Source: Gordonia amicalis NBRC 100051 = JCM 11271
GTDB taxonomy: Bacteria > Actinomycetota > Actinomycetes > Mycobacteriales > Mycobacteriaceae
DNA length: 64,000 nucleotides
Direction of reading: 5' to 3'
NCBI RefSeq assembly: GCF_000332995.1
Contig: NZ_BANS01000001.1
Span: 186,001 to 250,000, forward strand
How positions within the stretch are numbered: the stretch's first letter is position 1; the number at the start of each line of letters is the position of its first letter. This document shows positions 1-64,000 of this stretch, piece after piece. Under the pieces are notes generated by a model. That model was not told the DNA's origin, did no database searches, and saw only the letters and a list, made by a program, of their open reading frames with translations. The translations under genes were made by a program, and so were the position numbers.

Positions 1-8
1 TTCCGAAG

Positions 9-1229
9 GTGCTCGACGACGCATCGTCGAAGGTGCAGGAGCGTCCCTCGTCGACGATCTCGAGTCGTGCCCGCCGGTTGACGATCCTGGCGTTCGCGCT
101 GGGCGGTTTCGGCATCGGGACCACAGAGTTCGTCGCGATGGGTCTGCTCCCGAACATCGCCGGTTCCCTCGGTGTCTCCGAGCCGACCGCCGGCCACGTC
201 ATCTCCGCCTACGCGCTCGGCGTCGTCGTGGGTGCTCCGCTGATCGCGGCGCTCACGGCGCGCATGTCGCGGCGGGTGCTCCTGATCGCGTTGATGGTGG
301 CGTTCACGATCGGCAACCTCGCGACCGTGCTCGCGCCGTCGTACGGACTTCTACTCGTGGCGCGGTTCGTCGCCGGTCTTCCGCATGGTGCGTACTTCGG
401 CGTCGCGGCGCTGGTCGCCGCGCACCTCGCCGGTCCGCGGAATCGGGCCAAGGCGGTCGGGCAGGTGATGCTCGGTCTCTCGGTGGCGAACGTCGTGGGC
501 GTGCCCGCGGCGGCCTGGCTGGGGGAGACGTTCGGGTGGCGCACCGCATTCGCGATCGTCGTCGTCATCGGCATCGCGACCGTCGTCGCACTGGTCCGTG
601 TGCTGCCGACCCTGTCCGGCATGACGATCACCGACCCGCTGACCGAACTCGGGGCACTCAGACGAACGCAGGTGTGGTTCACCCTGGTGATCGGCGTCGT
701 CGGGTTCGGCGGGATGTTTGCGTTCTACACCTATCTGAACTCGGCCCTGACGTCGGTCACGGGACTGCCGGTCTCCGTCGTGCCCTTCGCCCTGATGCTG
801 TACGGACTGGGCATGGTGACCGGGAACTTCGTCGGCGGCTACGCGGCCGATCGGAGTGTGTCCGTCGCCATCCTCGCCGGCCTGTTCACCAGCGCGGTGA
901 CTCTCGCCGCCTTCGCGGTGCTCGCCGAGAATGCCTGGGCGGCACTGATTCTCACCTACTTCGTGGCGCTGACCGGATCGACGATGCTGCCGGCTCTCCA
1001 GACGCGGCTGATGGACGTCGCTGCCGACGCGCAGACACTGGCCGCCGCCCTCAATCATTCGGCGCTCAACGTTGCCAACGCCGCGGGCGCGTTCCTCGGC
1101 GGCGTGGTGGTCTCGGCCGGGTGGGGGTTCCTGTCGCCGTCGGCGATCGGCGCGGTGCTCGCCGTCGGCGGAATCGCCGTCGCGGTTGTCGCGATCGCCA
1201 CCGCTCGGCGACGGCCGGTCGGCGCCTGA
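9..1229 (+). CDS. MFS drug/sugar efflux transporter (DHA1 / AraJ-Cmr type)
   Basis: A 406-residue integral membrane protein with about 12 hydrophobic segments. A cytoplasmic N-terminal tail of about 22 residues is followed by a first helix with a GIGTTEF motif, and a typical MFS loop with RMSRR follows helix 2. These are hallmarks of the 12-TM proton antiporters related to AraJ and the chloramphenicol exporters, so it probably expels a small hydrophobic compound; the substrate cannot be read from sequence. The first usable start is GTG at base 9. The frame stays open to the window edge, so the true start may lie outside. It ends 18 bp before the convergent bacterioferritin gene, with no obvious terminator between them. 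Confidence 0.85.
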   Translation: MLDDASSKVQERPSSTISSRARRLTILAFALGGFGIGTTEFVAMGLLPNIAGSLGVSEPTAGHVISAYALGVVVGAPLIAALTARMSRRVLLIALMVAFTIGNLATVLAPSYGLLLVARFVAGLPHGAYFGVAALVAAHLAGPRNRAKAVGQVMLGLSVANVVGVPAAAWLGETFGWRTAFAIVVVIGIATVVALVRVLPTLSGMTITDPLTELGALRRTQVWFTLVIGVVGFGGMFAFYTYLNSALTSVTGLPVSVVPFALMLYGLGMVTGNFVGGYAADRSVSVAILAGLFTSAVTLAAFAVLAENAWAALILTYFVALTGSTMLPALQTRLMDVAADAQTLAAALNHSALNVANAAGAFLGGVVVSAGWGFLSPSAIGAVLAVGGIAVAVVAIATARRRPVGA

Positions 1230-1247
1230 GCGGTCGGCTGCTGTTCG

Positions 1248-1733
1248 TCAGCCGTTGGACGGGGGAGTCGCGATGGTCTTCGACAGGTAGAGCGGTTCGC
1301 CGAGCTTGTTGATCAGCTCGAGTTGCGTCTCGAGGTAGTCGATGTGCTCTTCCTCGTCGGCGAGAATCTTTTCGAGGATGTTCGCGCTCGTGATGTCGCC
1401 CTTCTCGCGGCACATGGCGATGCCCGGGCGGAGTCGCTCGACGACCTCGACCTCGACGGCCATGTCCGACTCGAACTGTTCCCGGATGGACTGCCCGATT
1501 CGGAGCGGCAGCAGTCGCTGATAGTTGGGCAGTGCGTCGAGGAAGAGGATGCGGTCGGTGAGGATCTCGGCGTGCGTCATCTCCTCCATCGACTCCGCGC
1601 GGGTCTTCGCTGCGACCTCGGTCAGACCCCAGCTCGCCTGCATCTTCGAGTGGAGGAAGTACTGGTTGATCGCGGTCAGCTCGCTCGTGAGCTGCTCGTT
1701 GAGTAGTGCAATGATCTCGTCGTCGCCACGCAT
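1248..1733 (-). CDS. bfr: Bacterioferritin
   Basis: A 161-residue four-helix iron-storage subunit that oxidises Fe(II) and stores ferric mineral in a 24-mer. The expected ferroxidase ligands are visible: Glu in the LTSELTAINQY helix, the EEMTHAE segment (Glu, His and the adjacent haem-ligand Met region), and the DEEEHIDYLE helix. An in-frame start lies 45 bases further upstream, but the ATG at 1733 is preferred: it has a GGAGG Shine-Dalgarno seven bases away and gives the usual MRGDDEIIALLNEQL beginning. The ferredoxin that helps release stored iron is encoded 104 bp upstream on the same strand. Confidence 0.95.
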   Translation of the reverse strand: MRGDDEIIALLNEQLTSELTAINQYFLHSKMQASWGLTEVAAKTRAESMEEMTHAEILTDRILFLDALPNYQRLLPLRIGQSIREQFESDMAVEVEVVERLRPGIAMCREKGDITSANILEKILADEEEHIDYLETQLELINKLGEPLYLSKTIATPPSNG

Positions 1734-1784
1734 CTGACAGCCTCCCGTTAGCCGATTGTCTGGTGACGAAGTTAACACGGCAAA

Positions 1785-1808
1785 ACGCCCCGCGCGTGTA
1801 CTCGCGCG
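1785..1808 (-). terminator. Weak GC hairpin between bfd and bfr
   Basis: On the minus strand, two CGCGCG arms separated by six bases are followed by GGGCGTTTT. It lies downstream of bfd and upstream of bfr. It could end or attenuate bfd transcripts so that the two genes are expressed separately. The stem is only six base pairs, so this is tentative. Confidence 0.3.
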
Positions 1809-1837
1809 AGGTTGTGACTGGAGTTGTCAGTGTCGGA

Positions 1838-2020
1838 TCATGCAGCGCTCGTCGAGGTGGCCGCCCTTTCGCTCAGGATGCTGTCGAGTTTCTCCAGGCA
1901 GGTTCCGCAGCCCTCGCCCGCGCCACACCGATCACTGATGTCGTCGACGGTGTAGGCACCGGCATCACAGTGCTCATGTATTTCGTCGACGGTGACGGCG
2001 CGGCATATGCAAACGAACAT
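1838..2020 (-). CDS. bfd: Bacterioferritin-associated ferredoxin
   Basis: A 60-residue [2Fe-2S] protein. The four cluster ligands are visible as C4-x-C6 and C38-x-x-C41, the unusual Bfd spacing. In studied bacteria Bfd docks on bacterioferritin and passes electrons to reduce the ferric core, releasing iron. The neighbouring bfr gene on the same strand fits that role. Two IdeR-like boxes sit just upstream of the start, which suggests iron-dependent repression, as expected for an iron-mobilising protein. Confidence 0.92.
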   Translation of the reverse strand: MFVCICRAVTVDEIHEHCDAGAYTVDDISDRCGAGEGCGTCLEKLDSILSERAATSTSAA

Positions 2021-2045
2021 CTTCGGACCTAACGTAGTGCCTGGA

Positions 2046-2064
2046 TTAGGTAATGCTTACATAT
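2046..2064 (-). promoter_or_regulatory. IdeR/DtxR-type iron box upstream of bfd
   Basis: The plus-strand sequence TTAGGTAATGCTTACATAT matches the 19-bp mycobacterial IdeR consensus TTAGGTTAGGCTAACCTAA at 14 of 19 positions by my count. It lies 25 bp upstream of the bfd start, where a bound repressor would cover the promoter. Confidence 0.65.
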
Positions 2065-2079
2065 TCTCCTCGGTGAGCA

Positions 2080-2098
2080 CAAGGGTTGCCTTACCTCC
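2080..2098 (-). promoter_or_regulatory. Second, weaker IdeR-like box upstream of bfd
   Basis: CAAGGGTTGCCTTACCTCC keeps the AGG...TTACCT skeleton of the iron box, with about 11 of 19 consensus matches by my count. It lies 34 bp from the first box, compatible with two dimer pairs. Weaker than the first and could be chance. Confidence 0.4.
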
Positions 2099-2189
2099 AT
2101 TTCGTCTCAATCGGAGACCCGTAGACCCGTCTCGGGAGGTATGCGGCGGGCGCGGGATCTGTCGGACCGAATCCGTACTATGTGGCCTC

Positions 2190-3026
2190 GTGCCACTCTC
2201 CATCTCCACGGTCAACGTCAACGGAATCCGCGCGGCGGTCAAACATCGTTCCGAGAACAACCGCGGCTTCCTGCCCTGGTTGGAGGACTCGTCGCTCGAC
2301 ATCGTGCTGTTGCAGGAGGTACGCGCGAGCGAGGACCTCGCCCGGGACGCCCTGGCTCCCGCTCTTCAGGCGGGCTGGCATCTCACGATGAGCGAGTCGG
2401 CGGTCAAGGGGCATGCCGGTGTCGGCGTGCTCACCCGCCGGGCGCCGGACGCCGTCCGGATCGGTTTCGGGAGCGCCGAGTTCGACGAACTCGGTCGCTA
2501 TCTCGAGGTCGACCTCGACACCGATCTCGGACCGGTGACCGCGGCCAGTCTGTACCTGCCCAAGGGTGCGGCGCTCACCGACGCCGAGAAGGACATCGCC
2601 AAATTCGAGGAGAAGGCGCGGTTTCTCGACGAGTTCGGCGACCATCTCGGTCGGCTCGTCCGTCGTCGCCGGCACGTCGTCGTCGGTGGCGACTGGAACA
2701 TCGCCCATGCCGAGGCGGACATCAAGAACTGGAAGGGCAATCTCAAGAGCCCGGGCTTCCTGCCGCACGAACGCGCGTGGGTGGGCGGGCTCCTCGAGAC
2801 CGGCTGGCGTGACGTCTCCCGTGAGCTCCATCCCGGTGAGAGCGGCCCGTACTCGTGGTGGTCGTGGCGTGGCAAGGCCTTCGACAACGACTCCGGCTGG
2901 CGGATCGACTATCAGCTGACCAACCGCTCGCTCGCCGAGCGGGCGGTCAAGACCACCGTCGACCGGGCGGCCGCGTACGACCTGCGGTGGTCGGATCATG
3001 CGCCGGTCACCGTCGTCTACGAGTGA
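2190..3026 (+). CDS. xth: Exodeoxyribonuclease III family (AP endonuclease)
   Basis: A 278-residue endonuclease/exonuclease/phosphatase-fold enzyme that cuts DNA at abasic sites and trims 3' ends. Visible motifs, in order: VNVNGIR (metal-site Asn), LLQEVR (metal Glu), YLPKG, GDWNIAH (catalytic Asp/Asn), WRIDYQL and SDHAPV (catalytic Asp-His). The open frame extends about 200 bases upstream, but that part crosses the iron boxes and shows no family similarity. GTG at 2190 places the first motif at the normal position. trpS follows 48 bp downstream. Confidence 0.9.
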   Translation: MPLSISTVNVNGIRAAVKHRSENNRGFLPWLEDSSLDIVLLQEVRASEDLARDALAPALQAGWHLTMSESAVKGHAGVGVLTRRAPDAVRIGFGSAEFDELGRYLEVDLDTDLGPVTAASLYLPKGAALTDAEKDIAKFEEKARFLDEFGDHLGRLVRRRRHVVVGGDWNIAHAEADIKNWKGNLKSPGFLPHERAWVGGLLETGWRDVSRELHPGESGPYSWWSWRGKAFDNDSGWRIDYQLTNRSLAERAVKTTVDRAAAYDLRWSDHAPVTVVYE

Positions 3027-4109
<1,083 letters not shown>

Positions 4110-4126
4110 CACAGTCCTGAGTTCGA

Positions 4127-4151
4127 CCTCCTCGGCGATTCGACGAGGAGG
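4127..4151 (+). promoter_or_regulatory. Hairpin enclosing the yhjD ribosome-binding site
   Basis: An eight-base arm CCTCCTCG (4127-4134) pairs exactly with CGAGGAGG (4144-4151). The second arm is the GGAGG Shine-Dalgarno of the next gene, six bases before its GTG. Folding would hide the ribosome-binding site. No T-run follows, so it is not a classic terminator. Confidence 0.4.
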
Positions 4152-4157
4152 CGTGCG

Positions 4158-5216
4158 GTGAGTTCGGTGGTCGATTCGGGGAAGTCACTCGTCACCCGTG
4201 CGAAGTCGATCTACGAGGACCGGCGTGAGCGCTGGACCTGGCTCGACCACGTCGTGCGGACGGTGGACCGCTACAACGACCGCCGCGGAAATCTCTACGC
4301 GGCGAGCATCAGCTTCAACGGCATCCTCGCGCTCGTCCCGATCATCATGGTGGCGTTCGCGGTCGCCGGCTTCGTGCTGGCCCAACAGCCGGAGGTGCTG
4401 CAGGAGATCCAGGACGCGGTCGTGGAGAAGATGCCGGGGCAACTCGGCGATCAGGTCTCCGACATCATCACCTCGGCCATCGACTCCCGTACCACGGTGG
4501 GTGTGGTCGGCCTGCTCGGTGCGGCGTTCACCGGCATCGGCTGGATCTCCGGGGTCCGTACCGGAATGACCGAGATGTGGGGTGGTCGAGTACAACGCAA
4601 CGCGGTCATGTCGAAAGTGTGGGATCTGGTGACCTTCGCCGGACTCGGCGTCGCCTTCGCGGTGACGATGGCCGTGACCGCGCTGGGCAATTCGGGTCTC
4701 ACCAAGACTGTGCTGGGGTGGGTGGGCCTCGACGACGCGTCGTGGGCGCCGATCCTCGTGCGGGTGGTGTCGACCGCGGTCTCGATCCTCGCGACCTGGG
4801 CGTTGTTCACGTTCATCATGGCGCGGCTTCCCCTGGTGCAGTTGCCATTCCGCAACACCCTGAAAGCCGGACTGATCACCGCGGTCGCGTTCGAGATCGT
4901 CAAGACGGTCGGCGGGCTCTACCTCCAGTCGGTGCTGAGCAGCCCGGCGGGTGTGGCATTCGGCCCGATCCTCGGTGTCATGGTGTTCGCGTACCTCGCG
5001 TCGCGCATCGTGCTGTACGCCGCCGCCTGGTGTGCGACCGACCAAGCGAACGAGGAGTTCCAGGTCGAGGAGGACCCCGACGCGGAACTGCATCGGCCAG
5101 TGGTCATCTCGCCGACGGTCGAGGTGAGTCCGACGCCGCGTCCGGCGGCACTGGCGGCCGCGGCGGGTGCCGGCGCGGCGATCGCGACGCTCGTGGGGGT
5201 CGTCCGCAGGCGTTGA
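4158..5216 (+). CDS. yhjD: YhjD/YihY (BrkB-like) inner-membrane protein
   Basis: 352 residues, with a soluble N-terminal stretch of about 45 residues, about six hydrophobic segments between 50 and 290, and an acidic then Ala-rich C-terminal tail. The sequence around YNDRRGNLYAASISFNGI is the signature start of the YihY/virulence-factor BrkB family. Molecular function is not settled; E. coli YhjD has been linked to lipid A precursor transport, which a mycolate-bearing actinomycete would not need in that form. GTG start at 4158 has GGAGG six bases upstream. Possibly transcribed with trpS (48 bp gap). Confidence 0.88.
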   Translation: MSSVVDSGKSLVTRAKSIYEDRRERWTWLDHVVRTVDRYNDRRGNLYAASISFNGILALVPIIMVAFAVAGFVLAQQPEVLQEIQDAVVEKMPGQLGDQVSDIITSAIDSRTTVGVVGLLGAAFTGIGWISGVRTGMTEMWGGRVQRNAVMSKVWDLVTFAGLGVAFAVTMAVTALGNSGLTKTVLGWVGLDDASWAPILVRVVSTAVSILATWALFTFIMARLPLVQLPFRNTLKAGLITAVAFEIVKTVGGLYLQSVLSSPAGVAFGPILGVMVFAYLASRIVLYAAAWCATDQANEEFQVEEDPDAELHRPVVISPTVEVSPTPRPAALAAAAGAGAAIATLVGVVRRR

Positions 5217-5255
5217 CGTACCCACCGCCCTTCTGAGCAGAAGCAGGTGGGTGGA

Positions 5256-6566
5256 TCACCTGCGGCCGAAAAGCCTGAGTCCCAACAGCAGCAAGACCAC
5301 GGCGGCGAGCGCCGCGACGAGACCGATGAGGACGCGCACCGACATCGGGGAGGCGGTGTCGGAACCCGAACTCGCGAGGTGGGAGTCCGGGGACGAGGCG
5401 GCGCGCGGCGCAGTGGATTCCGCCGCTTCAGCAGTGGGGTCGACGAGATGTCCGACGGTGATCTCGGGACCTGCACGGAAGCCGTATTCGAACATCTCCC
5501 GCGCTTGATCCCAGTACATGTCGCCCTCGACCGACAATCCGTACATCTGCACGACGAGGATGCGGTGGCCGTCGCGTTCGGCCACGCCGACGAAGGTCTT
5601 GCGCGCGTCGTCGGTGTAGCCGGTCTTCCCGCCGAGCATGCCCGGATAGCCGTCCACGAGAAGCCGATTGCTGCTGTACATGTCGTAGGCCGGATGGTCC
5701 TTGTCGCCGGGCACGTCTGGTCGGCGCGGATAGCCGGGGAATCGGAAGGTGGGCTTCGCGATGAGCTCCCGAAAGGTCTCCTGCGCCATGGCTGCTCGGA
5801 AGATCAGCGCGAGATCGTAAGGCGAGGAGGACATCCCGGCGGCATCGAGACCCGATGGGCTCGCCGCGCGCGTGTCGGCGGCGCCCAGCTCGCGGGCGCG
5901 TTCGTTCATCTTCTCCAGCGTGGTCTCCACGCCACCGAGTTCGCGGGCGAGGGCGTTCGCGCAGTCGTTGCCCGACACCATGAGCAGGCCGGTGAGCAGG
6001 TCGCGGACGGTGTAGTGACCGCCCGGTCCCATCCCGCACGAGTCGCCCTCGGTGCTCCAGTCCTCCGCGGTCGGGATGACCGTCGCGTCGAGGTCGAGTT
6101 CGTCGAGGGCGATGAGTGCGAGCAGCACCTTGATCGTCGACGCGGGCCGGTACCGCCCGTGGGGGTCCTTGGCCGCGATGACGCGGCCGGAGTCGAGGTC
6201 GGCGATCAGCCACCCGGCCGAGGTCAGCCGTGGCGGAACGGGACCGGCCGCCGGGTCGGCGACGACGCCGCAGTACGAGAGATCCTCACCCCCGATCGCG
6301 GGTGTCGGGACGGGCAGCGAGGAAGGGGTCGTCGAACCCGGTGCGACCGCCTCGGATTCGTCGACAGCAGGCGGCGTGCCGATCTTGTGCGGACAGTGAT
6401 CGGTGACCGGAGTGCTGAAGGCGGGCGGGGCGCCGGTGGGGAGCGGGACGGCCCCGGCCGGTCCGACGCCGACCGGTCCGGCGGACATGCACAGAAGCAT
6501 CCCGAGAACAGCGGCAACGAGTGCCGATGCGGTCCGGCGAGTCCACCCCGAGGTCACCGATCGCAC
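5256..6566 (-). CDS. dacB: Secreted D-alanyl-D-alanine carboxypeptidase (penicillin-binding protein)
   Basis: 436 residues. An N-terminal signal peptide (basic start, hydrophobic residues about 13-30, Ala-rich cleavage region) is followed by a Pro-rich linker and the serine-peptidase S11 domain. All three active-site boxes are present: STIK with nucleophile Ser143 and Lys146, SGN at 198-200, and KTG at 314-316. A hydrophobic C-terminal helix ending in LFGRR anchors it to the membrane. It trims the terminal D-Ala from peptidoglycan stem peptides outside the membrane. Corresponds to mycobacterial DacB1, which also lies next to a class III aminotransferase. Confidence 0.93.
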   Translation of the reverse strand: MRSVTSGWTRRTASALVAAVLGMLLCMSAGPVGVGPAGAVPLPTGAPPAFSTPVTDHCPHKIGTPPAVDESEAVAPGSTTPSSLPVPTPAIGGEDLSYCGVVADPAAGPVPPRLTSAGWLIADLDSGRVIAAKDPHGRYRPASTIKVLLALIALDELDLDATVIPTAEDWSTEGDSCGMGPGGHYTVRDLLTGLLMVSGNDCANALARELGGVETTLEKMNERARELGAADTRAASPSGLDAAGMSSSPYDLALIFRAAMAQETFRELIAKPTFRFPGYPRRPDVPGDKDHPAYDMYSSNRLLVDGYPGMLGGKTGYTDDARKTFVGVAERDGHRILVVQMYGLSVEGDMYWDQAREMFEYGFRAGPEITVGHLVDPTAEAAESTAPRAASSPDSHLASSGSDTASPMSVRVLIGLVAALAAVVLLLLGLRLFGRR

Positions 6567-6633
6567 GTTACCAGCGGAACCACGTGGTCTCCGGACGTGC
6601 GAACGCGTCGTGTCCGACGTTCGGCCATGCGGA

Positions 6634-8025
6634 CTACAGCAGCGAATACGCCTCGCCCAGGACCGACCGCAGGATCTGCTCGATCTCGTCGAACTCGGCC
6701 TGTCCCGCGATCAGCGGCGGCGCGAGCTGCACGACGGGATCGCCGCGATCGTCGGCGCGGCAGTAGAGCCCGGCGTCGAACAGCGCGGTGGACAGGAACC
6801 CGCGCAGGATGCGTTCGGATTCGGCTGCCGTGAACGTCTCCTTGGTGGCCTTGTCCTTCACGAGCTCGATCCCGTAGAAGAAGCCCTCGCCGCGCACGTC
6901 GCCGACGATCGGCAGGTCGTACAGCTTCTCAAGGGTCGCCCGGAAGGCCGGGGCCTGGGTCTTGACGTGATCGTTGAGGCCCTCGCGCTCGAAGATGTCG
7001 AGGTTGGCCAGCGCGACCGCCGCCGACACCGGGTGCCCGCCGAAGGTGTAGCCGTGCGCGAAGGTCGTGGTGCCGTCGCGGAACGGATCGAAGAGCCGGT
7101 CGCTGGCGATCATCGCGCCGATCGGCGAGTAGCCCGACGTCATGCCCTTGGCGCAGGTGATGATGTCGGGGACGTAGCCGAAGTCCTCGCAGGCGAACAT
7201 CGAACCGATGCGACCGAATGCGCAGATCACCTCGTCGGAGACGAGCAGGACGTCGTATTCGTCGCAGATCTCGCGCACCCGCTCGAAGTAGCCGGGCGGC
7301 GGCGGAAAGCAGCCGCCGGCATTCTGGACGGGTTCGAGGAAGACGGCCGCCACGGTGTCGGGGCCCTCGAATTCGATCGCCTCGGCGATGCGGTCGGCGG
7401 CCCTGCGGCCGAACTTCTTCGGGTCATCGGACAGGTGGTCGTCCGCCCGGTAGATGTTGGTGTTCGGCACCCGGAACGCACCGGGCGTCAACGGCTCGAA
7501 GGCCTCCTTGAGCGCCGGCACGCCGGTGATCGCGAGTGCGCCCTGCGGGGTGCCGTGGTAGGCGACCGCACGCGAGATCACCTTGTGCTTACCGGGTTTG
7601 CCGACCAGCTTGAAATACTGCTTGGCCAGTTTCCAGGCACTCTCGACGGCCTCACCGCCACCGGTGGTGAAGAAGACACGGTTGAGATCGCCCGGCGCGT
7701 AGGCGGCGAGCCGCTCGGCGAGCTCGATGGCCGGCGGTGTCGCGTACGACCACAGCGGGAAGAAGGCGAGCTCCTTGGCCTGCCGGGCGGCGGCCTCGGC
7801 GAGTTCGACGCGTCCGTGACCCACCTGCACGACGAAGAGTCCCGCCAGGCCGTCGAGGTAGCTGCGTCCCCGATCGTCGAAGATGCGGACGCCCTCCCCT
7901 CGGGTGATCACCGGAGGGGTGATGGCGTCGCCGTGCCGGGCGAAGTGTCCCCAGAGGTGAGCTGCACTGCGGGCGCCGAGTGACTGAGCGGAGTTCGGGG
8001 GCGTAGAGGGGGCGGTCACGGTCAT
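6634..8025 (-). CDS. Class III PLP aminotransferase (omega-amino acid / putrescine type)
   Basis: 463 residues. Fold-type I aminotransferase with TTGGGEAVESAWK (phosphate binding), SDEVICAFGR (cofactor Asp) and the PLP lysine in CAKGMTSGY (Lys293). These enzymes move the amino group of diamines, beta-alanine or gamma-aminobutyrate onto pyruvate or 2-oxoglutarate. The longer open frame upstream is inside the regulator gene; ATG at 8025 overlaps that gene's stop by four bases, so the two are translationally coupled. The divergent aldehyde dehydrogenase and FAD oxidase suggest polyamine or omega-amine breakdown, but the exact substrate is an inference. Confidence 0.88.
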   Translation of the reverse strand: MTVTAPSTPPNSAQSLGARSAAHLWGHFARHGDAITPPVITRGEGVRIFDDRGRSYLDGLAGLFVVQVGHGRVELAEAAARQAKELAFFPLWSYATPPAIELAERLAAYAPGDLNRVFFTTGGGEAVESAWKLAKQYFKLVGKPGKHKVISRAVAYHGTPQGALAITGVPALKEAFEPLTPGAFRVPNTNIYRADDHLSDDPKKFGRRAADRIAEAIEFEGPDTVAAVFLEPVQNAGGCFPPPPGYFERVREICDEYDVLLVSDEVICAFGRIGSMFACEDFGYVPDIITCAKGMTSGYSPIGAMIASDRLFDPFRDGTTTFAHGYTFGGHPVSAAVALANLDIFEREGLNDHVKTQAPAFRATLEKLYDLPIVGDVRGEGFFYGIELVKDKATKETFTAAESERILRGFLSTALFDAGLYCRADDRGDPVVQLAPPLIAGQAEFDEIEQILRSVLGEAYSLL

Positions 8026-8486
8026 CGGGTTCCCCAGTTGTATTGCTGTTTCACGAGTTTCAGGTAGACGAGGGTCTCGGTACCGACGACCTCCGGGTGC
8101 ACCCGTACCTTCTTGTTGAGGATCTCGAGCAGGTGGTCGTCGTCCTCGGAGACGACCTCGATCAGGATGTCGAAGGACCCCGCGGTCAGGAGCACGTAGT
8201 CGATCTCGGGGTGTTCCGCGAGCCGTTCGGCGAGCGCCTGGGTGTCGCCGACGCAACGGATGCCGATCATCGCCTGGCGTGCGAATCCGAGTTTGAGAGG
8301 GTCGGTGACGGCGACGATCTGCATGAGACCGCTGTCGCTGAGCTTCTGCACACGGTTGCGCACGGCGGCTTCGGAGAGTCCGACGACCTTGCCGATGGAG
8401 GCGTAGCTGCTCCGACCATCGGCCTGCAGGAGCTCGATGATCTTCTTCGCGGTTGCGTCCAGCTGTGTGGATACAGGGTCAGCCAC
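8022..8486 (-). CDS. Lrp/AsnC family transcriptional regulator
   Basis: 154 residues. N-terminal winged helix-turn-helix (about residues 8-60, with YASIGKVVGLSEAAVRNRV as the DNA-contacting part), then an AsnC/RAM ligand-binding domain (about 70-145). Such regulators sense amino acids or related metabolites. It overlaps the aminotransferase start by four bases and faces the aldehyde dehydrogenase gene, so it probably controls both sides of the 110-bp divergent gap. Confidence 0.93.
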   Translation of the reverse strand: MADPVSTQLDATAKKIIELLQADGRSSYASIGKVVGLSEAAVRNRVQKLSDSGLMQIVAVTDPLKLGFARQAMIGIRCVGDTQALAERLAEHPEIDYVLLTAGSFDILIEVVSEDDDHLLEILNKKVRVHPEVVGTETLVYLKLVKQQYNWGTR

Positions 8487-8501
8487 CCCATGATGGTGAC
8501 G

Positions 8502-8517
8502 GATTTAGCAGTAAATC
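8502..8517. promoter_or_regulatory. Candidate Lrp operator palindrome
   Basis: Arms GATTTA and TAAATC flank GCAG in an otherwise GC-rich divergent promoter region, 15 bp upstream of the Lrp-type gene and 80 bp upstream of the aldehyde dehydrogenase. Lrp-family sites are typically AT-rich palindromes of about 15 bp. Assignment rests on position and symmetry only. Confidence 0.45.
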
Positions 8518-8582
8518 GCAACATTGACGACGGAAACCGTAGTGAAACCTGGCTTCAGCGCGTGAATCCGCAACGACATCGG

Positions 8583-8588
8583 TAGGCT
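8583..8588 (+). promoter_or_regulatory. -10 box (TAGGCT) for a probably leaderless aldehyde dehydrogenase transcript
   Basis: TAGGCT fits the actinobacterial TAnnnT -10 and ends eight bases before the ATG, so transcription would begin at or near the start codon. No Shine-Dalgarno is seen apart from a G-run touching the ATG. Confidence 0.45.
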
Positions 8589-8596
8589 CTGGGGGT

Positions 8597-10096
8597 ATGT
8601 CCCCACCAACCAGCATTCCGTCCGGCTGGATCAACGGTAAGCCACATCACTCGACCGGTGCCGATCACATCGTGGTCAATCCTGCCACGGATCAGCCGGT
8701 TGCGACTGTGAAACTCGCAGGTCGCGGCGATGTCGATGCCGCGATCGCGAGTGCCCGCGCCGCGCAGCCGGCCTGGGGACGTGCCACCCCGGCCGAACGG
8801 GCGGGTGTCCTGCTCGCGTTGGCCAGAGCGCTGGCGGCGCAGTCCGAGGTGTTGATCGCCGAAGAGGTCGCGCACACCGGCAAGCCGATCCGGCTCGCGA
8901 CCGAGTTCGACGTCCCCGGATCGATCGACAACATCGAGTTCTTCGCCGGTGTCGCACGCAATCTCGAGGGCAAGGCGAGTGCGGAGTACTCGGGCGACCA
9001 CACCTCGTCGATCCGCCGTGAACCCGTCGGCGTCGTCGGCACCATCACGCCCTGGAACTACGCGCTGCAGATGGCGGTGTGGAAGGTCATCCCGGCACTC
9101 GCCGCCGGGTGCGCGGTGGTCCTGAAGCCGGCCGAGATCACGCCGCTGACGACGCTGACGATGGCCCGCATCGCCACCGAGGCCGGATTGCCCGACGGCG
9201 TTCTCAACATCGTCGTCGGCACCGGTCCGGATGCCGGCGCCCACCTGGCCGGACATCCCGGCGTCGACATGGTGACCTTCACCGGGTCGAGCGCGGTCGG
9301 CCGGCAGGTGATGACGCAGGCCGCCACCACCGGGGCACGGATCCAACTCGAACTCGGCGGCAAGGCGCCGTTCGTCGTCTTCGACGACGCCGACCTGCCG
9401 GCAGCGATCCACGGTGCGGTCGCGGCCTCGATCATCAACGGCGGACAGGACTGCACCGCGGCGACCCGGGCGATCGTCGCCCCCACGCTCCACGACGAAT
9501 TCGTCGACGGCGTCGCGGACCTCATGTCGCGCGTCGTCATCGGCGATCCGACCGACCCCGCCACCGATCTGGGCTCCCTCATCTCACGACGGCACCGCGA
9601 GAAGGTGGCCGGGATGGTGGAGCGTGCCCGGGCAGCCGGGGCCCGGGTGGTCACCGGCGGCGCGGTGCCCGACGGTCGGGGCGCCTTCTACCCGCCCACG
9701 CTCGTCGCCGATGTCACGGAGAACTCGGAGATCTACCGCGAGGAGGTATTCGGACCGGTGCTCACGGTCAGCCCCTTCATCGACGACGACGACGCGATCC
9801 GTCGCGCCAACGACACCCCGTACGGCCTCGCCGCGTCGGCGTGGACGCGCGACGTCTATCGCGCACAGCGGGCGTCGCGCGAGATCCACGCCGGTTGCGT
9901 CTGGATCAACGATCACATCCCGATCATCAGCGAGATGCCGCACGGCGGGTACGGCGCCTCCGGCTTCGGCAAGGACATGTCGACCTACTCCCTCGACGAG
10001 TACCTGCTGATCAAGCACGTCATGAGTGACATCCACGGCGTCGCCGAAAAGCAATGGCACCGAACGGTCTTCGCCCTGAATGGTCGGTCGGTGTGA
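8597..10096 (+). CDS. NAD-dependent aldehyde dehydrogenase (gamma-aminobutyraldehyde dehydrogenase-like)
   Basis: 499 residues, full length for the ALDH superfamily. It has the TPWNYALQM cofactor segment, FTGSSAVG, the general base Glu252 in LELGG and the catalytic Cys286 in GGQDC. The GGQDCTA context and the nearby amine oxidase and class III aminotransferase resemble aminobutyraldehyde dehydrogenases that turn the aldehyde from putrescine into GABA. Betaine-aldehyde or another amino-aldehyde is a fair alternative. Its stop overlaps the start of the oxidase gene (GTGA), indicating coupled translation. Confidence 0.88.
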   Translation: MSPPTSIPSGWINGKPHHSTGADHIVVNPATDQPVATVKLAGRGDVDAAIASARAAQPAWGRATPAERAGVLLALARALAAQSEVLIAEEVAHTGKPIRLATEFDVPGSIDNIEFFAGVARNLEGKASAEYSGDHTSSIRREPVGVVGTITPWNYALQMAVWKVIPALAAGCAVVLKPAEITPLTTLTMARIATEAGLPDGVLNIVVGTGPDAGAHLAGHPGVDMVTFTGSSAVGRQVMTQAATTGARIQLELGGKAPFVVFDDADLPAAIHGAVAASIINGGQDCTAATRAIVAPTLHDEFVDGVADLMSRVVIGDPTDPATDLGSLISRRHREKVAGMVERARAAGARVVTGGAVPDGRGAFYPPTLVADVTENSEIYREEVFGPVLTVSPFIDDDDAIRRANDTPYGLAASAWTRDVYRAQRASREIHAGCVWINDHIPIISEMPHGGYGASGFGKDMSTYSLDEYLLIKHVMSDIHGVAEKQWHRTVFALNGRSV

Positions 10097-11535
10097 CGAC
10101 CGGAACGTGGGCCCGCGAGCCGACCTCCCGGGGCGTCGAGATGGTCGCGCAGGCCGCGGCCCGCCCCTACTGGCTCGATCGGGATCTCCGTCCGGAACCG
10201 AGGCCCCGACTCGTCGGTGAGGTCACCGCCGACCTGCTGGTGATCGGCGGTGGCCTCACCGGGCTGTGGACCGCGGTCCAAGCGGCCGAACGGGATCCGT
10301 CTCGGACCATCGTGCTCGTCGAACGCGACCGGATCGCCGAACACGCGTCCGGACGCAACGGCGGCTTCTGCGCCGCCAGCCTCACGCACGGGCTCGGCAA
10401 CGGTCTGCAGCGTTTCCGCGACGAGATGCCGACGCTGCTGCACATGGGGCGCGAAACACTCGACGCCATCGAGGGCACGCTGGCCCGTCTCGGCATCAAC
10501 GCCGACGTCGAGCGCACCGGAGAACTCGACCTCGCCACCACCGGATGGCAGTACGACGCACTGGCCGCGACCGCGGCCGCGGGCCGGGCGCTCGGCGAGG
10601 AGCTCGTGCTGCTCGACGCATCCGCGGCGCGGGAACGCGTCGACTCGCCCATGGTCCGGGGCGCACTCTACGACCCCGAGGTCATGCTGATCGATCCGGC
10701 AAAGCTCGCGTTCGGTCTCGCCGACGCCGCGGAACGGCTCGGGGTACGAATCCACGAGGAGACCGAGGTACTGGGACTGTCCAGGGGGCCGTCGGGCCAT
10801 GGTTCGTCGGGCAGGGTCTGCGCGCGAACGGGATACGGACAGGCGCGCGCCGGCCGGGTCGTGGTCGCGACGTCGGCGAGCAGGTCGCTGGTCCGTAGGC
10901 TGCGTCTCTACACCGTCCCCGTGTGGGACTACGCGCTGATGACCGAACCGCTGTCCGACGACCAGCTGGCGTCTCTTGGCTGGTCCGGGCGTGAGGGACT
11001 CGCCGACAGCGGTCCACGCTTCCACTACTTCCGGCTCACCGCGGACAACCGGCTGCTGTTCGGCGGCTGGGATGCGCCGTATCACTTCGGTTCCGACGAC
11101 GATCCGCGTCGCGCGCATCGCCCCGGTGAGTGGGCGCTGCTCGGTGAGCATCTGCTGCAGATGTTCCCGCAACTCGAGGGGATCACCGCGACGCACACGT
11201 GGGGCGGGGTGATCGACACCTGCTCGAGGTTCTGCGCCTTCTGGGACACCTCCCACGACGGGCAGGTGGTGACGGCGGTGGGCTTCACCGGTCTCGGCGT
11301 CGGTGCCTCGCATTTCGCGGCCGCGACCGCACTCGACCTCGTCGATGGTCTGCAGACCGAACGGACCGCCCTGGAGATGGTGCGCCGCAAGCCGTTACCG
11401 TTCCCACCGGAGCCGGTTCGGTGGGCCGGCATCACCGTCACCCGGCAGCAGATCGCGCGCAGCGAACGCCGGAACGGCCGTCGGGGTGCGTGGCTCACTC
11501 TGCTGGACAAGGTCGGCTTGGGTTTCGACAGCTGA
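10093..11535 (+). CDS. FAD-dependent amine oxidoreductase (DAO / PuuB-like)
   Basis: 480 residues from GTG at 10093. N-terminal Rossmann motif LLVIGGGLTGLW for FAD, then EHASGRNGGF, a signature of the DadA/PuuB branch that oxidises gamma-glutamyl-putrescine, N-methyl amino acids or related amines. A C-terminal GFTGLGVGASH segment closes the FAD site. An ATG 39 bases upstream is possible, but GTG at 10093 forms a four-base GTGA overlap with the aldehyde dehydrogenase. The pair likely oxidises an amine to an aldehyde and then to an acid. Confidence 0.85.
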   Translation: MTTGTWAREPTSRGVEMVAQAAARPYWLDRDLRPEPRPRLVGEVTADLLVIGGGLTGLWTAVQAAERDPSRTIVLVERDRIAEHASGRNGGFCAASLTHGLGNGLQRFRDEMPTLLHMGRETLDAIEGTLARLGINADVERTGELDLATTGWQYDALAATAAAGRALGEELVLLDASAARERVDSPMVRGALYDPEVMLIDPAKLAFGLADAAERLGVRIHEETEVLGLSRGPSGHGSSGRVCARTGYGQARAGRVVVATSASRSLVRRLRLYTVPVWDYALMTEPLSDDQLASLGWSGREGLADSGPRFHYFRLTADNRLLFGGWDAPYHFGSDDDPRRAHRPGEWALLGEHLLQMFPQLEGITATHTWGGVIDTCSRFCAFWDTSHDGQVVTAVGFTGLGVGASHFAAATALDLVDGLQTERTALEMVRRKPLPFPPEPVRWAGITVTRQQIARSERRNGRRGAWLTLLDKVGLGFDS

Positions 11536-11557
11536 CCCGCTTCCTGCTCGGCAGTTC

Positions 11558-12487
11558 TCAGCTGTTCTTGGGGACCACGATGACCGGTGCCGTCGTCCAT
11601 CGGAGGATGCGTGAGGCGGTGCTGCCGAGGAAGACCCGGTTGGACGATCCCAGGTGTCCGGAACCGACGGCGACGATGTCGTTGGCGTCCCACGGCAGGT
11701 TGGCGAGTGCCTCGTCGAGAGTGGCGCCGTCGGCGACGAGGACGTCGACGGCGAGTTCGGCGTTCACCTCGGCGCGGGTTTTGTCGAGAAGTTCACGCGC
11801 GACGGCGATCTGTGCGGTCCGCGCGTCACGCGACGAGTCGTCGTCGAAGGGGGACTCGAGGGAGACCAGGGACAGCAGCCGGAGGTCGAGTTTTGCGCGT
11901 TCGGCGAGCTTCTCGGCGAACGGGAGCGGATTGTCGGCGCCGGGCTTCACCGGCACGGCGACGGTCACCGTGTCGAGGACCGCGTCGACCCGGTCGGCAT
12001 ATCCACGTGGTGCCAGGGCGACCGGAACCGGCGACGAGTGGACGAGTTCGTTGCTGACGGTGCCGAGGGTGTGGCGACGGAGCAGACCGTCGCCGGTGCC
12101 GCCGACGACGATCATCCTGGCCTGCGTCGCGACCGCGTGCGATGCGAGGCCGCCGGCGAAGGAGTCGTCGACCGTGACGACGGTGCGATGGGGGAACCCC
12201 GCGGGGATGAGTGCAGCCCCCTCGCGGAGCCATTCGGCTGCCTGCGCCTCGATGCGCTGCTGATACTGGGCGAGACCGGGCCGGCCGTCATAGGGGACCG
12301 GCCGTACCACGCACACCAGGTCGATCGTCGCCCCGGTGACACGTGCGAGCGCCACGGCCAGGACGACACCGTCGGCGCCGGAGGGCGTCGCGAGGTATCC
12401 GACCGTGAGGCGCGGAGTGGTCGGGGGTTCGGTCTCCTCGTCGGGGGGCTCCGACTCGGGCCGGGGCGCGGTCGTGTCAGTGGACAT
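11558..12487 (-). CDS. Universal stress protein family, tandem UspA domains
   Basis: 309 residues. After an acidic/Pro-rich N-terminus of about 25 residues come two UspA-like domains: the first ends in MIVVGGTGDG and the second in IVAVGSGHLGSSNR followed by TTAPVIVVPK. The G-2x-G-9x-G(S/T) pattern of ATP-binding Usp proteins is recognisable in both. The gene overlaps the end of the amino-acid permease gene by 11 bases. A permease paired with a Usp protein is seen elsewhere and may reflect energy- or stress-dependent control of uptake; that role is inferred. Confidence 0.85.
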   Translation of the reverse strand: MSTDTTAPRPESEPPDEETEPPTTPRLTVGYLATPSGADGVVLAVALARVTGATIDLVCVVRPVPYDGRPGLAQYQQRIEAQAAEWLREGAALIPAGFPHRTVVTVDDSFAGGLASHAVATQARMIVVGGTGDGLLRRHTLGTVSNELVHSSPVPVALAPRGYADRVDAVLDTVTVAVPVKPGADNPLPFAEKLAERAKLDLRLLSLVSLESPFDDDSSRDARTAQIAVARELLDKTRAEVNAELAVDVLVADGATLDEALANLPWDANDIVAVGSGHLGSSNRVFLGSTASRILRWTTAPVIVVPKNS

Positions 12488-14018
12488 CGGGAACCTTCAC
12501 CTCGGTGGTCGCGGTCAGTGTCCTGCCCCGGAAGAAGTCACTGTTGTGGGCGAAGCAGGCCAGCATCAGGGGAATGCCGAGGACCAGCATGCCCACGCCG
12601 AGTACGAAGACACCTCCGATACCGCCGACCGAGGTGGCGCCGTAGTCCGGCGAGATCATGTCGATCGCCGAACGGATGAAGGCCGCGGCCATCGCGAGTC
12701 CGCCGAGGAGTGGGAGAAGGCCGCGCAGGAAGAAATTCCGGGCGGAGCCGAACAGGGTCGACCGGAAGTACCAGACGCAGGCAAAGGCGGTGATGCCGTA
12801 GTAGAACGCCACCGCCAGTCCGAGGGAGGAGATGGAGTCGGCGAGCGTGTCCTGGCTGAGCAGTGAGAGGACCAGGTAGAAGGTGAGCGCCGCGGCGCCC
12901 ATCGCGGCGGTACCGAAGGCCGGCGTCATGTAGCGCGGATGGATGGAGGCGAACCTGTCGGGGAGCGCCTTGTAGACGGCCATCGAGAGGCTGCTCCGTG
13001 CGGTGGGCAGGATTGTGGACTGGGTCGAGGACAACGCGGAGACGCAGACGGTCAACAGCAGTGCCGAGGACATGACCGCACCCGCCACCGGATCGCCGAG
13101 GATGGTCAGCACGTCCTCGGCGTTCGCCTCGTTCCCCAGTCCGATCCCGGTGTCGCCGAAGCCGGCGAACGACTGGACGGCATAGGCGACGAGCACGTAG
13201 GTCGCGACCAGGATCAGACAGGTGAGCACGGCGGCGCGTCCCGGGGTCTTGTCGGGGTCCTTGGTCTCCTCACTGATGGCCAGGCACGCATCCCATCCCC
13301 AGTAGATGAAGATGCACAGGATCACCGCCGCCGCGATCTGCGACTGATCGAGACCGTTCGGCCACAACCACGACAACTCGGGGTCGATCGCTTGCGCTCC
13401 GGCACGGCCCGTGCCCACTTTGACCAGGGCGATCACGCTCGCGACGATGAGCACCGCGAATTGGATGAACATCAGGATCGCCTGCATGCGTTCGCTGATC
13501 ACGATGCCGCGGATGCTGACCCAAGTCATGCCGATGATGAAGACACTCCCGAGCAGGATCTTCGCGATCAGGCTGTCGGCCAGACCGTCCAGGCCGAGGA
13601 ACCGGAACAGGTACAGCGCGGCGATCTCGGAGACGTTGGCGAGCACGATGATCGCCGACACCGCGAGACCCCAGCCGCCGATCCAGCCGATCCATGGACC
13701 GAAAGCCTTTGTGCCCCAAGTGAAGGTGGTGCCGCAGTCGGGGGTGTCGCGGGACAGTTCGCGATAGGCGAAGGCCACTAGCAGCATCGGGATGAACGCG
13801 AGGACGAACATCGCCGGTGCCTTGTCGCGAACGTTGTCGACCACGTAACCGAGGGTGGCGGCGAGGCTGTAAGCCGGTGCGACAGCGGACAAGCCGATGA
13901 TGACGTTTCCCATCAGCCCGATCGATCCGGCGCGAAGTCCCTTGCTTCCCGGGTTCTCGATGATGCCGGGCGTGCCCGCGTCGGCTCCGACCGATCCGGC
14001 CTCGATGCGCTCCGACAT
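12477..14018 (-). CDS. APC-superfamily amino acid / polyamine permease
   Basis: 513 residues, about 12 membrane helices. The N-terminal NVIIGLSAVAPAYSLAATLGYV segment carries the substrate-binding glycines of helix 1 in APC transporters. It probably imports an amino acid or diamine by proton symport. It lies close to the amine-catabolism genes and overlaps the universal stress gene downstream, so it is likely the uptake arm of that block. Substrate not determinable. Confidence 0.88.
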   Translation of the reverse strand: MSERIEAGSVGADAGTPGIIENPGSKGLRAGSIGLMGNVIIGLSAVAPAYSLAATLGYVVDNVRDKAPAMFVLAFIPMLLVAFAYRELSRDTPDCGTTFTWGTKAFGPWIGWIGGWGLAVSAIIVLANVSEIAALYLFRFLGLDGLADSLIAKILLGSVFIIGMTWVSIRGIVISERMQAILMFIQFAVLIVASVIALVKVGTGRAGAQAIDPELSWLWPNGLDQSQIAAAVILCIFIYWGWDACLAISEETKDPDKTPGRAAVLTCLILVATYVLVAYAVQSFAGFGDTGIGLGNEANAEDVLTILGDPVAGAVMSSALLLTVCVSALSSTQSTILPTARSSLSMAVYKALPDRFASIHPRYMTPAFGTAAMGAAALTFYLVLSLLSQDTLADSISSLGLAVAFYYGITAFACVWYFRSTLFGSARNFFLRGLLPLLGGLAMAAAFIRSAIDMISPDYGATSVGGIGGVFVLGVGMLVLGIPLMLACFAHNSDFFRGRTLTATTEVKVPDVH

Positions 14019-14102
14019 GCCCGTTCTCCGCTCACGTATCCATGACGAGAGCCAGAGTACGATTCTCCGTTCCGGTTCCTCCCGGTAAGTTCGAAACCCG
14101 GC

Positions 14103-14513
14103 TCAATTGCGTGGTCGGCACCTGCTCGTCGGGTGCGGTCCGCGTACCATGTCGTCGGCCACGAGAACGGAGTCGACGCGGATCTCGCATCTGGAAAAGG
14201 TTCCGCTGGATTGGAATAGCGCATCGAGTGGTTCGCGCGGCGAAGGTCTCGTGTACACCAGGGTCGCCGACCACAGCTTCGTCGGGCCGTCCTGATGTGC
14301 GAGCGGGACGTCGGTTTGCGTTCGCAGCCGGCCGTCGGCGTCGAACCACACGGCGGCACCGTTGAGTTGCCGGTCGGAGGTGAAGGTGATCGTGATCCGG
14401 TGGGTGTCCGGCTCGTCCGGAGGCGACGCCGTTGCGGGTGAGAAGACCGCCAGGCACAGCACTGTGCTGACCAGGACGGTGAGTAGAAGGCGGAAGTACA
14501 GGACTCGGACCAC
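14103..14513 (-). CDS. Small secreted protein of unknown function
   Basis: 136 residues. A clear signal peptide (hydrophobic about residues 4-28, ending ATASPPDE) precedes a domain of about 100 residues rich in beta-strand-like alternation (ITITFTSDRQ, AAVWFDADG, LWSATLVYT) with two cysteines that could form a disulfide. I do not recognise the family. Its order of strands recalls small secreted mycobacterial proteins, but similarity is too weak to name. It sits alone between the permease and the P450, on the same strand as both. Confidence 0.6.
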   Translation of the reverse strand: MVRVLYFRLLLTVLVSTVLCLAVFSPATASPPDEPDTHRITITFTSDRQLNGAAVWFDADGRLRTQTDVPLAHQDGPTKLWSATLVYTRPSPREPLDALFQSSGTFSRCEIRVDSVLVADDMVRGPHPTSRCRPRN

Positions 14514-14597
14514 GTCGGCGCTCCGTTCGGCGGGCTGGATAAGTTCTTGTTGGACGCAGCCGAACGCCGGGCGGTTCCACGGTTCACCGAACGAGTG

Positions 14598-15770
14598 TCA
14601 GCTCCATCGCCGCAGTCTGCCGAAAATCCGTTGTGCGCTGAGCAATCGGGAGATCGCCAGGCGGCCCTGCAGGCGGGCCAGGGCGGCACCGACGCACAGA
14701 TGGAGTCCTTTGCCGAATGCCAGGTGCGAGCCGTGTCCCGACCGGGCGGTGGCACGGTCGAGGTCGATGGTCGGCGGGGCGTCGAAATGCTCGGGATCAC
14801 GGTTGGCCGCGCGCCACATGAGATAGACGTGGGAGCCGGCCGCAAGGTGGGTGTCGCCGAGGGTGGTGTCGGACACGACATGCCGGAAGTGGCCGCGGAA
14901 AGGGGAATCCAGGCGCAGTGTCTCCTCGATGAAGGCCGGGATGAGCCCGGGCTCGCGGCGGAGTCGCGCGGCGACGTCGGCATGCTGCGTGAGCATCCGG
15001 ACGGCGCTGGTCAGGAGGCTGACGGTGGAGTCGGAGCCCGCCGCGACCAGTTGCAGGAGGATCATCACCGCAGACGGGCGATCCAGGTCCTCACGGGAGA
15101 CGGCCGACGCGATGTCGGCAAGCACGCCTCGTCCCGGCGTGCCCGCCCGGTCGTCGTCGCGCGCCCGATCGAGCGCGTCGCCGAGGTAGGCGGTGAGTTC
15201 GGCGACGGCGGTGGTCGCGGTGGTGAGCTGACCGGGGGTGATGACGCCGTCGATCAGCACATTGGTTGCGCCCGCCCAGTGGGCGAGATCGCCGACGTCG
15301 TCGTGTGAGAGACCGAGCAGTTCGGTGACCACCGTTATCGGGACACGTTGTGCGACAGCGGTTGTCCAGTCGATCGTGTTCTCGTTCAGTCCCTCGGTCC
15401 ACGCGGTGTCCACCACCTCGGCGACATAGGGCTCCAACGCACGGATACGTGCCGGCGTCAGTGACGGCATGACCAGCGACCGGTGGAGCCGGTGCCGTGG
15501 ACCGTCCGCGGTCGCCAGGACGTGCATCGCGTCGCCGAGGCCGGCCACCGGGAACTCCGAGACCGACCCGTCCTCGTGGCAGACCATGGTGGCGGTCAGG
15601 TTCGACGAGAACTCCTGAGGTCGGCGCACCACGTCGGCGATGAGTTCCCAGGAGCCGACGGCGAAGAACGGGGAGTCGCCGATCCGCTGGACCGGGAATC
15701 CGCTGTGGAAGCGCGACAGGAAGGCGGGATCGTCGAGTGCGAGCATTCTCTCAGCGTCGCCGACCGGCAT
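14598..15770 (-). CDS. Cytochrome P450
   Basis: 390 residues, standard for a soluble bacterial class I P450. It has the oxygen-activating I-helix AGSDST (244-249), the ExxR pair Glu283/Arg286 in EETLR, and the haem loop AFGKGLHLCVG with Cys359 as axial ligand. It needs external ferredoxin and reductase; neither is encoded nearby. Substrate unknown. ATG at 15770 is used here; ATG at 15746, preceded by GAGAGA, would remove eight residues and is also credible. The TetR gene is divergent and is the obvious candidate regulator. Confidence 0.92.
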   Translation of the reverse strand: MPVGDAERMLALDDPAFLSRFHSGFPVQRIGDSPFFAVGSWELIADVVRRPQEFSSNLTATMVCHEDGSVSEFPVAGLGDAMHVLATADGPRHRLHRSLVMPSLTPARIRALEPYVAEVVDTAWTEGLNENTIDWTTAVAQRVPITVVTELLGLSHDDVGDLAHWAGATNVLIDGVITPGQLTTATTAVAELTAYLGDALDRARDDDRAGTPGRGVLADIASAVSREDLDRPSAVMILLQLVAAGSDSTVSLLTSAVRMLTQHADVAARLRREPGLIPAFIEETLRLDSPFRGHFRHVVSDTTLGDTHLAAGSHVYLMWRAANRDPEHFDAPPTIDLDRATARSGHGSHLAFGKGLHLCVGAALARLQGRLAISRLLSAQRIFGRLRRWS

Positions 15771-15885
15771 GCAGGGGGCAACGATCCCACGCCAAGTCGA
15801 TACCCGGCTACTCCGGTGAGCGGCTCCGCTGTCTCACCTGATCGCTCTGACCTGTCGGAAAGGGCGTGCATGATTCGGTCATCTG

Positions 15886-15898
15886 TCTCATGATGAGA
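15886..15898. promoter_or_regulatory. Candidate TetR operator
   Basis: TCTCATGATGAGA is a perfect 13-bp palindrome in the divergent P450/tetR gap, 21 bp upstream of the regulator start. Position and symmetry fit an autoregulatory TetR site that would also face the P450 promoter. Confidence 0.45.
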
Positions 15899-15919
15899 AT
15901 CGGTGACGGAGGTGCGGGG

Positions 15920-16474
15920 ATGACGGACCGGCTCGTCGGTGGCGATCGAGGCGACGCGGCGCGAAGGAAGCTCGTCTCCCAGGCGGCGGCGCTCATCGCC
16001 ACGCGGGGACTCGACGCGTTCAGCGTCGACGAACTGGCGCTCCGAGCGCACTGCTCGCGAGCGACGATCTACCGGCACGCCGGTGGCCGGACCGCGTTGA
16101 TCGAGGCGGTTCTCGCGACCACCGCTGCGCCCGTGCTCGAGGCGATCCACGCAGAGGCGGCCGGCGCAGTGGGGGAGGAGCGGGCGCGGGTCGCGATCAC
16201 CGAGGCCGTCCGGGCGCTCCGGGCAGACCGGGTGATCCGCCAGTTCCTCCGCCCGGCGAACCTCATTGCGTCGACCCCGACCGTGCTCGCGTCGCCGACG
16301 GTGCTGGCCGTGGCAGCGGAACTCGTCGGCATCGACCCCGATGATGCCGTCGCGGCACGGTTCGCCATCCGGTCGGTGCTGACGATGCTGCTGTGGCCGG
16401 CCGCGCCGGAGGAGGAGGCGGAGCTGGTGGACTCGATCGTCGCGGGAGTCTCTCACCGACGGGCGTCGGACTGA
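15920..16474 (+). CDS. TetR family transcriptional regulator
   Basis: 184 residues. N-terminal helix-turn-helix (about 15-60) with FSVDELALRAHCSRATIYRHAGG, the classic TetR recognition region, followed by an Ala-rich ligand-binding domain. An upstream in-frame start exists, but ATG at 15920 has GGAGG six bases before it. Transcribed away from the P450 gene with about 150 bp between them. Confidence 0.9.
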   Translation: MTDRLVGGDRGDAARRKLVSQAAALIATRGLDAFSVDELALRAHCSRATIYRHAGGRTALIEAVLATTAAPVLEAIHAEAAGAVGEERARVAITEAVRALRADRVIRQFLRPANLIASTPTVLASPTVLAVAAELVGIDPDDAVAARFAIRSVLTMLLWPAAPEEEAELVDSIVAGVSHRRASD

Positions 16475-16605
16475 CGTCGTGTGCGATGACACTCAGAACG
16501 GGCGACATCGGCCGGTGTCGCCTGGCCGGGTCGATGTCGCACGCGAGTTCATCTCGGCCCGGCCAGGGCACCTCGATGGCAACTCCCGACGTCCGATCCC
16601 GTAGG

Positions 16606-16644
16606 TGCAGCATTAGGTGTCGTCTGGCGACACCTAATGCTGCA
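16606..16644. repeat. Perfect 17-bp inverted repeat, 5-base loop
   Basis: The arm TGCAGCATTAGGTGTCG (16606-16622) is exactly complementary to CGACACCTAATGCTGCA (16628-16644) around TCTGG. It is less GC-rich than its surroundings and lacks a T-run, so a simple terminator is not certain. It could be a tetR-sdhB boundary terminator, a protein site or a mobile repeat. Confidence 0.7.
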
Positions 16645-16732
16645 TGCGTGCGGCCGCCGTTACGAGCGAAGGTGAGAGGTACTCGCTCGGAACAGTTCTC
16701 GCGCTATGGTCACCAGGCCCTTCGAGGCTCGT

Positions 16733-16835
16733 CGCTATCGCTCCTCGCACCTCAGGTAGCGGTGGTGGCTCGTCGACTTCGATGCGCTCCTTCGTCGCTT
16801 ACTCAGTCCGGCCGCTATCGCTCCTCGCACCTCAG
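16733..16835. repeat. Two-copy 23-bp direct repeat
   Basis: The same 23 bases, beginning CGCTATCGCTCC and ending ACCTCAG, occur at 16733-16755 and 16813-16835, exactly 80 bp apart. Resembles the short intergenic repeats scattered in Gordonia/Rhodococcus-type genomes, but the family cannot be confirmed here. Confidence 0.6.
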
Positions 16836-16909
16836 TGGCGGCGAGAGGTGCGACGCGGGTTTCCGGTGGCCGCGAGGCGGGCCTGCGCGCAGGCCCGGCG
16901 CCCGGATGA

Positions 16910-16944
16910 GCAACGGCCCGCACCGAATCGGTGCGGGCCGTTGC
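16910..16944 (-). terminator. Terminator of the sdh operon
   Basis: A 16-bp perfect stem GCAACGGCCCGCACCG pairs with 16929-16944 around a three-base loop, 27 bp beyond the sdhB stop. A strong GC hairpin of the type that ends actinobacterial operons, without a long U-tract. Confidence 0.75.
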
Positions 16945-16971
16945 CGGGCTGCAGAGAAAGCGTTGGAACCT

Positions 16972-17760
16972 CTAGCGCGAGAACATCAGTGCGCGCTTGA
17001 CCTCCGAGATCGCCTGCGTGACCTGGATGCCACGGGGGCATGCGTCGGTGCAGTTGAAGGTGGTGCGGCAGCGCCACACACCGTCGACGTCGTTGAGGAT
17101 GTCGAGACGCTCGACGGCGCCCTCGTCCCGGCTGTCGAAGATGAAGCGGTGCGCGTTGACGATCGCGGCGGGGCCGAAGTAGGAACCCTCGATCCAGAAC
17201 ACCGGGCAGCTCGTGGTGCAGCACGCACAGAGGATGCACTTGGTGGTGTCGTCGAAGCGGGCGCGGTCGCTCTGGCTCTGGATGCGCTCACGGGTCGGCT
17301 CGTTGCCCGAGGTGATCAGGAACGGCTTGATCGCGCGGTACGCGTCGAAGAACGGCTCCATGTTGACCACGAGATCCTTCTCCACCGGAAGACCCTTGAT
17401 GGGTTCCACGGTGATGGTGATCTCCTTGGACTTGTCCTTGGGGAGCATGTCCTTCATCAGGAGCTTGCAGGCCAGACGGTTGACGCCGTTGATGCGCATC
17501 GCGTCGGAACCACACACGCCGTGTGCGCAGCTGCGGCGGAACGTCAGGGTGCCGTCGAGGTAGCCCTTCACGTACAGCAGCAGGTTGAGCAGACGGTCGG
17601 TCGGCAGTGCCGGGACGCGGAAGCTCTCGAAGCCCTGGGCGTCCGGATTCTCCGGGTTGAACCGGAAGATCTTGAGCGTGACCATGGTGGCCTCGTCGGG
17701 CACCGGGGGCAGTGGCGGCTCGTCGGAGGAGGGTGCGGGCTTGTCCAGAACAGATGTCAT
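16972..17760 (-). CDS. sdhB: Succinate dehydrogenase iron-sulfur subunit
   Basis: 262 residues. The N-terminal plant-type [2Fe-2S] domain is seen in RRSCAHGVCGSDAMRING and the C-terminal 4Fe-4S/3Fe-4S ferredoxin domain in CILCACCTTSCPVFW and CTDACPRGIQV. It wires electrons from FAD in SdhA to quinone at the membrane subunits. Its ATG overlaps the sdhA stop by one base (TGATG), so translation is coupled. Last gene of sdhCDAB. Confidence 0.97.
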   Translation of the reverse strand: MTSVLDKPAPSSDEPPLPPVPDEATMVTLKIFRFNPENPDAQGFESFRVPALPTDRLLNLLLYVKGYLDGTLTFRRSCAHGVCGSDAMRINGVNRLACKLLMKDMLPKDKSKEITITVEPIKGLPVEKDLVVNMEPFFDAYRAIKPFLITSGNEPTRERIQSQSDRARFDDTTKCILCACCTTSCPVFWIEGSYFGPAAIVNAHRFIFDSRDEGAVERLDILNDVDGVWRCRTTFNCTDACPRGIQVTQAISEVKRALMFSR

Positions 17761-19514
17761 CAGTACTTACGCTCCATCGGCTCGTAACGGGTCTGCACCA
17801 CGGGCTTGTAGTCCAGCTCGATGTCCGAGAGAAGGTCGGTGCCCTTCTTGTAGGCCATGGTGTGACGCATGTAGTTCACGTCGTCGCGATCGGGGTAGTC
17901 CTCGCGTGCATGGCCGCCACGCGATTCCTTGCGGTTGAGTGCGCCGACCACGGTGACCTCGGCCATCTCGAGCAGGAAGCCTAGCTCGATGGCCTCGAGG
18001 AGATCGCTGTTGAAACGCTTGCCCTTGTCGTGGACCTTGATCTGGGCGTACCGCTCCTTGAGCGCGTGGATGTCGGTCAGCGCCTGCTTGAGGGTCTCCT
18101 CGGTCCGGAACACCGAGGCGTTGGCGTCCATCGACGCCTGCAGCTCGGTCCGGATGTCGGCGACGCGCTCGTGGCCGTGCTCGGACAGAAGCAGTTCCAG
18201 CCAGCCGTCGACCATCTCGGTCGGCTTCTCCGGGAGGTCGGCGAAGTCGGCGTTGTTGGCGTACTCGGCGGCGGCGATACCTGCGCGGCGACCGAAGACG
18301 TTGATGTCGAGCAGCGAGTTGGTGCCGAGGCGGTTGGCACCGTGCACCGACACACAGGCACATTCACCGGCGGCGTACAGACCGTGTACGACCTCGTCGT
18401 TGTTGCGCAGCACCTGACCGTCGACGTTGGTCGGGATGCCACCCATGACGTAGTGGCAGGTCGGGAACACCGGCACGTACTCGGTGACCGGGTCGACGCC
18501 GAGGTAGGTGCGCGCGAACTCGGTGATGTCGGGGAGCTTCTCGTTGAGGACGTCCTCGCCGAGGTGGGTCACGTCGATGTAGACGTAGTCCTTGTTGGGT
18601 CCGGCACCGCGGCCCTCGAGCACTTCGAGAACCATCGAGCGGGCGACGATGTCGCGGGGCGCGAGGTCCTTGATGGTGGGGGCGTAGCGCTCCATGAAGC
18701 GCTCGCCGTCGGCGTTGCGCAGGATGCCGCCCTCACCGCGCACGGCCTCCGAGATGAGGATGCCGAGGCCGGCCAGGCCCGTCGGATGGAACTGGTGGAA
18801 CTCCATGTCCTCGAGGGGCAGGCCCTTGCGGAAGATGATGCCCATGCCGTCACCGGTGAGGGTGTGGGCGTTGGACGTCGTCTTGTACATGCGGCCCGAG
18901 CCGCCGGTCGCGAAGACGATCGACTTGGCGTGGAACACGTGGATCTCACCGGTGGCGAGTTCGTAGGCGACGACGCCGGTGGCGACCTGCTCGCCGTCTT
19001 CGTTCTCGGTGAGGCAGATGTCGAGGGCGTAGAACTCGTTGAAGAACTCGACGTCGTGTTTGACGCAGTTCTGGTACAGCGTCTGCAGGATCATGTGACC
19101 GGTGCGGTCGGCGGCGTAGCAGGCACGACGCACGGGCGACTTGCCGTGGTCGCGGGTGTGCCCGCCGAATCGACGCTGGTCGATCTTGCCCTCGGGGGTC
19201 CGGTTGAACGGCAGACCCATCTTCTCCAGATCGAGCACCGCGTCGATGGCCTCCTTGGCCATGATCTCGACGGCGTCCTGATCGGCGAGGTAGTCACCAC
19301 CCTTGACGGTGTCGAAGGTGTGCCACTCCCAGTTGTCCTCCTCGACGTTGGCCAGCGCGGCGCACATGCCGCCCTGAGCCGCGCCGGTGTGGCTGCGGGT
19401 GGGGTAGAGCTTGGTCAGAACCGCGGTGCGGGCGCGCGGTGCGGATTCGATCGCCGCGCGCATCCCGGCGCCGCCGGCGCCCACGATGACGACGTCGTAG
19501 CGGTGTTCCTGCAT
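17760..19514 (-). CDS. sdhA: Succinate dehydrogenase flavoprotein subunit
   Basis: 584 residues. FAD-binding GAGGAGMRAA near residue 11, the SHTGAAQGG segment holding the FAD-linked His, FHPTG and the RRFGGHTRDHG catalytic loop are all present. Oxidises succinate to fumarate. The open frame extends far upstream through sdhD and sdhC, but ATG at 19514 has a GGAGA ribosome site and begins MQEHRYDVVIVG as in homologues. Located between sdhD and sdhB. Confidence 0.97.
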   Translation of the reverse strand: MQEHRYDVVIVGAGGAGMRAAIESAPRARTAVLTKLYPTRSHTGAAQGGMCAALANVEEDNWEWHTFDTVKGGDYLADQDAVEIMAKEAIDAVLDLEKMGLPFNRTPEGKIDQRRFGGHTRDHGKSPVRRACYAADRTGHMILQTLYQNCVKHDVEFFNEFYALDICLTENEDGEQVATGVVAYELATGEIHVFHAKSIVFATGGSGRMYKTTSNAHTLTGDGMGIIFRKGLPLEDMEFHQFHPTGLAGLGILISEAVRGEGGILRNADGERFMERYAPTIKDLAPRDIVARSMVLEVLEGRGAGPNKDYVYIDVTHLGEDVLNEKLPDITEFARTYLGVDPVTEYVPVFPTCHYVMGGIPTNVDGQVLRNNDEVVHGLYAAGECACVSVHGANRLGTNSLLDINVFGRRAGIAAAEYANNADFADLPEKPTEMVDGWLELLLSEHGHERVADIRTELQASMDANASVFRTEETLKQALTDIHALKERYAQIKVHDKGKRFNSDLLEAIELGFLLEMAEVTVVGALNRKESRGGHAREDYPDRDDVNYMRHTMAYKKGTDLLSDIELDYKPVVQTRYEPMERKY

Positions 19515-19528
19515 GTTGTTGGTCTCCT

Positions 19529-19984
19529 TTAGCCGACGCTGTTGACGTCGAAGGTGAGGATCGCGTAGGTGCCCAGCACGAGGGTCAGGATCATCGACAC
19601 GGCCAGCAGCACGTTGAGCCAGAAGCGGGTCGAGTCCTTGCGCGAGTAGTCGGCAATGACGGTGCGGACACCGTTGCCGCCGTGCAGCTGGGCCAACCAC
19701 AGCATGGTCAGGTCCCAGATCTGCCAGCCGGGGGAGCTCCACCGCGCGGCGACGAACGAGGCGTCGATGCGGTGCACACCGCCGTCCCAGGCGAGCATGA
19801 TGAACATGTGGCCGATCGTCAGGAAGACGAGGATCAGGCCGGAGAAGCGCATGAACATCCATGCGTTCTTCTCGAAGTTGCCGCCCTTGGGTTTGCGGGG
19901 CGAACGAGGGTTGTCCAGGCTGGCCGGACGGTCGTGTTCCTTGCCGAGGGTCTTCGCGACACCGGTGGCTTCCGAGGTGGTCAT
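19529..19984 (-). CDS. sdhD: Succinate dehydrogenase membrane anchor subunit D
   Basis: 151 residues with a hydrophilic N-terminus of about 40 residues and three membrane helices. His in FLTIGHMFIM is a likely haem or quinone-site ligand. Together with SdhC it anchors the complex and forms the quinone site. Fourteen bases separate it from sdhA. Confidence 0.92.
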   Translation of the reverse strand: MTTSEATGVAKTLGKEHDRPASLDNPRSPRKPKGGNFEKNAWMFMRFSGLILVFLTIGHMFIMLAWDGGVHRIDASFVAARWSSPGWQIWDLTMLWLAQLHGGNGVRTVIADYSRKDSTRFWLNVLLAVSMILTLVLGTYAILTFDVNSVG

Positions 19985-19996
19985 CTCTGGTGTCTC

Positions 19997-20401
19997 CTAC
20001 AGGTGGCTGAACATGATCTGCAGCAGGCGGATGGCGCCGGCGGCGAACACGACGACGAACAGGGTCATCGCGACCCACAGCATCTGACGCTGGTACTTGG
20101 GGCCCTTGGCCCAGAAGTCCACCAGGATCAGGCGCACGCCGTTGAAGGCGTGGAACAGGACGCACGCGACCAGGGCGATCTCCATGAGACCGATGATCGG
20201 GGTCTTGTAGGTTTCGATGATCTCGTCGTACTGGTTGGGATCGACGCGGATGACCGCGGTGTCCAACACGTGTACGAACAGGAAGAAGAAGATGGTGACG
20301 CCTGTGATGCGGTGCAGGACCCAGGACCACATGCCCGGGTCGCCGCGGTACAGGGAACGTCGACGCACCGGGTCAGGTGCGACTTCGGTCGAGGTGCTCA
20401 T
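19997..20401 (-). CDS. sdhC: Succinate dehydrogenase cytochrome b556 subunit C
   Basis: 134 residues with three helices. The signatures WSWVLHRITG (helix 1 start) and LFHAFNGVRLI (haem-ligand His) are typical of SdhC. ATG at 20401 gives MSTSTEV; an ATG seven codons upstream (20422) overlaps a GGAGG and is less likely. First gene of the operon; an IdeR-like box lies about 150 bp upstream. Confidence 0.93.
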   Translation of the reverse strand: MSTSTEVAPDPVRRRSLYRGDPGMWSWVLHRITGVTIFFFLFVHVLDTAVIRVDPNQYDEIIETYKTPIIGLMEIALVACVLFHAFNGVRLILVDFWAKGPKYQRQMLWVAMTLFVVVFAAGAIRLLQIMFSHL

Positions 20402-20547
20402 CGGAAAAGTGGCCTCCAACATCGTCGATGGACGCGTCGAATCGGCATGCTCCGACTCGACCATGGACCCATGACAAGAGACTCTAAACCCATGCCCATT
20501 GCGGTGATAAATTGCCCGAACCGATCTGAGGCACAAGACATTACGAC

Positions 20548-20566
20548 TTAGGTTTGCCTTACCCGA
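20548..20566. promoter_or_regulatory. IdeR-like iron box between sdhC and cdd
   Basis: TTAGGTTTGCCTTACCCGA matches the IdeR consensus at about 14 of 19 positions by my count. It lies 147 bp upstream of sdhC and 61 bp upstream of cdd, so it could act on either. Control of the iron-rich succinate dehydrogenase by an iron regulator is the more logical reading. Confidence 0.5.
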
Positions 20567-20626
20567 GCTTTGGCGGCGATGAATTGCGCATGTCCGGTTG
20601 GTTACACGATTTGCCAGGAGGTGGGC

Positions 20627-21031
20627 GTGCTTACCGAAATACCGTGGAATGTCCTGCGACACAGGGCAACTGAAATGTTGTCCCGTGCCTACGCGCCGTA
20701 CTCGCACTACCCGGTGGGGGCGGCGGGCGTCACCTCCGAGGGGCGTGTCGTGGCCGGCTGCAATGTGGAAAATGTCTCATACGGCCTGGGTATATGTGCC
20801 GAGGTCGCGCTGGTCGCGCAGCTGATCTCACAGGGTGATCGGTCCCTGCGTGCGGTGACGGTCACCGATGCCTCCGGGAAGATCCTGATGCCGTGCGGGC
20901 GGTGCCGGCAGGTCCTCCTCGAGCACGGAGGCCGCGAACTCCTCGTCGATCACCCCGCCGGCCCGCGTCCCCTCTCCGACCTCCTGCCGGACGCGTTCGG
21001 TCCCGACGACATCGCGGAGGTCGTCTCGTGA
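20627..21031 (+). CDS. cdd: Cytidine deaminase
   Basis: 134 residues, the size of small homotetrameric cytidine deaminases. Zinc ligands and catalytic Glu are seen as CAE in LGICAEVAL and PCGRC. Converts (deoxy)cytidine to (deoxy)uridine. GTG at 20627 is preceded by AGGAGG five bases away. The last codon overlaps the deoA start (GTGA), placing it at the head of cdd-deoA-add. Confidence 0.95.
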   Translation: MLTEIPWNVLRHRATEMLSRAYAPYSHYPVGAAGVTSEGRVVAGCNVENVSYGLGICAEVALVAQLISQGDRSLRAVTVTDASGKILMPCGRCRQVLLEHGGRELLVDHPAGPRPLSDLLPDAFGPDDIAEVVS

Positions 21032-22374
21032 CCTCCTCGCTCGGGGCTGCGAGCGACGAGGTCATCCACGCCGTCTCGGTGATCGCGACCAAGCGTGGGG
21101 GCTTCGAGCTCAGCGACGCGCAGATCGCCTGGGTGGTCGACGGCTTCACGCGCGGCGAGGTCGCGCCGGAACAGATGTCGTCGCTGTTGATGGCCATCTA
21201 CCTCCGCGGCATGACCCGGCGGGAGATCGCGACCTGGACCCGGGCGATGATCGACAGCGGACGCCGGATGGATCTGACCGGCCTTCGCCGCGACGGACGT
21301 CCCCTGACCACCGTCGACAAACACTCCACGGGTGGCGTCGGGGACAAGATCACGCTGCCCCTGACGCCTCTGGTCGCGTCCTTCGGAGTCGCGGTTCCGC
21401 AGCTGTCCGGCCGCGGCCTGGGGCATACCGGCGGCACCCTGGACAAGCTGGAATCCATTCCCGGCTGGCGGGCCGAGGTGAGTACCGAGGAGATGTTCGC
21501 CCAGCTCGAGCAGGTGGGTGCGGTCATCTGTGCCGCGGGCGCGGATCTCGCACCCGCCGACCGTAAGCTCTACGCGCTCCGTGATGTCACCGGGACGGTC
21601 GAGTCCATCCCGCTGCTGGCGACCTCGATCATGAGCAAGAAGATCGCCGAGGGCACCGGAGCCCTGGTCCTCGACGTGAAAACCGGCTCGGGCGCCTTCC
21701 TGCCCGACGAATCCGATGCGCGTGAACTGGCGTCGACGATGGTCGAACTCGGACACGACGCGGGGGTCGACACCCGGGCGCTGATCACCGACATGAGCGT
21801 TCCGCTGGGCCTGGCGGTCGGCAATGCGGTCGAGGTCGCCGAGTCGGTCGAGGTGCTCGGCGGCGGTGGGCCCGCCGACGTCGTCGAACTGACCCTGGCA
21901 CTGGCCCGGGAGATGCTCGACGCCGCGGGTCTGCCCGACGCCGACCCGGCGTCGCATCTCGCCAACGGCCGGGCGATGGACTCCTGGCGGTCGATGATCG
22001 CCGCGCAGGGCGGCGACCCGGATGCTCCGCTGCCGGTCGCCCGGCACCAGGAGGTGGTCACCGCCGATCGAGACGGCATCGTGACGGATATGGACGCGCG
22101 CGCGGTCGGGGACGCCGCGTGGCGGCTGGGCGGCGGACGGTCGAAACCGGGGGAATCGGTCTCGGCCGAGGCGGGTGTCATCATCCACGCCAAACCCGGC
22201 GACCCCATCCGCGCCGGTCAACCGCTGTTCACGTTGCACACCCAGGATGAGGAACGGATCGCCGGCGCGCGCTCGAGCCTCGACGGTGCGTTTCGGATCG
22301 AGGACGGGGGCACCGACAGACGCGGCGCCGGCGACCGGCCACTGATCCTCGATTCCGTTAGGTTCACAAGATGA
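21028..22374 (+). CDS. deoA: Thymidine phosphorylase
   Basis: 448 residues. The family signature [17 protein letters not shown], the phosphate-binding [10 protein letters not shown] and the C-terminal domain are complete. Cleaves thymidine or deoxyuridine with phosphate to give the base and deoxyribose-1-phosphate. GTG at 21028 overlaps the cdd stop; upstream in-frame starts lie within cdd. A TAGGTT box inside its last codons may give add its own promoter. Confidence 0.96.
22359..22364 (+). promoter_or_regulatory. Possible internal -10 (TAGGTT) for add
   Basis: TAGGTT ends six bases before the add ATG, inside the deoA coding end. The spacing would allow a leaderless add transcript besides the operon message. 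Confidence 0.3.
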
Positions 22375-23480
22375 CGACGCTGGATCCGGCGCACTTCACC
22401 CTTGCGCCCAAGGTGCTCCTTCACGACCACCTCGACGGCGGGCTGCGGCCGGCGACCGTCCTGGAACTCGCACACCAGGTCGGTTACGACGGGCTGCCGG
22501 TCGACGACGCGGCCGGGCTCGCGCGCTGGTTCCGGGAGGCCGCCGACAGCGGCTCCCTCGAGCGCTATCTGGAGACCTTCACCCACACCGTCGCCGTCAT
22601 GCAGACCGTCGACGCCCTCGAACGGGTCGCGCGCGAGTGTGTGGAGGACCTCGCCGACGACAACGTCGTGTACGCCGAGGTCCGCTACGCACCCGAACAG
22701 CATCTCGAGGCCGGGCTCACCCTCGACGAGGTCGTCGAAGCGGTTCTCCGTGGCTTCGCCGACGGCGAGCGGATCGTCGCCGACCGCGGGAAGCGCATCA
22801 GCGTGCGATGTCTGGTCACCGCAATGCGTCACGCGGCACGGTCGCGCGAGATCGCCGAACTCGCGGTGCGCTACCGCGAGCGCGGCGTCGTCGGCTTCGA
22901 CATCGCCGGCGCCGAGGCGGGCCACCCGCCGACCCGTCATCTCGACGCCTTCGAGTACATGCGGGCCAACAGTGCGCCGTTCACCATCCACGCGGGCGAG
23001 GCGTTCGGCCTGCCGTCGATCCACGAGGCCATCGGCTTCTGCGGCACCGACCGTCTCGGGCACGGCGTGCGGGTCTTCGACGACATCGAACTCCCCGAAG
23101 GCGTCGACCTCGCCGCCCATTCCTTCACCGGCGCGAAGCTCGGCCTGATCGCGAACGTCGTGCGCGACAAGCGGATTCCGCTCGAGCTGTGCCCGAGCTC
23201 GAATGTGCAGACCGGCGCGGTCGCATCACTCGCCGAGCATCCGTTCAACGTGCTGGCCCGACTCCGGTTCCGCGTCACGGTGAACACCGACAACCGGCTC
23301 ATGGGTGACACCACGATGAGCAAGGAGTTCGGACTGCTGGCCGATCAGTTCGGTTACGGCTGGGCCGATTTCGAACGATTCACGGTCAACGCGATGAAGT
23401 CGGCGTTCATCCACTTCGACGAACGTCTGGCGTTCATCGACGACGTGATCAAGCCGGGCTACGCGGTGCTGCTGGGGTGA
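22371..23480 (+). CDS. add: Adenosine deaminase
   Basis: 369 residues. Zinc ligands HDH in [13 protein letters not shown] with catalytic Glu, the RLGHG His and the C-terminal NTDNRLM Asp are all visible. Converts adenosine or deoxyadenosine to inosine. ATG overlaps the deoA stop (ATGA). Completes the three-gene nucleoside salvage operon. Confidence 0.96.
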
Positions 23481-23487
23481 CCTCGAT

Positions 23488-23577
23488 ACGGCCCTCGGGT
23501 AACCCCTCGGGCCTACTCGGCCGGCGGGGATGACGGCCCTCGGGTAACCCCTCGGGCCTACTCGGCCGGCGGGGATG
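23488..23577. repeat. Tandem repeat, 45-bp unit x2
   Basis: Two identical 45-bp units (23488-23532 and 23533-23577), each beginning ACGGCCCTCGGG, plus a partial third. Lies directly after the add stop in the convergent gap. Confidence 0.8.
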
Positions 23578-23610
23578 ACGGCCGGCGGCGTAGGTCCTTT
23601 CGATACGCCC

Positions 23611-23727
23611 CTCCGCAAGCTCCGGGGCTACTCAAGGAGCGGGTGTAGCGCCTCCGCAAGCTCCGGGGCTACTCAAGGAGCGGATGTAGCGCCTCCGCAA
23701 GCTCCGGGGCTACTCAAGGAGCGGGTG
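23611..23727. repeat. Tandem repeat, 41-bp unit, nearly 3 copies
   Basis: Units begin CTCCGCAAGCTCCGGGG at 23611, 23652 and 23693 and differ by a single base near the end. They fill most of the gap before the stop of the minus-strand acidic protein gene. Confidence 0.8.
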
Positions 23728-23735
23728 GCGGCGGT

Positions 23736-25004
23736 TCAGCCCTTCTTGACGAGCCGGTTCTCGAAGTCGTGCTCGAGTGCGCGCCACGCCTCGGCCTCGT
23801 TGTCGAACGGTCCGCTCGGGGCCATCCGCTTCGGGTCGGGGTTGACGGTGTAGTCGACGAACCAGCCGAGGGGAGTGGACGATCCCAGTGCCTCGTTGAC
23901 GGTGTCGTCGCCGGCGTAGTCGGCTGCGTCGGTGAACAGTTCGACGGCCAGGTCGAGCTGGTCGCGGTCCATGCGGCGCGGGCCGTCGGCGATGTCCTCG
24001 GCGAGACCGGGCAGCACGTACACGTTGTCGTCGATGACGTCGAACTCGAGCGAGCCGTTGGTCGCCTCGGTGCGGATGTCCTCGAACGTCGACAGGTCGG
24101 ACAGGTCATGGCTGTTGTCGTCGGCGAGGAAGCGGGAGAGTGCCCGCGCCGAGGTGAACACGAAGATCTTGCCCTTGGTGCCGAGGAAGACCGGGTCGTC
24201 GCCGAGGTAGCAGCGCAGCGTCAGGTACTCGTTGCCGCGCGTGACGATCTTGATCGGGTCGATGCCGACCGACGCCCAGAAATCGTCGTCGTCGTAATCG
24301 TCCTCATCTTCTTCGTCTTCGTCGTCCTCGTCCTCGGCCTCGTCGTCCGCGGTCTCGACGATCTCGATGTCGTCGTCGTCCGGCTCGTCCTCGTCCTCCG
24401 CGGAGGCGGCGGCCTCGAGTTCGGCTTCGGCGGCCTCCACGGCCTTGGCGTCGACCTTCGGCGTGGTGATGACCTCGTCGATCGCGTCGAGGACGTCGTC
24501 CCAGTGCTTCGCGATGAGACGTCCGATGCGCACCCACAGGTCGAGGCCCTCGCGACCCTCGAAGTTGCGCGTGCCGGTCGTGACCGCACCCAGGATCGGG
24601 TTGCCGTTGAAGAACTTCGTGACCGAGGTCAGCTCGCAGACCTCACCCAGGATGCGCACGATCTCGAGTGCGTCCTCGAGTTCGGCGATGACCTCAGGGG
24701 TCGGGTCCTCGGCGGCCAGCTCCGGCACGCCCACCAGGTCGTAGGTGTGGCGCTCGTCCGGCACCAGCTCGTCGGCCTGCACGCCGACGATGGTCGGCCA
24801 CGCCGGATGCTCGACGAGGTCGTTGTCGTCGTTGGTGCGGATGAAGGCCGCGAGTTCGGCGACGCCGGGCAGGACGTAGAGATCCTCGTCGAGACCGAGG
24901 AACGCCTCCCACTCGTCGTCACCCTCCCGCCAGCGGGGTGCCCACAGGGTGAAGCTGTTTCCGTCGGTGAGTCCGAGCTCAATCGGGACGATGTCTCCGG
25001 CCAT
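23736..25004 (-). CDS. Conserved actinobacterial protein with long Asp/Glu linker
   Basis: 422 residues, function unknown; homologues in the order are often labelled only as conserved or, doubtfully, primosomal protein. Residues about 205-250 form an extremely acidic linker of Asp/Glu runs. On each side is a similar block: a short predicted strand, FLG, then (L/F)YVLPG- or VFTSA-type strands and AAFIRTND versus SRFLADDN, suggesting a duplicated domain. No signal peptide or membrane segment. In mycobacteria a comparable gene also lies near add. Confident as a gene, not as a function. Confidence 0.8.
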   Translation of the reverse strand: MAGDIVPIELGLTDGNSFTLWAPRWREGDDEWEAFLGLDEDLYVLPGVAELAAFIRTNDDNDLVEHPAWPTIVGVQADELVPDERHTYDLVGVPELAAEDPTPEVIAELEDALEIVRILGEVCELTSVTKFFNGNPILGAVTTGTRNFEGREGLDLWVRIGRLIAKHWDDVLDAIDEVITTPKVDAKAVEAAEAELEAAASAEDEDEPDDDDIEIVETADDEAEDEDDEDEEDEDDYDDDDFWASVGIDPIKIVTRGNEYLTLRCYLGDDPVFLGTKGKIFVFTSARALSRFLADDNSHDLSDLSTFEDIRTEATNGSLEFDVIDDNVYVLPGLAEDIADGPRRMDRDQLDLAVELFTDAADYAGDDTVNEALGSSTPLGWFVDYTVNPDPKRMAPSGPFDNEAEAWRALEHDFENRLVKKG

Positions 25005-25082
25005 GGGGACACAGCCTAGCGATTGATCGCCGTGGATCCAGTAGTGCCCCCACAGACGCCGAACGGTACTCGCGCCGCATCG

Positions 25083-26039
25083 TCAGCGCGGCCGGAAGAA
25101 TCCCTCGAAGGTCTGGTCGAGATTGGCGGTCCGAACCGGTGAGACACCCACCGGATCGCCGGCCTCGATCATCTGATCGTTGCCGATGTACATCGCCACG
25201 TGGCCGGACCACACGGCGAGATCGCCCGGCTGTAATTGCGCCCGGGACACGCGGAATCCGGCGGTGTCCTGATCCTGGGCAAGGCGGGGGAGTTCGAGGC
25301 CGGCCTGCCGATACGCCCAGCGCGTGAAACCGCTGCAGTCGAATCCGGCGGGCGTCGTCCCGCCCCAGACATAGGGAACACCGCGCTGACTCAACGCCGC
25401 CCGGACGGCTTTCGCCGCTCGCTCGTCGGGCGCGTACGCCACCGAACCGTCGGGGAGGGTGATCGGCACGCGTTCGGATGCCGGGGATTCCGAATGCCGC
25501 TCGCCCGGTGGTGCGGCGGTCGTGACCGCAGCGGGCGCGATCCGTCGGCCCAGGGAAGTCATCGCGTCGGTGTCGGAGCGGAGGTCGGCGCGGGTGCGGG
25601 AGACGATCTCGAGGCCGCGCCCGAGGTGCTCGGCCGCCACCGGCAGCATCGTCAGCAGTCCGGCCGGCGTGAACAGTTCGCTCCCGAACGCGCGGGCACG
25701 ACGTTCGAGCGAATCCACCAGGGCGCCGAGTTGGGTCGACGCCGACCGGACCTTGCTGCCGGCGCTCTCGACGAGGCGGGCGAATTCGTCGGCGTCGCCC
25801 GTCAGCGCGCCCATGCTCTGCTGCAGTCCGACGGCCGCGTCGGTGGCGGCGTCCGCGCCGGACCCCTTCCAATGCGGGCGGACGGCTTCGGTGGCCGCCA
25901 CCGACCCACGGCGCGCGGCGTCGACGGCCGACGCGGCGGACCGGATCGTCTCTGCCGGATTGCCCGGCGCCAGGACGCCGGTGCCGAGTGCGCCGACGAG
26001 CAGGCGCAGCGGTTCGATGAGGAGCTCTGCACCGGGCAT
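25083..26039 (-). CDS. NlpC/P60 peptidoglycan endopeptidase with ESX-like N-terminus
   Basis: 318 residues from ATG at 26039 (GTG at 26042 is also possible). Residues 1-165 are Ala-rich helices with a central WKGSGAD motif resembling a WXG100-type domain. Residues about 205-318 are a C40 peptidase with Cys235 in FDCSGF and His280 in GHVAMYIG. Such enzymes cut D-Glu-mDAP bonds in wall peptides. There is no Sec signal; the helical domain and paired upstream gene suggest type VII secretion. Its start overlaps the upstream gene's stop by one base (TGATG). Confidence 0.85.
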   Translation of the reverse strand: MPGAELLIEPLRLLVGALGTGVLAPGNPAETIRSAASAVDAARRGSVAATEAVRPHWKGSGADAATDAAVGLQQSMGALTGDADEFARLVESAGSKVRSASTQLGALVDSLERRARAFGSELFTPAGLLTMLPVAAEHLGRGLEIVSRTRADLRSDTDAMTSLGRRIAPAAVTTAAPPGERHSESPASERVPITLPDGSVAYAPDERAAKAVRAALSQRGVPYVWGGTTPAGFDCSGFTRWAYRQAGLELPRLAQDQDTAGFRVSRAQLQPGDLAVWSGHVAMYIGNDQMIEAGDPVGVSPVRTANLDQTFEGFFRPR

Positions 26040-26395
26040 CACAGGGTGAACTCCCGGTCCGCGGCCGCGCAGTCGCAGTCGAGGTAGCCTTCGTCGGCGC
26101 GCCGGGTGGCCGACGCCAGTTGTTCCTGACGTGCCGCGGTCGTCTCGATACTGCGCCGGTGGATCTGCAGGAACTCGACCACCGCGGCGAGGAACTCCGC
26201 GCCGATGATCCCGAACGTGATCGCGAGGTCGACCAGTGCCGCTTCGTCAGCGGCACGATCACCGAGCAGAGCGCCGCCGGCACTGTGGGCTGACGAAAAC
26301 TCCTGCAGTGCCGCGGAATCCGTCAGCAGCGTGGTACCCGGGGTGTGGTCGGGAGGCGTGAGGGCGGCGGATGAGGTCGTGGATCGCGGGCTCAT
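26039..26395 (-). CDS. Small helical ESX-like partner protein
   Basis: 118 residues from ATG at 26395. A low-complexity N-terminus is followed by two long helices (about 30-100), the second with [21 protein letters not shown]. The C-terminus is short and Cys-containing. Size, helical pattern and coupling to the NlpC/P60 gene resemble type VII substrates or chaperone partners, but no WXG is present in it. Function inferred from context only. Confidence 0.6.
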
Positions 26396-26486
26396 GGGAT
26401 TCTGACGCGGCGGACACCCGTTCGGTTCCATCGGACACCCGACGCGGCTCACGGCACGCACTGCGCACGCGGACGGACCCAGGAAA

Positions 26487-26492
26487 TACTCT
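26487..26492 (+). promoter_or_regulatory. -10 box (TACTCT) for upp, probably leaderless
   Basis: TACTCT ends seven bases before the upp ATG and no Shine-Dalgarno is seen, so transcription likely starts at the ATG. Confidence 0.4.
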
Positions 26493-26499
26493 GGTCGCC

Positions 26500-27123
26500 A
26501 TGGAACGCCTGATCGTCGATCATCCCCTGGCCGCCGCGCGTCTGACGACGATGCGAGACGAGACCACCGACAACGCCGGATTCCGTGCGGCGCTGTCGGA
26601 TCTCACCCAGATGCTCATCTATGAGGCGCTGGCCGGTGCGCCGCGTGTCGACATGCAGATCAAGACGCCGCTGGTCCCGTACACCGGATCGCGTCTGGCG
26701 ACGCCGCCGCTGCTCGTGCCGGTCCTGCGAGCGGGTCTGGGAATGGTCGAGCAGGCGCATGCGATGGTGCCCGAGTCCCGGGTCGGCTTCGTGGGCATCG
26801 CCCGCGACGAGGAGACCGCACAACCGGTGCCGTATCTCGAGTCGCTGCCCGAGGACCTCTCCGGACTTCCGGTCTTCGTGCTCGACCCGATGCTCGCGAC
26901 CGGAGGGTCGATGCTGCACACGATCGAACTGCTCGTCGCGCGCAACGCCACCGACATCACCGCGGTCTGCGTCGTCGCGGCGCCGCAGGGCGTGGCCCTC
27001 CTGGAGGAGTCGGGCCATCCGTGCCGGCTGGTCGTGGCGGCGATCGACGAGGGACTCAACGATGTCAACTACATCGTGCCGGGGCTCGGCGACGCCGGCG
27101 ATCGTCAGTTCGGGCCGCGCTGA
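26500..27123 (+). CDS. upp: Uracil phosphoribosyltransferase
   Basis: 207 residues. PRPP-binding loop [14 protein letters not shown] and the UPRTase signature [12 protein letters not shown] near the C-terminus. Converts uracil and PRPP to UMP. The open frame continues 129 bases upstream, but ATG at 26500 gives the expected [10 protein letters not shown] start. Together with cdd, deoA and the purine phosphorylase it completes local nucleobase salvage. Confidence 0.96.
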
Positions 27124-27162
27124 CGGGGTTCGTGCCGAGGACGGCGGCCGGTCGCGAGCGGT

Positions 27163-27831
27163 TCAGCCGGGCAGCGACCAGTAGGCGAGCATCGGTTCGT
27201 TCGTCAGCACCGAACCGCCCTCGACGATGGTGAGACTCGCGGGGGACACCAGATAGCGGACCGCTCCGTTGCGCGCCTCGAAGGTGTTGCCGACGCGGGT
27301 CGGGAACTGCAGCTCGATGCCGCCCTCGGGTGCCTGGCCTTTGTAGTACCAGCGACCCGTCTGGTTCCCGACCTGGCAGATGACCACCCGGGACCGTGAG
27401 GTCTGACCGATCGCGACGGCCGGGTCGTCGGCCGCGTTGCAGCGCGGACCGGTGACGAATCCCTGCCAGTCGGCACCCGTCACGGTCGGGGTCGGACGGT
27501 TCGGCACCGGTGGCGGCGTCGTCGTGACGGTCGTCTGGGGAGGTGTCGGGGACCGGGTGACGGTGCTCGTGATCGTCGCGGGCTCCGGGTTGGTGGTGGT
27601 CGCGGCGGTCGTGTCGGAGGACTCCTCGTCCGACGGGATCAGGAGAAATGCGGCGAGCACCCCTGCCACGACCAGCAGGACACCGGCGCCGATCGCCACC
27701 AGGACCGCGGGCGACGTCCAGGGCGAGCGCGGCGGTTGCGGTGGCGGACCCTGCGGATAGCCACCCGGCCCATAGGCGCCCGGGTACCCGCCGGGCGGGT
27801 AACCGCCGGAACCGTCGGGTGGATAGGTCAT
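27163..27831 (-). CDS. Membrane-anchored protein with Pro-rich and Thr-rich linkers
   Basis: 222 residues. The N-terminal Pro/Gly/Tyr-rich cytoplasmic segment (1-38) precedes one membrane helix (about 42-66). An acidic then Thr/Pro-rich spacer (70-120) leads to a C-terminal extracellular domain (about 120-222) with two cysteines and WYYKGQAP. Layout resembles mycobacterial surface proteins with a YPPGGYP-type head. Family not recognised. It lies 58 bp downstream of the purine nucleoside phosphorylase gene on the same strand. Confidence 0.7.
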   Translation of the reverse strand: MTYPPDGSGGYPPGGYPGAYGPGGYPQGPPPQPPRSPWTSPAVLVAIGAGVLLVVAGVLAAFLLIPSDEESSDTTAATTTNPEPATITSTVTRSPTPPQTTVTTTPPPVPNRPTPTVTGADWQGFVTGPRCNAADDPAVAIGQTSRSRVVICQVGNQTGRWYYKGQAPEGGIELQFPTRVGNTFEARNGAVRYLVSPASLTIVEGGSVLTNEPMLAYWSLPG

Positions 27832-27889
27832 GGTGCTCCTCGAGATCTGTCGGGACTACTCGGGTGAGGATTCGGCGTCGGGATCGGTT

Positions 27890-28693
27890 CTACAGCTCGC
27901 CGATGATCTGGGCGAGCAGCTCGCCCATGCGTGTCGCCGACGCACGCCCGACGTCGAGCACCTCGGTGTGGCTGAGGGGTTCGCCGGTGATCCCGGCGGC
28001 CAGATTGGTCACCAGCGAGATCCCGAGAACCTCGAGTCCGGCCGCCCGGGCCGCGATCGTCTCGTGCACGGTCGACATGCCGACCAGGTCGGCTCCGAGC
28101 GTGCGGAGCATCCGGATCTCGGCCGGGGTCTCGTAGTGCGGTCCGGGCAGACCGGCGTAGACACCCTCGGCGAACGACGGGTCGACGCGACGGGCGATCT
28201 CCCGCAACCGCGGGGAGTAGGCGTCGACGAGGTCGACGAACTGTGCGCCGACCAGCGGAGAACGAGCCGTCAGATTGAGGTGGTCGGAGATCAGGACCGG
28301 CTGACCCACCGACATGTCCTCGCGCAGGCCGCCGGCCGCGTTGGTGAGCACGACCGTGTGGACGCCGGCCGCGGCCGCGGTACGCACCGGGTGCACGACG
28401 CGTGCGAGATCGTGGCCCTCGTAGGCGTGGATCCGGCCGAGGATCAAGAGGACTCGGCGGTCGCCGACCCGGACCGAGTGGATCACTCCGCCGTGACCGG
28501 CGGCCGCGGGCGGGGTGACGCCGGGGATCGAGGACATCGGCAACGAACGGATCGGCGCGCCGAACGCGTCGGCCGCCGGCGCCCACCCGGAGCCGAGGAT
28601 GACGGCCACATCGTGTGCGGCGGCGTCGGTCTCGGCGGCGATGGTGGCGGCCGCGACGATGGCTGCGGCGCCGGCGTCGGCAGTGGGATCCAT
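27890..28693 (-). CDS. deoD: Purine nucleoside phosphorylase (trimeric type)
   Basis: 267 residues. Phosphate-binding [19 protein letters not shown], the LTNAAGGL segment and the purine-site GPHYETPAE and VGMSTVHE are present, all from the trimeric (class I) purine nucleoside phosphorylases also called PunA. Splits inosine and guanosine to base and ribose-1-phosphate. A TAGGGT box six bases upstream of the ATG suggests a leaderless transcript. Confidence 0.93.
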
Positions 28694-28699
28694 GCGCCA

Positions 28700-28705
28700 A
28701 CCCTA
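28700..28705 (-). promoter_or_regulatory. -10 box (TAGGGT) for the purine phosphorylase gene
   Basis: On the minus strand TAGGGT ends six bases before the ATG at 28693. Typical spacing for a leaderless actinobacterial gene. Confidence 0.45.
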
Positions 28706-28782
28706 AACGGTGACCCCGACGCCGGTGCGGCACCGAGGGATCGTGCGACGGCCGTGCCCGGAGAGGACTCGTCGCGGGGCGA

Positions 28783-28788
28783 TAGGGT
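28783..28788 (+). promoter_or_regulatory. -10 box (TAGGGT) for the enoyl-CoA isomerase-like gene
   Basis: TAGGGT ends six bases before the ATG at 28795, and there is no Shine-Dalgarno. The box is the same hexamer as that of the divergent purine phosphorylase promoter 78 bp away. Confidence 0.45.
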
Positions 28789-28794
28789 CAGGCC

Positions 28795-29496
28795 ATGCCA
28801 TATCTCAACGAGGTCGGGGAGGTCGTCGAACTCCAGCTCGGGGCCACAGGCGTCGAACTCGACGAGTCGAACCCCGAGAACCGCTTCCGTCTGGAATGGC
28901 TCGACGAGGTGGAACGACTGCTCGGTGAGGTGAGCGCCGACCCGAGCCGCCCACTGGTGCTGACCGCGACCGGCAAGTTCTTCACCAACGGGCTCGACAC
29001 CGACCACATCTTCGCCGCGCCGGATCAACTGCCCGCATACCTCGACCGCGTGCACTCGCTGTATGCCACGATCCTCACGCTCCCCGTCCCGACGGTCGCC
29101 GCGATCAACGGCCACGCGTTCGGTGCCGGCGCCATGCTCGCCCTCTGCACCGACCATGTGCTGATGCGCACCGAACGTGGGTTCTGGTCTCTGCCCGAGG
29201 CCGCGTTGAACATGCCCTTCACCCGCGGCATGTCGACACTCCTGCGCACGCGGCTCACTGATCGGGCCGCGACCGAGGCGATGTACACCAGCCGGCGGTA
29301 CGGCGCCGCCGAGGCCGCCGCGGCGGGGATCGTCGACGAGGCGGTCGAGGCGGAGCGGCTGACCGCCCGCGCCGCCGAGGTCGCCGCTTCGCGCGCGGCG
29401 ACGGCCGGCTCCAACCTCGCCCTGATCAAACGAGGCCTGCGCGGACCACTGCTCGACGACCTCGCCCTTCCGACTCCGGCAGGGGTCCTGTCGTGA
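28795..29496 (+). CDS. Enoyl-CoA hydratase/isomerase family protein
   Basis: 233 residues, short for a crotonase. Oxyanion-hole segments GKFFTNGLD and GHAFGAGAMLAL are visible. The first catalytic Glu of hydratases (in the GGGCEL position) is replaced, while the Glu of LPEAALNMPF is kept. One-Glu crotonases are usually delta3-delta2-enoyl-CoA isomerases, which move double bonds during breakdown of unsaturated fatty acids, so isomerase is more likely than hydratase. Its stop overlaps the amidohydrolase start (GTGA). Confidence 0.82.
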   Translation: MPYLNEVGEVVELQLGATGVELDESNPENRFRLEWLDEVERLLGEVSADPSRPLVLTATGKFFTNGLDTDHIFAAPDQLPAYLDRVHSLYATILTLPVPTVAAINGHAFGAGAMLALCTDHVLMRTERGFWSLPEAALNMPFTRGMSTLLRTRLTDRAATEAMYTSRRYGAAEAAAAGIVDEAVEAERLTARAAEVAASRAATAGSNLALIKRGLRGPLLDDLALPTPAGVLS

Positions 29497-30728
29497 CCGG
29501 CGTGACGGCGGACAGACTCCCCGACGCGTCGCGCATCATCGACGCGTGGCTGGCCGCCCACGGCCCCGAGCTCATCGCGTGGCGGCGCGACATCCACGCT
29601 CATCCCGAGCTGTCCCGGCAGGAGGTGCGCACCACCGAGCTGGTGATGGCCGAACTGTCGGCCGCCGGTCTCGACCCGCGCCGGCTCCCGCTGGGCACCG
29701 GCGTCGTCTGCGACCTCGGTCCCTCCGGTGAACCGCGGATCGGTCTGCGCGCCGACATGGACGCCCTGCCGGTCACCGAACACACCGGCCTCCCGTTCAC
29801 CTCGACCGTGGAGGGTGCGTCTCACTCCTGCGGACACGACGCCCACACGGCGATCCTGATCGGCGTGGCCAAACTCCTGGCCTCGGCCGGTCCGCTGCCC
29901 GTGGGTGTCCGGCTGATCTTCCAGGCGGCCGAGGAGGTCATGCCCGGTGGCGCGCTCGACGCCATCGAAGCCGGTGTGACCAGCGGACTCGGGCGCATCT
30001 TCGCGCTGCACTGCGATCCGCGTCTGCCCGTCGGCACCGTCGGCCTGCGATCGGGTCCGCTGACGTCGGCGGCCGACCACATCGACCTGCAACTCCACTC
30101 CGCAGGCGGACACACCTCCCGCCCGCACCTGACCGGCGACCTGATCTACGCGATGGGCACCGTGATCACCGGACTGCCCGGCGTGCTCTCCCGGCGCGTC
30201 GACCCCCGATCGGGCACGGTGATGGTGTGGGGTGCGGCCAATGCCGGCAGCGCCGCCAACGCCATCCCGCAGGAAGGCCGGATGCGCGGCACGGTCCGCA
30301 CCGGTGACCACGACACCTGGGCGGCACTGGAACCGTTGGTCCGCAGCGTCGTCGGCGAACTCCTCGCGCCGCTCGGCGTGCGCTACGACCTCTCCTACTT
30401 CAGAGGCGTTCCGCCCGTCGTCAACGACGAGATCGCGGTGGGCATGCTCGAACGCGCGGTCGCCGCGATCGGACCCGAGACCGTCGCCGCCACCCCGCAA
30501 TCACCCGGCGGCGAGGACTTCTCCTGGTACCTCGAGCAGGTTCCGGGCGCGATGGCCCGACTCGGCGTGTGGGACGGTTTCGGTCCGCAGGTCGACCTGC
30601 ACGCCCCCAACTTCGACCTGGACGAACGCGCCCTCGCCATCGGCGTCCGCACGCTCGCCGGGGTCGTACTCAACGCACGCAGCGCTGCCGGCGAACTGCC
30701 GGAACTGACGCCGCCGTTCGCGCCCTAG
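29493..30728 (+). CDS. M20-family amidohydrolase (N-acyl amino acid hydrolase)
   Basis: 411 residues. Metal ligands and motifs of the M20D branch: RADMDALPV, SCGHDAHTA and EEVMPGGA, then the dimerisation domain with the HTSRPH substrate His, and GGEDFSWYL near the end. Removes acyl groups from amino acids or related amides. Equivalent mycobacterial genes (AmiA1/AmiB1) lie at the same place next to purine nucleoside phosphorylase. Ends six bases before the convergent cyclotransferase gene. Confidence 0.9.
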   Translation: MTGVTADRLPDASRIIDAWLAAHGPELIAWRRDIHAHPELSRQEVRTTELVMAELSAAGLDPRRLPLGTGVVCDLGPSGEPRIGLRADMDALPVTEHTGLPFTSTVEGASHSCGHDAHTAILIGVAKLLASAGPLPVGVRLIFQAAEEVMPGGALDAIEAGVTSGLGRIFALHCDPRLPVGTVGLRSGPLTSAADHIDLQLHSAGGHTSRPHLTGDLIYAMGTVITGLPGVLSRRVDPRSGTVMVWGAANAGSAANAIPQEGRMRGTVRTGDHDTWAALEPLVRSVVGELLAPLGVRYDLSYFRGVPPVVNDEIAVGMLERAVAAIGPETVAATPQSPGGEDFSWYLEQVPGAMARLGVWDGFGPQVDLHAPNFDLDERALAIGVRTLAGVVLNARSAAGELPELTPPFAP

Positions 30729-30734
30729 AAGACC

Positions 30735-31217
30735 TCAGGGTTCTACGGGACCAGGCCCGGGCCCGACGTTGCGCGACTCGCGCAACCGCAGATCCTGGAC
30801 GTAGTCGGCGGGGGCGCCGGCGATCTCCGCGGCCTCGGCCATGACACCGAGATAGCGGGCCGAGGGGAGTCCGCCCTCGTAGGCGTCGAGCACATACAGC
30901 CAGGCCAGCACGGGGCCGTCGGCGGTGTCGACGCGCGCGCGGATCTTGCGGTGGATGCCGAGCTCGGAACCCTCCCACCGGTCGAGGAGTTCCTCGTCTT
31001 CGGTCGTCACGTCATACAGGACGACGAAGACACGGGCGTCGGGGTCATCGCGGTCCTCGGTGACCGTCGCCAGGGAACCCTCCCAGCCGATGTCGCCGCC
31101 ACCGAAGGTCAGGCGCCACCCGCGTAGCCATCCGGTACCCGACATCGGCGAGTGCGGCGCGCGTTCCGCCATCTGCTCGGGATGCATGTTGGATCCGTAG
31201 GCTGCGTAAATCGGCAC
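30735..31217 (-). CDS. Gamma-glutamylcyclotransferase-like protein
   Basis: 160 residues with the GGCT-fold signature YAAYGSNM at the N-terminus and WEGSELG, whose Glu matches the catalytic acid. Family members release 5-oxoproline from gamma-glutamyl compounds, but the substrate in actinomycetes lacking glutathione is unsettled. Similar small genes sit beside lpdA in mycobacteria. Confidence 0.82.
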   Translation of the reverse strand: MPIYAAYGSNMHPEQMAERAPHSPMSGTGWLRGWRLTFGGGDIGWEGSLATVTEDRDDPDARVFVVLYDVTTEDEELLDRWEGSELGIHRKIRARVDTADGPVLAWLYVLDAYEGGLPSARYLGVMAEAAEIAGAPADYVQDLRLRESRNVGPGPGPVEP

Positions 31218-31548
31218 GGGTGGAGCCTAGTGGGTCGGCGGCGAGTCCGGAAGGCGACAGGCAGGAGCCGAGGAGTGGCGTACGCCGCATGCGGGGCCAC
31301 CCGAGGAGTGCCGCGGGACGATCAGGACTAGGTTGTTAGGTGGCGCGACACCACGTGACGGTCCGCCATATCAGAGCGACGCACCACCCCGCGAGGCTCG
31401 ACCCAGTCGGATCAGCAGTCGGACACCAGCCAGTCGGACGCCCGCCGGTCCGGCACCGACCAGTTCGCCCATTCGACAACACCACGCCGGGCGCACGGTG
31501 CCCCACGAAGGCCGCCGCGACGAGACCGGTGAAGGACAGGAGTGCACA
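31218..31548. other. Long leader region upstream of lpdA
   Basis: 331 bases between divergent genes. A TAGGTT (31329-31334) is a possible -10 for lpdA, implying a 5' leader near 200 bases. CAGTCGGA occurs three times (31404, 31416, 31431). The ribosome site GGACAGGAG (31534-31542) precedes the lpdA GTG. No small gene is supported. Confidence 0.4.
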
Positions 31549-32952
31549 GTGACCAGGATCGTCATCATCGGCGGTGGACCAGCGGGTTATGAGGCGGCGC
31601 TCGCCGCGGCCGCGTACGGCGCCGACATCACGGTGATCGATTCGGACGGGATCGGTGGTGCCTGTGTGTTGTGGGACTGCGTCCCGTCGAAGACCTTCAT
31701 CGCCTCCACCGGTATCCGTACCGAGGTGCGTCGCGCCGTCGACCTCGGCATCAACATCAAGACCGACGACACCCTGGTCACCCTCCCGCAGATCCATCAG
31801 CGCGTGCGCGACCTCGCCTTCGCCCAGTCCGCCGACATCAAGTCGCGACTCCTCAGTGAGGGCGTCAAACTGGTTTCCGGTACCGCCGTTCTCGACGAGA
31901 CGCAGGTCGGCGTCTCGACCCACTGCGTCGTCGCGACCCTCGCCGACGGCAGCACCGAGCGCTACGACGGTGACGTCGTGCTGATCGCGACCGGCGCGTC
32001 GCCGCGCATCCTGCCCGACGCGCAGCCCGACGGCGAACGCATCCTCACCTGGCGTCAGCTCTACGACCTCGAAGAGCTGCCCGAGCATCTCGTCGTCATC
32101 GGTTCCGGTGTCACCGGCGCGGAGTTCGTCCACGCCTACACCGAACTCGGTGTGAAGGTGACGCTGGTGTCGAGCCGGGACCGCGTGCTCCCGCACGAGG
32201 ACGAGGACGCCGCCCTGGTGCTCGAGGATGCGCTCGCCGAGCGCGGCGTCGAACTCGTCAAGCACGCGCGTGCCGACAAGGTCGTTCGCGACGGTGACAC
32301 CGTCACCGCGCATCTCGCCGACGGGTCCACCGTCACCGGCAGTCACGTGCTGATGACCGTCGGCTCGATTCCCAACACCGCGAACCTCGAACTCGAGCGT
32401 GCCGGGGTCGAGGTCGACAAGGGTGGCTACATCCGGGTGGACCGGGTGTCTCGGACCTCGGTGCCCGGAATCTACGCGGCCGGCGACTGCACCGGCTTGC
32501 TGCCGCTGGCCTCGGTGGCCGCCATGCAGGGTCGCATCGCCGTGTACCACGCCCTGGGCGAGGGCGTCAGCCCGATCAAGCTGAAAACCGTTGCGTCGGC
32601 GATCTTCACGCGTCCCGAGATCGCCACCGTCGGGGTCTCGCAGAAGGCCATCGACGCCGGCGAGTACCCCGCGCGCACGGTGATGCTGCCGCTGGCGACC
32701 AATCCGCGCGCCAAGATGAGCGGGCTGCGTCGCGGATTCGTGAAGATCTTCTGCCGTCCGGCCACCGGCGTGGTGATCGGTGGTGTCGCGGTGGCGCCCA
32801 ACGCCTCCGAGCTCATCCTCCCGCTGGCCCTCGCGGTGCAGAACAAACTGACCGTCGGCGATCTCGCGCAGACGTTCTCGGTGTACCCGTCGCTGTCCGG
32901 TTCGATCACCGAGGCCGCGCGTCAGCTCGTCCGGCACGACGATCTGGACTGA
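31549..32952 (+). CDS. lpdA: NAD(P)H-quinone dehydrogenase LpdA (flavoprotein disulfide reductase)
   Basis: 467 residues from GTG at 31549. Rossmann motif IVIIGGGPAGYEA (FAD), a second GSGVTGAEF (NAD(P)), then AAGDCTG and a C-terminal dimer domain. The redox region reads GGACVLWDC, so the CxxxxC pair is present, but the usual C-terminal His-Pro-Thr-x-x-Glu is VYPSLSGS, lacking the catalytic His. This matches mycobacterial LpdA-type enzymes that reduce quinones rather than lipoamide. The open frame continues upstream into non-homologous sequence. Confidence 0.88.
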   Translation: MTRIVIIGGGPAGYEAALAAAAYGADITVIDSDGIGGACVLWDCVPSKTFIASTGIRTEVRRAVDLGINIKTDDTLVTLPQIHQRVRDLAFAQSADIKSRLLSEGVKLVSGTAVLDETQVGVSTHCVVATLADGSTERYDGDVVLIATGASPRILPDAQPDGERILTWRQLYDLEELPEHLVVIGSGVTGAEFVHAYTELGVKVTLVSSRDRVLPHEDEDAALVLEDALAERGVELVKHARADKVVRDGDTVTAHLADGSTVTGSHVLMTVGSIPNTANLELERAGVEVDKGGYIRVDRVSRTSVPGIYAAGDCTGLLPLASVAAMQGRIAVYHALGEGVSPIKLKTVASAIFTRPEIATVGVSQKAIDAGEYPARTVMLPLATNPRAKMSGLRRGFVKIFCRPATGVVIGGVAVAPNASELILPLALAVQNKLTVGDLAQTFSVYPSLSGSITEAARQLVRHDDLD

Positions 32953-33035
32953 CACTTCGTCGAGCGGCGCGATCACGGTAGGGTCGTGGAGAATCCGCCC
33001 GGAACCGGGCGCACCGCGACGCAGGGGGAGATGTC

Positions 33036-34373
33036 GTGACAGGGCCCGTTGCCGACCCGTTTGCGCAGAACAACCGGGGTGTGTCGAATGCGCCGTCGTT
33101 CGGCGGGGGACGCACCGACTGGGCCGGCATGGGCATCGACGAGATCATCGACACCCTCCGCACCATGGATCCCGGCCGGGCCTCCGGTGACGTCGAGACG
33201 ATCCTCAAGGCGATCGAGGCGGTGCGCCGCGCGTCGGATCGCATGGCGGCGATGTTCGGCGACGAGCTGCTCGGCCTCGCCTCCGATGCCGCCCTCGATA
33301 CGGGAAAGGCGTTGTCCGACGCCATGCAACGGAGCCTGGAGACGGCCACCGTGGTCGGCGAGGCCCTGAGTACCGCCGTCGGGATCGTCGGTGCGACACG
33401 GGGTCAGGAGGGGCGGTTGCGAGAACTGCAGCAGCATCTCCGCGACAACCCCGAGGACGCTCCGATGGTGCGGTTCGAGGCGGACCGCACCATGTCGGGC
33501 ACGTACTCGTCACCGATGCAGCGTGTCCAGCACGCGCTTCCGGAGCCCACCGGGCCCGACGACGTGGTGCGCGGGATCGACGGCCCGTCGTCCGCGGCCG
33601 GCCCGGGGTCCGGTTCCGAGGCGCCGCGCGGCCAGGCGGCGAACACCGTCGACGCGGGAGACTTCGGCCGTTCCGGTGGCGCCACGGCCCCGGTCGCGAC
33701 CGGTGGGCCGGGACCTGGACCGGCGGGAGGTGGACCCACCCCGGTCGCGCCGGTCTCGTCGTCCTCCTCGCCGTCGGGATCGTCCGGCCGCCGGGATGCC
33801 GACGACCCCGACGGTCTGCTCCGCGGCGGTCAGGGCACACCGGGCGGTGTCGGCACGCACGGTGTTGCCGGTGCCGGACGATCCGGGAACGATCGCGGAA
33901 ATGGTTCTGACAGAACGGGTTCCGGCGTCGGGGCCGGAGTGCCGATCGCCCCGGTGGTCGGACCGCTCCCGCTGACGCCGTCGTCGCCCGGAGTCGCCAC
34001 GCCGACGACGTCGACGCCGCCGGCAGCGAGTGCTGCGGGACCACGTGCGGGGATCGCACCACCGGTGGGCCCCGCCGGCGCGCCGCCCACGGCCCGCCGG
34101 CCCGGCGCCGAGGACGACGACAAGCACAAGGCGGCGCCCTACCTGCACAACCGAGAGCACGGCGCGGAGATAGTCGGCGACCTGCCGCTCGTCGGGCCGC
34201 CGGTGATCGGCGACTGGATTCCGCACATGGCCCCGGCCGCACCGGAGGCCGTACCCCCGCAGCCGACGCCGGGTGACGCGCTCGCTCCGGCGGTTCGGCA
34301 CCCCGGTACCGCCGACGCGGGTACCGGCGGAGGCGAGGAACCATCGTCGACGACACGTGGCCGGACATGCTGA
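33036..34373 (+). CDS. ESX/type VII secretion-associated protein with Pro/Gly-rich centre
   Basis: 445 residues, GTG start with GGGGGAG five bases upstream. Residues about 25-145 are helical (DEIIDTLRTMDPGRASG onward). Residues 180-370 are Pro/Gly/Ser/Thr-rich and disordered. The C-terminal AAPYLHNREHGAEIVGDLP followed by PPVIGDW resembles the conserved tail of type VII-associated proteins in Mycobacteriales. No signal peptide. It overlaps the next gene by seven bases. Substrate or accessory role is inferred. Confidence 0.72.
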   Translation: MTGPVADPFAQNNRGVSNAPSFGGGRTDWAGMGIDEIIDTLRTMDPGRASGDVETILKAIEAVRRASDRMAAMFGDELLGLASDAALDTGKALSDAMQRSLETATVVGEALSTAVGIVGATRGQEGRLRELQQHLRDNPEDAPMVRFEADRTMSGTYSSPMQRVQHALPEPTGPDDVVRGIDGPSSAAGPGSGSEAPRGQAANTVDAGDFGRSGGATAPVATGGPGPGPAGGGPTPVAPVSSSSSPSGSSGRRDADDPDGLLRGGQGTPGGVGTHGVAGAGRSGNDRGNGSDRTGSGVGAGVPIAPVVGPLPLTPSSPGVATPTTSTPPAASAAGPRAGIAPPVGPAGAPPTARRPGAEDDDKHKAAPYLHNREHGAEIVGDLPLVGPPVIGDWIPHMAPAAPEAVPPQPTPGDALAPAVRHPGTADAGTGGGEEPSSTTRGRTC

Positions 34374-34807
34374 GCCGGGTGGACAGGCTGCCCGGCGGTG
34401 TCGCCCGGCTCGCCTCCGCGGTGCCCGACGAGGACATCATCCGGTGTCTGCATCTCCTGGTCGCCACCGTCATGGACGTGACCGGAGCGTCGACCCCCGA
34501 GGTCCGCGACGTGATCCGCCAGTGGCGCCAGCAGGGGAGTGCCGAGCCGGCGGGCGTGGCGTCGTTGAGGGTCGTTGCCGCACAACATGATTTCGACTCG
34601 TTCGCCCACCAGCGACGCGGTGACACCGATCGTCAACTCGACAGCTTCCGCCGTGCCCGGGCTGTTGACTGCGTCCTCGCCGCGATGTCGGTGTCGACGG
34701 CCGCGGAGGCACCGCGCACCGCTCTGCGGGAGGCTGCCTACGAAGCCGCCGCCGCGCTCGGGGGCACCGCGGGTGTCGTCGGGGTTCTCGCCGACTATGT
34801 CGCCTGA
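34367..34807 (+). CDS. Small helical protein coupled to the ESX-like gene
   Basis: 146 residues from ATG at 34367, entirely helical by pattern, with no signal peptide or membrane segment. No family recognised. It overlaps the preceding gene by seven bases and ends one base before the convergent glpK stop. Likely co-translated with, and possibly a partner of, the upstream ESX-associated protein. Confidence 0.62.
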   Translation: MLSRVDRLPGGVARLASAVPDEDIIRCLHLLVATVMDVTGASTPEVRDVIRQWRQQGSAEPAGVASLRVVAAQHDFDSFAHQRRGDTDRQLDSFRRARAVDCVLAAMSVSTAAEAPRTALREAAYEAAAALGGTAGVVGVLADYVA

Positions 34808-34808
34808 T

Positions 34809-36317
34809 TCACGCCAGATCGAAGCTGCGCTCGACGGCGCGATTCCATTCGCCGTACAGGCGTTCCCGCTCGTCTTCGGCCATGGCGGGTTCCCAGCGTT
34901 TGTGTTCGGCCCAGTTCGCGCGGATGTCGTCCTCGCTCTCCCAGAACCCCGCCGCCAGACCGGCCGCGTATGCCGCACCCAGTGCCGTGGTCTCGTTGAC
35001 CACGGGCCGGACGACCGGGACGTCGAGGATGTCGGCCTGGAACTGCATGAGCAGTTCGTTGACCACCATCCCGCCGTCGACCTTGAGCGTGGACAGCTCG
35101 ATGCCGGCGTCGGCCTGCATCGCCTCGATGACCTCGCGGGTCTGGAAGGCGCTGGCCTCCAACGCAGCCCGTGCCAGGTGGCCCTTGTTGACGAAGCGTG
35201 TCAGACCGACGATCAAACCGCGGGCGTCGGAGCGCCAGCGTGGCGCGAAGAGGCCGGAGAAGGCGGGTACGAAGTAGGCGCCGCCGTTGTCGTCGACCTC
35301 CGCGGCCAGCTTCTCCACATCCGACGACACCGGGAACAGGCCGAGATTGTCCCGCAGCCACTGGATGAGCGAGCCGGTCACCGCGATCGACCCCTCGAGC
35401 GCATAGCGCGCCGGCTCGTCGCCGATGCGGTAACAGACCGTCGTCAGCAGGCCGTGCTCGCTGAAGACCGGCTCGGTTCCGGTGTTGAGCAGCAGAAAGT
35501 TACCGGTCCCGTAGGTGTTCTTGGCCTCGCCGGGTGACAGGCAGGCCTGGCCGAAGGTGGCGGCCTGCTGGTCGCCGAGGATGCCGGTCAGCGGGACGCC
35601 GGGGAGTGGTCCGTTGCCTCGCAGCGCGCCGAAGTCGCCGGACGAGCTGCGGATCTCGGGCAGCATCGAGATCGGGATGCCCATCTCGTCGCAGATCTTC
35701 TCATCCCAGCTCAGCGTCCGCAGGTCCATGAGCATGGTGCGCGAGGCATTGGTGACGTCGGTGACGTGCTGCCCACCGTCGACTCCGCCGGTCATGTTCC
35801 ACGCAATCCAGGAATCCATTGTCCCGAAGCACAACTCGCCGGATTCGGCGCGCTCGCGAAGCCCATCGACGTTGTCGAGCAGCCAGCGGATCTTGGGTCC
35901 GGCGAAGTAGGTCGACAGTGGCAGGCCGGTGCGTTCGCGGTAACGGTCGACACCGACGTCGCCGGCGAGTTCGGTGCACACGTCGGCGGTGCGGGTGTCC
36001 TGCCACACGATGGCGTTGTGGACCGGCCGTCCGGTCTCGCGGTCCCAGATCACCGTGGTCTCGCGCTGATTGGTGATGCCGCAGGCGACGATGTCCTTGG
36101 CGGTCAGGTCGGCCGAGGCCAGTGCGGCGGCGCCGACCCGGCGGGTGTTGCGCCAGATCTCGGCGGCGTCGTGTTCGACCCAGCCGGCCCGCGGGAAGAT
36201 CTGTTCGTGTTCGAGTTGTTCCACCCCGACGACGTGTCCCTTGCGGTCGAAGATCATCGCCCGGGTCGAGGTGGTGCCCTGGTCGATCGCCGCCACATAA
36301 TTGCCTGAACTGCCCAC
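34809..36317 (-). CDS. glpK: Glycerol kinase
   Basis: 502 residues from GTG at 36317. The FGGY-family N-terminal [13 protein letters not shown], the GITNQRETT and VWQDTRT substrate segments, and the ATP-site KVDGGMVVN are complete. Phosphorylates glycerol to sn-glycerol-3-phosphate. A start at 36356 is possible but would leave only 15 bp to the divergent glpD start. Paired with glpD for glycerol catabolism. Confidence 0.96.
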
Positions 36318-36357
36318 GCCGTCAGTGTCGCACGCTGTGGTGTGGGCCGGAATCAAT

Positions 36358-36363
36358 TAGGCT
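36358..36363 (+). promoter_or_regulatory. -10 box (TAGGCT) for glpD, probably leaderless
   Basis: TAGGCT ends eight bases before the glpD ATG at 36372; no Shine-Dalgarno is visible. It lies within the 54-bp divergent gap shared with glpK. Confidence 0.45.
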
Positions 36364-36371
36364 CGGCGAAC

Positions 36372-38114
36372 ATGAACACCGAGTTCAACCCGGACCGGCC
36401 GGCGGACATGGGGTCGCTCTACCACGCCGAGGCGTGGCGGCGGTTCGGGGACGAACAGTTCGACATCGTGGTGATCGGTGGCGGGGTGGTCGGGGTCGGC
36501 GCCGCGCTCGACGCCGCCACGCGCGGTCTGCGGGTGGCGCTGGTCGAGGCGCGCGACATCGCCTCGGGGACCTCGAGCAGGTCGTCGAAGATGTTCCACG
36601 GCGGACTCCGCTACCTGGAGCAACTCGAGTTCGGTCTCGTCCGGGAGGCCCTCAGGGAGCGCGAGCTCTCGCTGCGCCTGCTGGCCCCGCACCTGGTGAA
36701 ACCCCTCCCGTTCCTCTACCCGCTCACTCAGCGGGTCTGGGAGCGGCCGTATGTGGCGGCGGGAATCTTCCTCTACGACCGCATGGGCGGCGCCAAATCG
36801 GTGCCGGGCCAGCGCCATGTGACACGATCGGGCGCGCTGCGCGTGGCTCCGGCACTCAAGCGCAACTCGCTCATCGGCGGAATCCGGTATTACGACACGG
36901 TCGTCGACGACGCCCGGCACAGCCTCACCGTGGCCCGCACCGCGGCCAACTATGGCGCGGTCATCCGTACTTCGACGCAGGTGATCGGCTTTCTCCGAGA
37001 ATCCGACCGCGTACTCGGAGTGCGCGTGCGGGACACCGAGAGCGGCGACGTCACCGAGGTGCGCGCCCACTGCGTCATCAACGCCGCCGGGGTGTGGACC
37101 GACGAGGTCCAGGCGTTGTCCAAGCAGCGCGGTCACTTCAAGGTGCGCGCGTCGAAGGGCGTGCACATCGTGGTGCCGCGCGACCGGATCGTCAGCGAGA
37201 CCGCGGTCATCCTGCGCACCGCCAATTCGGTGCTGTTCGTGATCCCGTGGGAGACCCACTGGATCATCGGCACCACCGACACCGACTGGAACCTCGACCT
37301 CGCACACCCGGCCGCCACCCGTGCGGACATCGACTACATCCTGGAGCGCGTCAACGAGGTACTGGTCACCAAGCTGACCCACGACGACATCGAAGGCGTG
37401 TACGCCGGTCTGCGGCCGCTGCTGGCCGGTGAGGACGACGAGACGTCGAAACTCTCGCGCGAGCACGCCGTCGCCACCGTGGCGCCGGGACTTGTGGCGA
37501 TCGCGGGCGGCAAGTACACCACCTACCGGGTGATGGCCGCTGACGCCGTCGAAGCCTGCAACGACTTCATCCCCACCCGCGTGGCGCCGTCGATCACCGA
37601 GCGGGTGCCGCTCCTCGGCGCCGACGGGTACTTCGCGCTCATCAACCAGTGCGAGCATCTCGGACAGCGGTACGGCCTCCACCCATACCGGATTCGACGA
37701 CTGCTCAACCGTTACGGCTCGCTGATCGACGACGTTCTCTACTACGCGTCCGAGGACAGGTCGCTGCTCGCACCGCTGGGCGCGGCGCCGCAGTATCTCC
37801 GCGTCGAAGTGGTCTACGCGGCGGTCGCCGAGGCCGCACGGCATCTCGAGGACGTGCTGGCGCGGCGTACCCGTATCGCGATCGAGTACTCCCATCGCGG
37901 CGTCGACTGTGCCGACGAGGTCGCCGACCTGCTCGCCCCGATCCTGGGCTGGACCACCGAACAGCGCGACTTCGAGGTCGCGACCTACATCGCCCGGGTC
38001 GAGGCCGAGGTGGCCTCGCAGCAGCAACCCGACGACGACTCGGCCGACGCCCTGCGGGCGGCCGCACCCGAGGCGCGGTCGGAGATCCTGGAGCCGGTGC
38101 CCGTCCCCGAGTGA
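36372..38114 (+). CDS. glpD: Glycerol-3-phosphate dehydrogenase (FAD)
   Basis: 580 residues. FAD-binding DIVVIGGGVVGVGAALDAA, SGTSSRSSKMFHGGLRYLE (the classic GlpD signature), GTTDTDW and GLRPLL are present, then a C-terminal extension of about 100 residues as in GlpD2 homologues. Peripheral membrane enzyme passing electrons to quinone while making dihydroxyacetone phosphate. Diverges from glpK. Confidence 0.95.
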   Translation: MNTEFNPDRPADMGSLYHAEAWRRFGDEQFDIVVIGGGVVGVGAALDAATRGLRVALVEARDIASGTSSRSSKMFHGGLRYLEQLEFGLVREALRERELSLRLLAPHLVKPLPFLYPLTQRVWERPYVAAGIFLYDRMGGAKSVPGQRHVTRSGALRVAPALKRNSLIGGIRYYDTVVDDARHSLTVARTAANYGAVIRTSTQVIGFLRESDRVLGVRVRDTESGDVTEVRAHCVINAAGVWTDEVQALSKQRGHFKVRASKGVHIVVPRDRIVSETAVILRTANSVLFVIPWETHWIIGTTDTDWNLDLAHPAATRADIDYILERVNEVLVTKLTHDDIEGVYAGLRPLLAGEDDETSKLSREHAVATVAPGLVAIAGGKYTTYRVMAADAVEACNDFIPTRVAPSITERVPLLGADGYFALINQCEHLGQRYGLHPYRIRRLLNRYGSLIDDVLYYASEDRSLLAPLGAAPQYLRVEVVYAAVAEAARHLEDVLARRTRIAIEYSHRGVDCADEVADLLAPILGWTTEQRDFEVATYIARVEAEVASQQQPDDDSADALRAAAPEARSEILEPVPVPE

Positions 38115-38207
38115 GACCGCCGGCCATCCGGCGAACTCGGAGACTTTGTCCTCTGTCGCCACCGTCTCTCGTAAGGGATCATCGAACTGGGGAAGAAGGG
38201 ACTGATC

Positions 38208-38630
38208 ATGACGGAGATGCCGGTTCAGATACTCGCTCCGGAAGAAGCCTGGGAGTTGCTCGGCTCCGGGGAGCTGGGACGGATAGCGTTGAGCGTCAAC
38301 GACACTCCCGACATCTTCCCGGTCAACTACTATGCGGCGGACGGGAAGATCACCTTGCGTACGGGTGAGGGGACCAAGCTCGCCGAGATGGTGGTGAACA
38401 ACCGGGTGGCGTTCGAGTCCGACGCCCACACCGACACCGGTGGGTGGAGTGTGGTGGCCAAGGGCTCGGCGCGGATTCTGTCCGCACTGAGTGAGATCGA
38501 GGCCGCCGACCGGTTGCCGCTGCGTCCGTGGATCGCGACGGTCAAGTACAACTACGTGGAGATCGCGGTCGAGGAGATCACTGCGCGTCGTTTCGAGTTC
38601 GGACCCGAACCCGAACGCTACCCCGTCTGA
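38208..38630 (+). CDS. Pyridoxamine 5'-phosphate oxidase-family flavoprotein
   Basis: 140 residues, the split-barrel flavin-binding fold: LGRIALSVNDTPDIFPVNYY then the strand GWSVVAKGSAR and the C-terminal (R)FEFGP. These small actinobacterial proteins bind FMN or F420 and reduce various substrates; this one lacks clues to choose. Start ATG at 38208 with GAAGGGA upstream. A strong palindrome separates it from nei. Confidence 0.83.
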   Translation: MTEMPVQILAPEEAWELLGSGELGRIALSVNDTPDIFPVNYYAADGKITLRTGEGTKLAEMVVNNRVAFESDAHTDTGGWSVVAKGSARILSALSEIEAADRLPLRPWIATVKYNYVEIAVEEITARRFEFGPEPERYPV

Positions 38631-38643
38631 CGCCGCCACAAAT

Positions 38644-38703
38644 CCACCGGTTTTCGGCAAACTCTCCACCCTCGAGGGTGCCGGTTTTGCCGAAAACCGG
38701 TGG
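38644..38703. terminator. Bidirectional terminator-like palindrome between convergent genes
   Basis: Perfect 18-bp arms (CCACCGGTTTTCGGCAAA at 38644-38661 and its complement at 38686-38703) flank a loop that itself contains the 12-bp palindrome ACCCTCGAGGGT (38668-38679). The T-rich and A-rich stretches inside the arms serve both directions. It separates the converging flavoprotein gene and nei. Confidence 0.65.
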
Positions 38704-38711
38704 GTTTGCGA

Positions 38712-39503
38712 TCAACTCTGGCAGCGTGGGCACCAGTACACGGATCGCTCGCCACCGGTCGAGGCGAGTTCGCCGCGTTTGACGATCGTCGCGCAGCGGC
38801 GGCACAACTGGCCGTTGCGGCCGTACACCCACATGCGCGCGTTCGGTGAGGTGTTGCCGGTGGTGGTCCGGGCCGAGCGCATCCGATTGGCCCACAGCAA
38901 TCGACGGCTGAGGTCGACCATCGGGCCGAGGTCCACGTCTCCGACCGGACGGCTCGGGAGAACGCCACGCAGATAACAGATCTCGCTGCGGAAGACGTTG
39001 CCGACGCCGGCCATCAGGCGTTGGTCGAGGAGTGCCGCGCCGATGGTCTGCTCGGGGTCTGCGCCGAGTCGGCGGATCGCTTCGTCACGATCGAAGTCGT
39101 CGGCCAGCAGATCTGGCCCCAGGTAGGCGAGGGCGGCGTCGGGGTCGGCGAGGAGTTCGAGGGTGCCGAGATCGAAGCCGACGGCTTCGTGATCGTCGGT
39201 GCGCAGCACCACCCGCGCCTGGTACGAGGGGCGACGCCACTTCTGGCCCCGGCGATGCACATGCCAGACACCCTCCATCTTCAGATGGGAATGAATGCTG
39301 ACCGCGTCGCCTGCACCGGGCTCGCTCTCCTCGACGTCGATGAGCAGATGCTTTCCCTTCGACCTGACCCCGACGACGGTCCGTCCCGACAGGTCGGCGG
39401 TGGCCAGCGACGGGATGCGGAACTGCGTCGAGATGAGTGTGCGTCCTTCCAGACCCTGACGAAGCCGGGCGGCCGCGGCGAAGACCGTGTCGCCCTCAGG
39501 CAT
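38712..39503 (-). CDS. nei: Fpg/Nei family DNA glycosylase (endonuclease VIII-like)
   Basis: 263 residues. Mature N-terminus PEGD supplies the catalytic Pro and Glu. The H2TH region has MAGVGNVFRSE, and the C-terminal zinc finger is CRRCATIVKRG...WCPRC. Removes oxidised bases and cleaves the abasic strand. Overlaps the end of lhr by eight bases, forming an lhr-nei repair pair as in mycobacteria. Confidence 0.93.
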   Translation of the reverse strand: MPEGDTVFAAAARLRQGLEGRTLISTQFRIPSLATADLSGRTVVGVRSKGKHLLIDVEESEPGAGDAVSIHSHLKMEGVWHVHRRGQKWRRPSYQARVVLRTDDHEAVGFDLGTLELLADPDAALAYLGPDLLADDFDRDEAIRRLGADPEQTIGAALLDQRLMAGVGNVFRSEICYLRGVLPSRPVGDVDLGPMVDLSRRLLWANRMRSARTTTGNTSPNARMWVYGRNGQLCRRCATIVKRGELASTGGERSVYWCPRCQS

Positions 39504-42500
39504 GGGTTCCGTACCGGAGTCGGATGCCGCGCGGGGTCGTGGCGAAACCGGCCTCGACGAGGACCTTGACGAAGTCGGTGCCGCGCACCGGTTCCGAGTC
39601 GATCTGGTCGATCGTCAACCGGGAGATGCGGCCCGCACGGACCAGGGCCACCAGTGCTCCGGCAGCGGATTCCAGGGCGGGGATCGAGTCGGTGAAGGTC
39701 AGGAGCGTCTTGCCGCCGCGTTCGACGAAGCACACGAGCTCGCCGTCGACCAGCACCACCAGCGCGCCGGGCTTGCGACCCGGTCGGTGACCGGCATCGG
39801 CATCCCGGGACCTCGGCCACTCCAGCGCCGCACCGAACGGGTTCGCCGGGTCGGTGGCGGCGAGGATGGTGGCCTCGCGCGGGGGCTTGCGGTCGGGTAG
39901 GGCATGCCGCCGCAACTCGTCGACCGTGGCCGGGGAGGCGAACTGTGCGCCGCCGAGTCCGTCGACGTAGTAGCCGCGACGTACCTGGCCGCTGTCCTCG
40001 AAGACGTTGAGCGCCTTGTACACCCGGGCGAATCCGCCGGTCACCTCTTCGGCGGTGACGCTGCCCCGGGTGATCACGCCGTACCGGGTGAGCAGCTGGT
40101 CGCACAGTGCCTGCGTGGCGATGGTCGGGTCGATCACGGGTCGGTCCAGTGCGAACCATCGACCGCTCGCGGTCGGCGCGACCGGTGGCCCGGACGCGTG
40201 CTCGGTCAGGTAGCGCGCGGAGAGGCGTCCGGCGCGGAGTCGTGGTGCGCGGCCTCGTGCGCGGTGGGCGCGTGCCGACCGTGGAGTCGACGGACTGCGC
40301 CGGGGATGGAGCAGCGCGCGCACCGGAGCGAAGGTGTCGTTGCTGACCTGACCGGCCCAGACCAGGTCCCACAGTGCACTCTCGACATCGGCGGCGGGTG
40401 TCGTCGTACCCGTGCCGATGTCCCCGGCGATCTGTGGGAACCGCAGTGCACCACCGGGTTCGAGGGCGGTGGTGATGGCGTCGTGGACGGTGGTGGTGTC
40501 GATGGTGTCGGACTCGGGGAGGGTGAACGCGGCGACGTCGGCCGGATGCAGGGCCACCCAGCCGTCGGCGTTGCCGATGCGGCCGTGCCCCGACCAGACG
40601 ACCTCGCCACTGCTCAGCAGCTCGTCGAGCATGGACGGCGCGTAGTCGGTGACGCGTGCGGGCAGGATCAGCGACTCCCAGGCCGACGCCGGGAGCGGAT
40701 ATCCGGCGAGCTGGTCCACGACCGTCGCCACTCCGTCCACGCCGCGCAACTGCGTCCCGGGTGACCCGTGCTGCCACTCGACGAGGAATCTGGTGAGGAC
40801 CTCGGTGCCGACCGGTGCGACCTCGGCCCGGCTCGCGGCGAGCGACCCACGACGGATCTGCCCGAGGACGTCGGTGTGGCACCACTGGGTCGTCGGTGCC
40901 GTCCCCTGAGCCGGATCGGCCGGTCCGGTCTCCGGGAGGAAATCACCTTCGACGACGCGTCGTTCGCCCGCGAGGCGGCCCAGGGTGTCGCGCACGACGG
41001 CCGTCGCGATCCCCAGGGCCGCCGCCGCGTCGGCGATGGTGAACGGCCCGTGGGTGCGGGCGTAACGTCCGATGACGTCGCCGATCGGATCGGGTACCGG
41101 TTCGAGGAAGGCGGCCGGAATGCCCAGTGGTGCAGGGACTCCGAGTGCGTCGCGCAACCGCGCGGTGTCGTCGATCGAGGCCCAGAGCGCACGCCGGTTG
41201 TGGTTGACGGAGATGATCTGACCGCTGCGGTGCAGCTCGGCGAGCACTTCGGCCACCGGCGTCTCGCCGCGGTACCGGACCTCGACCTCCTCGGTGGTCA
41301 GCGGTCCGAGCCAGCGGAGCAGGTCGACGATGTCTTCGGCGTCGCGCGCCTGGCGATCCGGGGACAGCCGTTGCAGGCGGGCGATGACCTCGGCGATGAC
41401 ACCGGGATCGAGCAACTCGCGCAGGTCGACGCGGCCCAGCAGTTGCGCAAGCAGGCTGGTGTCGAGTGACAATGCGGCGGCGCGACGTTCGGCGAGTGGT
41501 GCGTCGTCGGCGTACATGAAGGCGCCGACGTAGCCGAACAGCAGCGACGCCGCGAACGGCGACGGACTCGGCGTCTCGGTCTCCACGACGCGGATCCGAC
41601 GCGAGCGGATGAGGCTGAGCAGATCGAGCAGGGCGGGGAGGTCGTACACGTCCTGCAAACACTCCCGCACGGCCTCGAGGACTATCGGGAAGTCGGGGAA
41701 CCTGGATGCCACCGAGAGCAATTGGGCGCTGCGCTGGCGCTGCTGCCAGAGCGGTGCGCGGCGTCCCGGATCGCGGCGGGGCAGAAGCAGTGCACGCGCG
41801 GCACATTCGCGGAATCTCGAGGCGAACATCGACGAGTCGGCGAGACCGTCGGTGACGAGCTGTTCGACCTCGTCGGGGTCGAGGAGGAAGACATCTGCGC
41901 CCGGGGGCGCGTCGTCGGTGTCGGGGAGGCGGAGGATGATCCCGTCGTCGGATGCGGTGGTGGCGCCTTCGATGCCGAGCGTCGCGAGAAGTCGCTGGGA
42001 GATGGCGCTCGCCCACGGCGCGTGGACCCGCAGCCCGTACGGGGAGTGCAGGATGACGCGCCAGTCGCCGAGTTCGTCGCGGAACCGTTCGACGACGAGT
42101 GTCCGGTCGGTGGGGACATGTCCGGTCGCCTCGCGTTGTTCGGCGATGAGGGTGGCGAGGTTGGTGCGGGCGTTCTCGGTCAGCCCGAGCCGCTCGGCGT
42201 GGGTGTCGAGCTTCCCGGGGTCGGCGATGGCCCCGGTGAATGCCCCGATCGCCGCGCCGAGTTCGGCGGGACGCCCGATCGCGTCGCCGATCCAGAACGG
42301 CAGCCGGCCGGGTTGGCCGAACGCCGGCGACACCAGGACGCGGTCGTGGGTGATGTCCTCGATCCGCCAGCTCGTCGCACCCAGCGCGAACACATCGCCG
42401 ACCCGCGACTCGTAGACCATCTCCTCGTCGAGTTCGCCCACGCGCGTTGACTTTTCGCCGACCATGAAGACGCCGAAGAGCCCGCGGTCGGGGATCGACC

Positions 42501-44130
42501 CGCCGGAGGTGACCGCGAGTCGTTGTGCGCCACGGCGTCCCGTGATCACGCCCGCGTCGCGGTCCCAGTTGACCCGGGGACGGAGTTCGGCGAACTCGTC
42601 GGAGGGGAATCGGCCCGCGATGAGATCGAGTGTCGCGTCGAAGACCCCCCGTCCCAGATCCCGGTAAGGAGCCGCCCGGCGCACGACCTCGTACCAGTGG
42701 TCGACCTCGAGATCGTCGACGGCGGCGGCCGCGATGGTCTGCTGGGCAAGGATGTCCAGGGGGTTCTGGGGAACCTTGATCTCCTCGATCGCACCGTCGA
42801 GCATGCGCTCGACGGTGACCGTGCAGTGCAGCAGATCGGTGCGGTGTTTGGGGTAGAGGATGCCCTGGCTGATCTCGCCCACCTGGTGGCCCGCGCGGCC
42901 GATGCGTTGCAGACCACTCGCGACCGACGGCGGCGCCTCGACCTGGATCACGAGATCCACCGCACCCATGTCGATGCCGAGTTCCAGCGAACTGGTCGCC
43001 ACCACGCACGCGAGACGACCGGCCTTGAGGTCGTCTTCGATCTGGGCGCGGTGCTCCTTGCTCACCGAACCGTGGTGGGCACGCGCGAGAACGGCTTCGG
43101 CGCCGGAGCTCGCCCCGCTGCCCATCACGAACGCGGGGGCCCCGCCCGCGACCGTCGGATTGGCCCTGGGTTCGGTGGTCGCGCCCTGTCGCCCGGCGTG
43201 GATCTCGTTGAGCCGCGCGGTCAGCTTCTCGGCGAGGCGTCGCGAGTTCGCGAACACGATCGTCGCCCGGTTGGCCTCGATCTGGTCGACGATCGACGCC
43301 TCGACGTACGGCCACAGCGAACCGGCGGTGGGAGAGAAGGCATCGTCGAGTTCGGCCGGGTCGGCGCCGTCGGGGCCGGGGGCGGGCGGGATGTTGGCCA
43401 TGTCCTCGACCGGGACGTCGACGCGGAGGTCGAAGGTCTTGTCGGCCTTCGGTTTGACCACCTGGCACGGGGCCGACCCGGACAGGAACCCGGCGACGAC
43501 CTCGGGTGGCCGCACGGTCGCCGACAGGCCGATCCGCTGAGCGGGCTTCTCGAGCAGCTCGTCGAGGCGCTCGAGGGTCAGCGCCAGGTGCGTGCCGCGC
43601 TTGGTCGCGGCGACCGCGTGCACCTCGTCGACGATGATCGCCTCGACGTTCGTGAGACTCTCCCGCGCCGCCGAGGTCAGCATGAGGTAGAGCGACTCCG
43701 GGGTGGTGATCAGGATGTCGGGCGGGGTCTTCACCAGGGTGCGGCGGTCGGCGGCCGAGGTGTCGCCGGAGCGGACGCCGACCGTGATGTTCGGTTCGGG
43801 CAGGTTCAGTTCCTGCGCGGCGCGGGTGATACCGGTGAGCGGCGCGCGCAGGTTGCGCTCCACGTCGACGGCGAGCGCCTTCAGCGGCGAGATGTAGACG
43901 ACCTTCGTGCCCGGACGGCGTGCAGCGGTGTCGGCGGCGAGCCGGTCGAGGGCCCAGAGGAACGCCGCCAGGGTCTTGCCGGAGCCGGTCGGTGCGATGA
44001 CCAGCGTGTTCGCGCCGTCGGCGATCGAGGTCCAGGCGCCCTTCTGCGCCGCGGTCGGCTTGGTGAACGCCCCGGTGAACCATCGCCGGGTGGGGGCGGT
44101 GAAGCGGTCGAGTACCGAAGGGCGGGGCAT
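39496..44130 (-). CDS. lhr: Large ATP-dependent helicase Lhr
   Basis: 1544 residues from ATG at 44130 (GTG at 44148 would add six). Superfamily 2 motifs: Walker A APTGSGKT with Lys52, DEVH at 168-171, SATVRPPEV, and the C-terminal helicase lobe with QRIGRAGHQ. The long remainder (about 850-1544) is the Lhr C-terminal winged-helix/core extension. In mycobacteria Lhr translocates on single-stranded DNA and unwinds RNA:DNA hybrids. Full length, no visible frameshift, and its end overlaps nei. Confidence 0.95.
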   Translation of the reverse strand: MPRPSVLDRFTAPTRRWFTGAFTKPTAAQKGAWTSIADGANTLVIAPTGSGKTLAAFLWALDRLAADTAARRPGTKVVYISPLKALAVDVERNLRAPLTGITRAAQELNLPEPNITVGVRSGDTSAADRRTLVKTPPDILITTPESLYLMLTSAARESLTNVEAIIVDEVHAVAATKRGTHLALTLERLDELLEKPAQRIGLSATVRPPEVVAGFLSGSAPCQVVKPKADKTFDLRVDVPVEDMANIPPAPGPDGADPAELDDAFSPTAGSLWPYVEASIVDQIEANRATIVFANSRRLAEKLTARLNEIHAGRQGATTEPRANPTVAGGAPAFVMGSGASSGAEAVLARAHHGSVSKEHRAQIEDDLKAGRLACVVATSSLELGIDMGAVDLVIQVEAPPSVASGLQRIGRAGHQVGEISQGILYPKHRTDLLHCTVTVERMLDGAIEEIKVPQNPLDILAQQTIAAAAVDDLEVDHWYEVVRRAAPYRDLGRGVFDATLDLIAGRFPSDEFAELRPRVNWDRDAGVITGRRGAQRLAVTSGGSIPDRGLFGVFMVGEKSTRVGELDEEMVYESRVGDVFALGATSWRIEDITHDRVLVSPAFGQPGRLPFWIGDAIGRPAELGAAIGAFTGAIADPGKLDTHAERLGLTENARTNLATLIAEQREATGHVPTDRTLVVERFRDELGDWRVILHSPYGLRVHAPWASAISQRLLATLGIEGATTASDDGIILRLPDTDDAPPGADVFLLDPDEVEQLVTDGLADSSMFASRFRECAARALLLPRRDPGRRAPLWQQRQRSAQLLSVASRFPDFPIVLEAVRECLQDVYDLPALLDLLSLIRSRRIRVVETETPSPSPFAASLLFGYVGAFMYADDAPLAERRAAALSLDTSLLAQLLGRVDLRELLDPGVIAEVIARLQRLSPDRQARDAEDIVDLLRWLGPLTTEEVEVRYRGETPVAEVLAELHRSGQIISVNHNRRALWASIDDTARLRDALGVPAPLGIPAAFLEPVPDPIGDVIGRYARTHGPFTIADAAAALGIATAVVRDTLGRLAGERRVVEGDFLPETGPADPAQGTAPTTQWCHTDVLGQIRRGSLAASRAEVAPVGTEVLTRFLVEWQHGSPGTQLRGVDGVATVVDQLAGYPLPASAWESLILPARVTDYAPSMLDELLSSGEVVWSGHGRIGNADGWVALHPADVAAFTLPESDTIDTTTVHDAITTALEPGGALRFPQIAGDIGTGTTTPAADVESALWDLVWAGQVSNDTFAPVRALLHPRRSPSTPRSARAHRARGRAPRLRAGRLSARYLTEHASGPPVAPTASGRWFALDRPVIDPTIATQALCDQLLTRYGVITRGSVTAEEVTGGFARVYKALNVFEDSGQVRRGYYVDGLGGAQFASPATVDELRRHALPDRKPPREATILAATDPANPFGAALEWPRSRDADAGHRPGRKPGALVVLVDGELVCFVERGGKTLLTFTDSIPALESAAGALVALVRAGRISRLTIDQIDSEPVRGTDFVKVLVEAGFATTPRGIRLRYGTHA

Positions 44131-44174
44131 CTCTCCACTATGTCTCACATGTGTGACAGGTCGGGGTATACAGT

Positions 44175-44310
44175 CATCTCACGCCTGTACGGGGAATCCG
44201 GTGAGAATCCGGAACGGTCGCGCCACTGTGAAAGCCGACTCGGGGGATGCGGTCGAGTGATTCGACGGTGCCCAGAGACGACGTGAGTCAGGATGCCGTG
44301 CCGGCGACAA
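44175..44310 (+). ncRNA. Cobalamin riboswitch upstream of cbtB
   Basis: Three conserved elements occur in order: a GGGAATCCGGTGAGAATCC stretch (44191-44211), the invariant GCCACTGTGA box (44222-44231), and GAGTCAGGATGCC (44285-44297) as in the B12 element. It sits in the lhr/cbtB divergent gap on the cbtB strand, 47 bp before cbtB. Boundaries are approximate because the outer helix was not folded. Binding of adenosylcobalamin would turn the operon off. Confidence 0.85.
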
Positions 44311-44356
44311 CTGATCCACAGCTCTCCGACGCGAGATCGGCGAAAGGACAACTCAC

Positions 44357-44590
44357 ATGACGGCTACCCGTACGTCCGAAGCAGTCACACCCGCACCGCG
44401 CGCTCTGGCGGTACCGAATCTGTCGGTCGCCGGCGCAGCGCTCTGGCTGAGCCTCACCGTGCTGCTGGCCGGGCTCGCCTACTACTTCCTCGGCTACGAC
44501 CAGGGTGTCGTGTCCGTCTTCGGCGAGGACACGCACGTGCACGAGTTCGTGCACGACGCCCGCCACTTTCTCGGCTTTCCCTGCCACTGA
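44357..44590 (+). CDS. cbtB: CbtB, cobalt transporter small subunit
   Basis: 77 residues with one membrane helix (about 25-47) and the diagnostic His-rich tail (THVHEFVHDARHFLGFPCH), which likely binds metal. CbtB works with CbtA in cobalt uptake in B12-regulated operons. The riboswitch upstream supports this. Confidence 0.92.
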   Translation: MTATRTSEAVTPAPRALAVPNLSVAGAALWLSLTVLLAGLAYYFLGYDQGVVSVFGEDTHVHEFVHDARHFLGFPCH

Positions 44591-44624
44591 GTCGGTCTGA
44601 CCCGATCAGCAGGGACAAGTTCAC

Positions 44625-45458
44625 ATGGAGAAGAGATTCATCGGCGCAGGCCTGCTGTCGGGCCTGATCGCCGGCATCCTGTCGTTCGTCTTCGCACGTT
44701 TCTACATCGAACCGGTGGTGTCGAAGGCCGTCGACTACGAGAGCGCCCGCTCAGAGGCCGAGGAGACACTGGCCCATGCCGCCGAGGCGGGTGGGCACCA
44801 CCACGGCGACGGCGGTGAGGTCTTCACCCGCGCCATGCAGGAGAACCTGGGCGCCGGCGTCGGCAACCTGGTGTTCGCGCTGTGCATGGGGGCGTTCTTC
44901 GCGGTCGCCTTCACCGTGCTGTGGAGCTACCTCGGCAACCGGTATCCCGCCACCGATGCCCGCGCGGTCGCCGGAGTGACCGGCGCGATCGGTTTCGTGG
45001 CCGTCTTCGGCGTGCCGTTCTTCGCCTACCCGGCCAATCCGCCGGCCGTGGGGGACGACGACACGATCGGGGATCGGACCGGCGCCTTCCTGACCATCAC
45101 CATCGCGTCGGTGGTGCTGGCGATCGCGGCCGTCGTACTCGCGCTGTGGCTGCGTCCGCGGATCGGCGGGTTGGTGTCGGCGGTCGTGGGCGGCGCGGCG
45201 TATCTGACAGCCGTCGGCATCACGATCGCGTTCCTGCCGTCGTTCGACGAGGTGCCCGAGCCGGTGCGCAACAGCACCGGTCAGATCGTGTTCCCGGGAT
45301 TCCCGGCGGACGTGGTCGCCGACTTCCGCGTGTACACGATCACCAACCAGGTCATCCTGTGGACGGTGCTGACGGTGACCTTCGCGCTGATTCTCGGCGC
45401 GATGGCGCGGTCGAAGAACCCGGCCACGCCCCGGACGGTCGACGCCACCGGGAACTGA
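44625..45458 (+). CDS. cbtA: CbtA, cobalt transporter subunit
   Basis: 277 residues with about six membrane helices. A His-rich loop (GGHHHGDGG) follows the first helix, a probable metal-gathering site. N-terminal RFIGAGLLSGLIAGILSF is the CbtA signature. Co-transcribed with cbtB (34-bp gap) and the following phosphatase-like gene. Confidence 0.92.
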   Translation: MEKRFIGAGLLSGLIAGILSFVFARFYIEPVVSKAVDYESARSEAEETLAHAAEAGGHHHGDGGEVFTRAMQENLGAGVGNLVFALCMGAFFAVAFTVLWSYLGNRYPATDARAVAGVTGAIGFVAVFGVPFFAYPANPPAVGDDDTIGDRTGAFLTITIASVVLAIAAVVLALWLRPRIGGLVSAVVGGAAYLTAVGITIAFLPSFDEVPEPVRNSTGQIVFPGFPADVVADFRVYTITNQVILWTVLTVTFALILGAMARSKNPATPRTVDATGN

Positions 45459-45476
45459 ACGGCCCCGGACGTTCTC

Positions 45477-45962
45477 ATGCAGATCATCACCGCCGGGCGC
45501 ACCGGTCCCAACAGATCTGTGCGTTTCGGCGGTGATGCGCCGCTGGACGAGCGCGGGCGGCGCGACATCGAAACGCTCGCCGCATCGGTCGCCGGACCGG
45601 TGACCCTCTGCGGACCCGAGGCCGCGACCCGCGAGACTGCCCGCCTCCTGGGCGGGCGGCCGGACGTCGACGACGCGCTCCGGACACTCGACGTCGGTTC
45701 CTGGGCGGGATCGATGCCCGAGGAGATCGCCCCGAGCGATCTCGCGGCCTTCTTCACCGACCCGACGGCCCGGCCCCACGGCGGCGAGAGCGTGGCGGAG
45801 TTCGTGCGCAGGGTGCATGCCTGGCGCGACCATCACGACACCGCGACGGCCTCGATCGTGGTCGCGATGCCCGTCGCCCAGGCTCTGCTGTGCGACGACC
45901 CCGCTCGATACTTCGGGGTCGAGGTCCGTCCGGCGGCCTCCTACCTCTGGTCGAGACCCTGA
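45477..45962 (+). CDS. Histidine-phosphatase-fold protein with lost catalytic residues
   Basis: 161 residues. The layout follows CobC/phosphoglycerate mutase-type proteins: RFGGDAPLDERGR, SWAG, and HGGESVAEFVRRV with its Glu. However the N-terminal RHG, whose His is the phosphate acceptor, reads TAGRTG, and the second His (normally in xHGxxxR) is absent in VAMPVAQALL. If the alignment is right it is a pseudoenzyme. It follows cbtA by 18 bp, so it belongs to the cobalt/B12 operon; alpha-ribazole phosphatase ancestry is plausible. Confidence 0.78.
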   Translation: MQIITAGRTGPNRSVRFGGDAPLDERGRRDIETLAASVAGPVTLCGPEAATRETARLLGGRPDVDDALRTLDVGSWAGSMPEEIAPSDLAAFFTDPTARPHGGESVAEFVRRVHAWRDHHDTATASIVVAMPVAQALLCDDPARYFGVEVRPAASYLWSRP

Positions 45963-46030
45963 GGAAACGAATTCGCGTAAACGTACCTAGACATCCTGGG
46001 TGACTCCTGACACAGTTGAGTCGGCAAAAC

Positions 46031-46044
46031 TGAAACGTGTTCGC
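46031..46044. promoter_or_regulatory. KstR-like palindrome upstream of the acyl-CoA dehydrogenase
   Basis: TGAAACGTGTTCGC keeps the TnnAACnnGTTnn core of the KstR consensus; only the last conserved A is missing. Located 30 bp upstream of the ATG. KstR represses sterol genes in Mycobacteriales; other TetR regulators use similar sites, so this is suggestive only. Confidence 0.3.
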
Positions 46045-46074
46045 CACGGCGGGCACCGGTCTGGGAGAGTGACG

Positions 46075-47301
46075 ATGTTCGAGTGGTCCGAAGAAGATCT
46101 GATGGTGCGGGACGCCCTGCGCGCGTTCATCGACAAGGAGATCCGGCCACATCTCGACGAGCTCGAGTCCGGCGTGCTGCCCCCGTACGACATCACCCGC
46201 AAGCTGCTGTCGACATTCGGGGTCGACGCGATGGCCAAGGATGCGCTGGAGAAGGAACTCGCCGCAGAAGCCAACGGGGAGAAGAAGAAGTCCTCCGGCG
46301 ATGGCGGCGGTATGGGCGGCTCGATGTTCATGATGGTCAACATCGAGCTCGCGGGTGTGTGCCTGGGTCTCGTCGCATCGCTGGGTGTGAGCATGGGCCT
46401 GACCGCCTCGACGATCCGCGGCAAGGGCACGCTCGCGCAGAAGAAGCGCTGGCTGCCCGAGCTGGTGACGATGGAGAAGGTCGGCGCCTGGGCGATCACC
46501 GAACCCGATTCGGGCTCCGACGCCCTCGGCGGCATGAAGACGACCGTCCGCCGCGATGGTGACGACTACATCCTGAACGGGCAGAAGACGTTCATCACCA
46601 ACGGCCCGTACGCCGACACCATCGTCGTGTTCGCAAAGCTCGACGACGGCAGCGGAACGCCCATGCGTGACCGCAAGGTGCTGTCCTTCGTCCTCGACAA
46701 GGGGATGCCGGGGCTCACCCAGGGCAAGCCGTTCAAGAAGATGGGCATGATGAGCTCGCCGACCGGTGAGCTGTTCTTCGACAACGTCCGGGTCGGCAAG
46801 GACCGTCTGCTCGGCGAGACGGAGGACACCGGGGGAGATTCCCGTGGTTCCGAAGGTGCGAAGGCCGGCTTCACCGCCGAACGTGTCGGCATCGCCGCAC
46901 TGTCGCTGGGCATCATCAACGAGGCGCAGCGACTGTCGATCGACTACGCCAAGACGCGCAAGCTGTGGGGTCAGGAGATCGCCCAGTTCCAGCTCATCCA
47001 GCTCAAGCTCGCCGAGATGGAGATCGCCCGGATCAACGTGCAGAACATGCTCTTCAGCGCGATCGAGCGGGGCAAGGCGGGTAAGCCGCTGAGTCTGTCA
47101 GAGGCGTCGGCGATGAAGCTCTACTCGTCGAAGGCCGCCACCGACGTGGCGATGGAGGCCGTTCAGCTGTTCGGCGGCAACGGGTACATGGCCGAGTACC
47201 GGGTCGAGCAGCTCGCGCGAGATGCGAAGTCGCTCATGATCTACGCCGGCAGCAACGAGATCCAGGTGACCCATGTCGCCAAGGGGCTGCTGCGCGGCTG
47301 A
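46075..47301 (+). CDS. Acyl-CoA dehydrogenase
   Basis: 408 residues from ATG at 46075. FAD/substrate motifs WAITEPDSGSDALG, FITNGPYAD and FGGNGYM are typical. Residues about 60-80 contain a Lys/Gly-rich insert (EKKKSSGDGGG). The C-terminal loop reads IYAGSNEIQ, with Ala where short- and medium-chain enzymes carry the catalytic Glu, but FTAERVGIA supplies a Glu at the position used by isovaleryl-CoA and long-chain dehydrogenases. Branched or long acyl-CoA is therefore likely. A strong terminator follows. Confidence 0.88.
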   Translation: MFEWSEEDLMVRDALRAFIDKEIRPHLDELESGVLPPYDITRKLLSTFGVDAMAKDALEKELAAEANGEKKKSSGDGGGMGGSMFMMVNIELAGVCLGLVASLGVSMGLTASTIRGKGTLAQKKRWLPELVTMEKVGAWAITEPDSGSDALGGMKTTVRRDGDDYILNGQKTFITNGPYADTIVVFAKLDDGSGTPMRDRKVLSFVLDKGMPGLTQGKPFKKMGMMSSPTGELFFDNVRVGKDRLLGETEDTGGDSRGSEGAKAGFTAERVGIAALSLGIINEAQRLSIDYAKTRKLWGQEIAQFQLIQLKLAEMEIARINVQNMLFSAIERGKAGKPLSLSEASAMKLYSSKAATDVAMEAVQLFGGNGYMAEYRVEQLARDAKSLMIYAGSNEIQVTHVAKGLLRG

Positions 47302-47319
47302 CCCGGCGAACCGCACCGA

Positions 47320-47355
47320 GCGACGGCCCCGGCAGACGCCTGCCGGGGCCGTCGC
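47320..47355 (+). terminator. Terminator after the acyl-CoA dehydrogenase gene
   Basis: A 15-bp perfect stem GCGACGGCCCCGGCA pairs with 47341-47355 around a six-base loop, followed by TCGTCGTTGTTTG, a moderately T-rich tail. Located 18 bp after the stop. Confidence 0.75.
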
Positions 47356-47551
47356 TCGTCGTTGTTTGTGGCGAGAAGGCATCGATCTGAGCCCTTTTCG
47401 GCGTCATCGCGCGTGAGATGAGTCGTGGCCGTCGACAATACGACGTGATTCGTCGATGCCCCCTCAGGAGAGGTGTGGCAATGTGAGGTCTTCGAGTGGT
47501 CGAGGACGCCGCATCCGCTGCCCAGGACGTCGGGCGACTGTGAGGTGAACG

Positions 47552-48286
47552 ATGGGTGGCAAGAAGCATCGCGGGAAGAATTCCGGCAGTGGTCTTTCGG
47601 GCGTGGCCGCGGCCGATCAACCGGGCTGCGGTCGGCCGGGCGGGACCGCTGCCCACCCGATGTCCGACAAGGCGTACCGGAAAGCCCTCAAACCGCTGCA
47701 TGCCGAACTGGTGGCGATGCAGGAATGGGTCCGGTCGTCGGGTGCCAAGGTCTGCGTGGTCTTCGAAGGCCGGGACACCGCGATCTTCGACCGGAGCTGG
47801 TACAACCGTGCCGGAATCGAACGTGTCCTCGGGTACTGCACCGAGGAGCAGGCGCGTCAGTTCCTGGAACAGACGCCGACCGTCGAGCGGGCGATGGTCG
47901 ACTCCGGGATCATCCTCCTGAAGTACTGGCTCGAGGCCAGTCAGGAACAGCAGACGCTGCGCCTCCAGAGCCGCATCGACGATCCGCGCAAGATCTGGAA
48001 GCTGTCGAAGGCCGACCTCGAGTCCTACAGCCGCTGGTACGACTTCTCCCGGGCGCGCGACGAGATGTTCCGTTACACCGACACCGGCTGGGCGCCTTGG
48101 TACGTCGTGTCCAACGACGACAAGAAGCGCGGACGGCTCAACGTGATCAGCCATCTGCTCGGTCAGGTGCCCTACGACCCGCTCGAACTTCCCGACGTCA
48201 CGTTGCCGAAGCGGCAGAAGCCGCATGGGTATCGACATACCGACCAGGCGCTGCATTGGATCCCCACGCCCTACCAGGAGCGGTGA
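47552..48286 (+). CDS. ppk2: Polyphosphate kinase 2-like protein lacking the Walker A segment
   Basis: 244 residues. PPK2 motifs VCVVFEGRD, FDRSWYNRAG, RWYDFSRARDEM and PWYVV are present, but between GRD (residue 75) and FDRSW (79) only three residues remain. In the PPK2 sequences I know about 53 residues lie here, including the AGKGG Walker A loop and the lid with PAPTERE. Adding 50 gives 294, the normal family length. PPK2 transfers phosphate between polyphosphate and nucleotides; this copy cannot have a normal ATP site and is likely inactive. Junction at 47774-47788. Confidence 0.8.
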   Translation: MGGKKHRGKNSGSGLSGVAAADQPGCGRPGGTAAHPMSDKAYRKALKPLHAELVAMQEWVRSSGAKVCVVFEGRDTAIFDRSWYNRAGIERVLGYCTEEQARQFLEQTPTVERAMVDSGIILLKYWLEASQEQQTLRLQSRIDDPRKIWKLSKADLESYSRWYDFSRARDEMFRYTDTGWAPWYVVSNDDKKRGRLNVISHLLGQVPYDPLELPDVTLPKRQKPHGYRHTDQALHWIPTPYQER

Positions 48287-48352
48287 GGTGACCGCCGACC
48301 AACCCGCGGTGCGGCGTTGCCTGGACGCGGTCGCACTGCGGCGAGCGCGCGC

Positions 48353-50077
48353 ATGAGCGTCGGCAGGTCGGCGCTCTGGCGCCTTCCAGGTCTCGCGACG
48401 GCCCGGGGATACAAGCGCGAGTGGCTTCGTACCGACGTCGCCGCCGGGCTGGTGCTCACCGCGCTGCTCATCCCCGCCGGGATGGGCTACGCCGAAGCCG
48501 CCGGGCTGCCGGCTTATGCGGGCCTGTGGGCGACGATCGTGCCGCTGCTCGCGTATGCCGCGGTCGGCCCGTCGAAGATCCTTGTGCTCGGACCGGATTC
48601 GTCGCTCGCGCCGCTGATCGCCGCGGCGGTCCTGCCACTGGCCGCGGTCGGTGACCCGGAGGACGCTCTCGCACTCGCCGGGATCCTCGCCGTGCTCGTC
48701 GGCGCAATTCTCCTCCTGGGCGGCTTTCTTCGGCTCGGATTCGTCACCGAACTCCTGTCCAAGCCGCTGCGACTCGGCTATCTGAACGCGATAGCGCTCA
48801 TCGTCGTCGTGGGACAGTTGCCGAAACTGCTCGGCTTCTCGGTCGACGCCTCGGGGTTGTTCCAGGAGATCGGTGAGATCGTCACCTCCTTGGTCGCCGG
48901 TGACGTCGACACGGTCGCCGCCGCGATGGGGATCGCCTGTCTCGTGGTCATCGTGGTCTTCCGACGCTGGCTCCCGCGGATACCGGGGGTTCTTGTCGCC
49001 GTGGTGGGTTCGATCGTGGTGACCGCCCTGTTCGGACTCGACGACGACATCGGGATGGTCGGCGCGCTGCCGGCGGGACTGCCGCTGCCGCAGTACGGCG
49101 GCATCGACTGGGACGACGTGCTGTCCCTCGTCGGACCCGCCGCGGGGATCGCGCTGATCGCTTTCGCCGACTCCGGAGTGCTGTCGCGGACCTTCGCCGC
49201 CCGGCGCGGCGAGGATGTCGACGGCAGCACGGAGATGAAGGCGATCGGCACGGCCAACATCGCCAGTGGACTCTTCGGCGGATTCCCCATCTCGGCGAGC
49301 GGTTCCCGTACGCCGGTCGCCGAACAGGCCGGCGCGCACACCCAGCTCGCGGGCGTCGTGGGAGCGGTCGCGGTACTGGTGTTCGTCCTGGTGGCTCCCG
49401 GCGTGACCGCCTATCTGCCCGACGCGACGCTGGCGGCAGTCGTCATCGTCGCGGCGACCGCGCTGATCGACATATCTGGAATGGTCCGGGTGTGGAAGTT
49501 GAGCAAGATCGAGTTCGGCTTGGCCGCGGCGGCATTCGTGGGCGTTGCGCTCGTGGGTGTTCTCCAGGGCATCCTGGTCGCGATCGGACTGTCGTTCGTC
49601 GCGGTGGTGGCGCGCGCCTGGCAGCCGTACCGAACAGAACTGGTGGAGTTGCGGGACACCGGCTTTCACGACGTCGATCGGCATCCGGAGGGCCACCGGA
49701 TTCCCGGGCTCGTGCTGGTCCGTTTCGACGCGCCGCTGTTCTTCGCCAACGGCAAGATCTTCGCCTCACACGTTCGGGAAACGTTGGCGCGCCACGGGTC
49801 ACCTGTCGACTGGGTCATCGTCGCCGCCGAACCGATCACCGGTCTCGACACGACCGCCGCAGATGAACTCGTCGATCTCGACCGCTCGCTCGAGTCGTCA
49901 TCGATCCGTCTGGTGTTCGCGGAGCTCAAGGGGCCGGTCAAGGACAAGCTCATCCGGTTCGAAATCGATGACCGGTTCGACGAATCGCGGTTCTATCCCA
50001 CGGTCGAGTCGGCTGTCGAGGCGTACCGGAACCGTGGTTCAGCCACCGCTGAGCCGCGGCCGGAGCAGATCCCGTAA
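48353..50077 (+). CDS. SulP-family anion transporter with STAS domain
   Basis: 574 residues from ATG at 48353. About 12 membrane segments (45-440) with GLPAYAGLWATIVPLLAYAAVG, the SulP consensus, and a cytoplasmic STAS domain (about 465-560) with VRFDAPLFFANG. Probably imports sulfate, bicarbonate or another small anion; substrate not readable. Its last 39 bases overlap the end of the convergent lipid-kinase gene. Confidence 0.9.
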   Translation: MSVGRSALWRLPGLATARGYKREWLRTDVAAGLVLTALLIPAGMGYAEAAGLPAYAGLWATIVPLLAYAAVGPSKILVLGPDSSLAPLIAAAVLPLAAVGDPEDALALAGILAVLVGAILLLGGFLRLGFVTELLSKPLRLGYLNAIALIVVVGQLPKLLGFSVDASGLFQEIGEIVTSLVAGDVDTVAAAMGIACLVVIVVFRRWLPRIPGVLVAVVGSIVVTALFGLDDDIGMVGALPAGLPLPQYGGIDWDDVLSLVGPAAGIALIAFADSGVLSRTFAARRGEDVDGSTEMKAIGTANIASGLFGGFPISASGSRTPVAEQAGAHTQLAGVVGAVAVLVFVLVAPGVTAYLPDATLAAVVIVAATALIDISGMVRVWKLSKIEFGLAAAAFVGVALVGVLQGILVAIGLSFVAVVARAWQPYRTELVELRDTGFHDVDRHPEGHRIPGLVLVRFDAPLFFANGKIFASHVRETLARHGSPVDWVIVAAEPITGLDTTAADELVDLDRSLESSSIRLVFAELKGPVKDKLIRFEIDDRFDESRFYPTVESAVEAYRNRGSATAEPRPEQIP

Positions 50078-51376
50078 CCGGACCCAGTCGAGTTGGGGCG
50101 GTGCGACGCGGATCTCGGGACGCTCGCGAGGTACACGGACACGCAACGCACCCGGGGCGATGGTGCAGCGCACCGGAGTCCGGAGTCGCACCGACTCGCC
50201 GTCGATGCCGACCGGGATCTCGGCGGCGTCGGCGTCGACGACGACCTGCGTCGCCGTGCGCTGTACGAGGCCTTGTTCGTGGCCGCGCCGGAGCAGGCCC
50301 ACGGCATGGCGGGTGTCGGCGACCGAGACGGTGACCACGCCGAGTAGTCCGGAGTCGATGCGCGTTCGGCGTCCCAGCCCCGCCAGGTCATTGGTGGCGT
50401 AGGGACCGTTGCTCACCAGGATCGCCTGTGGCCCGGTCACGGTGTCGTCCCCGATCCGGGCTCGCAGGCCCGGCCCGGAGTCCGCGCCGAGCAGGTCCGG
50501 CAGCATCCGCAGGACCGTTCCGGTCTTGTCGTCGCGGTACTGCGGACTCTGCACGACCTCCGCATAGACGCCGAATGACGCGTTGTTGACGAACGGGCGC
50601 CCATTGATCCAGCCGAGGTCGACGTGCAACTCGATTCCGTCGTGAAGTGCGTCCAGACATCGGGTGGGATCGCGCCGGTCCAGCCCGAGGTCGAGCGCGA
50701 AGTGATTTCGGGTGCCGGCGCTGATCACGAGGAACGGCACCTGATGTTCGGCGGCCACGGCGGCCACCAGGGCCTGCGTGCCGTCACCACCTGCCACCCC
50801 GAGGAGGTCGGCTCCTCGTCTCACCGCATCCCTGGCCAGTTCGGTGACGTCGACTTGTTCCGGCCCGCTCAGCATGGCGACCTCGGCGCCGAGTTCCTCG
50901 GCCCGGCGCTGCAGGTCGAAGCGGACGACCTTGCCGCCGCCTGACCGTGGATTCATCACCAGGAAGGGACGGCTCACCGGCGCCGCCGGATGTTCCGGCA
51001 TGAGTGACTGTGCCCGAGTCGGTCGCAATGCGCGTCGGGCGCAGGCGATCGCGACGACGACCAGTGCCCCTGAGGCGATCACGACCCAGAGCTGGCGTTC
51101 GCGGATCAAGAAGATTGCCAGCAGTGGAAGCTGGATGACGGCGACGACAGCGGCCAGCGCGCGGATCGCGCCGCGGCTGATGAGGAACCAGTAGATCGCC
51201 ACGACGATGACCACGGCACACGCGATGCAGACCAGCAGCAGCAACACCAGTGCCCGCAGTCCCGACACGGCGACCGGGAGCAGCAGCGCGACGATCACCG
51301 CCGCGACTGCCGCACGCGCCCACCATCGACGAGAGACCGGTGCCTCCTGGACGGCCGTACCCGGCTCCTGCCTCAT
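50039..51376 (-). CDS. Diacylglycerol/sphingosine kinase-domain membrane protein
   Basis: 445 residues from ATG at 51376. N-terminal half (about 20-115) has three to four hydrophobic helices. The C-terminal half is a DAGK catalytic domain with FLVMNPRSGGGKV, the nucleotide motif GVAGGDGTQ and GTRNHFALDLG. It would phosphorylate a lipid at the membrane. Its ATG overlaps the stop of the upstream membrane-protein gene (ATGA), so the two form a coupled pair. Confidence 0.87.
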   Translation of the reverse strand: MRQEPGTAVQEAPVSRRWWARAAVAAVIVALLLPVAVSGLRALVLLLLVCIACAVVIVVAIYWFLISRGAIRALAAVVAVIQLPLLAIFLIRERQLWVVIASGALVVVAIACARRALRPTRAQSLMPEHPAAPVSRPFLVMNPRSGGGKVVRFDLQRRAEELGAEVAMLSGPEQVDVTELARDAVRRGADLLGVAGGDGTQALVAAVAAEHQVPFLVISAGTRNHFALDLGLDRRDPTRCLDALHDGIELHVDLGWINGRPFVNNASFGVYAEVVQSPQYRDDKTGTVLRMLPDLLGADSGPGLRARIGDDTVTGPQAILVSNGPYATNDLAGLGRRTRIDSGLLGVVTVSVADTRHAVGLLRRGHEQGLVQRTATQVVVDADAAEIPVGIDGESVRLRTPVRCTIAPGALRVRVPRERPEIRVAPPQLDWVRLRDLLRPRLSGG

Positions 51377-52767
51377 GCCGTCGCGTCGTCCTGCCACGCC
51401 CGTGCCGGCCGGATCACGATCTCGATCACCAGCAACGCGACGAGTGCGAAGAACGCGATGAGCAGGACGACGAGGCCGGTCGGGTAGTTCCAGAACATGA
51501 GCAGCACCGCCGCGATGCCGATGACGGTCGCCCGCAGCGCGATGCGCGCACGGTAGGCGGTCGTCTCGAACGCATTCGGGGGCCGTGCCTTCCGCAGATG
51601 TTGCAGGGAGTCGAGACCGTGTGAGAATCCGTGCCGCACCGCGGTCGCAGACGACGAACCGCCGATCAGATAGGCGCCGATCGCGATCACGAGTCCCAGC
51701 ACGGCAACGGCTCGCAGCGCGAGTCGGAGTGGTTCGGTCACGGTGTCGGCGATGACGGCCGCCGCGTCGGGCGACAACACCTCCGCCGGTATGTCATCGA
51801 GATACAGTGCGCGGACGACGATCAGCGAGATCGCCAGGATGAGCATGCCCACCACCAACGACAAGCCGGTGAGGGAGAGGGCGCGGAGTCGTCGACCTCG
51901 TGGTGCGATCGCGACGGCGCCCAGGGCACATGCGATCGCCAGCCACGGCAGGACGTCGGCGACGGTATCGAGCGTGGAGACCGCGCTTTGCGCGCGGACC
52001 AGTTCCGGTGACCGGAACAGCACGAACTGCTTGTCGACCGTGGGGATCTTCTCGGCGAAGGTGAACCCGCGGTCCAGGAGGCGTTTCTTGACGTTCTCGA
52101 TCACCGTCCCGAGTGAGATACTCACGGTTCCCGACTCATCGACGGTCACCGAGGACGGCCCGACGTCTCCGGTCACCACGGCGACGAGAGCGTCATGCGC
52201 CCTGCGATTCGCCTCCACCCAGAGCGTTTCGAACTGGTCGCTCGCGACCAGGGACGACACCGTCTGCTGTACGAAGGTGCGGGCCTGGCCGGCGAGGACC
52301 GGTGCGAGTCCGTCGATCGCACGATCCACGCGGGGCGCGTTCGCGGTGGCGGGAACCGCATCGCTCAGCGCGTTGAGGGCGTTCGCCGTCAACGCCTCGA
52401 CGTCGATCCGCTGGAAGATCTCGTCGGTGACCGTGTCGGTGATCTCGGCCTGCAACGCCGGTTCCGAGGCCAGCGGTGCGACCGTCGTCAGATAGCGGTC
52501 GGTGTCGAGGATCTCCCCGCGCACGAAGCGGGACGTGACCGAGGTGATCGCCAGCAGTGCGACGAGGACGCACAGGATCCCCACTGCGAACCAGCGCCAG
52601 CCGGACCGCCGTTTCGCGGTGCCGGCCGACGCTGGTTCGCCCGTGTCGGCCCGTTCGCGCAGCCGGGCCACCTCGGTGCGCAGCTGCTCGAGCTCGGCAC
52701 GTTCGGACGTGCTGATGGGGGATCCTCCGTGCGGATCCTGATCGCCCTCAGGGGTTTCCGTGTTCAT
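51373..52767 (-). CDS. Actinobacterial membrane protein with N-terminal coiled coil
   Basis: 464 residues. A short Leu/Glu-rich coiled coil (about 20-40), one helix (about 58-78), a large extracytoplasmic region (80-270) with Ala-rich helices, then four or five membrane helices to the C-terminus. I recognise it as a common but uncharacterised type in Mycobacteriales. Translationally coupled to the DAG-kinase-like gene, so a lipid or envelope role is reasonable but unproven. Confidence 0.75.
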   Translation of the reverse strand: MNTETPEGDQDPHGGSPISTSERAELEQLRTEVARLRERADTGEPASAGTAKRRSGWRWFAVGILCVLVALLAITSVTSRFVRGEILDTDRYLTTVAPLASEPALQAEITDTVTDEIFQRIDVEALTANALNALSDAVPATANAPRVDRAIDGLAPVLAGQARTFVQQTVSSLVASDQFETLWVEANRRAHDALVAVVTGDVGPSSVTVDESGTVSISLGTVIENVKKRLLDRGFTFAEKIPTVDKQFVLFRSPELVRAQSAVSTLDTVADVLPWLAIACALGAVAIAPRGRRLRALSLTGLSLVVGMLILAISLIVVRALYLDDIPAEVLSPDAAAVIADTVTEPLRLALRAVAVLGLVIAIGAYLIGGSSSATAVRHGFSHGLDSLQHLRKARPPNAFETTAYRARIALRATVIGIAAVLLMFWNYPTGLVVLLIAFFALVALLVIEIVIRPARAWQDDATA

Positions 52768-52788
52768 CGAGGGCGCCGATCGGGATCA

Positions 52789-53217
52789 TCAGCGGTAGTC
52801 GGCCCGGGGATTCCAGGTCGAGACCGCCCAGATGACGACCACATCGAGCGCGATGATCAGGACCGACCACCACGGGTAGTACGGCAGCCACAGGAAGTTG
52901 GCGATGACGGAGAGGCCGGCGATCACGATGGCGGTGAATCTGGCCCAGCCGGCACCGCTGATGAGTCCGGCGCCGACGATGATCGCGATGGCGCCCAACA
53001 CGATGTGGATCCAGCCCCAGGTCGTGAAGTCGAACTTGTAGACGTAGTCGACTCCGCGGACGAAGACCTCGTCCTCGGCCACGGCCGCAATGCCCTGTGC
53101 GAGTTGGACGACACCGACGACGATCAGGATGATCGCCGCGCCGATGGACGTCCCTGCGGCGATACCCTGCTTGGCAGACAGGGTTCCGCCGTCGTCTACG
53201 GGTGCAGTATGTGTCAT
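52789..53217 (-). CDS. Small four-helix membrane protein (DUF7144 type)
   Basis: 142 residues, four membrane helices, with WGWIHIVLGAI and WLPYYPWWS, features of a widespread actinobacterial domain family of unknown function. Lies 21 bp upstream of the membrane protein above, probably the head of the three-gene unit. The upstream 186 bases are visibly AT-rich for this genome and likely contain its promoter. Confidence 0.82.
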   Translation of the reverse strand: MTHTAPVDDGGTLSAKQGIAAGTSIGAAIILIVVGVVQLAQGIAAVAEDEVFVRGVDYVYKFDFTTWGWIHIVLGAIAIIVGAGLISGAGWARFTAIVIAGLSVIANFLWLPYYPWWSVLIIALDVVVIWAVSTWNPRADYR

Positions 53218-53403
53218 GGTGCCCTCCTCTGGACTGTCGGATTATGAGGAGTGTGCGTCTCGGCGAGGCGATTTCGCAGGAATTCTGCCGAAATGTTTGA
53301 TCTTTGGTCCCAATTGCCATCCAAATGAAATCTGTTGAGCACCAAACTTGTTAGGGAATCAAAGAAGTGTTTATCCGATGTTGAATGCCTGTTTGCCAGC
53401 TCT

Positions 53404-56172
53404 TTAACTCCGGCGTTTGTCGGCGGATTCGGGGTGCGTGAGCCGCCAGATCCGGTCCCGTGACATCGGCGTCTCGTACGGGCGGTCGTCGAGGGCACGT
53501 CGGATGGCGTTCGCCAGCGCGGGAGCGACCGGGTTGAAGGGTGACTCCGACATCGATTTGGCCCCGAACGGGCCGAGTTCGTCGGCGGTGTCGGCGAAGT
53601 AGACCTCGGTGAACGGGACGTCGGCCATCTGGGGTACACGGTAGGTGCGGAACACCTTGGTCAGCGGTGCGCCGTGGTCGTCGATCATGATCTCCTCGTA
53701 GAGGGCAGAGCCGATGCCCTGCGCCACACCGCCTTCCACCTGACCCCGACACTGTTCGGGATTCATCACGGTGCCGGCGTCGGCCGCGTGGACGGACTGC
53801 AGGATCGCGACGGTGCCGGTCTCGGTGTCCACCGCCACCCGGAAGGCCTGCACATCGAATGCGATGGAACGCATCTCGCCCCGTTCCTCGCCGGCGGCGA
53901 TGGCGCGCGGACCGTCCGGATGCAGCACCCGGTGACGGTCGTCGACCGCGTCGATCAGGTGTCGGAACCCGATCAGCCGATCGTCGGCAAGGGCGCCGTC
54001 CGAATGCATTTGGATGTGGGCGGGATCGATACCGGTGAGTCGGCTCGCAGCCCCCACGAGAATGTCGCGGAGCGCGAGGCAGGCGCCGTACACGGCCTTC
54101 CCGGCCACGGTGGTACCCGCAGAGGCGAACGCTCCGGTGTCGTGTGGGACAGCGTCGGTGTCCCCGTGCCACAACGAGACCCGGCCCGGTTCGGTCGACA
54201 GCGCGGTCGCGACGATCTGCGTGTGGACCGTCGTGGTGCCGTTGCCGAACTCACAGGTCCCGACACCGACGTGATAGTTGCCGACGGAGTCGACCGCCAC
54301 GGTGACATCCGCGAAATGACCGCGTGGGGCCATGGTGGCGATCGCGGAGATCGCCATCCCTTCGCCGACGCGCCACCGTGGTCCGGGCGGGACGACGGCA
54401 CCGTTGCCCCGCCGCAGGGCGGACTCGGCCAGGTCGAGGCATTGGTCGAGACCGTAACTGCCGTAGACCAGGTCCACCTCGGGGTCGGGACGTGCGATGA
54501 GAAGCGGATCGCCGTCGGCCACGGCATTGCGACGCCGGAGTTCGAAGGGGTCGAGGCCGAGGCGGATCGCGAGCTCGTCCATCGCGCACTCGACGGCGAA
54601 GATCACCTGCCCGAGACCGTAACCGCGGAACGCGCCCGACGGCGGGTTGTTGGTGTAGACGACCTCGGCGTCGATCCTCTTGACCGGGCAGTTGTACACC
54701 GAGACCGACTCGGCGCAGGCATGGAACATCACGCCGATCGCGTGGTTGCCATACGCACCGGTGTCCGACAACACGTCGACGCGCAGCGCGGTGAGCCGGC
54801 CGCTGTCGTCGGCCCCGAGATCCACCGTCACCCGCATCGGGTGGCGATAGGTCGTTCGCGTCATCTCGTCGGTGCGTGTCATCTCGTAGACGCAGGGACG
54901 CCCGGTGCGCAGTGTGGCGACGGCGGCGAGATCCTCGGTGAGCATCTCCTGTTTGCCGCCGAATCCGCCGCCCACGCGGCCGCTGAACACGCGGACCTTC
55001 TCGGGTGGTAGATCAAGGATCCGGGCGAGTTCGTCGCGTACGAGAAACGGGACCTGTGTGCTGGTGCGGACCACCAGACGTCCGGTGGCATCGGTCCAGG
55101 CGATCGAACCGTGGGTCTCGAGCTGTGCGTGGGAGACCCGACCGTTGCGCCATGTCCCGTGCACCGTCGTCGACGATGCCGCGAGTGCTTCGTCGACGTC
55201 ACCGCCGAAACCCTCGTGGAAGGTGGCGACGATGTTGCGTTCGGCCTCCATCACCCGGTCGTCGACGGTGCGGTCGGGATGGATGACGGGGGACCCGGGC
55301 GTGCGTGCATCCTCCGGGTCGAAGACCGCGGGCAGTTCCTCGTAGGTGACGCGGATCAGCGCCGCGGCCTGCTCGGCGACCCCCGGTGTCGAGGCGACGA
55401 CGGCGGCGACGCGCTGTCCGACGAAGCGAACGACGGGATCGAAGACGAGGGTGTCGTCGGGGTCCTCGAGCCGGTTCTGATGACGTCCGGTGGAAAACCT
55501 TGGCGTCGAGACGTTCTCGTGGGTGAGGATCACCTCGACGCCGGGGAGGGCCGAGGCGTCGGAGGTGTCGATCGCGAGGATGCGGGCGTGTGGGTGAGGC
55601 GAACCGAGTACGTGGATGTGCAGTGCGCCGTCGACCGGGACGTCGAAGGTGTACGCCTCGGTACCGGTCACCACGCGTCGCGCCGCGGGCGGATTGACCG
55701 AGGTGCCCACGCCGGCGCCGACCGCCGGACGGGGACGGGCAGGCGCCAGGGCGTTGCCGATGGCGTCCCGGATCGAACGGTAACCGGTGCAGCGGCAGAG
55801 GTTTCCCTTCATCCGCCGCGGCAGGTCACCGAGGTCGTCCGGGGTGAGCGTCGAGGCGGTGACGATCATGCCCGCGGTGCAGAACCCGCATTGGAAGCCG
55901 AAGCTGTCGACGAAGGACTGCTGCACGGGATGCAGATCGTCGGGTGTGCCGAGGCCGGCGACCGTGGTCACCGACTTCCCGGCGGCGCGCTGTGCGGGAA
56001 AGATGCACGAGTGCACGGGTTGTCCGTCGACGAGTACCGAACACGCACCGCAATCGCCTGCGTCGCAACCCTTCTTCACCTCGAAGTGGGCGTGTTCGCG
56101 GAGCAGCATCCGGAGGCACTGTCCAGCAGCGGGTTCGGCGTCGATCGTCTCGCCGTTGACCTCGAACTCCAT
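53404..56172 (-). CDS. Molybdenum hydroxylase: fused [2Fe-2S] and molybdopterin subunits (xanthine dehydrogenase family)
   Basis: 922 residues. Residues 1-155 hold two [2Fe-2S] clusters (CDAGDCGAC ... C, and CGFCTAG ... CRCTG). Residues about 165-922 are the molybdopterin domain with [10 protein letters not shown] and EGGVAQGIG, and [10 protein letters not shown] carries the probable catalytic Glu. The fusion of small and large subunits is complete, with a separate FAD gene upstream. Purine or another N-heterocycle is the likely substrate; not fixed by sequence. Confidence 0.9.
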
Positions 56173-56176
56173 CGTT

Positions 56177-56989
56177 CTACCCCGTCCCGGTGAGCTCGAG
56201 GCGGATCTCCTCGGCGAGGGCCGCCGACACCCCGCGCCGCCAGTCGGCGGACCCGAGCGGATCGGTGTAGTAGCCGGGGGCGGTGGTGATGTCGTGATGC
56301 AGCCGGTCCGCGGTCGGCGGACGGGGATACCGCAGAACCGTGGGCCACTCCGTTGCGGCCGTGATCCCGAAGACCGTGGTGGCGTCGGGGTCGATGCGGC
56401 CGGTCACGACGGCCCCGGAGCGTCCCAGGTCGGCGAGGGCGATCTTTCGGAACCCGGTCACCGCGGCCAGTGCGTGCGCCGGGAAGTCGATGGCGCGGAG
56501 GACTTCCCCGGGGCCCAGGAGGTTGATGCCGTTGCCGATCACCAGTTCGGCGACCGGCACACACCGGTCGGCACCGTCGGGATTCCAGATGAGCGCCGTG
56601 GCGTCGAGTGCGACGGCCAGTGACACCATCGACGCCGCCGCGAAGGACCGGCAGATGTTGCCGCCGACCGTGGCCATGTTCCAGATCTTGAACGACGCGA
56701 GAAGGGCGTTCGCGCACTGGGCGAAGAGGGGATGGGCACGGAAGCCGGGGCGTGGCGGCAGTGCGACCAGCTCCGCGATGGTGCAGGTGGCGCCGATGCG
56801 GAGACCGCCGTCGGGCAGGTCTTCGACCGATTCCCAACCCATTTCGCTGAGGTCGATGAGACCGGTGGTGGCCGGCTGGGGTTCGGAGAAGACCCAGGTT
56901 CCCCCGGCGACGAGTTGTTCGCCGGGGCCCGCGAACACGTCGCCCCGAGAACGCGCGAATCGGTACTGGGTGACGGCGGTGAGATCCAT
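56177..56989 (-). CDS. FAD-binding subunit of the molybdenum hydroxylase
   Basis: 270 residues from ATG at 56989. CO-dehydrogenase flavoprotein/XdhB fold: [12 protein letters not shown] for [30 protein letters not shown] (second flavin loop) and a C-terminal domain. Passes electrons from the iron-sulfur clusters to NAD or another acceptor. The open frame extends 43 codons upstream, but the ATG at 56989 overlaps the preceding stop. Four bases separate it from the fused subunit. Confidence 0.9.
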
Positions 56990-57225
56990 CAGTGTGCCTT
57001 GTCGAGAAGGCGGCGGAGCTGCGTCGCGACCGCGGTGGTCAGGTCCCACAGTACGAGGTCGGTGAACTCGCCGGGTTCGATCGACGCGATTCGACGACGC
57101 GGTGCCGACCACATGCACCGCTCGGCGCCGGGCCCGACCCGGCCGGCCGATTCCATGTGGTCCGGTGGGGCGCAGCCGAAAGATTCGGCGTCGTAGGCGT
57201 TCTCGATGAGCGTCGCAGGGGGCAC
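56989..57225 (-). pseudogene. Short ORF with amidohydrolase-like ends (possible deaminase remnant)
   Basis: 78 codons, GTG start, stop overlapping the FAD-subunit ATG (ATGA). The beginning TLIENAY resembles the N-terminus, and SIEPGEFTDLVLWDLT the C-terminal segment, of imidazolonepropionase/8-oxoguanine deaminase-type amidohydrolases, with nothing of the catalytic barrel between. Deaminases of this kind commonly accompany xanthine dehydrogenase operons. An internally deleted remnant is the best reading; a genuine small protein or chance resemblance are alternatives. Confidence 0.45.
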
Positions 57226-57308
57226 GGCGTCACGCTACGTGGATCGGCCCGGCCGCGCATCTCGATGACCGGCGACGTCGGCGACGTCAGGTTCGGCGAG
57301 GTCCGGTG

Positions 57309-58838
57309 TCACACGGGGGTTTCGGTGAGTCCGCGCCGCCCCGGGATGGCCATCGCGACCACCGACGCCACGACACAGGCGGTCAGCGCGATACCGGACG
57401 CCCACAGATAGCCTTCGCTGGCCGGGACCGAGATCACACCTCCGTCGGGATCGGTGCCATCGGGTCCGGTGACCGTGATCATCGACCAGGTGAGGAGCAT
57501 GCCGACGACGGCCGAGGCGGTCGAGGTGCCGATGATGCGCATGAGGGCGTTGACGCCGTTCGACTCACCGGTCTGCTCGATGCTCACCGACTGCATGATG
57601 AGTGCGGGCATCGCCGAGTAGGCGATTCCCAGTCCGGCGCCGATGCAGCAGGCGATCACCAGCATGTGGACCCAGGTCAGGGCCCACGGGCCCGCGAGTC
57701 CGACGATGAAGACGACGTATCCGATGCCGATCACCGCGCCGCCGAGGGCGAGTGACACCCGCGCGCCGAGTGCGGCGTTGATGCGACCGCTGAGGTTGGA
57801 CAGCGCGAACATGACCAGGCCGCTCGGGGCGAGGATCAGACTCGCGTGGACCATGTCGTAGCCGAAGCCGTTGGGACTGCTGGTGGGTGCCATGAGCAGC
57901 TGGATCGGGATGAGCTGCATGGCGTAGAAGGCGAAACCGGTGGCGATCGACGCCAGGTTGGTCAGGAGCAGGGGACGCTCGCCGAGGATGCGGAGATCGA
58001 TCAGCGGGTTCGGGCGTCGCAGTTCGACCGCGGACCAGACACCGAGGAGCACGACGAACCCGCCGAAGCAGCCGAGGGTGAGCGGGGCGGCCCAACCCCA
58101 CACCGCGCCCTTCGACAGCGGCAGGAGGAGGCAGACCAGGACCCCGGCCAGGCCGAGCGCGCCGAGGAGATCGAATCGTCCACCGGATGCGGAGGAGCTC
58201 TTGGGGACCGTCAACACGACGCCGACGGCCGCCAGGGCGGCGGCGGCGCCACACGACCAGAACAGGGCGTGCCAGCTGACGTGCTGGGCGATGGCCGCGG
58301 CGAACGGAAGTCCGAGCGCGCCGCCGATCCCGAGCGAGGCGCTCATCGTGCCGACCGCCGAGCCGAGGTAGCGGGCCGGGACGATGTCGCGCATGACGCT
58401 GATGCCCAGTGCGATGATGCCGAATCCGAGGCCCTGGAGACCGCGCCCCAGGATGAAGAGCGGCAGTGAGGTGGACAGGGCGCAGGTGATCGAACCGACC
58501 GCGACGAATCCGAGGCTGGCGAGGATCGCGAGCCGTTTGCCGTACATGTCGCCGATGCGGCCGCCGATCGGGGTCGCGACGGCTCCCACCAACAGGGTGA
58601 TGGTGATGGCCCAGGTGGTGTTGGACGCGTCGGCGTTCAGAAGGGTCGGGAGTTGGGGGATCAGCGGGACGATGATCGTCTGCATCAGGGCGACGACGAT
58701 GCCTGCCAGGCAGAGCACCGTGACCGCGGCACGGGGGTGGACGTGTCCGTCGGTGGCGTCGAGCGGAGGGCGGATGTCCGACGAGGTGTGCGGGTCTTCT
58801 TCGCCCTGCGATCCGTTGGTCTCGGTCCTGCTGGTCAC
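57309..58838 (-). CDS. MFS transporter, DHA2/EmrB type (14 TM)
   Basis: 509 residues with about 14 membrane helices. Family motif A-like GGRIGDMYGKR after helix 2, RGLQGLGFG, and motif C-like helix 5 (ASLGIGGALGLP). Proton-driven multidrug or metabolite exporter. GTG start; TACAAT upstream is a reasonable -10. It is 83 bp upstream of the short amidohydrolase-like ORF on the same strand and could be transcribed with the molybdenum hydroxylase genes. Confidence 0.88.
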   Translation of the reverse strand: MTSRTETNGSQGEEDPHTSSDIRPPLDATDGHVHPRAAVTVLCLAGIVVALMQTIIVPLIPQLPTLLNADASNTTWAITITLLVGAVATPIGGRIGDMYGKRLAILASLGFVAVGSITCALSTSLPLFILGRGLQGLGFGIIALGISVMRDIVPARYLGSAVGTMSASLGIGGALGLPFAAAIAQHVSWHALFWSCGAAAALAAVGVVLTVPKSSSASGGRFDLLGALGLAGVLVCLLLPLSKGAVWGWAAPLTLGCFGGFVVLLGVWSAVELRRPNPLIDLRILGERPLLLTNLASIATGFAFYAMQLIPIQLLMAPTSSPNGFGYDMVHASLILAPSGLVMFALSNLSGRINAALGARVSLALGGAVIGIGYVVFIVGLAGPWALTWVHMLVIACCIGAGLGIAYSAMPALIMQSVSIEQTGESNGVNALMRIIGTSTASAVVGMLLTWSMITVTGPDGTDPDGGVISVPASEGYLWASGIALTACVVASVVAMAIPGRRGLTETPV

Positions 58839-58956
58839 TCGCTCGTCCGACCCATTGTATTCATGCGTCGTTCACACCTCCGAAAGGTCAGACTATCCCG
58901 GCCCGGTCGCGGGAGAACGTTTGCGTCCCGGCCCGAGACGTCCGGAGGGAACGGTC

Positions 58957-59733
58957 TCAGCGTGCGATCAGGGCCGCGCCCGACACGGGTTCGGGCCAGC
59001 GGGGCGTCACGCCGTCGCCGGAGGAGATGCCGCGCGCCCGCCGCATCACCCAGGGGCCGAGGAAGGTGCGCGCCCATTCGGCGTTCTGTCGACGCTGCTC
59101 GCGGCGGGTCAGCTCGGCCGCGGCCTCGAGTTCGACGGGGGTGATGTCGTGGCCGACACCGAGGAGGTCCAGAACCTCGGCGGCCATGCGGGTGTGGCCC
59201 AGAGGCGACATGTGCAGGCGGTCGGTGTCCCACATCCGGTAGTCGTCGTAGCCCTTGAGTCGCCGGTAGTCGAAGACGACGACGTCGTGCCGCTCGGCGA
59301 CCTCGCGGAGCAGTTCGTTGTAGATGGCGATGCGACCGCGCAGCGTGCGGAGGACCGGGGCCCAGCCCGTGTCGTAGGCGGTGAAGACGACGACCGTGGC
59401 GCCGGTGGCGACCAGCTTGCCGAGAGCGGCGTCGTATCGGGCCATCAGCGCGTCGAGGTCGATCGACGGCCGCGTGATGTCGTTGCCGCCGGCGTAGAGG
59501 GTGATGAGGTCGGGGTTCATGGCGACCGCCGCGTCGAGCTGCTCGGCGATCACGGCGTCGAGCAGCCGGCCGCGGATCGCCAGGTTCGCGTAGCTGAAGT
59601 CCTCGTTACGGGCGGCGAGTTGTTCGGCGACGCGGTCGGCCCAGCCGCGCAGGCCGTTCGGTCGGGCCGGGTCCGTGTCGCCGACACCCTCGGTGAAGGA
59701 ATCCCCGAGCGCGACGAAGCGTGTGAAGCCCAC
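58957..59733 (-). CDS. SGNH/GDSL-family hydrolase
   Basis: 258 residues. Block I ALGDSFTEG with nucleophile Ser12, the oxyanion-hole Gly/Asn in YAGGNDI, and the catalytic Asp/His in DRLHMSPLGH are intact. No signal peptide, so it acts in the cytoplasm as an esterase or deacylase on an unknown substrate. A monocistronic position with a 450-base gap upstream. Confidence 0.9.
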   Translation of the reverse strand: MGFTRFVALGDSFTEGVGDTDPARPNGLRGWADRVAEQLAARNEDFSYANLAIRGRLLDAVIAEQLDAAVAMNPDLITLYAGGNDITRPSIDLDALMARYDAALGKLVATGATVVVFTAYDTGWAPVLRTLRGRIAIYNELLREVAERHDVVVFDYRRLKGYDDYRMWDTDRLHMSPLGHTRMAAEVLDLLGVGHDITPVELEAAAELTRREQRRQNAEWARTFLGPWVMRRARGISSGDGVTPRWPEPVSGAALIAR

Positions 59734-60199
59734 GATGTTGACCCTCCTGGTCGGCGGTGACGAATGCCGGTGACGAACGGCGACGGCGAATCCGGAGTCG
59801 ACGCTAGTTGTGCCGGGCCTGCCGAACCAAAGTCTGCGGCGTGCGTCACTGACCGAGGCGAGTGCTCGGGTTGCGCGATTCGGATCGATTTATTCGTAAT
59901 CCGGATACTGTGCGGCAACAATTCTCGACAGAGCGATCGGTCGGTTTTCGGGCATATTCCGCGCTGGTGATCTCTCACCGTGCCAACCTGCGGTGAGAGC
60001 ATTCCACAACCCCCGTGCAATCTCTCCCGGTTATGTTGTCCGGCAGTCTGTTTCGGTACTCGTCGGGGAGGTGTCGCGGGATGCTCGGGGTGGGTTGTGT
60101 TGTGAGTAGGATCACGTGATGTACTGCACAGGTCCGTCGAGTGAACGGACCCGAGATAACTCGATAAAAATGTCGCAGCGGGAGAAAAGGGAACACCCG
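59734..60199. other. Non-coding gap upstream of pyruvate carboxylase
   Basis: 466 bases between divergent genes. It has an AT-richer stretch (about 59875-59910) that could hold promoters, and a seven-base hairpin GGTCCGT/ACGGACC (60131-60151) followed by A-rich sequence just before pyc. No tRNA, gene or clear regulator site is seen. Confidence 0.4.
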
Positions 60200-63100
60200 A
60201 TGTTCGAGAAGGTTCTGGTTGCCAACCGGGGTGAGATCGCGATCCGTGCGTTCCGCGCCGCCTACGAGCTGGGTGCGCGCACGGTCGCGGTGTTCCCGTA
60301 TGAGGACCGCAACTCGGTGCATCGCCTGAAGGCCGACGAGTCGTATCAGATCGGTCTGCCGGGCCATCCGGTGCGGGCGTACCTGTCGGTCGACGAAGTG
60401 GTGTCCGCGGCAGTGCGCTGTGGCGCCGATGCGATCTATCCCGGCTACGGCTTCCTGTCGGAGAACCAGGGTCTCGCGGCTGCGTGTGCCGAGGCCGGCA
60501 TCACCTTCGTCGGACCCAGCGCCGACATCCTGGAGATGACCGGCAACAAGGCCACCGCGGTGGCCGCGGCGAAGGCCGCGGGCATTCCGGTGCTGGCGTC
60601 CTCGGCGCCGTCGTCGGATCTCGACGAGCTGCTCGCCGCTGCCGAGGACATGCAGTTCCCGGTGTTCGTGAAGGCGGTCGCCGGTGGTGGCGGTCGCGGT
60701 ATGCGGCGTGTCGACGATCGTGCCGACCTGGCCGAGTCGATCGCCGCGGCATCGCGCGAGGCGGAATCCGCGTTCGGTGACGCCACGGTGTTCCTGGAGC
60801 AGGCCGTGGTCAACCCGCGCCACATCGAGGTGCAGATCCTCGCCGACAACCACGGCAACGTGATCCACCTCTACGAGCGCGACTGCAGTCTGCAGCGCCG
60901 CCATCAGAAGGTCATCGAGCTCGCGCCGGCACCCAACCTCTCCGACGAGCTGCGGGAGAAGATCTGCGCCGACGCCGTGGCCTTCGCCCGCCACATCGGT
61001 TACACCTGTGCGGGCACCGTCGAGTTCCTCCTCGACGAGCAGGGACGCCACGTGTTCATCGAGATGAACCCGCGTATCCAGGTCGAGCACACCGTGACCG
61101 AGGAGATCACCGACGTCGACCTGGTGAGTTCGCAGCTGCGCATCGCGGCGGGGGAGTCCCTGGACGATCTCGGGTTGTCGCAGGAGTCCATCCGCATTCG
61201 CGGTGCCGCGCTGCAGTGCCGCATCACCACCGAGGATCCGTCCAACGGCTTCCGTCCCGATGTGGGTCGCATCACCGCCTACCGCAGCCCGGGTGGCGCG
61301 GGTGTGCGCCTCGACGGTGGCGCCAACCTGGGCGCCGAGGTGAGCGGGCACTTCGACTCGATGCTGGTCAAGTTGACCTGTCGAGGAAGAGATTTCCCGA
61401 CCGCGGTGCGTCGTGCGCGGCGTGCGGTGGCCGAGTTCCGCATCCGCGGTGTGGCGACCAACATCCCGTTCCTGCAGGCCGTGCTCGACGATCCGGACTT
61501 CCGCGCCGGTCGGGTCACGACATCGTTCATCGACGAGCGCCCGGAATTGCTGACCTCGCGGTCGTCGGCGGACCGCGGCACCAAGATCATCTCGTACCTG
61601 GCCGACGTGACGGTCAACAAGCCGCACGGGGAGCGTCCGACGACGGTGTACCCGCGGGACAAGCTGCCCACCGTCGAGCGCTCGGTGCTCGCGTCGCCGC
61701 CCGACGGTTCGCGTCAGCGTCTTCTGCAGCTCGGACCCGAGGGCTTCGCCCGCGACCTGCGGGAGAATCCGCGTCTCGGTATCACCGACACGACCTTCCG
61801 TGACGCGCATCAGTCGCTGCTGGCGACGCGCGTGCGCACCACCGGTCTGGTCAACGTCGCACCGTATGTCGCGGCGCTGACTCCTGAGTTGTTGTCGGTG
61901 GAGTGCTGGGGCGGCGCAACCTACGACGTGGCCCTTCGCTTCCTGAAGGAAGATCCGTGGGATCGGCTGGCGCAGTTGCGGGAAGCGATCCCGAACATCT
62001 GTCTGCAGATGCTCCTGCGGGGTGCCAACACCGTCGGGTACACGCCGTACCCGACGAAGGTCACCACCGCGTTCGTCTCCGAGGCGACCGATGTGGGTAT
62101 CGACATCTTCCGGATCTTCGACGCGCTCAACAACATCGATGCGATGCGCCCGGCGATCGACGCGGTCCGCGAGACGGGGACCGCGGTGGCCGAGGTGGCG
62201 ATGAGCTACACGGGCGACCTGTCGTCGCCGTCGGAGGATCTCTACACCCTCGACTACTACCTGCGTCTGGCCGAGCAGATCGTCGAGGCCGGTGCCCATG
62301 TGCTGGCCATCAAGGACATGGCCGGTCTGTTGCGCGCGCCGGCGGCGACCACGCTGGTCTCGGCCTTGCGCAAGAACTTCGACCTGCCGATCCATGTGCA
62401 CACCCACGACACCCCGGGTGGTCAGCTCGCGACCTACATGGCGGCCTGGCAGGCCGGCGCGGACGCGGTGGACGGTGCGAGTGCGGCGCTGGCCGGCACC
62501 ACCAGTCAGCCGCCGTTGTCGGCGATCGTGGCCGCGACTGCGAACACAGACCGCGACAGCGGTCTGGACCTGGCCCGGGTCTGTGATCTCGAGCCGTACT
62601 GGGAGGCGCTGCGAAAGGTGTACGCGCCGTTCGAATCCGGTCTGCCGGCTCCGACCGGTCGCGTGTACTCGCACGAGATCCCCGGCGGTCAGTTGTCGAA
62701 CCTGCGGCAGCAGGCCATCTCGCTGGGGCTGGGCAACCGCTTCGAGGCCGTCGAGCAGGCCTATGCCGCCGCCGACTCGATGCTGGGCCGTCTGGTCAAG
62801 GTGACGCCGTCGTCGAAGGTCGTCGGTGACCTGGCCCTGGCGCTGGTGGGTCGCGGGATCACCGCGTCGGACTTCGCCGCCGACCCGAGTTCCTACGACA
62901 TCCCCGATTCGGTGATCGGGTTCCTGCGTGGCGAACTCGGTGACCCGCCCGGTGGATGGCCGGAGCCGTTGCGCACCCTGGCGCTGCAGGGCCGCGCACC
63001 CGCGCCGGAGATGGCGACGCTGACGACCGACGACGAGGCGATCCTGGACAAGCCCGGCCGCGATCGTCAGGTCCGGCTCAACCACCTGCTGTTCCCCGGT

Positions 63101-63589
63101 CCCACAAAGGAGTTCGAGGAGCACTACGAGACCTACGGCGACACCTCGCGGTTGTCGGCGAATCAGTTCTTCTACGGCCTGCGGTACGGCGAGGAACATC
63201 GCGTCTCGCTCGAGCCGGGTGTGGAGTTGATGATCGGTCTCGAGGCGATCAGCGAGCCGGACGAGAAGGGCATGCGCACGGTGATGTGTGTGCTCAACGG
63301 TCAGCTTCGCCCGATTGCGGTGCGCGACCACAGCATCGACTCCGCCGTCGCCGCCGCCGAGAAGGCCGATCGCTCCAACCCGAAGCACATCGCGGCGCCG
63401 TTCGCCGGGGTCGTGTCCCTGTCGGTCGACGAGGGTGACGAGGTCGCCGCAGGCGCAACGATCGGCACCATCGAGGCGATGAAGATGGAAGCTGCCATCA
63501 CCGCACCGGTCGGCGGCAAGGTCTCTCGGGTCGCGGTCGGCCCGGTCACCCAGGTCTCGCCGGGTGATCTGCTCATCGAGCTCAGCTGA
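60200..63589 (+). CDS. pyc: Pyruvate carboxylase
   Basis: 1129 residues. Biotin carboxylase domain (1-450; GGGGRGM ATP grasp loop, EMNPRIQVEH), carboxyltransferase barrel (about 520-800; TFRDAHQSL and the ECWGGATYD, HTHDT metal sites) and a biotinyl domain at the C-terminus with EAMKMEA. Makes oxaloacetate from pyruvate. Two upstream in-frame ATGs exist; 60200 gives MFEKVLVANRGEIA as in homologues, with AAGGGA upstream. Full length, monocistronic, followed by a strong terminator. Confidence 0.96.
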   Translation: MFEKVLVANRGEIAIRAFRAAYELGARTVAVFPYEDRNSVHRLKADESYQIGLPGHPVRAYLSVDEVVSAAVRCGADAIYPGYGFLSENQGLAAACAEAGITFVGPSADILEMTGNKATAVAAAKAAGIPVLASSAPSSDLDELLAAAEDMQFPVFVKAVAGGGGRGMRRVDDRADLAESIAAASREAESAFGDATVFLEQAVVNPRHIEVQILADNHGNVIHLYERDCSLQRRHQKVIELAPAPNLSDELREKICADAVAFARHIGYTCAGTVEFLLDEQGRHVFIEMNPRIQVEHTVTEEITDVDLVSSQLRIAAGESLDDLGLSQESIRIRGAALQCRITTEDPSNGFRPDVGRITAYRSPGGAGVRLDGGANLGAEVSGHFDSMLVKLTCRGRDFPTAVRRARRAVAEFRIRGVATNIPFLQAVLDDPDFRAGRVTTSFIDERPELLTSRSSADRGTKIISYLADVTVNKPHGERPTTVYPRDKLPTVERSVLASPPDGSRQRLLQLGPEGFARDLRENPRLGITDTTFRDAHQSLLATRVRTTGLVNVAPYVAALTPELLSVECWGGATYDVALRFLKEDPWDRLAQLREAIPNICLQMLLRGANTVGYTPYPTKVTTAFVSEATDVGIDIFRIFDALNNIDAMRPAIDAVRETGTAVAEVAMSYTGDLSSPSEDLYTLDYYLRLAEQIVEAGAHVLAIKDMAGLLRAPAATTLVSALRKNFDLPIHVHTHDTPGGQLATYMAAWQAGADAVDGASAALAGTTSQPPLSAIVAATANTDRDSGLDLARVCDLEPYWEALRKVYAPFESGLPAPTGRVYSHEIPGGQLSNLRQQAISLGLGNRFEAVEQAYAAADSMLGRLVKVTPSSKVVGDLALALVGRGITASDFAADPSSYDIPDSVIGFLRGELGDPPGGWPEPLRTLALQGRAPAPEMATLTTDDEAILDKPGRDRQVRLNHLLFPGPTKEFEEHYETYGDTSRLSANQFFYGLRYGEEHRVSLEPGVELMIGLEAISEPDEKGMRTVMCVLNGQLRPIAVRDHSIDSAVAAAEKADRSNPKHIAAPFAGVVSLSVDEGDEVAAGATIGTIEAMKMEAAITAPVGGKVSRVAVGPVTQVSPGDLLIELS

Positions 63590-63618
63590 TCTCGGCTTCC
63601 TCCGGGGTCTCGCTCACA

Positions 63619-63663
63619 GGTTCCGTTCCCGCTCACCCGATCTTGGTGAGCGGGAACGGAACC
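63619..63663. terminator. Strong hairpin between pyc and the convergent kinase gene
   Basis: A perfect 19-bp stem, GGTTCCGTTCCCGCTCACC pairing with 63645-63663 around a seven-base loop. Located 30 bp after the pyc stop and 18 bp beyond the other gene's stop; it can serve both. Confidence 0.75.
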
Positions 63664-63680
63664 CGTGCGCGGCAGCACTT

Positions 63681-64000
63681 TTAGAGCCCGTCGATGACCA
63701 CGTCGGCCCGGGACCGCGTACCCGCGATGAGTTCCGCGTTGGGTTCGTCGACGGTCTCGATCCAGGCGCGCGCCTGGGCTTCGGTCTTCCCGGCGGCGAT
63801 GTGCCGTTTCAGCAGCCGCTCGCGTCGCACCTCCACGTCGGCGTCGACGTAGACGAGGCGATGGAGGAGGGGCCGTACGCCGTCCCACACTGGTTCGTCG
63901 AGCCCGAGATAGTTGCCCTCGACGATCACGAGTCGCGCGGTCTCGGGCACGAGGAGCGACGCCGCGATCGGCTCGCCGACGGTGTGGTCGAAGTCGGGTA
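63681..64000 (-). CDS. P-loop nucleoside/sugar kinase-like protein, 5' end outside window
   Basis: About 106 C-terminal residues are visible; the Walker A part lies beyond base 64000. LVIVEGNYLGLDEPVWDGV followed by VYVDADVEVRRERLLKRH is typical of the uridine kinase/phosphoribulokinase-like (PRK/FrcK) group, where the Arg-rich helix is the lid. Phosphorylates a nucleoside or sugar; specificity not visible. The frame remains open to the window end. Confidence 0.8.
   Translation of the reverse strand, partial: PDFDHTVGEPIAASLLVPETARLVIVEGNYLGLDEPVWDGVRPLLHRLVYVDADVEVRRERLLKRHIAAGKTEAQARAWIETVDEPNAELIAGTRSRADVVIDGL

Follow-up and report, generated by a model that had tools for sequence, protein, structure and literature searches.

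The closest described counterparts of the gene studied here are the class I PPK2 enzymes (TIGR03707), with structures solved for the proteins of F. tularensis (4YEG/5LL0) and S. meliloti (3CZQ). In F. tularensis PPK2 the lid is formed by residues 168-198 and follows the Walker B aspartate, Asp117 (PMC4748334). Alanine at K66, R118 or R178 of the same enzyme is reported to weaken polyphosphate binding and to lower activity dramatically, and an asparagine is given as the class I signature of PPK2 (PMC8776046). The same review also reports a PPK2 domain without activity, the N-terminal domain of the class II enzyme PPK2C of P. aeruginosa (PMC8776046). The Gordonia amicalis gene likewise encodes a PPK2 domain; however, the P. 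aeruginosa domain is one half of a two-domain enzyme, whereas the Gordonia amicalis gene is single-domain, carries an internal deletion and is found in this form in one genome. A search of the open-access literature gave no title concerned with a PPK2 that has such a gap.

Motifs lost and retained in the ppk2 product

The window, a stretch of 64,000 nucleotides of the Gordonia amicalis genome, carries an open reading frame, here called ppk2, at 47552-48286 on the forward strand, which runs from ATG to TGA and encodes 244 aa, while the orthologous frames of four other Gordonia genomes (G014, G018, G021 and G030) encode 280-290 aa. When these sequences are aligned, three residues separate the flanking motifs in Gordonia amicalis (FEGRD-TAI-FDRSW) against 53 at the same place in all four orthologues, so that exactly 50 codons, or 150 bp, are absent between GRDTA and IFDRSWYN, with the junction at about 47781..47783 (+). 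This is the one large gap across the alignable part of the gene. An earlier note, made from the window alone, had estimated that about 150 bp were missing with the frame preserved and three residues left in place of some 53. That estimate proved exact, and the alignment to PPK2 families and orthologues that it called for confirmed the gap, with the four Gordonia orthologues complete.

The product passes the Pfam cut-off for PPK2 (PF03976; 200.8 bits against 22.3, E 2.9e-59) in two stretches, but unlike the class I enzymes it scores under the cut-off of TIGR03707, the equivalog model for class I-type PPK2 (229.7 bits against 301.8), which the intact G. alkanivorans orthologue exceeds with 334.9 bits. 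A phmmer search against solved structures aligned two blocks, residues 35-77 and 72-212, to class I PPK2, and the F. tularensis segment between both blocks has no match in the product. Judged by its sequence, the ppk2 product is a class I-type PPK2 minus exactly 50 codons. Since the Pfam cut-off is passed and the equivalog cut-off failed, annotation could give the gene the name PPK2, and the locus would be a clean example of an early pseudogene whose frame is still open.

Both flanks of the gap resemble the class I enzymes of F. tularensis and S. meliloti, including the Walker B sequence DRSWYN with the class I asparagine and the two-arginine lid; the difference lies in the 50 missing residues. 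In the phmmer alignment the lost block corresponds to F. tularensis residues 65-114, with the Walker A lysine, Lys66, inside it; the loss extends over the Walker A GK with its helix, a strand of the core and the beginning of the strand that carries Walker B. From sequence and alignments, half of Walker A is kept as GRDTA (47768..47782, +), with the equivalent of F. tularensis Asp62 still in place; the GKGG that should follow is gone, and thus the complete GXXXXGK expected of a catalytic PPK2 is absent. The Walker B DRS and the class I asparagine, which a catalytic PPK2 should also have, are both present in IFDRSWYN (47783..47806, +; signature as given in PMC8776046). The same is true of the lid region at 47942..48034 (+), about residues 131-161 of the product, as located by alignment to F. 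tularensis PPK2 with the lid limits given in PMC4748334. Its two arginines, R137 and R141, correspond to R174 and R178 of the F. tularensis enzyme (phmmer alignment) and are invariant in an alignment of 27 rows. The earlier note had placed both the Walker A loop and the lid within the missing part. The former holds, as most of that loop, including GK, is gone; the latter does not, since the PAPxERE stretch it took for the lid is not the lid, and the true lid follows Walker B and stays in the product, which rules out lid loss.

A P-loop fold joins adjacent parallel strands through a helical crossover, for which three residues are too few. AlphaFold, which gives weak evidence on a deletion variant, models the product with three strands at a mean pLDDT of 81.1, falling below 50 at the junction (residues 76-81), compared with five strands and a mean of 86.7 for the intact G. 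alkanivorans orthologue. Normalised by target, the Gordonia amicalis protein has a TM-score of 0.69 to 5ll0_C versus 0.90 for the orthologue; for most of what is left of the chain the model thus retains a PPK2-like shape. With the Gly-Lys of Walker A, the helix of the P-loop, one strand of the core and the beginning of the following strand all lost, and with a three-residue link that cannot stand in for a strand-helix-strand crossover, the product would be expected to have no kinase activity.

Distribution and age of the deletion

Two sets of genomes, each including the genome of origin, were searched with a query of 33 aa spanning the deletion: 59 from Gordonia, of which 58 gave some match, and 301 from the family, of which 248 did. 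In the Gordonia set and, among the matches listed, in the family set, a full-length match came from the genome of origin only. None of the other listed matches starts before query residue 9; they cover the Walker B side and extend a few residues across the junction. The best E-values outside the genome of origin were 8.3e-9 in the Gordonia set and 4.2e-9 in the family set, where every matched genome was covered, compared with 2.6e-19 for the genome itself. In all 80 named relatives (80 kept of 196), GxxxxGK[GS] stands 57 residues ahead of DR[ST]WY. Each set holds one genome per species, and this species is therefore represented by one strain. The deletion thus appears private to this lineage, as far as these genomes go. 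A regulatory, non-catalytic relative of PPK2, offered in the earlier note as the alternative to inactivation, would be hard to reconcile with these results: the same gapped form was not found in several lineages, or in any other of the 59 Gordonia and 301 family genomes, and the orthologues inspected are complete. Most likely, ppk2 does not belong to a regulatory PPK2 family and is an early pseudogene seen in one genome.

Two further genomes are of interest here. The ppk2 of G344 gives two match pieces spaced as in an intact gene, as read from the spacing of the matches and not from an alignment. G345 (L136 / L126), a single-contig genome of the same clade as Gordonia amicalis, also has a broken copy of this orthologue; its breaks differ in kind, being frame-shifting deletions of 2 bases and 1 base and not a 150-bp in-frame loss, and its start region aligns poorly.

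Selection on the remaining codons was examined with a branch codon model (205 codons, five taxa, with gapped columns and the unalignable N-terminus left out), run on two topologies because the concatenated and ppk2-only trees disagree. Omega on the Gordonia amicalis branch was 0.038 against 0.063 elsewhere (p 0.34), and 0.037 on the second topology (p 0.28), so that ppk2 shows no significant relaxation of selection on this branch; omega = 1 on the branch was itself rejected (p 1.1e-4 and 2.3e-9). The claim that the rest of the gene is under constraint was thereby borne out, and the dN/dS comparison proposed for the flanks detected no relaxation, with the qualification that the signal may predate the deletion. 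Neighbouring genes, under our own labels and on one topology, likewise showed no significant branch difference (acad p 0.56, cbtA p 0.09, hist p 0.70), the largest shift being that of cbtA, with an omega of 0.110 on the Gordonia amicalis branch versus 0.050; lhr was left out of the codon models because G018 gave only a fragment. Private codons, counted as synonymous/non-synonymous, number 16/7 in Gordonia amicalis, 20/7 in G014, 12/4 in G018 and 7/4 in G021.

An open and constrained frame would also result from retained function, and to that extent counts against inactivation. The constraint signal can, however, stem from the history of the gene before the deletion. Since no relaxation is detectable in the remaining codons, the deletion is probably recent. 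Under a model in which the terminal part of the branch, a fraction f of its length, evolves neutrally, 2 delta lnL (first topology) was 3.34 for f = 0.05 and 5.16 for f = 0.08; given this drop in likelihood, the deletion most probably dates from roughly the final 6% of the branch, if selection ended with it and the gene has been neutral since, although the long synonymous branch lengths make any such age limit rough.

Inactivation and its alternatives

We consider that an accessory class I-type PPK2 has been inactivated by an in-frame deletion of 150 bp, recent and specific to this lineage, and give this reading a probability of roughly 0.83. The earlier note had suggested just such a recent deletion killing kinase activity, and the suggestion gains support from three sides: the deletion is found in its own genome only, it removes the equivalent of F. 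tularensis Lys66, and the flanks evolve as constrained sequence. What tempers the reading is that a single genome of the species stands behind it. Under this scheme, the deletion would have arisen recently in this lineage, leaving an early pseudogene whose frame remains open and whose product is probably devoid of kinase activity. Loss of ppk2 may have been tolerated because three other PPK2 proteins and a PPK1 remain in the genome; earlier disappearance of the adjoining P-type ATPase gene may have contributed. Two of the three other PPK2s pass TIGR03707 and one passes TIGR03709, all with Walker A, and the PPK1 scores over its cut-off and is matched across positions 1-672 of 673. This would be the ordinary loss of one accessory enzyme gene in a single lineage whose genome still has spare copies, and by itself it matters little.

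The chief remaining doubt on the deletion concerns the assembly. The strain could have a complete gene from which a draft of 94 contigs dropped 150 bp, an explanation that suits a gene otherwise open and constrained. We regard such an artefact as unlikely, since the junction lies inside a contig of 271,623 bases, the missing segment was not found elsewhere in the assembly (its best matches are the paralogues, with identities of 72, 61 and 36%, followed by three weaker ones), and an exact multiple of three has a 1 in 3 chance under random error. In addition, no direct repeat of at least 8 bases at a spacing of about 150 was found around the corresponding sites of G018 and G021; on the same result, a repeat-mediated deletion was rejected as the mechanism. 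It is less probable still that the shortened protein is kept for a non-catalytic role, for example with the lid binding polyphosphate or the chain joining oligomers of paralogous PPK2s: the retained Walker B, lid and class residue, the lack of detectable relaxation and the inactive domain reported for P. aeruginosa PPK2C (PMC8776046) would suit such a role, but the gapped form occurs in one genome only among the 59 Gordonia and 301 family genomes, the AlphaFold model shows fewer strands in the core sheet, and the constraint signal can predate the deletion.

The adjoining P-type ATPase gene

Scored by motif distance in 80 named loci (L035-L114) that were picked by similarity to the ppk2 product and are not independent, the P-type ATPase motif DKTGT marks an immediate same-strand neighbour in 49 (40 downstream, 9 upstream), lies elsewhere in 3 and is absent from 28. 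At paralogue loci the motif is downstream in 0/19 and in another position in 1/19, within 1.5-kb flanks that do not reach the upstream position. Within the orthologue group, 3 of the 13 Gordonia loci (L006-L018) carry the motif inside 1.5 kb, against 10 that lack it there, and the pairing is thus no general feature of Gordonia.

The ATPase is broken or gone in six of the seven genomes of the Gordonia amicalis clade. It is an open frame of 938 aa in G030 and two separate frames in G018 (L115) and G344 (L137), owing to one-base breaks that could be sequencing errors. In G021 (L116) it is about 80 residues short and out of frame, and in G345 (L136) a remnant match covers residues 848-912. No ATPase match was obtained at the locus in G014 or in Gordonia amicalis, where the best match elsewhere in the genome is 42%. 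Directly after ppk2 stands a frame of 586 aa (48317-50077), presumably a SulP-type transporter, and in G018 and G021 the ATPase gene sits between ppk2 and the counterpart of this frame. The segment at 48307..48353 (+), at the site of the gene of about 2.8 kb in G018, G021 and G030, is a probable ATPase scar, having short pairwise blastn matches to both gene ends, of which the 5' match is weak (28 bases at 75%). Upstream of ppk2, about 100 bp seemed to be missing relative to G018 and G014, which raised the possibility of promoter loss; G021, with a complete PPK2, is also short there, and we therefore do not count this as damage.

In G014 the PPK2 is complete and the ATPase gone, and nine further Gordonia loci (L010-L018) show no motif in their 1.5-kb surroundings; a missing ATPase is thus not in itself accompanied by loss of this PPK2. 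Loss of the pump before the kinase fits G014 and may have been the order of events. More tentatively, this PPK2 group could be a dedicated source of NTP from polyphosphate for the adjacent ATPase, with the Gordonia clade losing the pair piecemeal. We think this doubtful, as the motif is missing from 28 of the 80 named loci and, within 1.5 kb, from 10 of the 13 Gordonia loci; such a polyphosphate-fed pump would presume functional coupling of the two proteins. A search of the open-access literature returned no title on pairing of PPK2 and P-type ATPase genes. If the pairing is functional, the natural partial losses in this clade could serve to examine whether an ion pump is fed by polyphosphate. 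The Rhodococcus ruber ATPase exceeds the general P-type cut-off (TIGR01494, 258.6 against 62.3), and none of the ion-specific models it matched reaches its own cut-off. An adjoining P-type ATPase gene is also present at L117:10719-13532.
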